36,696 nt of DNA from Sphingobacteriaceae bacterium. Lineage in GTDB: Bacteria > Bacteroidota > Bacteroidia > Sphingobacteriales > Sphingobacteriaceae. Where the stretch lies: assembly GCA_903644075.1 (NCBI GenBank), contig CAHJXH010000013.1:1-36696 (forward strand), read 5' to 3'. Position 1 is the stretch's first letter. Each line of letters opens with the position of its first letter. Positions 1-36,696 of this stretch are shown here, one piece after another. The position numbers and the translations under genes were made by a program. The notes under the pieces were generated by a model. That model was not told where the DNA came from, did no database searches, and saw only the letters and a program-made list of their open reading frames with translations.

Positions 1-1991
1 TTCTCAATCAAACCTTCGGGCAAAGCCAAAGCATCAGGCGTTATGGTTGATAACAAACCATCGATAGAACGCCATTGCTCTGCAGGGTCAACCATCTTGG
101 TTACCACTTCACCATCGTTTTTAAGCGCATGGGTAAAATACAGGCCGCCGATTGAATTTGATACGGCTTCGATCTGGTAACGGTGCAGCAGATACATCGG
201 CACCAAAACCTCCTCCAGGGTAGCCATCGGCGCATCCTGACGGATTGCTTTCTCAGAGAAATTATCCAAAATGTGACGACGGATGGTCATCAGTTTGGTT
301 AGCTGGTCAACAGGGTTAACACCATCATCCCATTGGTGCGATAAAGGATGTACACCACCACCAATATCAGGGATAAAGATGTGGCCCTGCGCCAGGGTTT
401 CTTTCATGATCTTGTTCAGCGCCTCATCTTCATTGGTCCCTTTCGGGAAGTCTGAGTAGCCCCACATAATGGCGCGTTTATCCCAGCTTCCAATGCCTTT
501 GGCATAGGCGTCTGATACATCGATGGTACCATCGGGTTTCATACTGAAACGCGGGAAAGGATAATCCATCACCGAAGCCCTATCATGCGTGCTGCTGGTA
601 TAGTTGTGGTACAAACCAAGCGTATGGCCAATCTCGTGGGCAGATAACTGGCGGATACGTGCCAGCGCCATTTGCTCCATTTGTTTTGGTATAGGTTTAC
701 CATCGATATAAGGCTGCAATAAACCTTCGGCCAGCAGGTAATCCTGGCGGTGGCGGTCTGAACCCAGCGTTACTTCGCCCTTCAAAATCTCGCCCGTACG
801 AGGGTCGATGTACGACATACCGTACGAGAACGCCCTTTGCGGGTTACCCGAGCGGTTAACCCAGTTCACCACGTTATAGCGCATATCCATCGGGTCTGCA
901 CCTTCTGGTAATTCTTTTACAATGAAAGCATTTTTATAACCGGCTGCTTCAAAAGCCTGGTTCCACCATGATCCGCCTTCTATCAGGGCTTTTTTAATCA
1001 GCTCCGGTGCGCCGCGATCTATGTAGTAAACAATCGGTTCTACCGGTTCGCTGATGGCAGCGTTAGGGTTTTTCTTTTCTAAGCGATGGCGTGCTGTAAA
1101 ACGTTTAACCAAGGGCTCGTTCATCGGGGACGAAAAATCGTAGTAGCTAAACTCATTAAACCCAGACCGCGGGTCGAATTTGCGTGGTTTAAAACCATCA
1201 TCAGGCAATTGCACAAAGGCTTGGTGCATACGAACTGTTACCGCACTTGGGTCGGCAGCCACACCGCCGCCACGGCCACCACGACCGCCGCCGCTACCCC
1301 CTGTAAAGGTGATCAAGGCTTCAAACTCACTATTTTTAGGGAAGTTCTTCGTGTTTTCAATATTAATCGCCGAACGTGTTTCATCCAAACGATAACCGCC
1401 ACCAGCCGGCGCTGCCGCCCTGCCTCCAGCGGCAATAGCGCTGCCCAGGTTACCACGGCCAGTGCCCAGATTATCGCCAATCTTCTGGCTATCACGAATC
1501 AGTAAAGGAGTAATATCTATCAATACCTTATCGCCTTCAACCGCTACCGGGGTAAAGCCCCACAGTATTGATTTGGCAAAGGCGTTCTCTACCGCTTTCT
1601 TTTCATCAGCATTACCATTTACCGAGCGGTAATTGGTTACGGGCTGCACCAAAAATACCTTTGGACCAATTTTGGTGAAATGGGTAATTACCGAGGTAGA
1701 TTGGCCGCGTTCTGCGCCGCCGTTACCAACACCATCAGCCAGGGCGTTGAAGTAAAGAAAGTCTTTATCAAAATTGCTGATCTCGAGGTAAATTTTGCCG
1801 CTTTTATCATCATAATAAAAGTTGAAAAAGCCCTCGTACTTTTTAAGGTTTTGCGTAACGGAAACGATGGTAGCCGCAGGCCTTGCTTCGGCAGACCGGC
1901 CGCCACCGCCTTCGCCAGGTTGCCTGTTTTGTGCAAACGACACCCCGCTTAAAGCCAGCATGGCCGCAGTTATGGGTAAATAATACTTCAT
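1..1991 (-). CDS. Exported zinc-dependent metalloprotease (DUF5117/DUF4953-type metzincin), 3' end beyond window
   Basis: The minus strand is open from the ATG at 1991 to the window edge, giving 663 residues with no stop, so the C-terminus is missing. The first ~20 residues (MKYLPITAAMLALSGVSFAQ) are a signal peptide, so the protein is exported. Residues 452-462 read HEIGHTLGLYH, the metzincin zinc motif HExxHxxGxxH, and VMDYP follows at 474-478 as the Met-turn. This order, with a large N-terminal domain before the peptidase, fits the bacteroidete DUF5117/DUF4953 proteases. A Gly/Arg-rich stretch at about residues 230-243 (GGSGGGRGGRGGG) and a second Gly/Ala-rich patch before it are low-complexity insertions. 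The substrate is unknown. The family call rests on the motif and layout, and I am confident of the zinc-protease assignment. Confidence 0.88.
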   Translation of the reverse strand, partial: MKYYLPITAAMLALSGVSFAQNRQPGEGGGGRSAEARPAATIVSVTQNLKKYEGFFNFYYDDKSGKIYLEISNFDKDFLYFNALADGVGNGGAERGQSTSVITHFTKIGPKVFLVQPVTNYRSVNGNADEKKAVENAFAKSILWGFTPVAVEGDKVLIDITPLLIRDSQKIGDNLGTGRGNLGSAIAAGGRAAAPAGGGYRLDETRSAINIENTKNFPKNSEFEALITFTGGSGGGRGGRGGGVAADPSAVTVRMHQAFVQLPDDGFKPRKFDPRSGFNEFSYYDFSSPMNEPLVKRFTARHRLEKKNPNAAISEPVEPIVYYIDRGAPELIKKALIEGGSWWNQAFEAAGYKNAFIVKELPEGADPMDMRYNVVNWVNRSGNPQRAFSYGMSYIDPRTGEILKGEVTLGSDRHRQDYLLAEGLLQPYIDGKPIPKQMEQMALARIRQLSAHEIGHTLGLYHNYTSSTHDRASVMDYPFPRFSMKPDGTIDVSDAYAKGIGSWDKRAIMWGYSDFPKGTNEDEALNKIMKETLAQGHIFIPDIGGGVHPLSHQWDDGVNPVDQLTKLMTIRRHILDNFSEKAIRQDAPMATLEEVLVPMYLLHRYQIEAVSNSIGGLYFTHALKNDGEVVTKMVDPAEQWRSIDGLLSTITPDALALPEGLIE

Positions 1992-2382
1992 AGTTTATTA
2001 ATTTGAGTAATTAGTTTGTTAGTTTTTGCCCTGATGCGCATTTCGTAACGCCGATTGACATCAATTCGAAATACTTTTCAAGAAAAGTAAAGCTTTTTGC
2101 TTAAAAACAGACAAGATCATATTGAATTAACAAAAAAGTTACGGCTTGAATGATAGAAAACTATTTAGAGGACTGCATTTTTAACAACTCATCAATTTAT
2201 TCTGTCATTCTGAACGATAGTGAAGAATCTTCTGTGCTCTGTATAGCGCGACTGCTTGGCGAAGAAGATTCTTCAATTCATTCAGAATGACAAAACAGTA
2301 AGGATAATAAAGTAGAGATGAATAACAAAAAGGATCAGGATAAAAAGAAGTTCAGTTAAATAAATCTTCTTACCTTTTAATC
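1992..2382. other. Intergenic region with one palindromic repeat
   Basis: These 391 bases separate the divergent protease and lipoprotein genes. They are AT-rich near both starts. The only organised structure is the palindromic element at 2203-2292. A 46-codon reading frame across that element has no recognisable features and is not called. No clear TAnnTTTG promoter box was found for either gene. Confidence 0.6.
2203..2292. repeat. Palindromic interspersed repeat (TGTCATTCTGAA type)
   Basis: The outer arms TGTCATTCTGAA (2203-2214) and TTCAGAATGACA (2281-2292) are perfectly complementary over 12 bases. A second perfect pair lies inside: GAAGAATCTTC (2222-2232) with GAAGATTCTTC (2264-2274). 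The element is about 90 bases and would fold into one long imperfect hairpin. It shares the TGTCAT...ATGACA ends with the elements at 4670, 12882, 19015 and 34940. Confidence 0.85.
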
Positions 2383-2826
2383 ATGAAACAGATAAAGCAT
2401 TTCAACGCCTTTATTATTTTATTACTCTTATCCGGCTGTGCCGCATCCAATGATATTCAGCTGGAAAAGGTTACCGAAACTTCGGAGTATTTGCATTGCG
2501 ATAAAGTATTCTCCAACAGTCGCGATTCTATCATTCAACTCAATCAAATCATGATCCAAACCGGAACCATAGATACCACAGACGAGAGAAGTTTTAAAGC
2601 GGCCATCATCCACATTCAGGGTAAGGAAGTTATACTGGATCTGGTAAAAGCTCATCAATCCCACAGCGAACGCCATGAACAATACACCGGCAAGGGTTAT
2701 AAACTGGAATTAAATTACGAGCCAAAAAACCTCGGTAATGATACCATGTATATTGGCAACTGCGAGATCTGGCAGGGCAAACTACATTCGGATATAAAAG
2801 TTGAAGGCATCAGAAATAACTTATAA
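2383..2826 (+). CDS. Small lipoprotein of unknown function
   Basis: The 147-residue product begins with a lipoprotein signal peptide: basic MKQIKH, a hydrophobic core, and the lipobox LSGC with the lipidated Cys at about residue 19. The mature part is mixed alpha/beta in character. It has two further cysteines (in HCDKVF and GNCEIW) that could pair in the periplasm. I do not recognise a family. It lies 9 bases upstream of the next small gene on the same strand, so the two are probably co-transcribed. The reading frame, signal and spacing support a real gene, but no function can be given. Confidence 0.75.
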   Translation: MKQIKHFNAFIILLLLSGCAASNDIQLEKVTETSEYLHCDKVFSNSRDSIIQLNQIMIQTGTIDTTDERSFKAAIIHIQGKEVILDLVKAHQSHSERHEQYTGKGYKLELNYEPKNLGNDTMYIGNCEIWQGKLHSDIKVEGIRNNL

Positions 2827-2835
2827 ATTGCCTTA

Positions 2836-3075
2836 ATGAATACCGAATCAAAAAAACATATCATCGTTGTAAAAAAGCTGAAGCTTAACACAACCGAAGC
2901 CGATCATCTAGTATCCGACCCTTTCAATTTCGACGACATTAAAGAGTCTGTTAAACCTTATGTATTTGACGAAAAGAATGTAAAGGTTGAAGTACATGGA
3001 GATGAAATTACCTTCATCATCCTTTGTTCGGAAGAGGTAAAGCGATCTACTATTGGGTTTAGCCAGGGTAGTTGA
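2836..3075 (+). CDS. Hypothetical 79-residue protein
   Basis: This is a short, charged, soluble protein without signal peptide or membrane helix (MNTESKKHIIVVKKLKLNTTEAD...). Alternating hydrophobic residues (HIIVVKKLKL, VKVEVHGDEITFIILC) suggest a small alpha/beta fold with beta strands. It begins 9 bases after the lipoprotein gene, which suggests a two-gene unit. I recognise no family. The frame ends just before the palindromic repeat at 3088. Coding status is likely but not certain. Confidence 0.6.
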   Translation: MNTESKKHIIVVKKLKLNTTEADHLVSDPFNFDDIKESVKPYVFDEKNVKVEVHGDEITFIILCSEEVKRSTIGFSQGS

Positions 3076-3087
3076 TTAGCCCCTAAC

Positions 3088-3200
3088 GTCATGCCGAATC
3101 TATTTCGGCATCCCACAGGACAGGTGTAAAACCTTCCAATCTTCGGCATTTAGCACATACTCAGCATGTGGTGTCCTGAAACAAGTTCAGGATGATGACA
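3088..3200. repeat. Composite palindromic repeat (ATGCCGAA / TCCTGAA hairpins)
   Basis: The gap between the 79-aa gene and the DUF551 gene is almost wholly this element. It contains a perfect hairpin ATGCCGAA-tcta-TTCGGCAT (3091-3110) and a second one TCCTGAA-acaag-TTCAGGA (3174-3192). CAGGACA and TGTCCTG, inside the two halves, are also complementary. It starts CGTCATG and ends GATGACA, so its ends resemble the TGTCAT...ATGACA elements elsewhere in the window. Confidence 0.75.
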
Positions 3201-3234
3201 AGAGAAGTTTACCATAAAACCTTAATTTTGTTGC

Positions 3235-3615
3235 ATGGATTGGATTTCTGTAAACGATAAATTACCCGCGCCGCAACAACCTGTTTTGGTTTTGATACAT
3301 GCCGAAGATGAAGACTACATGCGTTTTAATAATATGCAAGTGGCCTACCACTGGGTTAACCAATGGATTGGCAAAGATAGCGGACTAAGCGAAGTAACGC
3401 ACTGGCTTCCACTTCCACCTGCACCTCAGGCACCAGTTGATATACACTTTGAAGCCGTAAAGTTTGCAGCCGATAGTGTAATGAGTCATTATGTACCTAT
3501 TGATACCAAAGCACAAGCATTCTCATTTAGTATTACTGTTGATGGCAAAGCGCATACCGCTTATTATGAGCGCGACGCCGATGGTTATTGGGATTTTACG
3601 AGATACACGCAATAA
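3235..3615 (+). CDS. DUF551 domain-containing protein
   Basis: The 126-residue protein opens MDWISVNDKLP and has VTHWLPLPPAP at about residues 54-64. These are the two conserved ends of the DUF551 domain (WISV..LP ... THW.PLP), a small domain of unknown function. The C-terminal half (from about residue 66) is an additional segment rich in aromatic and charged residues without a recognised domain. The DUF551 motif fixes the start at 3235. A TAATTTTG box lies at 3223-3230, only four bases before the ATG, so the transcript may be nearly leaderless. The 3' end overlaps the convergent membrane-protein gene by 20 bases. Confidence 0.8.
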   Translation: MDWISVNDKLPAPQQPVLVLIHAEDEDYMRFNNMQVAYHWVNQWIGKDSGLSEVTHWLPLPPAPQAPVDIHFEAVKFAADSVMSHYVPIDTKAQAFSFSITVDGKAHTAYYERDADGYWDFTRYTQ

Positions 3616-4603
3616 AAGTATCCACATCATCAACCTGCATCAGTATTGTGTGGTATGCTTTTGATGCTCCATATAATTTATCAACCATAACCGGCTGTTT
3701 AAATGTAATAAGCAGATTTCCGCTGTTTTTAAGTACACCGCCTTTTAGGTAGGGCTCGTCGGAAGTATAATCGTTAGTTATTTTTTGGAGGGACTGAATG
3801 TTATTTAAACCTGTAATTGCACGCCAGCGCATGCCTGTGCGCAGTACAATGGCATCAGTATTGATCAGCACTTTGCGTTTGAGCATGGCTGATAAATCGG
3901 CAATGAAAATCATACTGCTGTATACAGAAAGAACAGTTAGAATGATGGCTGCTGTATTACTCCATCTCATCAACAGTAAATGCATGGGTACAATCTCAAT
4001 CAATACCACGGCAAACAGTACGCACCAGATTGCTACATAGCCACAATCTTTATGGGTGCTGAATGCTTTATATTGTGCATCTGTTTTTTCCCTTTTCCAA
4101 AATAACAAACCGTATCTTAACACAGCAACTTCGGCCGCTAATACTTTTATGGCCGGCGAATTACCCAACGCGTCGGCCATGCTTAAGCGCAAGTTGTAAA
4201 TGGGATCAGCAAAGGCAACGTGGTATAAATTATATGCAGCTTTTATCTTTTTGAATTGCATTACGGCATAACCAATCACAAACAGCTCGGCCAGTACACT
4301 CAGCTTACGAATCTGCAGAATATAATCACGCTGCTGTTGCGGCAATACGAGATAAGCTAATGCGCAGCAAACACTAAAAACAAGAAATAAGCTTTTAGCT
4401 GAAACCTTCAAAGGCCTTACAATAACAAAGTAAAACAGTACCGGGAAAGTCAGCACAAAATCGGCCAATAAGCCATTCGCTACTTTATCCCTCACGGCTA
4501 AAGGAACCGCGTGTAATATTGTCAGTCCTCCGAAAAATATCGCGCAAGCAATTAGGATAATGGATATAATGTTACGGTTTAAGCTGAGGGAAATAGTTGT
4601 CAT
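3596..4603 (-). CDS. Multi-pass membrane protein of unknown function
   Basis: The 335-residue product has about seven strongly hydrophobic segments. Four lie in the first ~130 residues (for example IISIILIACAIFFGGLTIL). Two or three more lie at about 190-260 (VAIWCVLFAVVLIEIV, TAAIILTVLSVYSSMIFIA). After the last helix comes a soluble tail of about 85 residues (VLINTDAIVLRTGMRWRAITGLNNIQSLQKI...) whose strand-turn pattern suggests a small beta-rich or PH-like domain facing the cytoplasm. I recognise no enzyme motif. It overlaps the end of the convergent DUF551 gene by 20 bases. Its own downstream neighbours are unrelated, so context gives no function. Confidence 0.75.
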   Translation of the reverse strand: MTTISLSLNRNIISIILIACAIFFGGLTILHAVPLAVRDKVANGLLADFVLTFPVLFYFVIVRPLKVSAKSLFLVFSVCCALAYLVLPQQQRDYILQIRKLSVLAELFVIGYAVMQFKKIKAAYNLYHVAFADPIYNLRLSMADALGNSPAIKVLAAEVAVLRYGLLFWKREKTDAQYKAFSTHKDCGYVAIWCVLFAVVLIEIVPMHLLLMRWSNTAAIILTVLSVYSSMIFIADLSAMLKRKVLINTDAIVLRTGMRWRAITGLNNIQSLQKITNDYTSDEPYLKGGVLKNSGNLLITFKQPVMVDKLYGASKAYHTILMQVDDVDTFIACIS

Positions 4604-4669
4604 TATCTGCAGGATTGTGTACAGCTTAAAGATAGCAATAAAAGCTTTTTGTTATGCCGTTTCCCGTAT

Positions 4670-4761
4670 TGTCATTGCGAGGAGGAACTACGTGGCAGCC
4701 TCGTAGCCAGACAGATCGAAGAATGCAAGCGACGATGTTGCCACGCTATCGCTCAATGACA
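4670..4761. repeat. Palindromic interspersed repeat (TGTCATTG type)
   Basis: The ends TGTCATTG (4670-4677) and CAATGACA (4754-4761) are complementary, and inner CGTGGCA and TGCCACG pair. The element fills most of the gap between the membrane-protein gene and the end of the dehydrogenase gene. It belongs to the same family as the elements at 12882-12960 and 19015-19111 (shared GTCATTGCGAGGAGGAAC-like ends). Confidence 0.85.
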
Positions 4762-4778
4762 TAAATGAAAATATCTCC

Positions 4779-5783
4779 CTACAACAACTTCCGCACAATC
4801 AAAAAAGCACCTGTAGCAGCCAAACCCGCTATACCAGCCAATTTAGCTCTGCCTTTAGTTATTTTTTTAGATGCGTAGCCGCCTGCTATTTTATAATCAG
4901 CGCGTTTATCGCCTGGTTCAAAAATGGTTCCGTTGGTTACGGGTTCGCATTCGGCATTTTTAAAGTAGTGCTGCATAAATTTAAGCAGTCCGAAACGGGT
5001 AATTTTAGGGGATAATGATTGACCGATCTTCGCCATAAAAGCCGTGCTACCTATTACAACGCTATCACGCGGATTTTGTACTAAACCTACAATTTCGGCA
5101 GCAACCTTAGTGGTTGGTATCACCGGTGGAATCGGCTTTAACTTTTTACCGGTATAATTGGCCGCGTGCACTGGCCCGGGCGTGTCCACAAAACCTGCGT
5201 ATACATCGCAAATATGGATATCGGGGAAGTCGATCATTTCGGTACGCAGGGCTTCGGCATAACCACGTGCGCCAAACTTGCTGGCCGTATAAGCTACCGA
5301 GTAAGGCATACCCACATACGCCCCTGCCGAATTCATGTTGATTAAAGTGCCATAACGCTGCTTTTTAAAATAAGGCATTGCCGCATAAGCACCATGGATG
5401 TATCCCATCAGGTTGGTTTGTATCACCTGGGTATGGGCTTCGAGGGGTACGGCACTAAATTCGCCCAGTAAACCTATGCCTGCAATATTAATCCACACAT
5501 CTATACATTTTCCAAAAGTACACGCATCTTTAGCCAATTCTTTAACTGCATCCGGGTCGGTTACATCGGTCACTATGGCAATGGCTTTGGCACCAAGGCG
5601 ATCGCACACATCAACAACTTCATCAAGTGCGGCTTTATGCCTGGCGGCCAATACCAGTTTGCAGCCATATTGTGCCAACTCAATAGCGGTGGCCCTGCCT
5701 ATGCCGCTAGATGCACCTGTTATTACAATGGTTTGCTTGTTAAGCGGCTGGCGGACATCAATTCTTGAACTGAATAAACTCAT
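4779..5783 (-). CDS. Short-chain dehydrogenase/reductase with C-terminal membrane helix
   Basis: Starting at the ATG at 5783, the protein has 334 residues. TGASSGIG at 22-29 is the NAD(P)-binding Rossmann loop and NIAG at 99-102 is the structural motif. Ser152, Tyr165 and Lys169 (YTASK) form the classical SDR active site, so it is a catalytically intact oxidoreductase. The substrate cannot be read from sequence. The last ~20 residues (LAGIAGLAATGAFLIVRKLL) form a hydrophobic anchor after a Lys/Arg-rich segment, which would place the enzyme on the inner membrane with its catalytic domain in the cytoplasm. An in-frame ATG at 5879 would add 32 residues of non-SDR sequence, so I prefer 5783. It is divergent from the MFS gene. 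Confidence 0.9.
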   Translation of the reverse strand: MSLFSSRIDVRQPLNKQTIVITGASSGIGRATAIELAQYGCKLVLAARHKAALDEVVDVCDRLGAKAIAIVTDVTDPDAVKELAKDACTFGKCIDVWINIAGIGLLGEFSAVPLEAHTQVIQTNLMGYIHGAYAAMPYFKKQRYGTLINMNSAGAYVGMPYSVAYTASKFGARGYAEALRTEMIDFPDIHICDVYAGFVDTPGPVHAANYTGKKLKPIPPVIPTTKVAAEIVGLVQNPRDSVVIGSTAFMAKIGQSLSPKITRFGLLKFMQHYFKNAECEPVTNGTIFEPGDKRADYKIAGGYASKKITKGRAKLAGIAGLAATGAFLIVRKLL

Positions 5784-6015
5784 GCGGGTTTTTATTTTAC
5801 AGCGTAAGATATAAGAACCCCAATTGCTATTGAAAGGTTTATGAAATTTCATTTTAGTGCCAATCCAAAAATCACACACACCGAATTTACTTTGATGGTA
5901 ATCCTGGTAAACATATCGGGCAGAGATTTATAATTTCCGATATAAACAGACTATATAATATTACGCAACAAGCATTTATCTTAAAGTGTTATTCGGACAC
6001 ATAAAACATTAAATG

Positions 6016-6023
6016 TATTTTTG
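6016..6023 (+). promoter_or_regulatory. Possible Bacteroidota promoter -7 box (TATTTTTG) for the MFS gene
   Basis: TATTTTTG matches the Bacteroidota -7 consensus TAnnTTTG and lies 29 bases before the MFS start codon. The region about 19-20 bases upstream has only a weak -33 match (ATTCG), so this is a modest call in AT-rich sequence. Confidence 0.4.
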
Positions 6024-6052
6024 CCGCGGGTTACAAAAATTAAGTATATGAT

Positions 6053-7219
6053 ATGGCAACAGAACAGCTCGAAGTAAAATCTACAGCGCTTCGCCCGGCG
6101 GTTTTAAGGGCGGCAGTTGGTGCCATGTTTTTTATGGCCGGTTTATGCTTTGCCAGCTGGGCTTCGCGCATTGCTACTATTCAGCAAAAATTAAATTTGT
6201 CTGATGCTGCACTGGGTGGTGTGCTGTTTGCTTTACCTGTAGGGTTAATGTTATCGCTTCCGTTTTCGGGCTGGGCTGTTAATAAAATTGGCAGCCGCAT
6301 ATTACTTTGTATTGCCATTGTGATGTATAGCATACTATTGATAAGCCTTGGTTCTGTAAACCATGTTTACCAGTTGATTATTTGCCTGGTTGCTTTCGGC
6401 TTTGCCAGCAATGCTACCAATATTGCCGTAAATACCCAGGCTGTAGCTACCGAAAAATTATATACCAAACCTATCATGGCGTCCTTCCATGGGCTTTGGA
6501 GTTTGGCGGGCTTTACCGGTGCGGGTATTGGTACATTTATGATCGGCAAGAACATTTTACCGATGTACCATTTCATACTCATTTGCAGTATGACGGTTAT
6601 CGTGGTATTATTTTGCTGGCAATACCTGCACAACGACCGTAACGACCATACCAACAGCGGGCCGGCATTTGTAATACCAGATAAATCATTAATAAAACTT
6701 GGCCTCATTGCCTTTTGCTCCATGATTTGCGAGGGCGCGATGTTCGACTGGAGTGTGATCTACTTCAAAAAAATTGTACTGGCCGAAAAAGCCTGGATAG
6801 CCGCAGGATACACCGCCTTTATGTGCACCATGGCCACCGGCCGCTTTATCGCCGACTGGTTTGCTGCCCGTTTCGGCCTGAAAAGAACTTTACAGATCAG
6901 CGGAACATTGACTGCAACCGGACTAATGATCGCTGTGTTATTCCCTACCCTATATACTGCAATCGGTGGCTTTTTACTGGTCGGTTTCGGTGTATCATCT
7001 GTTGTGCCGATGGTTTATAGCGCAGCGGGACGGTCGAAAACCATGTCGCCGGGAGCGGCAATCGCGGCTGTCTCTACTATTAGCTTTGTGGGCTTTTTAG
7101 TTGGCCCGCCGGTTATTGGTTTTTTGGCAGGCGCATTTACTTTAAGGGTTTCGTTTACGTTTATTGCTTTAATGGGGACCTGCGTGGTGGTATTGGCTAC
7201 CAAGGCGAAGGTGGAGTAA
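6053..7219 (+). CDS. MFS transporter (YbjJ/FucP-like)
   Basis: This is a 388-residue integral membrane protein with about twelve hydrophobic segments in two halves, of usual length for the major facilitator superfamily. The first helix region (GAMFFMAGLCFASWASRI) followed by QQKLNLSDAALGGVLFALPVG, and the loop after helix 2 (AVNKIGSRILL), resemble the YbjJ and fucose-permease-like branch. The second half repeats the pattern with ADWFAARFGLKRTL. It probably moves a small metabolite or drug across the inner membrane, but the substrate cannot be told. It is divergent from the SDR gene. The start at 6053 is preferred because the protein begins a few residues before conserved sequence. Confidence 0.85.
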   Translation: MATEQLEVKSTALRPAVLRAAVGAMFFMAGLCFASWASRIATIQQKLNLSDAALGGVLFALPVGLMLSLPFSGWAVNKIGSRILLCIAIVMYSILLISLGSVNHVYQLIICLVAFGFASNATNIAVNTQAVATEKLYTKPIMASFHGLWSLAGFTGAGIGTFMIGKNILPMYHFILICSMTVIVVLFCWQYLHNDRNDHTNSGPAFVIPDKSLIKLGLIAFCSMICEGAMFDWSVIYFKKIVLAEKAWIAAGYTAFMCTMATGRFIADWFAARFGLKRTLQISGTLTATGLMIAVLFPTLYTAIGGFLLVGFGVSSVVPMVYSAAGRSKTMSPGAAIAAVSTISFVGFLVGPPVIGFLAGAFTLRVSFTFIALMGTCVVVLATKAKVE

Positions 7220-7242
7220 AACTAAGTAGTAAAATGTTTAGT

Positions 7243-7250
7243 TATATTTG
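7243..7250 (+). promoter_or_regulatory. Likely promoter -7 box (TATATTTG) for the hepT-mntA pair
   Basis: TATATTTG is an exact match to TAnnTTTG and lies 18 bases before the ATG at 7268. It overlaps an alternative in-frame GTG at 7250, which argues that translation starts at 7268. No clear -33 TTTG is visible at the expected distance. Confidence 0.5.
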
Positions 7251-7267
7251 TGTATCAATCTGAAACT

Positions 7268-7690
7268 ATGAGTTTGCCTGAAGATATACGCTGGAGACAA
7301 CGACTTAATAATTACACCAAAGCTTTAAGGCAGTTGGAGAAGTTTGTTCTGAAAAAGGACTTGTCTGAGTTGGAACAACAAGGTTTAATCAAAGCTTTTG
7401 AATACACTTACGAGTTAGGTTGGAACACGCTAAAAGATTTTCTTGAATACCAGGGAGCGACAGATTTATCAGGTTCAAGAGATGTGATAAGAGAAGCTTT
7501 TCGGGCTAATTTAATTGAAGATGGCGGAGCATGGATGGATATGTTAAAAAGCAGAAACCTAACATCCCATTCTTATAATGAAGATACGGCTGTAGAAATT
7601 GCCGATGCCATATTAAACAGATACTTCGCCCAATATAAAGCCCTTGAACAAAAACTGGGACGCATCGCTCAGCTTAAACTTGATTTATGA
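7268..7690 (+). CDS. hepT: HepT-like HEPN toxin / nucleotidyltransferase substrate-binding protein (HI0074 family)
   Basis: The 140-residue helical protein carries the HEPN motif R-x4-H-x-Y as Arg96-NLTS-His101-S-Tyr103. The pattern around IKAFEYTYELGWNTLKDFLEY and the length are those of the HI0074/HepT family. In characterised pairs HepT is an RNase toxin that the partner MntA inactivates by adding AMP to the motif tyrosine. The next gene overlaps its stop by four bases (ATGA) and encodes that partner. The start at 7268 is chosen over an in-frame GTG at 7250 because a promoter-like box covers the GTG. Its role as a toxin here is inferred from family and pairing. Confidence 0.9.
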   Translation: MSLPEDIRWRQRLNNYTKALRQLEKFVLKKDLSELEQQGLIKAFEYTYELGWNTLKDFLEYQGATDLSGSRDVIREAFRANLIEDGGAWMDMLKSRNLTSHSYNEDTAVEIADAILNRYFAQYKALEQKLGRIAQLKLDL

Positions 7691-7980
7691 AATACGGCTT
7701 ATCTCCAAATGTTATCAAACAAATTACAGAAGTAATTAGCCAATTTCCGCAGGTTGAAGAAACTATTATTTATGGCTCAAGGGCGAAAGGAAATTATAAG
7801 CCATCATCGGATGTTGACCTTACCTTAAAAGGCACTGATTTAACACTCCAACAATTAAATAAGGTCGCAATAATGTTGGACGATTTACTTTTGCCTCAGA
7901 AATTTGACATATCTATCTATCAACACATTTCTAATCCTGATTTACTTGATCATATAGCTCGAGTTGGTCAACGTTTGTAG
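7687..7980 (+). CDS. mntA: MntA-type minimal nucleotidyltransferase antitoxin
   Basis: This 97-residue protein is the minimal nucleotidyltransferase fold. Gly30-Ser31 followed by ten residues and Asp42-Val-Asp44 gives the GSx10DxD motif (GSRAKGNYKPSSDVD) that binds Mg-ATP. The second, C-terminal acidic residue of the fold is probably the Asp in QKFDISIY. In known HepT-MntA pairs this enzyme AMPylates the toxin and so silences it. It overlaps hepT by four bases, implying translational coupling, and a strong terminator follows 15 bases after its stop. Confidence 0.9.
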   Translation: MKYGLSPNVIKQITEVISQFPQVEETIIYGSRAKGNYKPSSDVDLTLKGTDLTLQQLNKVAIMLDDLLLPQKFDISIYQHISNPDLLDHIARVGQRL

Positions 7981-7995
7981 TAATTGCTTATTCAG

Positions 7996-8035
7996 CAGTC
8001 GCTCGGCTCTTGCCGAGTGACTGTGGAAATTTTTT
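7996..8035 (+). terminator. Rho-independent terminator after hepT-mntA
   Basis: CAGTCGCTCGGC (7996-8007), loop TCTT, and GCCGAGTGACTG (8012-8023) form a 12-base stem with one mismatch, rich in G-C. A run of six T (8030-8035) follows seven bases later. The position, 15 bases past the mntA stop, fits an intrinsic terminator for the pair. Confidence 0.7.
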
Positions 8036-8050
8036 AGCAGAAAGTCTTTT

Positions 8051-8083
8051 GTCCCGATTCTTGACTCTCGATTCCCGATTCCC
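8051..8083 (-). repeat. Short GAATC/GAGTC repeat, copy 1
   Basis: Read on the minus strand, this is a degenerate tandem of about ten-base units of the form GAATCGgGA / GAGTCAAGA. Related copies lie at 19958-19985, 20075-20107 and 29498-29530. It sits just past the stop codon of the phosphodiesterase gene. Confidence 0.6.
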
Positions 8084-8088
8084 TTTAA

Positions 8089-9033
8089 CTACAAGCCAAT
8101 CGCCACCCCTTGTTTCGGATAAATTAAATGCAACTGCAATTTATTCTCAGCACTTAACTCTTGCTTAATTTTAACAATATTAGTTTGCGGTAATTTAAGG
8201 TGCGTAATAATAACGTTAAACCCCTTTAAACCACCGGCACCGGTCAGGGTTTCCAGGTCGGCAAATTCGCTCATCAACCATTTTGGGGTAAAGTGTCCGA
8301 AGAGACTTTTATCCGGTTGTTCATCGGGGAATGAGGTTTCGATCATGATCGCTTTCAGGCATTTACTTTTAATCAGCGGAGCAATAGCCTCCCACAGTTT
8401 ATGCATGTTGGTGCTTTTTTCAATGGCATCAGGGCCGGTATCACCAAGGTATAGCACATAATTGTTTTGACTCTTTACCAGAAAGGCGGTGCTGGTTAAA
8501 TTAGAGTGGCTTAGCGGGAAAGCCTTCACCGTCATTTCAGTATTTTTGATCGGCATTTCTTCGCCCGGAGTAAGCGCTTCGTAGTGATATTTTTTAAGAA
8601 TCGGGGCTTCACCGGCATCGGCAAAGTTGGCCCAGCTTGTCCAGGTAAAGTAATGGGTTTCGAGGGTTTTCAGGCAATTGGCAAAACCGTAAATGCTCTT
8701 GGTGCTGTCATCGGGCGAGTTCAATATCAGGCCCGATACATGGTCGAGATGCGAGTGCGATATAAAATAACCTTTAATATATTGCCTCAGCACGTGCTCG
8801 GCAGGCACAGTAAACACTTTGTTGGCTACAGCTTTGTCAATACCCGCATGCAGGGTACCGGCATCGAGGCATATATAATTATCAGAACCCTGGGGTGCTA
8901 ACATGTAGGCCGAAAGGTTACTTTCATCGGCACCGCCTAAAACACCAAGTGGTACCAGTTTAAAATTAGACTGAGCTTTGGCCGATATTGCCACGAAACA
9001 AAAAAACAGGGAAACAATGTATCTGATACGCAT
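8089..9033 (-). CDS. Exported class II cyclic-nucleotide phosphodiesterase (metallo-beta-lactamase fold)
   Basis: The 314-residue protein begins with a clear signal peptide (MRIRYIVSLFFCFVAISAKAQ), so it acts in the periplasm or outside the cell. Residues 93-107 (HSHLDHVSGLILNSP) contain the metal-binding HxHxDH of the metallo-beta-lactamase fold. They also fit, as I recall it, the full class II 3',5'-cyclic-nucleotide phosphodiesterase signature (HxHLDH-x-x-G-x3-x-S-A/P). Further metal ligands are probably His176 (PLSHSN), Asp198 (LGDTGPD) and His278 (ITHLKLP). Periplasmic class II enzymes hydrolyse cAMP or cGMP. The next gene upstream is a small CxxC protein with a strong inverted repeat between, so it is probably monocistronic. 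Confidence 0.85.
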   Translation of the reverse strand: MRIRYIVSLFFCFVAISAKAQSNFKLVPLGVLGGADESNLSAYMLAPQGSDNYICLDAGTLHAGIDKAVANKVFTVPAEHVLRQYIKGYFISHSHLDHVSGLILNSPDDSTKSIYGFANCLKTLETHYFTWTSWANFADAGEAPILKKYHYEALTPGEEMPIKNTEMTVKAFPLSHSNLTSTAFLVKSQNNYVLYLGDTGPDAIEKSTNMHKLWEAIAPLIKSKCLKAIMIETSFPDEQPDKSLFGHFTPKWLMSEFADLETLTGAGGLKGFNVIITHLKLPQTNIVKIKQELSAENKLQLHLIYPKQGVAIGL

Positions 9034-9052
9034 TATGTACTATTTATATAAG

Positions 9053-9084
9053 TACGTGCAATTTAGAAAAAACTAAATTACACG
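9053..9084. repeat. Inverted repeat between phosphodiesterase and CxxC-protein genes
   Basis: ACGTGCAATTTAG (9053-9065) and CTAAATTACACGT (9072-9084) are complementary over 13 bases with one mismatch, separated by AAAAAA. It lies 20 bases upstream of the phosphodiesterase ATG and 31 bases past the stop of the 64-aa gene, both on the minus strand. It could be a weak terminator for one, an operator for the other, or both. There is no T-tract after the stem. Confidence 0.65.
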
Positions 9085-9115
9085 TATATTAAATAACAAT
9101 ACATTTCTGCCTGCA

Positions 9116-9310
9116 TTAACGATTCTTCACAACAATATACCTGTTTTTAAGGCAATTGGTGCAGAAATATTTTTTTAACGGCAACCAAAACAAAAATGCT
9201 TTTACCAGGGGCCCGCGCGGGACTCTTAAGTGCAATACATGTTTACACTTTTTACAGGTATGATACATTTGCTTTGGTTGAATTGGGGTCAGATTCATTT
9301 GAGCAATCAT
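9116..9310 (-). CDS. Small CxxC...CxxC putative zinc-ribbon protein
   Basis: The 64-residue basic protein has two CxxC knuckles, Cys19/Cys22 (CKKC) and Cys50/Cys53 (CTNC), about 27 residues apart, which is the geometry of a zinc ribbon. The sequence between is basic and hydrophobic (VPRGPLVKAFLFWLPLKKYF). Translation may begin at Met5 or Met15 instead, since the knuckles start right after Met15. I do not recognise a named family. It may be a nucleic-acid-binding or structural zinc protein, but this is inference from cysteine spacing only. Confidence 0.55.
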   Translation of the reverse strand: MIAQMNLTPIQPKQMYHTCKKCKHVLHLRVPRGPLVKAFLFWLPLKKYFCTNCLKNRYIVVKNR

Positions 9311-9586
9311 GCTTATTTTTAAAAATTTGGAATACTAAAGTTTTGCCAGACGGGTAAAGGCAGATTCCAACTGATTACAGTTGGGCGTATTAATTAATTA
9401 GGGCACTACTTTAATATTATATATTAAATTATACTATAAAATTAGTGCTTTATACGGCTTAAACGCACTTTTTGGTATTAAGAAATCATAAAGTAACGAG
9501 AAAGTTACAAAACAAATATCTATTAACCTTAAATTAATAATACTTAACTAAAGTGTGGTTTATTTAATCAAAGGATAAATTAAAAT
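9311..9586. other. AT-rich intergenic region
   Basis: This 276-base gap upstream of the small CxxC gene holds no convincing reading frame. Its core (9400-9450) is almost pure A/T and is bounded by GCACTA (9403-9408) and TAGTGC (9443-9448), which could form a long weak cruciform. Promoters for the CxxC gene presumably lie here but no clear box was picked. Confidence 0.5.
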
Positions 9587-10681
9587 TTACTCCGTTTTCA
9601 TTTTCTTTTGTTCCGACTTCTTAAATTCGTAATCGCCTCCTAATAAATAGCCCCAGGGTTTAAGGTCTTCAATACGATCGAAGATAATTTTAAGGATGGC
9701 AATGGTTGGAATAGAGAGAAACATGCCCGAAAGCCCCCATAACATTTCGCCAACTAATATTCCCAAAAAAGTAATGAGCGCGTTTAACCGCACTTTCGAA
9801 CCTACAATTACAGGCAGTAAAAAGTTGGCATCAACAGCGTGAATAACAATTACACCAATAGCTACAAATAAAGCTTTACTGATTGCACCTGTAGCAAAAG
9901 TAATAATGGTACTTAATAACAATGCTGTAAAAATACCGATGTAAGGAATGATATTAAACAGGCCTGTTATAATACCCAGCAAGGCTGCATATTTAATGCC
10001 GATGACCCAAAACAAGGTACATGCAATACATGATACCACCAGCATTTCTAACAACAGGCCAATAATGTACTGCCGTAAAATAGATTGAATGTTCTCGGCA
10101 ATATCATGTACCAGGGCGGTATGTTTTTCACCAAAGGCCTTTAATACAAACTGCAATAATAAACGGCGATAAATTAACAGCAGAAACGTAAAAATGATAA
10201 TAAACGCAAAAAACAGCATCAATGATGATACCGATAAAAAGGTTTGCCCGATAACGGCCGTGCCTGATGACATTAATTTATTGGTAGTAGTGTGCACATA
10301 AGCCATTTGCTTATCCATATTTAAATGGAAAGTGCTTTGTATCCATTGCTGCATATCACCGGTTGATTGATCTATCTGTTTTTTAAGCAGAGGCCAATCA
10401 TCGGCCAGGTGGCTTACCTGCGTACCCACTAAATAAAATACGCCCCCTATAAATGTGATCAGAATAAGAATAGATATAAAGGCACCTGCACTCCGCGGTA
10501 ACCGGCATTTATTTTCTAAAAAGTTAGATAATGGCAATAATAAAATAGCGAACAAAAACCCAAACATCAGCGGATCAAGTATTTCTTTGCCGATAATAAT
10601 CAGATAGCCAAGTGTAACTATACCGATCAGTATCAACGCAAGTTTAGCGTAAAAAGGCATGCTGGGTAGTTTTGTAATCAT
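9587..10681 (-). CDS. AI-2E family transporter / PerM-type permease
   Basis: The 364-residue membrane protein has paired helices at the N-terminus (LALILIGIVTLGYLIII, FGFLFAILLLPLSNFLE). A soluble coil-rich loop follows (residues ~85-140, VSHLADDWPLLKKQIDQSTGDMQQWIQSTF), then the conserved C-terminal helix bundle with LGIITGLFNIIPYIGIFTALL and GEMLWGLSGMFLSIPTIAILKIIFD. These are the typical blocks of the AI-2E/PerM family. Members export autoinducer-2 or act as cation/proton antiporters, and many have no assigned substrate. The charged tail (KKSEQKKMKTE) is cytoplasmic. It is divergent from ligA with a 136-base gap. Confidence 0.9.
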   Translation of the reverse strand: MITKLPSMPFYAKLALILIGIVTLGYLIIIGKEILDPLMFGFLFAILLLPLSNFLENKCRLPRSAGAFISILILITFIGGVFYLVGTQVSHLADDWPLLKKQIDQSTGDMQQWIQSTFHLNMDKQMAYVHTTTNKLMSSGTAVIGQTFLSVSSLMLFFAFIIIFTFLLLIYRRLLLQFVLKAFGEKHTALVHDIAENIQSILRQYIIGLLLEMLVVSCIACTLFWVIGIKYAALLGIITGLFNIIPYIGIFTALLLSTIITFATGAISKALFVAIGVIVIHAVDANFLLPVIVGSKVRLNALITFLGILVGEMLWGLSGMFLSIPTIAILKIIFDRIEDLKPWGYLLGGDYEFKKSEQKKMKTE

Positions 10682-10787
10682 AATTTAGCTTTTGGCTGGG
10701 TAGTTCTAATGCATTAAATATAGTGTTTTTAACATCAACCCGGCTTTTATGTTTCGCGGGTAAACATGGTTAATGTTTGTTTGGTAA

Positions 10788-12830
<2,043 letters not shown>

Positions 12831-12881
12831 TGAATTTCGGAGGTCGGATTTTCGATTTCGGATTTACTATACACCCAACAC

Positions 12882-12960
12882 GTCATTGCAGGTACGAAGC
12901 AATCGCGAACTGTGCAGAGCCCCTCTGTAAGTCGGGGATTGCTTCGTTCCTCGCAATGAC
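12882..12960. repeat. Palindromic interspersed repeat (GTCATTGC type)
   Basis: GTCATTGC (12882-12889) pairs with GCAATGAC (12953-12960), and inside ACGAAGCAATC (12894-12904) pairs perfectly with GATTGCTTCGT (12937-12947). The sequence GTCATTGC...ACGAAGCAATC is the widely seen bacterial palindrome. It occupies the gap between ligA and the DUF5686 gene (12831-13127). A 79-codon frame through it is not considered a gene. Confidence 0.88.
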
Positions 12961-13127
12961 AAAGTTTTTTTTACTTCTCTTTCCTCTTGCGCGCGTTTGC
13001 AACGCGTGCTTAAATTTCCCGGAGTTTACAACGCCATTCGTCCGGATTCCTGATCTCTTCTACCTTTAACACAATTTAACACCCCACTCTAGCAGATTTT
13101 TTACATCTTTAAGCACAACACCTGTGT

Positions 13128-15605
13128 ATGCTTAAAAAACCTGCTCTTTCACTTCTATTTCTTTTTTTTGTTTGCACGTCCGCATGGGCACAGCAATTCA
13201 CTATTAGTGGGATTATTACTGACGATGGTGGTAAACCTGTCCCATTTGCCAGCATATTAATTCGTAACACAACTAAAGGCACATCGGCCAATGGCGATGG
13301 TGCTTATAGTATTAATATAGCGGCAGGCCCGCACGAATTATTATTTAAAGCTGTCGGTTATCAGCAGGAAATAAAGAAGGTAACGGTTAGCAGCAATACA
13401 ACTTTAGATGTTAAACTCTCCATCGCATCGTACCAGTTAAATGATGTAGTTGTGCGTGCAGGCGGCGAAGACCCGGCTTATGGCATTATCCGCAAGGCTA
13501 TTCGTAAACGTAAAACTTATTTAAACGAGGTTGATACTTACAGCGCCGATGTATACCTCAAAGGGCTACAGAAGCTACTGGCTGCCCCTAAAAAATTTAT
13601 GGGCCAGGATATTAACCAGATTGGCCGTGAAATTGGGCTCGATTCAAACCGTCGGGGAATTGTGTACCTGTCAGAATCGCAATCTAAGCTGAGCTTTATG
13701 AAACCCAACCAAGTGCACGAGGAGATGATCTCATCCAAGGTATCTGGCAGTAACCGGGCATTCAGTTTTAACCGGGCATCAGATATTAAAGTAAACCTGT
13801 ACGAGAATTTCCAGTACTGGGACCAGCTAAGCAACCGCCCGCTCATATCGCCCATTGCCGACAACGCACTTAACTTTTACAATTATAAACTGCTGGGCAG
13901 CATTGTAGAAAATGGCGAGACCATTGATAAAATCCAGCTCATCCCCAAACACGCGTTTGAACCCGTATTTAGTGGTGTAATTTATATTGTTGAGGACAGC
14001 TGGCGAATCCACAGTTTTGATATTACAATTAATAAGAGTGCCAACCTAAATATTGTGGACACCCTCAAAGTAAAAGAACAGTACATGCCGGTTGGCAATA
14101 AGGTGTGGATGCCGGCTTCAGTTAAGTTCGAGTTTATTGGCGGCTTTCTGGGCTTTAAATTCGGTGGTTATTTCATTGCCGTTTACAGCAATTACGACCT
14201 CAACCCCACCCTCGATAAAAAACAGTTCGCCGAAGTATTGCGCGTGCCCAAAGGCGTAAACAGGAAAGACTCTACCTACTGGCAACAAGAAAGGCCGGTG
14301 CCACTCACTTTAGAGGAAACTACCGACTACCAGAAAAAAGCCATCCTTGCCGCCAAACGCGAATCAAAACCCTACCTCGATTCGCTCGACAGGGTGTATA
14401 ATAAGCTAACGCCCGGCAAAGTTTTATTCACCGGTATGCTGCATCGCAACCGCTACGATAAAGAGTATTTGTTTCTCAATCCTATTATACCGTCGTTTCA
14501 GTACAATACGGTAGAAGGCCTGGCGATTAATTACGGAGCGAGCTTTGTTAAGCAAATAGACTCAACCACCAATAAATACCTGCGGCTGGGTGGCAATGTG
14601 CGTTATGGTTTTGCAGATCGTTTGTTCCATGCTAATGCCAATGCCACCATACCGGTGGGGCAGTTTAACCTTGGGCTTAGTGGTGGTACAGGTATTTATG
14701 ATCTCAATTACCTCGATCCTATCGATGCCTTAAATAACACCTTCGCCACCTTGTTCAACAGGCGAAACCTCAAAAAATTATATGATAAACAATTTGGCCA
14801 GGCATCCTTATCAGGCCGCATAATTGGTGGCTGGCGCGGAAGTTTTTCGACCGAATATGCTAATCGTAAATGGCTTCCAAATACAGCCTTTTACAGTTTC
14901 GGTCACCGGGATAAGGCCTTTACATCCAACAACCCTTACACACCCGATGTTGACCAACCTTTGTTCCCAGAAAACCAGTCGTTTACGGTCAATCTTAAAA
15001 CCAGTTACGATTTCAGCAACAAATACGTAACCTATCCAAGCGGCAGATATTATCTACCGTCCGACTATCCTAAGTTGGAATTGAGTTATACAAAAGGCAT
15101 TAAAAACGTTTTTAGCTCCGATGTTGACTACGATTTGCTGACTGTTAGTTTAAGCAAAGAAGAGTTGAACACGGGTAAGTTCGGCAAGGCGGCCTTTTAT
15201 TTAGGTGTAGGCAAATTTTTAAATGCCAAACAATTATACTACACCGATTATGCGCAGTTTTTGGGCACTGATGGGTTTGCGTACCGCGTAAGCACCAATC
15301 GTTTCGTTTTATTAAACATGTACGATTACAGCACGCCTGATAAATATTTTGAAGCACATTACGAACAAAATTTTCACGGTTACTTTCTCAATAACATCCC
15401 ACTTATCCGTAAATTAAAACTACAGGAAATTGTAGATCTTAATTTTTTGGCCAACCCAACTGTTCATAATTATTACGAGGGTGCGGCGGGTGTGCAGTAT
15501 TTAAATTTCAGGTTAATGTATGCCATGTCATTTAAAGATGAACGCCGTTTAAATTCCGGCGTACGTTTGGCAATTATACTGCCAGAGCGTCCGGGTTCCC
15601 GCTAA
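13128..15605 (+). CDS. DUF5686 outer-membrane protein with carboxypeptidase-like regulatory domain
   Basis: The 825-residue protein has a signal peptide (MLKKPALSLLFLFFVCTSAWAQ). A carboxypeptidase-regulatory-like beta-sandwich follows at about 24-105 (FTISGIITDDGGKPVPFASILIRNTTKGTSAN...), ending in LNDVVVRAGGEDPAYGIIRKAI, the typical entry to a DUF5686 region. The rest is rich in aromatic beta strands and would form an outer-membrane barrel. No TonB box or plug domain is apparent, so it is not a classical TonB receptor. Its function is unknown. It is the first of a plus-strand series, but its 36-base gap to the reductase gene leaves co-transcription open. Confidence 0.85.
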   Translation: MLKKPALSLLFLFFVCTSAWAQQFTISGIITDDGGKPVPFASILIRNTTKGTSANGDGAYSINIAAGPHELLFKAVGYQQEIKKVTVSSNTTLDVKLSIASYQLNDVVVRAGGEDPAYGIIRKAIRKRKTYLNEVDTYSADVYLKGLQKLLAAPKKFMGQDINQIGREIGLDSNRRGIVYLSESQSKLSFMKPNQVHEEMISSKVSGSNRAFSFNRASDIKVNLYENFQYWDQLSNRPLISPIADNALNFYNYKLLGSIVENGETIDKIQLIPKHAFEPVFSGVIYIVEDSWRIHSFDITINKSANLNIVDTLKVKEQYMPVGNKVWMPASVKFEFIGGFLGFKFGGYFIAVYSNYDLNPTLDKKQFAEVLRVPKGVNRKDSTYWQQERPVPLTLEETTDYQKKAILAAKRESKPYLDSLDRVYNKLTPGKVLFTGMLHRNRYDKEYLFLNPIIPSFQYNTVEGLAINYGASFVKQIDSTTNKYLRLGGNVRYGFADRLFHANANATIPVGQFNLGLSGGTGIYDLNYLDPIDALNNTFATLFNRRNLKKLYDKQFGQASLSGRIIGGWRGSFSTEYANRKWLPNTAFYSFGHRDKAFTSNNPYTPDVDQPLFPENQSFTVNLKTSYDFSNKYVTYPSGRYYLPSDYPKLELSYTKGIKNVFSSDVDYDLLTVSLSKEELNTGKFGKAAFYLGVGKFLNAKQLYYTDYAQFLGTDGFAYRVSTNRFVLLNMYDYSTPDKYFEAHYEQNFHGYFLNNIPLIRKLKLQEIVDLNFLANPTVHNYYEGAAGVQYLNFRLMYAMSFKDERRLNSGVRLAIILPERPGSR

Positions 15606-15641
15606 AAATTATAAATTAGCGTCATAAAAAACCAATACATC

Positions 15642-16631
15642 ATGACCTACCTACCATCGGTTGATCGTTACAAGAATATGGAATACCGCCGTTGCGGTAA
15701 AAGCGGTATTAAACTACCCGCAGTATCATTGGGCCTATGGCATAACTTTGGCCACGTAGATGTTTTAGAGCATTTTCGCAAAACGCTGCACCTGGCTTTC
15801 GATAGCGGGATTACCCATTTTGATTTAGCTAATAACTATGGCCCGCCTCCGGGTTCGGCCGAAGAAAATTTCGGTAAAGTATTGAAAGATGATTTCCGTG
15901 GATACCGCGATGAGATGATCATTTCGAGCAAAGCCGGTTACACCATGTGGGATGGCCCTTACGGCGACTGGGGTTCTAAAAAATACCTGGTAGCCAGCTT
16001 AGACCAGAGTTTGAAACGTATGGATTTGGATTATGTAGATATTTTCTACCACCATCGTCCTGATCCTGAAACTCCTCTGGAAGAAACCATGTCGGCACTG
16101 GATCTGATCGTTCGCCAGGGTAAAGCATTGTACGTTGGTATCTCTAACTATCCTGCAGATGAGGCTCAAAAAGCTATCGATATATTAAAGCAATTAGGTA
16201 CGCCATGCTTAATCCATCAGCCTAAATACTCCATGTTTGAGCGTTGGGTTGAAGGTGGATTGCTGGACGTTTTAGAGAAAGACGGCGTTGGCTGTATCCC
16301 ATTTTCGCCATTGGCACAAGGGTTATTAACCAACAAGTATTTGCACGGTATTCCTGAAGACTCCCGCGCTGCAAAATCAACCGGCTTTTTACAAACCAGC
16401 CAGGTTACACCAGAGCGTATTAAACAAATCAGTGCACTGAACGATATCGCCTTACAGCGTAATCAAACTTTAGCCCAAATGGCATTATCATGGTTGCTGA
16501 AAGATCCGCGTGTTACTTCGGTATTAATTGGCGCAAGCAAACCCGAGCAACTGGCCGATTCATTGAAATGTTTGGATAACACCAAATTTAGCGATGAGGA
16601 ATTAGCGAAGATCGAAGCCATTTTAAAATAA
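15642..16631 (+). CDS. mgrA: Aldo/keto reductase, L-glyceraldehyde 3-phosphate reductase type (YghZ/MgrA)
   Basis: The 329-residue TIM-barrel protein matches the YghZ branch closely, including RRCGKSGIKLPAVSLGLWHN, FDLANNYGPPPGSAEENFG and YVGISNYPADEAQ. The catalytic tetrad is Asp61, Tyr66, Lys97 and His138 (FYHHRPD). LLKDPRVTSVLIGASKPEQL near the end binds NADPH. The family reduces L-glyceraldehyde 3-phosphate and other aldehydes such as methylglyoxal in the cytoplasm. It is followed six bases later by a Gfo/Idh/MocA oxidoreductase, so the two are almost surely one transcript and may share a sugar or aldehyde pathway. Confidence 0.93.
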   Translation: MTYLPSVDRYKNMEYRRCGKSGIKLPAVSLGLWHNFGHVDVLEHFRKTLHLAFDSGITHFDLANNYGPPPGSAEENFGKVLKDDFRGYRDEMIISSKAGYTMWDGPYGDWGSKKYLVASLDQSLKRMDLDYVDIFYHHRPDPETPLEETMSALDLIVRQGKALYVGISNYPADEAQKAIDILKQLGTPCLIHQPKYSMFERWVEGGLLDVLEKDGVGCIPFSPLAQGLLTNKYLHGIPEDSRAAKSTGFLQTSQVTPERIKQISALNDIALQRNQTLAQMALSWLLKDPRVTSVLIGASKPEQLADSLKCLDNTKFSDEELAKIEAILK

Positions 16632-16637
16632 GCCTTG

Positions 16638-17612
16638 ATGAAGCAAATCAAATGGGGAATAATTGGTTGCGGCAACGTAACCGAAGTTAAAAGCGGGCCC
16701 GCTTTTAACAAAGTGCCCAACAGCAAACTGGCAGCCGTAATGCGCAGAGACGGCGCTAAGGCTGCCGACTATGCCCAACGCCACGGTGTTGAGCAATGGT
16801 TTGATGATGCCGAAAAAATGATGGACGAAGCCGGCTTGGATGCTCTGTACGTAGCCACTCCTCCGCTCCAACATTTGGAATATGCCATTCGCGGACTGGA
16901 ACGAGGCTTCAACATGTACATCGAAAAGCCCGTAACCCGCAACGCCGATGAAGCCCGCCAAATAGCCGAAGCCGTTTCCAAAAGTGACGCCAAGCTCACG
17001 GTGGCACATTACCGCCGCGCATTGCCTATGTTTTTGCACGTAAAAAAACTGATTGAAGATAAGGCTGTGGGCGAGATCCGCACGGTGCAGATCAGGATGT
17101 GGAAAACGGAAAATGCCGAGATGATTGCCCAAACAGATAACCACTGGCGGGTACACCCCGAACTATCAGGCGGCGGCTATTTTCATGACCTGGCACCACA
17201 CCAACTCGACCTAATGCTGTATTATTTCGGCAAGCCGAAGGCGTCGCACGGCTACTCGCTCAATCAAACCAAAAAATACCCGGCAGACGATCATGTTTGC
17301 GGCGAAATTTTGTTCGAGAACGGCATTGTGGTAAACGGCTCCTGGTGCTTCAATGTAGCCAAAAGCCAGGTTACTGATACCTGCGAAATTGTAGGCACCG
17401 AAGGCAAAATCACCTTTCCATTTTTTGGCAACACCGTAACGTTGGAAAACGAAGCTGGCGAGGATACGGTAACATTTACCCATCCCGAACACATCCAGCA
17501 GCCACACATCGCCAATATTGTAGCCTACTTTAATGGCGAACGGGAAAACCCCTGCAGTATTGAGGAAGCGGTTACGCTGATGGAAATTATTGACTCGTTT
17601 ACTGAAAATTAA
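16638..17612 (+). CDS. Gfo/Idh/MocA family NAD(P)-dependent oxidoreductase
   Basis: Starting at the ATG at 16638 (a TTG three bases upstream is ignored), the protein has 324 residues. GIIGCGNV at 7-14 is the dinucleotide-binding loop. EKP at 96-98 holds the conserved lysine, and HYRRALPMF and GGGYFHDLAPHQLDLM lie in the substrate domain with its conserved His. The family oxidises or reduces sugars, inositols or related polyols. The particular substrate cannot be read. It begins six bases after the aldo/keto reductase and ends 25 bases before the DUF2911 gene, in the same run. Confidence 0.93.
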   Translation: MKQIKWGIIGCGNVTEVKSGPAFNKVPNSKLAAVMRRDGAKAADYAQRHGVEQWFDDAEKMMDEAGLDALYVATPPLQHLEYAIRGLERGFNMYIEKPVTRNADEARQIAEAVSKSDAKLTVAHYRRALPMFLHVKKLIEDKAVGEIRTVQIRMWKTENAEMIAQTDNHWRVHPELSGGGYFHDLAPHQLDLMLYYFGKPKASHGYSLNQTKKYPADDHVCGEILFENGIVVNGSWCFNVAKSQVTDTCEIVGTEGKITFPFFGNTVTLENEAGEDTVTFTHPEHIQQPHIANIVAYFNGERENPCSIEEAVTLMEIIDSFTEN

Positions 17613-17637
17613 TAATCTATCTAAAAATCAAACACTA

Positions 17638-18153
17638 ATGAAAAAACTAATGATGTTTGCCATGTTACTTGTTGGCAGCTTAAATGTAATTAATGCATCA
17701 GCCCAAACAGCTGCTCCGCGCCCAAGCCCTGCCGATACAGTAAAAGCAACTACTAAAAATGGTGTAGCTGTTGAAGTAGCCTACAGCCAACCTGCCGTTA
17801 AGGGCCGTACCATTGGTACAGATATTGCGCCTTATGGTAAAGTATGGCGTACAGGCGCTAACGAAGCCACTACCATTTCTTTCAATAAAAATGTAACTTT
17901 AGAGGGGAAAGCGTTACTGGCGGGCAAATACAGCTTGTATACCATCCCTGGTGAAAAAGAATGGGTTATTATTATTAATAAAATTGCAATGCAATCAGGC
18001 ACGGAATATAAAGAAGCTTCTGATGTATTACGTGTAACCGTAAAAACCGGCAAGTCAGATGCTTTTACCGAGCGTTTAAAGTTTATGATTGATGCTTCTG
18101 GAAAAGTTTCTTTTGTTTGGGGCGATAAAAAGGTTTCTTTTGTAGTTAAATAA
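17638..18153 (+). CDS. Exported DUF2911 protein
   Basis: The ATG at 17638 gives 171 residues and places a signal peptide at the front (MKKLMMFAMLLVGSLNVINASAQ). An upstream TTG frame start at 17590 would bury it and is rejected. The mature protein is one DUF2911 domain, recognisable by VEVAYSQPAVKGRTIG, YGKVWRTGANEATTISF and LLAGKYSLYTIPGEKEWVIIINK. The function of the domain is not known. It is probably periplasmic or outer-membrane associated. It lies in the plus-strand run, 25 bases after the oxidoreductase and 24 before the next exported protein. Confidence 0.9.
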   Translation: MKKLMMFAMLLVGSLNVINASAQTAAPRPSPADTVKATTKNGVAVEVAYSQPAVKGRTIGTDIAPYGKVWRTGANEATTISFNKNVTLEGKALLAGKYSLYTIPGEKEWVIIINKIAMQSGTEYKEASDVLRVTVKTGKSDAFTERLKFMIDASGKVSFVWGDKKVSFVVK

Positions 18154-18177
18154 CTATTAAACAATAGATTGAGTTAA

Positions 18178-18696
18178 ATGAAAAGGCTTGGCACGCTTAC
18201 TTTTGTCTTACTACTATTAATGGCTGCAACCGTTAAGGCGCAAGACTATGCCGTGCCGGTAGGTTATAAAATGGTTAGTCAGGCCGATTTTGTGAGCCAT
18301 GAACAAGATGTTATTGCCACTTTTGACTGGCTGCAGGAAACACCCTGGACACAAGACCTGCCCAAACGCCGCGCCGCCACAGATTTTTTATTTAAGTGGA
18401 TACAAGACACACCCACCATCACTATTGAGCTAATGCCGCAGTTAATGAGCCTGACTGATGCAAATAACAAACTGCTGGCCATTTTTATTGGTGCTTACGC
18501 AAAATATGCTATCCAGCACCCGGTATATAACAAAGACGACGCCAACCTGGTAGCTGTTAAAGCCCTTATTGTAAAATACAAGGCCGAACCAACCCACAGG
18601 AAAGACAGCGATATAGAACGCCTTATAAAACTGGATAAAACCAATGAACTGGAAGATTGGGTGAAGAATGACTACGAAAAGGCAGCCGCCCTGTGA
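18178..18696 (+). CDS. Exported protein of unknown function
   Basis: The 172-residue product has a signal peptide (MKRLGTLTFVLLLLMAATVKAQ). The mature part of about 150 residues looks largely helical, with a conserved-looking start (VPVGYKMVSQADFVSHEQDVIATFDWLQETPW) and a charged end. No cysteine, metal motif or lipobox is present. I do not recognise a family. It is the last gene of the plus-strand run that starts with the aldo/keto reductase, and a strong terminator begins seven bases after its stop. Confidence 0.75.
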   Translation: MKRLGTLTFVLLLLMAATVKAQDYAVPVGYKMVSQADFVSHEQDVIATFDWLQETPWTQDLPKRRAATDFLFKWIQDTPTITIELMPQLMSLTDANNKLLAIFIGAYAKYAIQHPVYNKDDANLVAVKALIVKYKAEPTHRKDSDIERLIKLDKTNELEDWVKNDYEKAAAL

Positions 18697-18702
18697 TAAA
18701 CA

Positions 18703-18734
18703 AAAAAACCTCCTGGTATATCAGGAGGTTTTTT
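18703..18734. terminator. Bidirectional Rho-independent terminator
   Basis: AAAAAACCTCCTG (18703-18715) and CAGGAGGTTTTTT (18722-18734) are perfect complements, with A- and T-runs on the two sides. It lies between convergent genes: the exported protein ending at 18696 and DUF6496 ending at 18740. It would stop transcription from both. Confidence 0.92.
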
Positions 18735-18739
18735 TGTTA

Positions 18740-18916
18740 TTATGATTTCTTTTTAGAAACCTTAGCTCCCTCTTTACGTGCTTCTGAAAGGCCAATGGCA
18801 ACAGCCTGTTTCTTGCTGGTAACTTTTTTACCACTGCCGCTTTTCAATTTGCCTTCCTTCATTTCGTGCATGGTTGCTCCAACCTTCTCCTGCGCTTTTT
18901 CTGAATATTTTGCCAT
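18740..18916 (-). CDS. DUF6496 small basic protein
   Basis: This 58-residue frame starts at the ATG at 18916 (MAKYSEKAQEKVGATMHEMK...) and ends at 18740. It is lysine-rich, with a Gly-Ser-Gly-Lys linker and KQAVAIGLSEARKEGAKV, the conserved core of DUF6496 proteins. These are short, basic proteins of unknown role, perhaps nucleic-acid binding. The match of both ends, the normal length and a terminator right after the stop make it a real gene. It reads against an unrelated shadow frame on the plus strand. Confidence 0.88.
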   Translation of the reverse strand: MAKYSEKAQEKVGATMHEMKEGKLKSGSGKKVTSKKQAVAIGLSEARKEGAKVSKKKS

Positions 18917-19014
18917 GATATTAATATTTAAAATAGATATATTAATTATTAAGCAAAAGACAGGCCAACTTTAAGAGAAACAAGAAGTGAGAGACAAGAA
19001 ACAAGAAAGTAAAT

Positions 19015-19111
19015 TTGTCATTGCGAGCGATAGCGTGGCAATCTCTTAACTATACAGATCGAATAAGCATTGGCGACGAGATTGCCATGTCGTTCCTCCT
19101 CGCAATGACAA
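19015..19111. repeat. Palindromic interspersed repeat (TTGTCATTGCGAG type)
   Basis: TTGTCATTGCGAG (19015-19027) and CTCGCAATGACAA (19099-19111) are perfect 13-base complements. TGGCAATCTC (19036-19045) pairs with GAGATTGCCA (19078-19087). This is the best preserved copy of the family in the window. It lies just past the end of the acetyltransferase gene. A short run of ACAAGA-like units (18973-19010) precedes it. Confidence 0.92.
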
Positions 19112-19127
19112 AATAGCATTCTTACAT

Positions 19128-19775
19128 TTATCCTACACGCTCAAGCTCCTCCACATCCCCAGAATTAATCAACTTAATATTTTCACTGATCTTCTCGGCG
19201 CTCCAATCCCACCAAGCGATTTTTAACAGGCGGGCTATCGTAGCTTCATCAAATCGCATGCGGATTATTTGCGCCGGGTTGCCGCCTACAATGGCATAGT
19301 CGGGCACATCCTTGGTTACTACAGATTTTGTGGCGATGACAGCGCCATTGCCAATTTTAACGCCGGGCATTATGGTGGCTTCGTAGCCGATCCAAACATC
19401 ATTACGGATAATGGTATCGCCTTTAAACGGATATTTATCATGATGCTCTACACCTTCATTTACCTTCTCCCAGCCATTGCCGAATATGGCGAAGGGAAAA
19501 GTAGAGATAGGCTTTACCTCATGGTTGGCACCGTTCATAATAAACTTAACGCCCGATGCAATGGCGCAAAATTTGCCGATCACCAGTTTATCACCCAGGA
19601 AATCGAAATGATATAGAACGTTTTTTTCGAAATTGTAGGGATCGTGATGATCATCGTAATAAGTGTAATCGCCCACCAAAATGTTGGGGCGTGTAATTAT
19701 ATTTTTAAGGAAAACTAAGTTTTTATAGGTAGCCAGCGGATATACCACTGCCACGTCGGGACCATGTTGTGTCAT
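19128..19775 (-). CDS. Vat/CatB-like xenobiotic acetyltransferase (left-handed beta-helix)
   Basis: The 215-residue protein matches the Vat and CatB xenobiotic acetyltransferases along its whole length. It has HGPDVAVVYPL at the start, NILVGDYTYYDD, LVIGKFCAIASGVKFIMNGANH (His85 as the catalytic base), NDVWIGYEATIMPGVKIGNGAVIA and YAIVGGNPAQIIRMRF. These hexapeptide repeats fold as a left-handed beta-helix and acetylate a hydroxyl of the acceptor using acetyl-CoA. True Vat enzymes inactivate streptogramin A and CatB enzymes chloramphenicol. Chromosomal relatives often have other acceptors, so resistance is not proven. It has no mobile element beside it. Confidence 0.88.
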   Translation of the reverse strand: MTQHGPDVAVVYPLATYKNLVFLKNIITRPNILVGDYTYYDDHHDPYNFEKNVLYHFDFLGDKLVIGKFCAIASGVKFIMNGANHEVKPISTFPFAIFGNGWEKVNEGVEHHDKYPFKGDTIIRNDVWIGYEATIMPGVKIGNGAVIATKSVVTKDVPDYAIVGGNPAQIIRMRFDEATIARLLKIAWWDWSAEKISENIKLINSGDVEELERVG

Positions 19776-20114
19776 AAATAATACTAAAAGTTAAAATGAA
19801 TAAGCTGCTTAAACAGTATGCAACGAGGGTTTGTAGCGACCTGTGATCCCTATTCTATTGGATAATAAAGCTATTGCTGACAGGCCAATTATATTACCAT
19901 TGGAGTAATGCCTTATGTTGTAAGGCGTTACGAAGATAGGAGTTTTGGGGAATTGAATCAAGAATCGGAAGTCAAGAATCGAGACAGAAATACAAATTTG
20001 TCATTGCGAGGAACGACAAATTTGTGTAAACGAAAAGAGGCACAAAATTTTGTGCCTCTACGTATCCTTTTGCAGTCTCGATTCTTGACTCCCGATTCCT
20101 GACTCCCTTAAAAC
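19776..20114. other. Intergenic region dominated by a nested inverted repeat
   Basis: Between the acetyltransferase start and the end of the DUF885 gene lie 339 bases with no credible gene. From 19958 to 20107 they hold a repeat inside a repeat (listed separately). The leftmost 180 bases must carry the acetyltransferase promoter, but no clear box was seen. A 64-codon frame at 19908-20102 runs through the repeats and is not called. Confidence 0.6.
19958..20107. repeat. Nested inverted repeat: GAATC/GAGTC arms around a 24-base palindrome
   Basis: The outer arms contain GTCAAGAATCGAGAC (19971-19985) and its exact complement GTCTCGATTCTTGAC (20075-20089), with similarity continuing outward to about 19958 and 20107. 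Between them is a half copy of the TGTCATTGCGAGGAAC element, closed by AAATTTGTC (19994-20002) and GACAAATTT (20015-20023). A perfect 24-base palindrome follows at 20036-20059, AGAGGCACAAAA and its complement. The layout suggests successive insertions or a long folded structure. Confidence 0.85.
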
Positions 20115-21869
20115 CTATTTCTTCTTCAGCATCAACTCACTGATATATTTAACAGGGGCGCTGCCATAGCCCAGGAATTTCTCGTTGAAATCTTTGAGCT
20201 TATATTTATCACCCATTTTCTTTTTGTATGACTCGCGCAGGTCGATGATTTCTTTGTAGCCGCTGTAATAGCTGGCCAGCTGCACACTGGTTACGCTTAC
20301 ACGTTTCCATTTATTATCGGCCTCTGCTTGTTGTTGGAAAGCCTCGTGAGTAAGCATTTTAACCACCCGCTCTTTGGTCATGGTGCCGGTGTGTACACTG
20401 TAGTCAACAATGGTGTTGCAAACCGAGCGTAGGTTCCATTTATCCCACATCAGCCACATTTCGGGTTCGTTGTTGCCGTAACCGTTTTCGAGCATCATTT
20501 GCTCGGTGTATACTGCCCAGCCTTCAACCATTGCACCATTGCCCAGGATGGATTTGATCATACTTGGCGCTTTATTAGCATAAACCAATTGGGTATAATG
20601 GCCGGGGATAGCTTCGTGAATGCACAGGATCTGCAAAATATATTGATTGTACTCGCGCAGATAGCTTTCTGCTTTCGCCGCAGGCCAGCCGCTCAGGCTG
20701 CCCACATTGAAATAGGTATTGCCACCCTTATCATACGGGCCCGGCGAACTTACCGATGCTCCGGCAACACCGGCCATGTAACCAGGCTCTTTACGTACCA
20801 CCAATGGTTTACTTGGATCTATAAACAAAAGATCTTTACTCTTAACAAAAGCGGTAAGCTTAGGGATCTGCGCCGAAATTGCAGATTGGAAATCATCCGG
20901 CTGCACATGTTTAGATGAGAGTGTGTCTATCATTTTACCAATCAACTCCAATGTATCGGTCGGCATAGGTGCTTTGCCAAAGTATTTAGGCCATAGCTGC
21001 TTGCTCAACTTGGCCATATCGCGGTGCAGGTACTTTTTGCGTTCTATGGCAGCGTTATATACCTGCTGAGGTGTGCTGGCCGACTGGATCTCGTACTTAA
21101 ATTTATCCTGGTACAGCTCCTTACCCAAACGGAAGCTGCGCGGCTTATCGTTTTTCATGCCTTTCAGCCAGGCGGCATATCCTTTAATGGCATCGGCCGA
21201 AAGCTTGGCCCTATCCAGCATTTTTTGCTTTTCGGGTTGCGGGATATTGGTTTTCTTTAATGAGTCAGCAAAATCACTCTCAAAAATTGATAAACCGCCG
21301 GTATGCTGCTCAATAGCCAGATCGGTTAACTCTGTAACGGGGTTTTTAAGCTGCTTTTCTGCTTCTTTATAGTAGGCCGGTATGTTGGCCATCTTCATAT
21401 AAAAGCTGCGCAGGCGATGGTCTAAAGGCTCATATTTCTCATTAAGAATAAAAGCGAAAGAACCAATTACATTGTATGACGATGGGTCCCACTCGTAAGC
21501 CTTTTCTTGTTGCAGTTGCCATTGGGTATACTGCATCTGGTTTTCTATGAGGTGATAATCAATTTTATTATTATCCGGCAAAACGTTCAGTTCAAAGTTG
21601 CCCAATGAATCGAGTTGCTTGCGTGTAAATTTCAACAGCTTATCACGGCTATCTGAATTGGGCACAACTAAAATGCTATCGTATTTATGATAGCCTACTT
21701 GTGTAGCCCAATCTGGTTGCTGTTTCCATAATTCTTCCAGAAAACGGTCTTCATAGGCAACAAAGGCGGTACTATCTTTTTGAAACTGCGGGCCTACGCC
21801 TCCATCCTTTTTACAGCCTGTAAAAAATGCAAGGGCCATTGCCGCTATTAAAATTGACTTTTTTATCAC
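20115..21869 (-). CDS. DUF885 lipoprotein, putative metallopeptidase
   Basis: The 584-residue protein starts with a lipoprotein signal (MIKKSILIAAMALAFFTGC, lipidated Cys19 followed by Lys-Lys-Asp), so it is anchored to a membrane in the periplasm or at the surface. HEAIPGH at 418-424 and EGWAVYTE at about 449-456 are the conserved zinc-site motifs of DUF885 proteins, which resemble M3-like gluzincin peptidases. The length is normal for the family. The family is thought to be proteolytic, but no substrate is assigned. It is transcribed alone, with repeats past its stop and a divergent DinB gene upstream. Confidence 0.9.
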   Translation of the reverse strand: MIKKSILIAAMALAFFTGCKKDGGVGPQFQKDSTAFVAYEDRFLEELWKQQPDWATQVGYHKYDSILVVPNSDSRDKLLKFTRKQLDSLGNFELNVLPDNNKIDYHLIENQMQYTQWQLQQEKAYEWDPSSYNVIGSFAFILNEKYEPLDHRLRSFYMKMANIPAYYKEAEKQLKNPVTELTDLAIEQHTGGLSIFESDFADSLKKTNIPQPEKQKMLDRAKLSADAIKGYAAWLKGMKNDKPRSFRLGKELYQDKFKYEIQSASTPQQVYNAAIERKKYLHRDMAKLSKQLWPKYFGKAPMPTDTLELIGKMIDTLSSKHVQPDDFQSAISAQIPKLTAFVKSKDLLFIDPSKPLVVRKEPGYMAGVAGASVSSPGPYDKGGNTYFNVGSLSGWPAAKAESYLREYNQYILQILCIHEAIPGHYTQLVYANKAPSMIKSILGNGAMVEGWAVYTEQMMLENGYGNNEPEMWLMWDKWNLRSVCNTIVDYSVHTGTMTKERVVKMLTHEAFQQQAEADNKWKRVSVTSVQLASYYSGYKEIIDLRESYKKKMGDKYKLKDFNEKFLGYGSAPVKYISELMLKKK

Positions 21870-22007
21870 TTGGGTAGGGGTTTAAAATCAGGATAAACTT
21901 AAGCAATTACGCTAAATATTTATAATTAGTACCATTATGTAAAAACAGCTTTACAATTATAACCCAACTAATCTGCAAGAAATTTGTTAAACCTAAAATT
22001 AAAAACA

Positions 22008-22481
22008 ATGGACAAACAACATCATATATTAATTGATGAGCTGGTTAAACTGTTGCGCGGCGGCAGCGCCCATGCCTCATTAAAAGACGCATTAAAAGAT
22101 TTACCTGCCGAATTACGCGGCGAAAGGCCACATAATTTGCCATACAGTATCTGGCAATTGGTTGAGCATATCCGCATTACACAGTGGGATATGCTGGAGT
22201 TTAGCCGCGACCCAAACCATCAATCGCCCAAATGGCCGGATGAATATTGGCCTAAAGAAGCTGCCCCTGCCGATGAAACAGCCTGGAAAAACACCATCCA
22301 CCAGATTGATCTTGATCTGGAGAATTTTATCAACCTGCTTAAAAAGGACGACATATACAAAGAGCTACCGCACGGCGACGGCCAGAGTATTTTACGCGAA
22401 GCCCTGCAAATGGCCGATCATACCAGCTATCACATCAGCGAGATCATTATTATCCGCAGGTTGTTGAATGCGTGGAAATAA
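22008..22481 (+). CDS. DinB family protein
   Basis: Starting at the ATG at 22008 (the frame also has an upstream TTG at 21984 that I reject), the protein has 157 residues. It has the four-helix DinB/YfiT fold, with metal ligands likely in VEHIRITQWD and in ADHTSYHISEI (two histidines four residues apart). DinB proteins are metal-dependent thiol transferases or hydrolases, often damage- or stress-induced, but most members are uncharacterised. It is divergent from the DUF885 gene. A strong hairpin follows 16 bases after its stop. Confidence 0.85.
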   Translation: MDKQHHILIDELVKLLRGGSAHASLKDALKDLPAELRGERPHNLPYSIWQLVEHIRITQWDMLEFSRDPNHQSPKWPDEYWPKEAAPADETAWKNTIHQIDLDLENFINLLKKDDIYKELPHGDGQSILREALQMADHTSYHISEIIIIRRLLNAWK

Positions 22482-22497
22482 GGGGTTATAAATAAAT

Positions 22498-22527
22498 TGC
22501 CTCGTAGAGGCTTAGCTCTACGAGGCA
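22498..22527. terminator. Hairpin between convergent genes, terminator-like
   Basis: TGCCTCGTAGAG (22498-22509), loop GCTTAG, and CTCTACGAGGCA (22516-22527) form a perfect 12-base stem. It sits between dinB (ends 22481) and the alpha/beta-hydrolase (ends 22554), which converge. The T-tract is weak, so it may also be a small interspersed palindrome. CCTCTACG-like words are shared with the palindrome at 20036. Confidence 0.65.
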
Positions 22528-22553
22528 TTTAATATCTATAGTCTAAACGCTTC

Positions 22554-23861
22554 CTATTTCAGCTTATTAATAAAATCAACTACGCCGATAACCAGTTCTG
22601 GTTTAATTGGCAGGTCGGGCTGGGTGTAGGTTTCCATGTTTTTGTCTTTATCTGCCGGGGCGTCTTTTAAAACATAGTTCATGTTGGGGATGTTGATTAA
22701 AGTAACATCACTTTTTGCTTTCTTAATCTTATCACCCTCATCGGCTTTTACTTGTAAATCTGTGCTACCTTGTATAATCAGTATGGGTATTTTAAGCTTC
22801 TTAAGTTCTTTCATTGGTGCATAACGCATCCAGGTTAGCAAGAAGGGTTGGATACTTGGGCGTATGTATGGGTACAAAGAAGCATCTATTTCCTGTTGCA
22901 CTTTACCCCGGCGCGCTAAACTATCAACCGCATTGCCAAAACGGGTAGAAATATAGTCGGGTAATCTTTTGGCCTGATCTTTCAATACCAGGTATGCAGG
23001 CTGGCTGGTACCCTCAACCGAAATAAATGCACCAACAGGGGTTTCCTGCGATGCAACGCTACCTACCAATGAACCTTCGCCGTGGCCTAATACAATTACT
23101 TTAGAAAACCGTGGGTCGTCGTGCAGTTTATTAATGAGGGCCATTGCGTCCTCAATATAATCTTCAATATGCAGCTGGTCTTCCTTGGTCGAACTAACGC
23201 TCTCGCCTACCATGCGTTTATCATACCTTAAGCTGGCTATGCCGCTTTTGCTTAAAGCCATGGTCAACTCTTTATAGCTATTACTGTTAATACCTTGCTT
23301 AACATTGTTTCCGTTACGGTCGGTATTGCCCGATGCACCAACAATAAGCACCACCGGCACCTTACCACTGGCATTGGCCGGCATGGTTAAAGTACCCACC
23401 AGGCTGCCCGAAAAACCTTTTACAGAAAACGTTGATTCGCCCAGTGCAGGGTCAACATTTAAAAGCTTAAGCGCCTCTGCAGCTTTGGCGGCATCAGATG
23501 GGGTGATATAGTTATCGAAAAGCAACCCTCCCATTTGGTCTTTATCATTCAGGCTAACTTTCATAGCCATTACCGATTTGGTAAAGCTTACCTTATAGGT
23601 AGCTACTCCCTTATCATAATTGATAAATGATATTTGCTGTAACCTGCCCAATTGTGATTGCAACTGATTGATCATCACCTGGTTTTTCTCTTCAGGCAAT
23701 GACACGCGCACCTCAGGCGAAAACATACTGAATATGCTATCGGGCTGATTAAGGTTGTAATACTGCTGAAAACGGGTTATTGCACCTTTATAATTCTTGG
23801 GCTCTGACTGGGCGTACGCATTTACTGCTATCACAATAAATACAAAAAGCATTTTCTTCAT
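22554..23861 (-). CDS. Exported alpha/beta-hydrolase fold protein with degenerate catalytic triad (N-terminal DUF3887-like)
   Basis: From the ATG at 23861 the protein has 435 residues, with signal peptide MKKMLFVFIVIAVNAYAQ. An upstream ATG at 23903 would bury the signal and is rejected. Residues ~25-105 form a DUF3887-like domain, and residues ~145-435 the hydrolase fold with an oxyanion-side loop VGASGNTDRNG. The nucleophile elbow reads G259-H260-G261-E262-G263, so glycine stands where the family has serine (GHSEG). Asp368 (GSTD) is kept, but the position of the usual catalytic histidine reads MNYVLK (Tyr396) instead of MNHVLK. It looks like a pseudoenzyme. The frame itself is intact. Confidence 0.85.
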   Translation of the reverse strand: MKKMLFVFIVIAVNAYAQSEPKNYKGAITRFQQYYNLNQPDSIFSMFSPEVRVSLPEEKNQVMINQLQSQLGRLQQISFINYDKGVATYKVSFTKSVMAMKVSLNDKDQMGGLLFDNYITPSDAAKAAEALKLLNVDPALGESTFSVKGFSGSLVGTLTMPANASGKVPVVLIVGASGNTDRNGNNVKQGINSNSYKELTMALSKSGIASLRYDKRMVGESVSSTKEDQLHIEDYIEDAMALINKLHDDPRFSKVIVLGHGEGSLVGSVASQETPVGAFISVEGTSQPAYLVLKDQAKRLPDYISTRFGNAVDSLARRGKVQQEIDASLYPYIRPSIQPFLLTWMRYAPMKELKKLKIPILIIQGSTDLQVKADEGDKIKKAKSDVTLINIPNMNYVLKDAPADKDKNMETYTQPDLPIKPELVIGVVDFINKLK

Positions 23862-24018
23862 TCGTATACTTAGATTAAGGGCGAAGTTAATTATCTTCAT
23901 CAATATTCAAGATGCAACCAAGCGTCTTATTATTTCTTATCAATTTAAAAATCGAAACCTGTGTTCAAATAGTTTGTAACCAAAATAGTATTAAAACGTA
24001 AAAATATCACACTAAGCA

Positions 24019-24062
24019 AAAAACTTATTACAATAAGTTTTTAAATTAGTGGTCTAAACCAC
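24019..24062. promoter_or_regulatory. Two palindromes upstream of the beta-barrel gene
   Basis: AAAAACTTATT (24019-24029) and AATAAGTTTTT (24032-24042) are perfect 11-base complements with a two-base centre. GTGGT-CTAA-ACCAC follows at 24049-24062. They end 19 bases before the start codon. The first could be an operator or a terminator from elsewhere; no gene reads into it from the left on the plus strand, which favours a regulatory site. Confidence 0.5.
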
Positions 24063-24080
24063 ACGATACTGAGTTTTTGA

Positions 24081-26543
24081 ATGAAAAAAACGTTTACCTG
24101 CCTGTTATTTATCCTCTTTATCAGTATTGTTCGTTACACTTATGCGCAAACTAAGATTTCCGGCCTGCAGGGTAAAATAATTAACGAAAATTATGTTGCT
24201 GCCGAGGCTGCCACCATAGTTTTAATGCGCTTCAGAGATTCTGCAAGTATACAAACAACTTTAAGCGATAAAAACGGAGTTTTTGCCTTTAACAATATCA
24301 AGGCTGATAAATATTTACTGCAGATTACTAAAACCGGCTACCACAAGATGCTTAGTGGCCCCTATGTAGTTAATACAGGCCGTATTATTGTTATCGACTC
24401 TATTAAAATGCAGGTAGCCACCATTAGCCTGAATGAAGTTGTGGTAACCGACAAACGTAAATACTACGAAGTAAAACCCGATAAAACCACTTTAAATTTA
24501 GACCGAAGTATACTGGCAACCGGCTCAACGGTATTTAACATTCTGAATACAGCCCCTGGCGTTAAGGTTGGTAATAATGGCGATATATTTTTGCGTGCAG
24601 GGCTACGGGCCGCTGTATTTATTAACGGTAAACAGGTACGACTGGAGGGCGATGACCTTACCTCTTACCTGCAAAGCTTACCAACTGCCGATGTAGACCA
24701 GGTTGAACTCATTCAGAACCCCTCGGCCAAATACGATGCCTCGGGGTCAGGCGGTATCATAAATATTATATTAAAAAAGGGAAAAAATATTGGCTTTAAC
24801 GGCAATGTAACAGCCAATGCCGATTACGGCACTTTTGGTAAAGGCGGTGCTACATTTAACGGCAATTACAGGTCGCAAAAATTAAACGTTTTTGGAGGGC
24901 TTAGTTATAAATATGTTAAAACAGACCACACCATTAACAACTTACGCAATGTTAATGCAACTGATGTTACCACATTTGACACGCATTATTACAACACACA
25001 AAGAACCCCAACGTTAGAGTATCACCTGGGTACCGATTATTTTATCAATCCCACTCATACCATTGGTTTTTTAATAAAGGGTTCTGACGAAAGCAGCAAG
25101 CTCGATAAGCAAACCAACACCTACATGTCTGTTAATGGCGTTGGCGATTCTACCATCACCACACTGTCGAACCTTAAACGTAAAAAGGATTTTATTAATT
25201 ACAACGTTAATTATGCCGGCGCGCTTGGCCATACCAAGCAAATGCTTAGCGCCGATGCCGATTTATCTATCCTTAACCGGCATTCTGATGAGGATATTAT
25301 CAGCTATGTTTATCCCATAGCATCACACACGCCAATCCTGGCCCAGAACGTGCCGTTTTATAATAACGACACACTGCATAATACAGCACCAACCCGTATT
25401 ATCAACGAATCGGTAAAAGTTGATTACAGCACCCCTATAGCTAAAACCGGCAAACTGGAAGCCGGCTTAAAAGCCAGTTATGTAAAAAGCGATAATACCC
25501 AAACTTTTAATGCACTTGTTAACAACACGTATGCACCTGTACCTGCGTTTACCAGCCAGTTTAATTATACCGAGAAAAAAAGTGCAGCTTATGTTAACTA
25601 CATAGGCACCAGCAATAAATTTAATTATACCATTGGCTTAAGGGTTGAGCATTTGGTATCTGATGCCAACACCCCAACTATGTCGCATGATGTTAAGCGT
25701 GATACTACGGCCCTTTACCCGTCTGTACAACTCGATTACAAAATAAGCGACTCACAGCAGCTTAGTTTTATTTACAATCACCGCACCGAGCAACCCGCAT
25801 ATGAGAGCCTTAACCCAACCGTAAGTTACCAGGACAATTACAATTACCGCTCGGGTAATCCTTTTTTACGGCCTGCTTTTGTCGATCATTTTCAATTATC
25901 GTATGCCGGTAAAGAGAGATATCTGATTTCCTTATCTGCAACCACAACAAAAGATTTTTTCGATTACAGTTATTTTGCGCAAAATGATGCTACCAAAGTT
26001 TTAGTGACAACCAAACGTAACTTAAAAAGGGTGAACAACTTTGGTATTAAACTCGCTTTGCCGCTGCAATTAACAAGGTGGTGGGATATTAATTTCAACC
26101 CCGATTTTTCTTATTATCAGTTTAAAGATTATCAGGGCTTTTTAAATAAATGGTCGAAGGATTTGATACTCGACCTCGACCAGGATTTCAAGATCACCAA
26201 AACTATATCTGCTACTTTAAATACGCATTATGAGTCGAGCGTGTTTTATGGTCTTTCATATAACAAACCGGTATTTATTATGAACCCGGGGATCAGCAAG
26301 CAAATATTACACAAGGCCGCTACTATCAACCTAAGCGTTTCGGATATTTTTAATACGTACAAAGACCGCTACCAAACCATGTACAGGAACCTTGATATTA
26401 CCTCATACGATAAAAAGGAAACGCGGATTGTACACCTGAGCTTTGTGTACAATTTTGGCAAACGAACTGTTAAAGGCGCACGCAAACACACTACAGGCAA
26501 TGGTGATGAAGTGAGAAGGATGTCGGGCGGTGGTGGTTATTAA
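24081..26543 (+). CDS. Outer-membrane beta-barrel receptor (TonB-dependent-receptor-like, PF14905 type)
   Basis: The 820-residue protein begins with a signal peptide (MKKTFTCLLFILFISIVRYTYAQ). A carboxypeptidase-regulatory-like domain at about 27-110 ends in ISLNEVVVTDKRKYYEVKPDKTTLNL, the usual link to a plug-like domain (about 115-235, including VFNILNTAPGVKV, AVFINGKQV, VDQVELIQNPSAKYDASGSGGIINIILKK). The remaining ~580 residues are aromatic beta strands ending in VHLSFVYNFGKR. This is the Bacteroidota outer-membrane barrel family related to SusC, but smaller and without a SusD gene beside it. It could import a siderophore, peptide or glycan fragment. Its stop overlaps the convergent DUF1634 gene by four bases. 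Confidence 0.9.
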   Translation: MKKTFTCLLFILFISIVRYTYAQTKISGLQGKIINENYVAAEAATIVLMRFRDSASIQTTLSDKNGVFAFNNIKADKYLLQITKTGYHKMLSGPYVVNTGRIIVIDSIKMQVATISLNEVVVTDKRKYYEVKPDKTTLNLDRSILATGSTVFNILNTAPGVKVGNNGDIFLRAGLRAAVFINGKQVRLEGDDLTSYLQSLPTADVDQVELIQNPSAKYDASGSGGIINIILKKGKNIGFNGNVTANADYGTFGKGGATFNGNYRSQKLNVFGGLSYKYVKTDHTINNLRNVNATDVTTFDTHYYNTQRTPTLEYHLGTDYFINPTHTIGFLIKGSDESSKLDKQTNTYMSVNGVGDSTITTLSNLKRKKDFINYNVNYAGALGHTKQMLSADADLSILNRHSDEDIISYVYPIASHTPILAQNVPFYNNDTLHNTAPTRIINESVKVDYSTPIAKTGKLEAGLKASYVKSDNTQTFNALVNNTYAPVPAFTSQFNYTEKKSAAYVNYIGTSNKFNYTIGLRVEHLVSDANTPTMSHDVKRDTTALYPSVQLDYKISDSQQLSFIYNHRTEQPAYESLNPTVSYQDNYNYRSGNPFLRPAFVDHFQLSYAGKERYLISLSATTTKDFFDYSYFAQNDATKVLVTTKRNLKRVNNFGIKLALPLQLTRWWDINFNPDFSYYQFKDYQGFLNKWSKDLILDLDQDFKITKTISATLNTHYESSVFYGLSYNKPVFIMNPGISKQILHKAATINLSVSDIFNTYKDRYQTMYRNLDITSYDKKETRIVHLSFVYNFGKRTVKGARKHTTGNGDEVRRMSGGGGY

Positions 26544-26926
26544 CCCCCGTGCCCGGTTAATATAGCCGAGATAATAATAAGCAATACCAGCAGCGTTATG
26601 CCCACGTACAGATAATCTTTCTCTATCATAAAGCCCACTGCCGAAAAGATAATCCGCACCACCGGGGTGGCAATCAGTAAAATAATACCGGCTTGTATAA
26701 TAGCACGCCCACGGCCGGCTAAAATGCCATGAAAAATTCCGGGCAGTGTGTGCACAAAATCGGGCACGCCCTTAAATTCGTGGTAGTCTATATGTTCGGT
26801 GCTGTGGCGGCTCAGGTATATTACCCCACCAATAAAAACAACAAGCATCGATACAAAAACGCCAGCGCGTAATACCCAGCCAATAATGGCCTGCATGTCG
26901 GTATCTTTAAATTTTGTATTTGTCAT
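26540..26926 (-). CDS. DUF1634 membrane protein
   Basis: The 128-residue protein has three hydrophobic segments (GVFVSMLVVFIGGVIYL, AIIQAGIILLIATPVVRIIF, YVGITLLVLLIIISAIL). The short soluble loop between the first two carries HxxEHIDYHEF. This matches DUF1634, a family commonly found next to TauE/SafE-type permeases, as here: the permease gene ends three bases upstream on the same strand. It may be an accessory subunit of that transporter. Its 3' end overlaps the convergent receptor gene by four bases. Confidence 0.9.
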   Translation of the reverse strand: MTNTKFKDTDMQAIIGWVLRAGVFVSMLVVFIGGVIYLSRHSTEHIDYHEFKGVPDFVHTLPGIFHGILAGRGRAIIQAGIILLIATPVVRIIFSAVGFMIEKDYLYVGITLLVLLIIISAILTGHGG

Positions 26927-26929
26927 TGT

Positions 26930-27769
26930 TTATATTTTTCCGCTTAAGCCGTTATAAATCATTTGCCCTGCCAGTATGGTTACAATTACCGCAAACACCC
27001 AGCGTAACCAGCCCGATGAGTTGGAGTTTACCAATATTTTAGAGCCTGTTAAAGCGCCCAGTAAAACCCCTATAACCACAGGCATAGCCAATGCAGGGTC
27101 GATATAGCCACGTTGCAGGTAAACCACCGCACTTGCCGCCGCCGTAACGCCAATCATGAAATTACTGGTAGTGGTTGATACCTTAAACGGCACGCGCATA
27201 ATGCTATCCATTGCCACAACTTTCAGCGAGCCCGAACCGATACCTAATAAGCCTGATATAACACCCGCAAAAAGCATCATAATAAAGCCACCGCCTACTT
27301 TACGTACGCTGTATTTAATGATTTCGCCATCAGCCGTTGGATAAGAGCCGTTTAGTTTAAGCTTTTGTGCCCATACACTTTCATTTTGTAAAACGGTGGT
27401 GTCTTTTTTGCGAAGCGACATGATGGCCGAGAAGATCAGTATTACCCCAAATATAACCGCAATAACCGGCGCATGGATCACTAATGAAAGCATAGCACCT
27501 ATCAAAGCCCCGGTGGTGGTAGCAATCTCAAGGAACATACCGATACGCATATTGGTAATACCCTCCTTAACATACGCCGCCGCCGAACCCGATGATGTAG
27601 CGATAACTGATACCAGCGACGCTCCAATAGCATAATGGATATTTACACCCAGCCCGATAGTAAGTAACGGAATAATTACTACGCCCCCACCTAAACCAGT
27701 TAGCGAACCTAACAAGCCGGCGAAATAAGAACCTACCAGTATAATTAATGTTAAAACGAGTACCGACAT
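26930..27769 (-). CDS. TauE/SafE (TSUP) family sulfite/sulfonate exporter-like permease
   Basis: The 279-residue membrane protein has two repeated four-helix halves. The N-terminal half carries LLGSLTGLGGGVVIIPLLTIGLGV, and the second half carries GGFIMMLFAGVISGLLGIGSGSLKVVAMDSIM. These twin Gly-rich motifs mark the TSUP (TauE/SafE) family. Members move sulfite, sulfoacetate, thiosulfate and other organosulfur or organic anions. The substrate here is unknown. It is transcribed ahead of the DUF1634 gene with a three-base gap, so the pair is one unit. Confidence 0.92.
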   Translation of the reverse strand: MSVLVLTLIILVGSYFAGLLGSLTGLGGGVVIIPLLTIGLGVNIHYAIGASLVSVIATSSGSAAAYVKEGITNMRIGMFLEIATTTGALIGAMLSLVIHAPVIAVIFGVILIFSAIMSLRKKDTTVLQNESVWAQKLKLNGSYPTADGEIIKYSVRKVGGGFIMMLFAGVISGLLGIGSGSLKVVAMDSIMRVPFKVSTTTSNFMIGVTAAASAVVYLQRGYIDPALAMPVVIGVLLGALTGSKILVNSNSSGWLRWVFAVIVTILAGQMIYNGLSGKI

Positions 27770-28083
27770 TTAGCGCAGCAGTATTGAGCTGGCTAAATTA
27801 GCAAATACTTTTTTAGCTGCCCGGTTTTTAATGTAACGTTAATCTTAATATTAAACACAAAGCAACTGCGTTATGTTAATGTCTTTCCGAAACATTGCCT
27901 ACGTTTTTATCCCTTGTTAAAACAAGTGCCATTAGCAATACCGTTACCTTCCCTTCAAAAGGGGAAAACGCAGTAGGTGCTTCTTGCAAAAACTTTAATA
28001 AGAGGTAAAATTTAGGCTAATCGACTTTTGTAATCTGTAGATAATTAAATACAAATAGCTACTTTAACCGTTTATAACATTGT
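27770..28083. other. Intergenic region with MITE-like repeat A
   Basis: The 314 bases between the divergent TSUP permease and the first M16 peptidase hold repeat A (27903-28014) and AT-rich leader sequence. TTTG at 28026-28029 is followed 19 bases later by TACAAATA, which is only a partial match to the -33/-7 promoter layout. No reading frame of interest was seen. Confidence 0.55.
27903..28014 (+). repeat. MITE-like repeat, copy A
   Basis: This ~110-base sequence aligns end to end with copy B (30956-31067). Shared words include GCAATACCGTT, a central TTCCC-TTcaAAA-GGGGAA-like palindrome, GCAAAAAC, and AAGAGGTA followed by AAATTT. Its left end has decayed compared with copy B. It lies upstream of the M16 peptidase pair in the same orientation as copy B. 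Confidence 0.75.
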
Positions 28084-29451
28084 ATGAGAATTAAGCACTG
28101 CCTTTTTATATTATTTTGCCTGATAAGCTGCGAGCTTTTCGCCCAAAGCAAACTGCCCGCCAACATGTTTTTACGTAAGCTACCCAACGGTTTGGATGTA
28201 CTGGTGATTGAAGACAGTAGCGTACCCCTTGCCACGGTAATGATTACCTGTAAAAATGGCTCGTTTACCGAAACGCCGCAGTTTAACGGGCTAAGCCACC
28301 TGTACGAGCACATGTTTTTTAAGGCCAATAAAGACTACCCTTCGCAGGAAGAATTTATGAACCGCATCAGCGAACTGGGTATCGACTTTAATGGCTCAAC
28401 CACCTTCGAAAATGTGAACTACTACTTCACCCTGCCCAGCGCTAATTTAAAACCGGGTTTGGAGTTGATGAATTCTTCTATCCGTTACCCATTATTCAAC
28501 CCCGAGGAAATGGCGAAGGAAAACATTGTGGTTGATGATGAGTTTCAACGCCACGAATCGACCCCGGCTTTTGCCTTGATCGATAGCATGGACCACAAAA
28601 TGTGGGGCAAACTTTACAGCCGCAAAAACCCAACCGGCGACCATAACGTAATCCGCTCGGCTACGCCTGCCTTGATGGATTCGATCAAGAACAAATACTA
28701 TTATCCAAACAACGCAATGCTTACCATTGCAGGCGATGTAAAGCATGAAGCTGTATTTAGCGAGGTAGAGGCATTGTTCGGTAGCTGGCAGCCCTCTCCC
28801 TTCGATCCATTCAAAAAATGGCCGATACCAGAGTTTAAGCCATTAACCAAAGTCGATTATTTCGTGGTGAAATCAAACCTTACCAATGTACCTTTTATCC
28901 AGATGGCCTGGTTTGGTCCCGATACCCGTACCGATGTTGCATCAACCTATGCGGCCGATGTATTCTCTTATATCCTCGACCAAAATTCATCGAAACTGAG
29001 TAAGGCGCTCATCCAATCGGGGCTGGCACTCAATGTCGATTTTAGTTATTTAACGCTGAGACATACCGGTCCGATCACATTAACCGTAGTACCAAACCCT
29101 ACCAAAGTGGCCGAATGCTTTGCCGAAATTAAGCACCAAATCTCGCTTTGGGATACCCCCGATTACGTAACCGACGAGCAGCTGGAAACAGCCAAACGCA
29201 AACTCGAGATTAAACAGATCCGCGAAGCCGAAGTAACCAGCGATTTTACGCAGGTACTTTCGTTCTGGTGGGCATCGGCATCAATAGATTATTTTAATAC
29301 CTATAATGACAATTTAAAGAAGATGACAAAGGACGATCTGCGGGCTTATGTACGCAAGTATATCATCAACAAGCCCTATTGCGCAGGCCTGTTAATTAAC
29401 CCGGGCATGGAACAACAAATTGCCCCCGAAACATTTTTTAAAGCAAAGTAG
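28084..29451 (+). CDS. M16 family zinc peptidase, catalytic subunit
   Basis: The 455-residue protein has a short signal peptide (MRIKHCLFILFCLISCELFAQ). The inverted zinc motif HLYEH at 72-76 (HxxEH), with Glu153 exactly 77 residues after His76, gives the complete M16 signature HxxEH-x76-E. NPTGDHNVIRSATPALMDSIKNKYYYPNNAMLTIAGDV is the second conserved block. The length, about 450, is that of an M16B half-enzyme. It would act in the periplasm on peptides. The next gene on the same strand encodes an M16 protein without the zinc motif, the usual two-subunit arrangement. Confidence 0.92.
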   Translation: MRIKHCLFILFCLISCELFAQSKLPANMFLRKLPNGLDVLVIEDSSVPLATVMITCKNGSFTETPQFNGLSHLYEHMFFKANKDYPSQEEFMNRISELGIDFNGSTTFENVNYYFTLPSANLKPGLELMNSSIRYPLFNPEEMAKENIVVDDEFQRHESTPAFALIDSMDHKMWGKLYSRKNPTGDHNVIRSATPALMDSIKNKYYYPNNAMLTIAGDVKHEAVFSEVEALFGSWQPSPFDPFKKWPIPEFKPLTKVDYFVVKSNLTNVPFIQMAWFGPDTRTDVASTYAADVFSYILDQNSSKLSKALIQSGLALNVDFSYLTLRHTGPITLTVVPNPTKVAECFAEIKHQISLWDTPDYVTDEQLETAKRKLEIKQIREAEVTSDFTQVLSFWWASASIDYFNTYNDNLKKMTKDDLRAYVRKYIINKPYCAGLLINPGMEQQIAPETFFKAK

Positions 29452-29497
29452 AAGAGAAGCAAGAGACAAGAACCAGGAAACAAGACATGAATTAAGA

Positions 29498-29530
29498 GGA
29501 ATCAGGAATCGAGAGTCAAGAATCGAGACC
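29498..29530 (+). repeat. Short GAATC/GAGTC repeat, copy 4
   Basis: This is another copy of the degenerate ~10-base tandem (GGAATCAGGAATCGAGAGTC and on to AATCGAGACC). It is preceded by a run of CAAGA/GAAACAAGA words from 29452. It occupies the gap between the two M16 genes. Confidence 0.65.
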
Positions 29531-29604
29531 AAAACAAATTTTGTTAATTCTTAAATTCTCTCAATTCGGTTCAAGACAATAATTATGTTAATTCTGATCA
29601 ATAA

Positions 29605-30924
29605 ATGAAGAAACTCATAACCACCATATTTTCCTTGTGCTTCATCTTCAGCACAGGTATAGCCCAAACCCTGCCTACCAATACCACCACCTCTTTTATG
29701 GTAAATGGTTTAAAGGTAATATTTAAGCCAACCGTTAAAGACGTGATCAGCGTGCGGATGTATTTCCGTGGCGGGGTTTACAATTATCCCGGATCAATGG
29801 CCGGGATAGAAAGCATGGCCTTGAAAGCTGCTACCGAATGCGGCACCAAGAAATACAATGCCGATAAATTTCGCGACCTGGCCGATGAATTTGGCGTAGC
29901 GATAGGCGGTTCGGCCACTTACGATTATGGCAATATTGGTATTGATTGCGTTGCTAAATATTTTAACCAAAGCTGGGACCTGTTTGCCGAGGCCATTAAC
30001 AACCCAATATTTGACAATGCCGAAGTACAGCTATTAAAAAGCAAACAAATAACCCTGATTAACGGCCAGCAAAGCGACCCCGACCAGCACCTCGACAACC
30101 TGCAGGTACAAACCGCCTTTGCCGGTACACCTTACGCTACCGACCCGGACGGCACGGAGCAAAGCCTCACCGCTTTAAGCAGCACCGACCTGAAAGAATA
30201 TTACTATAACCTGCTCAACAAAAACCGCATGTTTATTGTGGTAGCCGGTAATATTAGTCGCCAGCAAATTGAGGAGAAGATCAAAGCCTCTTTCGCTTCG
30301 CTCCCATCAAAGCCGTACACCGCACCTGTTCGCCAGGCACCGGTTTGGAAAGAGAATAAAGTTTATGTAGAAAGCCGTGCGCTGGCCACCAATTATATAA
30401 GCGCAGCCTTTAATGCGCCGCCGGTAAACAGCCCGGAGGAGTTTTTAGCTTATCGCATGGGTATCTCTGCCTTTGGTGGAACACTTTTTAACGAGCTCCG
30501 CACTAAACTCAATTTATCTTATGATCCCGGCGCTTATGCAGTATCGCAACTCATGTCGTATGGCATCATCCACGTAAGCACCAACAGCCCTAAAGAAGCC
30601 ATAGAAGCAACCGCCCGCACATTGAGCCGCCTGAAAGAACTCGGCATATCAGACGAAGGGTTAAAATATTTGAAAGGCAGCTTCATCACCTCTAACTACA
30701 TTAAAGAGCAGGGTTCGGGTGCAATCACCGCCAACCTCGGTTCGGCCGAAATTAATGGTGGCTGGGAATATGCAGATAAGCTGCCCGCTATGATTAATGC
30801 CATAACCGTTGACCAAATAAACGCAGCCATGCTCAAGTACATTAGTGGCCTTCGCTGGACTTACATCGGCGACCCTGAACTTGCAAAAAAAGCCGAAGAG
30901 GCTTTTAGCACCCAGGTGCATTAA
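29605..30924 (+). CDS. M16 family peptidase, non-catalytic subunit
   Basis: The 439-residue exported protein (signal peptide MKKLITTIFSLCFIFSTGIAQ) has the M16 fold with FKPTVKDVISVRMYFRGGVYNYPGSMAGIESMALKAATECGTKKY. Where the catalytic partner has HLYEH, this one has the segment AGIESMAL, with no zinc ligands. The later part (NYISAAFNAPPVNSPEEFLAYRM, LFNELRTKLNLSYDPGAY) keeps the conserved R/Y-rich substrate-binding block of M16 C-terminal domains. In known M16B enzymes one active and one inactive half form a heterodimer. This gene very probably supplies the second half for the upstream gene, 153 bases away. Confidence 0.9.
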   Translation: MKKLITTIFSLCFIFSTGIAQTLPTNTTTSFMVNGLKVIFKPTVKDVISVRMYFRGGVYNYPGSMAGIESMALKAATECGTKKYNADKFRDLADEFGVAIGGSATYDYGNIGIDCVAKYFNQSWDLFAEAINNPIFDNAEVQLLKSKQITLINGQQSDPDQHLDNLQVQTAFAGTPYATDPDGTEQSLTALSSTDLKEYYYNLLNKNRMFIVVAGNISRQQIEEKIKASFASLPSKPYTAPVRQAPVWKENKVYVESRALATNYISAAFNAPPVNSPEEFLAYRMGISAFGGTLFNELRTKLNLSYDPGAYAVSQLMSYGIIHVSTNSPKEAIEATARTLSRLKELGISDEGLKYLKGSFITSNYIKEQGSGAITANLGSAEINGGWEYADKLPAMINAITVDQINAAMLKYISGLRWTYIGDPELAKKAEEAFSTQVH

Positions 30925-30955
30925 TGGTTTATGTATTCACAAATTTGATCGGCCT

Positions 30956-31067
30956 AAATTATACCCCTTATTAACATTAGTGGTATTGGCAATACCGTTG
31001 CATTCCCCTTTTAAAGGGAAAACTACTGCCTGTGCAAATGCAAAAACGTTCACAAGAGGTATAATTT
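30956..31067 (+). repeat. MITE-like repeat, copy B
   Basis: The element is 112 bases long with terminal inverted repeats AAATTATACCCCTT (30956-30969) and AAGAGGTATAATTT (31054-31067), matching at 13 of 14 positions. A central near-palindrome TTCCCCTTTTAAAGGGAA lies at 31003-31020. No coding sequence is inside, as expected for a miniature inverted-repeat element. Copy A lies upstream of the M16 pair in the same orientation. Confidence 0.8.
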
Positions 31068-31144
31068 CTGCTGATTAAACTTGTGCTACCGATACTTGCT
31101 TCAATAAACGGTAGCAATTAGGACGATCAGTTTAGGTCCGTATT

Positions 31145-31615
31145 TTAATGGGGGAACGGGTGTATAATGGCGAAATAATAAGTCCAGGCGATGAGTAATA
31201 ACTGCATCGGGATACGGAAGATAAGGTAAAACACTCCCGGGCCGCTAAAGTCGCCTTCTTCCATATTTACCCGGCGCTGCGTTGCATACACATTGGCCGG
31301 TAGCATGGCTATTAAAAATATCACCAGTAAATAACCTGCTGTTACACGGGTTTCATAGATCATGATGCCGGCCGCACCTACAATTTCGATGACGCCGGTA
31401 ATAAGTATTATGAGTTTTTTTAGCGCATTGGGGATAAAAGGTGGCACCATCAAAATCATGCCTTTTATAAAAACAAAGTGTGCTATCGAAGTAAACAACA
31501 GCATTACGCATAAGGCCAGCCGACCGCTAAAATACAAATCTTCCCGCTGCTGAAATGCGTAGGTAAACAGCATCGATAAGGCAAAAACAGACACTAAAAC
31601 AATGAGTGGTTTCAT
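31145..31615 (-). CDS. DoxX-like membrane protein
   Basis: From the ATG at 31615 the protein has 156 residues and four hydrophobic segments (LIVLVSVFALSMLFTYAF, ALCVMLLFTSIAHFVFI, LIILITGVIEIVGAAGIMIYE, AGYLLVIFLIAMLPANVYA). GVIEIVGAAGIMI and the four-helix pattern are typical of DoxX/DoxD-like proteins, whose functions vary and are mostly unknown. An upstream ATG at 31657 would add 14 residues. It stands alone between repeat B and the aldolase gene. Confidence 0.75.
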   Translation of the reverse strand: MKPLIVLVSVFALSMLFTYAFQQREDLYFSGRLALCVMLLFTSIAHFVFIKGMILMVPPFIPNALKKLIILITGVIEIVGAAGIMIYETRVTAGYLLVIFLIAMLPANVYATQRRVNMEEGDFSGPGVFYLIFRIPMQLLLIAWTYYFAIIHPFPH

Positions 31616-31817
31616 GTTAAAAGCATAAGGGGTAAATAATTTACAATTGGTTAACATAAATGTAGTTAATCTGTTGTTTTTCTGTACCCTTTCACTAAAC
31701 TTTTTTCAACAAAAAATAGCGGTAGCCTGTTGTTATGTGTAAGTTTGATATAAAGCCCGCTAAACTTTTTCTTCTGAAGAATGCCGACAATCCGCTGTTA
31801 GAAACTCAATATTATTT

Positions 31818-31848
31818 TTTGAAACAGACAGGCGTTGTTTAGTTTTTG
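31818..31848 (+). promoter_or_regulatory. Probable Bacteroidota promoter for the aldolase gene
   Basis: TTTG (31818-31821) lies 19 bases ahead of AGTTTTTG (31841-31848; TAGTTTTTG with the preceding T). This approximates the Bacteroidota -33/-7 layout TTTG-N19-TAnnTTTG, with one mismatch in the -7 box. It lies about 53 bases before the start codon, which leaves a normal leader. Confidence 0.45.
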
Positions 31849-31901
31849 GAGGAGGAAAAATTTAGGGATCAATATCATCATACCCTTAACAAAACATAGC
31901 T

Positions 31902-32960
31902 ATGTCGTACCAAAAAATCACAGAGCTTTTAGGCAAAGACGCCGATTCGCTTTTAAACCACGAATGCAAAACTTTTTCTAAAGATCTATTACACGCCCCC
32001 TCGCCCGATTTTATCGATAATGTATTTTTAAACACTAACCGCAATCCGCAGGTACTACGCAACCTGGCTGCCATATACAATCACGGCCGCCTGGGTGGCA
32101 CAGGTTATTTATCGATACTCCCGGTTGATCAGGGCATCGAACATACCGCAGGCGCATCATTCGCCAAAAACCCGATGTATTTCGACCCCGAAAACATTAT
32201 CAAACTGGCTCTCGAAGCAGGATCAAACGCTGTGGCTACCACCTTTGGCAACCTGGCCAGCGTGGCACGTAAGTATGCCCATAAAATTCCTTTCCTGGTA
32301 AAGCTGAACCATAACGAGCTGCTCACCTACCCTACCAAGTACGACCAGATTATGTTTGGTTCGGTTGATGATGCCTGGAACCTGGGCGCAGCTGCCGTAG
32401 GAGCAACGATTTATTTCGGATCTGAAGAATCAGACCGCCAGATTGTGGAAGTAGCCAAAGCTTTTGAGCGCGCACATCAGCTAGGCTTGCCTACCGTTTT
32501 ATGGTGCTATACCCGCAACAACGGCTTCAAAAAAGATGGCGTTAATTACGAAACCGCAACAGATATAACCGCACAAGCCAACCATATTGGCGTAACCATA
32601 CAAGCCGATATCATCAAACAAAAAATGCCTGATGTAAACGGCGGCTTTAGCACCATCGGTTTCTCTAAAACAGACCCATTGATGTACAGCGAATTGGTTA
32701 CCGATAACCCGATTGATATGTGCCGCTACCAGGTAGCCAACTGCTACATGGGGCGTGCCGGATTGATCAACTCAGGCGGTGAGTCAAAAGGTGCATCAGA
32801 TTTAGCTGATTCTGTGAAAAATGCCGTAATCAACAAACGCGCAGGTGGCTCAGGGCTGATACTTGGTCGCCGCTCTTTCCAGCGTCCATTTGCTGAGGGT
32901 GTTGATTTTTTGCATACCATACAGGATGTATATCTGGAGAAAGAGATTGGCTTAGCTTAA
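31902..32960 (+). CDS. fbaB: Class I fructose-bisphosphate aldolase (DhnA/FbaB family)
   Basis: The 352-residue TIM-barrel protein matches the bacterial class I (Schiff-base) aldolase family, with YLSILPVDQGIEHTAGASF near residue 70-88 and KLNHNELLTYP. Lys239 in the segment TIQADIIKQKMP is the likely Schiff-base lysine. SGGESKGASDLADSVKNAVINKRAGGSGLILGRRSFQR near the end is the phosphate-binding end. It splits fructose 1,6-bisphosphate to glyceraldehyde phosphate and dihydroxyacetone phosphate, and the reverse. It is complete and monocistronic by appearance. Confidence 0.92.
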   Translation: MSYQKITELLGKDADSLLNHECKTFSKDLLHAPSPDFIDNVFLNTNRNPQVLRNLAAIYNHGRLGGTGYLSILPVDQGIEHTAGASFAKNPMYFDPENIIKLALEAGSNAVATTFGNLASVARKYAHKIPFLVKLNHNELLTYPTKYDQIMFGSVDDAWNLGAAAVGATIYFGSEESDRQIVEVAKAFERAHQLGLPTVLWCYTRNNGFKKDGVNYETATDITAQANHIGVTIQADIIKQKMPDVNGGFSTIGFSKTDPLMYSELVTDNPIDMCRYQVANCYMGRAGLINSGGESKGASDLADSVKNAVINKRAGGSGLILGRRSFQRPFAEGVDFLHTIQDVYLEKEIGLA

Positions 32961-32987
32961 GAGATAAAGGATAAAAGACTTTTGGAC

Positions 32988-33058
32988 GAAGGACAAATGA
33001 GGGATATTGCTATCCATCTTTTGTCCTTTGTCTTTATTCTAAAAATTCTTAATCCATG
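32988..33058 (+). repeat. Hairpin-bearing direct repeat, copy 1
   Basis: GAAGGACAAATGAGGGATAT begins this ~70-base repeat, followed by a complementary TTTTGTCCTTTG arm. The same sequence recurs at 33176-33247 with about 85% identity by eye. This copy begins 27 bases after the aldolase stop. Confidence 0.8.
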
Positions 33059-33061
33059 GCT

Positions 33062-33165
33062 GTCGCAAGTTTAGCGCGCGTAACTTGTGACTTAACTACT
33101 GTAAGCTTCCAGCTTACGTAAGGTGAAACCTTACCCAAGTATAACCACAGGTTGGAAACCTGCGG
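33062..33165 (+). repeat. Array of four consecutive hairpins
   Basis: Four stems follow each other: GTCGCAAGTT/AACTTGTGAC (33062-33091), GTAAGCT-TCC-AGCTTAC (33101-33117), GTAAGGT-GAA-ACCTTAC (33118-33134), and CCACAGGTT-GGA-AACCTGCGG (33145-33165). The last three all have three-base loops, and hairpins two and three abut directly. The array lies between the two direct repeats. Confidence 0.8.
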
Positions 33166-33175
33166 TAGCGAATAT

Positions 33176-33247
33176 GAAGGACAAATGAGGGATATTACTA
33201 TTCATCATTTGTCCTTCATCTTTAATCCAAAAATCCTTAATCTATTT
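33176..33247 (+). repeat. Hairpin-bearing direct repeat, copy 2
   Basis: GAAGGACAAATGA (33176-33188) and TCATTTGTCCTTC (33205-33217) pair perfectly over 13 bases. The copy runs on to about 33247 and into the last codons and stop (33242) of the M28 peptidase gene on the other strand. Confidence 0.8.
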
Positions 33248-34891
33248 CAAATAACTTTCCCTCACCGCCTTAAACTCCGAACCTTGTTTCCATTGCGGCC
33301 ACTCGTTGCTATAGGCCAGTTTTTTGCCGACTAAGAAAACAAGTTGCAAATCCTGGATAGTACCGCTTACATCCCATTTGGCGGCGTCATATTCGTCGTT
33401 GGGTTTGTGGTATACGTTGCTGTTGTAGTATTCGTGCATTTTAAGGCCAGCTTCTTTACCCTGGACTACCAGGTCGGTACCGGTTTCGATGTAGAGGGCC
33501 GGGATACCCACTTTGGCAAAATTGAAATGGTCCGAACGGAAATACATGCCTTTTGATGGCACTGCTTCGGGCTCAATATGTCGGCCTTGTGTTTTGGCAG
33601 CCTCCGACAAGTAATCTTCCAATTGCGATTGTCCGTACCCTACTACCGAAATATCTTTGGTTTTTCCGTAAGGGTAAAACATATCCATGTTAATATCAGC
33701 CACTGTTTTATTTTTCGGGAAAGCCGGATTCTCGGCATAATAGGCCGATCCCCATAAACCCTGCTCTTCTGCCGTAACCGACAAGAAGATGATGGTGCGC
33801 TCGGGCTTAGTCTTCATGCTCTTAAAGGCTTTGGCCAGTTCCAGCAAACCTGCAGTTCCGCTGGCATTATCGATGGCGCCATTATAAATACTATCGCCTT
33901 TGGCATCTGGCTTACTGATACCGAAGTGGTCCCAATGGGCTGAATAAATAATGCACTCATCGGCATGTTTGGTACCCGTAATCTTAGCAATCACATTGTG
34001 CGACTGGTTATACTTGCAAGTAGTACTTAAACCAGTAGTAACATTTAAATTCATCAGGCTGCCTTTAAAGTCGGGAGCTAATGCCTTAGACAGCATGGTT
34101 TTATAATCAGTACCAATTGTGGTAAATAATTTCTCTGCAGATGGCAATGTCAACCATCCCTCGAAAGCACACTTATAACTTTCGTGGCCGCGCGGATCGA
34201 GGTATAATTTCGATGCTTTCCAGCTATTAGCAACCACGCTGAAACCATAGGCAGCAGGTGCAGTATCGTGAATAATTAAGCAGCCTTTGGCACCGTGTTT
34301 AGCCGCTTCATCGTATTTATAAGTCCAGCGGCCGTAGTAGGTCATGGTTTTACCTTTAAACTGTTTGGCATCATAATAACCCGGATCATTAACCAGCACT
34401 ACCACAATTTTACCCTTTACATCCAGCCCGGCATAATCATCGTGGTGAAACTCGGGTGCCGAGATGCCGAAACCGGCGAAAACCAGTTCTTCGTTCTTTA
34501 GGTCGATACGCGCATCTGTGCGGCGTGTCCACAAAACATAATCCTTTAACCCCTCCAAGTCGAAACTGGCATTGGCTCCCGTTACCTTCATCTGCGGATC
34601 GGGATTGGTATAGATAGATACCATTGGTACCGGCTGTAAATAGCTGCCCTTATTGCCTGGCTCTAAACCCAAAGCCTTAAACTGCCCTTGTAAATAATTG
34701 AGCGTAGCTGTTTCACCCGGGCTAAACGGCAGGCGTCCCTGCAATTTATCGGATGATACCTCGCTTACGTATTTACGGTAGCTGGCCTCGGTAAAGGAGT
34801 TTAGCCCATCGGTATTTTGAGCCAATGCCGGGTATAGGCTGCCGGTAAAGCAAGCGGCAAGCAGAGAGAGCTTTATGTTTTTGATATTCAT
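33242..34891 (-). CDS. Exported M28 family zinc aminopeptidase with PA domain
   Basis: The 549-residue protein has a signal peptide (MNIKNIKLSLLAACFTGSLYPALAQ). A PA-type insert spans about residues 130-260 (ELVFAGFGISAPEFHHDDYAGLDVKGKIVVVLVNDPGYYD...). The M28 peptidase domain follows, with zinc ligands likely at His319 (SAHWDH), Asp341 (GAIDNASG), Glu375/Glu376 (VTAEEQGLWGS), Asp403 (DINMDM) and His495 (YHKPNDEYD). The set is complete, so it should be active as an aminopeptidase or glutaminyl-type enzyme in the periplasm. It is transcribed alone, and its 3' end lies inside a repeat. Confidence 0.93.
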   Translation of the reverse strand: MNIKNIKLSLLAACFTGSLYPALAQNTDGLNSFTEASYRKYVSEVSSDKLQGRLPFSPGETATLNYLQGQFKALGLEPGNKGSYLQPVPMVSIYTNPDPQMKVTGANASFDLEGLKDYVLWTRRTDARIDLKNEELVFAGFGISAPEFHHDDYAGLDVKGKIVVVLVNDPGYYDAKQFKGKTMTYYGRWTYKYDEAAKHGAKGCLIIHDTAPAAYGFSVVANSWKASKLYLDPRGHESYKCAFEGWLTLPSAEKLFTTIGTDYKTMLSKALAPDFKGSLMNLNVTTGLSTTCKYNQSHNVIAKITGTKHADECIIYSAHWDHFGISKPDAKGDSIYNGAIDNASGTAGLLELAKAFKSMKTKPERTIIFLSVTAEEQGLWGSAYYAENPAFPKNKTVADINMDMFYPYGKTKDISVVGYGQSQLEDYLSEAAKTQGRHIEPEAVPSKGMYFRSDHFNFAKVGIPALYIETGTDLVVQGKEAGLKMHEYYNSNVYHKPNDEYDAAKWDVSGTIQDLQLVFLVGKKLAYSNEWPQWKQGSEFKAVRESYLK

Positions 34892-34939
34892 GGACTGCGT
34901 TAGTTGTTTGAACTGGCAAAATACGCATTGATTTTCTTT

Positions 34940-35030
34940 TTGTCATATTGAGCGATAGCGAAATATCTTCTTCACCCTGTAAGATCGCTAATAAATCGCA
35001 GAAGATCCTTCACTACGTTCTGGATGACAA
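34940..35030. repeat. Palindromic interspersed repeat, diverged copy
   Basis: TTGTCAT at the left end and ATGACAA at 35024-35030 are complementary. The inside (AGCGATAGCGAAATATCTTC ... GCAGAAGATCCTTC) resembles the element at 2203-2292 but pairs less well. It is a decayed member of the family. Confidence 0.75.
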
Positions 35031-35239
35031 ATTTTTCATTTTTTTAATTGAATAATTAAACTATTAACACCGTTCCGAAAACCCAGTCCGGAAAACTGCA
35101 ACAAATTTTTCTCTTATCTATTTCATAATTAATTGGCTTGTTAATGCCTTCTGCATTAAAGGGCATTACAAAGTAAATAAACAGGATAATAAGTTTTCGT
35201 GGCGCAACTGTGTCACAAAGCAAAACCCACATTAATTAG

Positions 35240-35247
35240 TACTTTTG
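35240..35247 (+). promoter_or_regulatory. Possible promoter -7 box (TACTTTTG) for ubiD
   Basis: TACTTTTG matches TAnnTTTG and lies 150 bases before the start codon. There is no good -33 TTTG at the expected distance. If used, the long palindrome at 35271-35370 would be in the transcript leader. Confidence 0.3.
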
Positions 35248-35270
35248 GGGCAGTCTGAATGGCCCGTGTG

Positions 35271-35370
35271 ATTCCCCTCTTGAGAGGGGGTGCAGGGGTG
35301 TGTCTTTCCGCTTTGATAACACACCCCTTCCATCACACAATTCCGGCCCGCCCCCTTTCAAGAGGGGAAT
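35271..35370. repeat. Long GC-rich inverted repeat upstream of ubiD
   Basis: ATTCCCCTCTTGAGAGGGGG (35271-35290) pairs with CCCCCTTTCAAGAGGGGAAT (35351-35370), 19 of 20. Inside, AGGGGTGTGT (35294-35303) pairs perfectly with ACACACCCCT (35319-35328). It ends 26 bases before the ATG. It could be a mobile palindromic repeat or a structured leader. Confidence 0.8.
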
Positions 35371-35396
35371 TGAAAAGCTCAGATTTATAGCATTAC

Positions 35397-36086
35397 ATGG
35401 GTTACAAAAGCTTACAAGCCTGCATTACCGATCTGGAAAAACACGGTCACCTTATCCGCATCAAGGAAGAAGTTGACCCTTATTTAGAAATGGCAGCCAT
35501 TCACCTGCGGGTGTTTGAGCAGCAAGGGCCTGCTTTGCTTTTCGAAAATGTAAGGGGCAGCAAGTTCCCTGCGGTATCAAATCTGTTTGGTACGCTGGAG
35601 CGGTCGGAATTTATTTTCAGGGATACGCTGGAGAAGATCAAGACGTTGGTTGACATTAAAAGCGACCCCCTGAAGGCAATTAAGAACCCTATCAAATACG
35701 CTAATGTTGCCATGACTGCCCTCTCGGCCTTACCCATGAAAGTGAGCAGCAGCCATATTAAGAACTTCAGCAAAACCACCATCGATGCACTGCCGCAAAT
35801 TGTGAACTGGCCAATGGATGGTGGCCCTTTTGTAACCATGCCCCAGGTTTATACCGAGGATATGGACAAGCCCGGCATTATGAACGCCAACCTGGGCATG
35901 TACCGCATTCAGCTGGGGGGTAATGATTATATCCAGAACGAGGAGATCGGCCTGCATTATCAGTTGCACCGCGGTATCGGCATCCATCAAACCAAAGCCA
36001 ATGCCAAAGGCCAACCACTAAAGGTGAGCATATTTGTAGGCGGCCCGCCATCGCACCCGGTAGCGGCCGTAATGCCATTGCCCGAA
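35397..36086 (+). CDS. ubiD: UbiD-family decarboxylase, truncated at a chimeric junction
   Basis: The recognisable protein is the first ~230 residues of a UbiD-type decarboxylase (family length about 490-620). MGYKSLQACITDLEKHGHLIRI, GPALLFENVRGSKFPAVSNLFGTLERSE, MNANLGMYRIQ (Arg170, prenyl-FMN binding) and YQLHRGIGIH followed by VGGPPSHPVAAVMPLPE are the conserved blocks in their normal order. The enzyme decarboxylates a (poly)prenylated 4-hydroxybenzoate or related aromatic acid, in quinone synthesis, with a prenyl-FMN cofactor. After Glu230 the frame runs on for 33 residues of antisense phospho-sugar mutase sequence. It is therefore partial, and probably by misjoin. Confidence 0.85.
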
Positions 36087-36424
36087 AAAATGCCGGCCAC
36101 GATTTCCGCAAACTTACGTGAGTTGTTGCGCGAGTCGTGGGCGATGGCGACTTTGATTTCCTGGTCGGGGAAGCTCTGCTTCAGGTAGTTGCACAGGCCC
36201 TGGGTGGCCATGCCCAGCGTGTAGCGGTTCATGCGGTTGGAGCCCGCGCCCATGATGCCGCGCAGGCCGCCTGTGCCAAACTCCAGGGTGCGGTAGAAGG
36301 CGTCGGTCAGCGCATCGTCTTGGCCGGAGGCCTGGAGCTGCTTTATTTCGGCTTGGGTATCAGCGTCGTAAGCAGGCGTGAGCCAGGTCGCGATGCGCTG
36401 CTGAACGTCGGGGGAGAGGGGCAT
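36071..36424 (-). CDS. Phospho-sugar mutase (PGM/PMM-like), N-terminal part only
   Basis: From the ATG at 36424 (MPLSPDVQQRIATWLTPAYD) about 118 residues are recognisable. LEFGTGGLRGIMGAGSNRMN and IKVAIAHDSRNNSRKFAEIVAGIFSGNGI are hallmark blocks of the alpha-D-phosphohexomutase family. The catalytic phosphoserine loop (TASHNP) lies further along in the family and is absent here because the frame breaks at 36071. Upstream in-frame ATGs (to 36520) add Phe- and Pro-rich sequence unlike the family. The gene is high in GC with third-position G/C, unlike the rest of the window, which suggests a Hymenobacter-like source. Confidence 0.85.
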
Positions 36425-36535
36425 GGGAAGAAAGAAAAAAGAGGGTGTAGAGGTCAGAAACGGCCGTAAAGGAAAGAGGTTCGGCACCAGGAAACCAAAC
36501 CCGCCGCAGGGGGCCGCCACCGGCCGCGCCGCCGG

Positions 36536-36696
36536 TTAAAGGACCGTTATCTTTTGCGACACGACCCCGTGCGCCGACTGGAGCTTGAGTACGTACTGCC
36601 CGGCTTCTACCGGGCTTAGGTCGAGGTCGAGGGTCAGCTGGCCGCCCGCCAGCGGCACGGCCAGCACCACCTGGCCCAGCAGGTCTTGCAGCAGTA
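36536..36696 (-). CDS. C-terminal end of a T9SS-sorted protein (type A sorting domain)
   Basis: Read on the minus strand from the window edge, the last ~53 codons encode LLQDLLGQVVLAVPLAGG..., then LDLSPVEAGQYVLKLQSAHG and VVSQKITVL before the stop at 36536. This is the pattern of type IX secretion C-terminal sorting domains (DLxG ... G.Y.L.L ... G....K..V). The protein body lies outside the window, so its function is unknown. Its stop lies 112 bases upstream of the mutase ATG, on the same strand, in the same GC-rich foreign-looking block. Confidence 0.85.
   Translation of the reverse strand, partial: LLQDLLGQVVLAVPLAGGQLTLDLDLSPVEAGQYVLKLQSAHGVVSQKITVL

What the first reader, a model, noticed from the sequence alone, without database searches (positions are those of the whole stretch)
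36071..36086. Chimeric junction: ubiD fused to an antisense phospho-sugar mutase at a shared 16-base word
UbiD homology runs through MPLPE (to 36086) on the plus strand. Phospho-sugar mutase homology runs through IFSGNGI (to 36071) on the minus strand. Both genes lose recognisable sequence inside the same word, AATGCCATTGCCCGAA. Composition jumps from about 45% to about two-thirds GC by eye. No repeat, transposase, tRNA or integrase is present. Breaking two conserved genes at one microhomology is most simply an assembly or library chimera of two Bacteroidota, not a biological event.
Basis: partly seen in the sequence, partly recalled or inferred. Interest (0 to 1): 0.75.

Follow-up and report, generated by a model that had tools for sequence, protein, structure and literature searches.

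The report
Mis-joined contig end from two bacteria
The last 610 bases of this Mucilaginibacter contig are Hymenobacter-type DNA that was most likely glued on by mistake during metagenome assembly, because the missing second part of the interrupted ubiD gene sits at the start of another contig of the same draft genome; it is likely an ordinary artefact rather than biology.

Summary
The window is all of contig C13 of a 346-contig draft genome. Up to 36086 it is Mucilaginibacter-type: the ubiD start is 93% identical in protein to M. polytrichastri and gene order agrees over about 6 kb. From about 36065 to the end it is Hymenobacter-type: an antisense pgm start and the end of a T9SS-sorted protein gene, 81% identical along the tail to one genome of that genus. 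GC goes from 43% to 63%. Left-side homology stops at 36086 and right-side homology at about 36065, so up to 22 bases (not 16) fit both sides. The decisive result: the missing 3' part of ubiD starts at base 2 of contig C121 of the same draft genome, 62 bases past the break, followed by dapA and acs as in M. polytrichastri. So the native locus continues on C121 and the tail is foreign. No other genome searched shows the junction. Most likely an assembler misjoin at a short shared word; a template-switch library chimera is the close second. Raw reads were not available. Not a real biological feature; interest low.

The parts
35397..36086 (+). 5' part of ubiD (UbiD-family decarboxylase, 230 residues), native Mucilaginibacter-type DNA
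   Evidence: 93% aa identity to M. polytrichastri L018; Pfam UbiD_N and UbiD; matched in 13 of 13 same-genus genomes, own included
36065..36086 (.).
   Evidence: Position-by-position agreement with 76 left and 30 right relatives
36087..36696 (.). Foreign 610-base contig tail, Hymenobacter-type, 63% GC
   Evidence: 81% DNA identity from 36067 to 36694 with L162; 120 of 120 genomes of that genus match part of it
36065..36424 (-). First 120 codons of a Hymenobacter-type phospho-sugar mutase (pgm), cut off at the junction
   Evidence: 94% identity to P0091 over the 118 residues of 36071-36424; P0091 continues FSGNGITA; Pfam PGM_PMM_I
36536..36694 (-). 3' end of a T9SS type A sorting-domain protein gene, upstream of pgm as in L162
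   Evidence: NCBIfam TIGR04183 E=3.7e-5, 23.6 bits, cut-off 23; Pfam Por_Secre_tail 21.7 bits, below its cut-off of 27; same gene order in L162
35397..36188 (+). Fused open reading frame (263 aa) created by the join; its last 33 residues are antisense pgm
   Evidence: ORF list; of the 120 best of 1819 hits listed only the window's own copy (P0121) matches at least 99% of the ORF above 61% identity; no 6-residue word of the foreign end in the other 359 of the 360 proteins listed

Best explanation
This is most likely a false join made by the metagenome assembler, in which the end of a Mucilaginibacter contig, broken inside ubiD, was run on into Hymenobacter-type DNA through a word of up to 22 bases that both source genomes probably contain. 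Shown: the left 36,086 bases and the tail have different origins, the break falls inside two conserved genes at once, and the missing part of ubiD lies at the start of contig C121 of the same draft genome. Inferred: that the two real parent genomes both carried the word, and that the assembler (k-mer graph or overlap step) made the join rather than a template switch in the library. A shared word of about 21-22 bases is what a short-k graph step could confuse; that common assemblers start near k=21 is recalled, not looked up.
For: (1) The rest of ubiD (L018 residues 253-609, 89% identity, no stop) is at C121:5-1075 of the same draft genome. In 80 relatives the spacing MPLPE to EGF could be read 73 times and was always 22 residues, so C13 and C121 lack 62 bases between them. 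(2) C121 continues with dapA and acs, as M. polytrichastri does; C13 holds the upstream genes in L018's order. (3) Both homologies end within one 22-base zone. (4) The tail is a collinear Hymenobacter-type stretch, T9SS-protein end plus pgm start, 81% to L162 over 630 aligned positions. (5) GC shift 43% to 63%; of 40 ends of 20 other contigs none exceeds 49.5% GC over 600 bases, and C121's ends are 51% and 48%. (6) Of 149 genomes of the window's genus, own included, 140 match; in the rows shown the ubiD matches stop at 36086 or before except in the window's own genome. No row shown spans the junction among 395 class members or 120 genomes of the Hymenobacter-type genus, own excepted. (7) A 32-base junction pattern has no exact match in the viral contigs. 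(8) The rest of the Hymenobacter-type pgm was not found elsewhere in the draft genome. (9) Chimeric contigs are a documented problem, more likely for low to intermediate coverage species (PMC7881036, passages read; see also PMC8171044, passages read).
Against: No reads, coverage or assembly graph were available, so nothing here separates assembler from library. None of 30 Hymenobacter-type loci has the 16-base word exactly (9 differ at one base), and 4 of 80 left loci do, so the shared word in the true parents is inferred. The 62 bases between C13 and C121 are not held, so their adjacency is inferred from relatives. The end survey covered 20 of 345 other contigs. The metagenome contig collection, the best place to find an independent copy of the junction, could not be scanned.
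Confidence: 0.71

Rival explanations
1. Library chimera: two DNA fragments were fused by template switching during PCR or whole-genome amplification at the short shared word, and the chimeric molecule was then assembled faithfully.
For: A short compatible word at the crossover also suits template switching; a short foreign tail at a contig end.
Against: A rare chimeric molecule should be outvoted unless coverage is very low (reasoning; coverage was not measured).
Confidence: 0.24
2. Real recombination: a Mucilaginibacter lineage took up a Hymenobacter segment into ubiD, breaking the gene.
For: A contig spanning the junction exists; no other pgm was found in the draft genome; strain mixtures can split a locus between contigs; the tail runs to the contig end, so a second boundary cannot be seen.
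Against: The rest of ubiD begins 62 bases on, at the start of C121, with no foreign DNA there; the pgm is cut at the junction; no tRNA and no mobile-element domain in the junction ORFs scanned; not seen in the other 148 genomes of the genus, of which 139 match.
Confidence: 0.03
3. Binning error only: C13 as a whole is a real contig of another organism.
For: None beyond the foreign tail.
Against: The left part is collinear with M. polytrichastri over about 6 kb and its ubiD start is matched in 13 of 13 same-genus genomes; the change of origin is inside the contig, so binning cannot explain it.
Confidence: 0.01

Closest known systems
Inter-species chimeric contig in metagenome assemblies (as in PMC7881036 and PMC8171044, passages read)
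   Same: Non-overlapping parts of one contig match different taxa, with an abrupt change; here the missing continuation is also found on another contig.
   Different: Nothing known to differ; only the read-level proof is missing here.
Horizontal transfer junction by illegitimate (microhomology) recombination
   Same: Abrupt change of taxon and GC at a short compatible word.
   Different: Both genes are broken at the junction and the remainder of ubiD is present in the same draft genome without foreign DNA beside it.

Membership tests
Inter-species chimeric contig | Two non-overlapping parts match different taxa | tested here: met
Inter-species chimeric contig | True continuation of one side exists elsewhere in the same assembly | tested here: met
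   C121 starts with the missing ubiD part and goes on with dapA and acs
Inter-species chimeric contig | Junction absent from independent genomes | tested here: met
   395, 120 and 149 genomes, own included in 9 and 39; match lists cut after the best rows in 37 and 39; viral contigs. Metagenome contigs not scanned
Inter-species chimeric contig | Short exact word shared by both parents at the join | tested here: inconclusive
   A 22-base zone can fit both sets of relatives; the parents themselves are not held
Inter-species chimeric contig | No or abnormal read support across the join | not testable with these tools
   No reads available
Horizontally transferred segment | Complete foreign gene or mobile element with two boundaries | tested here: inconclusive
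   The tail has two truncated genes and one boundary, then the contig ends; no tRNA in the window, no mobile-element domain in the junction ORFs scanned, no foreign DNA at the start of C121

The most novel reading that the evidence does not exclude
A subpopulation of this Mucilaginibacter carries a real, recent insertion of Hymenobacter chromosomal DNA in ubiD, joined at a 22-base microhomology without any mobile element.
Probability: 0.03. Interest if true: 0.4.

Novelty: not a real feature. Interest (0 to 1): 0.06.

Why it matters
It matters only as hygiene. Anyone using this draft genome should end C13 at about 36064-36086, treat the 263-aa ubiD ORF and the pgm fragment as artefacts, and place C121 after C13. 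Left uncorrected, the tail would look like gene transfer between distant Bacteroidota and would lend the bin a pgm fragment that is not its own.

Tried and rejected
Real transfer was considered and set aside because the rest of ubiD is at the start of C121. Pure binning error was rejected because the change lies inside one contig. A second copy of ubiD was looked for: only the C13 and C121 pieces match. A native pgm was looked for with Hymenobacter-type and Mucilaginibacter queries: only the C13 fragment matches, which fits an 86% complete bin and decides nothing. Plasmid records gave a weak pgm match (Prevotella, 71%) and short matches, among them 27 bases in a Hymenobacter plasmid. Searching the draft genome with all of L162 gave the C13 tail and one 178-base match on C18 to another part of L162, outside pgm.

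and the third protein used the wrong reading frame of the tail's second gene, so their empty results mean nothing; searches repeated the family searches in the right frame. One search failed because I asked beyond the end of a short locus.

One search kept 76 of the 89 left loci given (13 did not pass the anchor filter) and all 30 right loci. One search read the ubiD spacing 73 times in 80 loci. One search looked at both ends of 20 of the 345 other contigs and at the 360 proteins listed, which are the best 120 of each. The match lists were cut by the tool after the best rows.

No fact changed.

Full report
What the window is. The window is the whole of contig C13 of a draft genome with 346 contigs, 4.67 Mb, 86.3% complete and 1.3% contaminated. 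The finding concerns its right-hand end.

Left side. From 35397 a UbiD-family decarboxylase gene reads on the plus strand. Its first 230 residues are 93% identical to Mucilaginibacter polytrichastri and 91% to M. agri. The window is collinear with M. polytrichastri (L018) from 30070 to 36086, in three pieces at 78-82% DNA identity. All 13 same-genus genomes, own included, match this ubiD stretch.

Right side. On the minus strand from 36424 the sequence encodes the start of a phospho-sugar mutase. By my reading, 40 of the 120 rows listed name an organism; 39 say Hymenobacter and one, P0115, is a MAG labelled Janthinobacterium lividum. The best hit to the window's own fragment is also named Hymenobacter sp. 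(P0241). The tool does not name the genus of G381 and its like; Hymenobacter is inferred from these names. In that genus 120 of 120 genomes match, and the best match begins at 36065-36074 in 119 of them (the other, G426, begins at 36117). One (G493, L162) matches along the tail from 36067 to 36694: 81% over 630 aligned positions, with the same two genes in the same order, a T9SS-sorted protein followed by pgm. The tail's second gene is recognised as a T9SS type A sorting domain by NCBIfam (TIGR04183, 23.6 bits, cut-off 23); the Pfam model gives 21.7 bits, below its cut-off of 27.

The junction. Column by column, agreement with 76 left relatives is 1.00 at most codon-fixed positions up to 36085 and 0.00 at 36087, 36088 and 36090. 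Agreement with 30 right relatives is 0.00 at 36060, 36061, 36063 and 36064, 0.33 at 36065 and 0.57 or more from 36066 to 36070. The stretch 36065-36086, 22 bases, can be read both ways. None of the 30 right loci carries the 16-base word exactly (9 differ at one base), and 4 of 80 left loci do, so that the two true parents shared it is an inference from relatives. I expect only a base or two of chance overlap at a random break (reasoning, not computed), so the join was probably guided by the word.

Composition. GC is 43.1% in 1-36070, 43.1% in C121 and 63.0% in 36087-36696. No 610-base stretch of the left part exceeds 53.3%. Of 40 ends from 20 other large contigs none exceeds 49.5% GC in its outer 600 bases; C121's two ends are 51% and 48%. 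By GC the C13 tail is the only such end among those examined.

The decisive result. Searching the same draft genome with the complete M. polytrichastri UbiD gives two pieces: residues 1-238 on C13 (its last residues run into the foreign part) and residues 253-609 on C121, starting at its fifth base. C121's open frame starts at base 2 (AEGFCIS...). In 80 relatives the spacing could be read 73 times, and 22 residues always separate MPLPE from EGF, so C13 and C121 lack 62 bases between them. After ubiD, C121 carries dapA and then acs, as M. polytrichastri does; both names are supported by NCBIfam models above cut-off in both genomes. C121 has an IS110-family transposase gene between the two. The native locus thus most likely runs C13 up to 36086, a 62-base gap, then C121. 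The 610-base tail has no place in it.

Independent occurrence. With queries across the junction, the only genome with a listed match that spans it is the window's own: of 395 class members, 120 genomes of the Hymenobacter-type genus and 149 of the window's genus, of which 140 match. Among the 120 best of 1819 proteins listed for the fused plus-strand ORF, only its own copy (P0121) matches at least 99% of the ORF above 61% identity, and no 6-residue word of its foreign end occurs in the other 359 of 360 proteins listed. A 32-base junction pattern has no exact match in the viral contigs. The metagenome contig collection could not be scanned.

Mechanism. The most likely mechanism is an assembler misjoin: at a contig end, perhaps poorly covered, the path crossed from one genome to another through a word of about 21-22 bases. 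That common assemblers start with k near 21 is recalled. A PCR or amplification template switch at the same word would look alike without reads. [quoted passage not shown]

Verdict.

Noticed in passing
L119 (contig C121) 2780-4165, minus: An IS110-family transposase gene (Pfam DEDD_Tnp_IS110 and Transposase_20) lies between dapA and acs; M. polytrichastri L018 has no ORF of 120 aa or more between the two genes.
   Followed up: partly
window 2203-2294, 4669-4761, 12880-12960, 19011-19110, 34939-35031: Dispersed imperfect repeats of about 80-100 bases, with partial relatives in C121 and L018 and some in inverted orientation.
   Followed up: partly
window 35259-35380: Stretch with an inverted repeat (20-nt arms, 95% complementary, 60 nt apart) just upstream of ubiD; 87% identical at the same place in M. 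polytrichastri.
   Followed up: partly
genome G000: No native phospho-sugar mutase gene was found in the draft genome with Hymenobacter-type or Mucilaginibacter queries, though several genomes of the genus show a pgm match; probably bin incompleteness.
   Followed up: partly
P0115: A protein named Janthinobacterium lividum (MAG) is 91.5% identical to the Hymenobacter-type pgm fragment, so that record is probably mislabelled or mis-binned.
   Followed up: no
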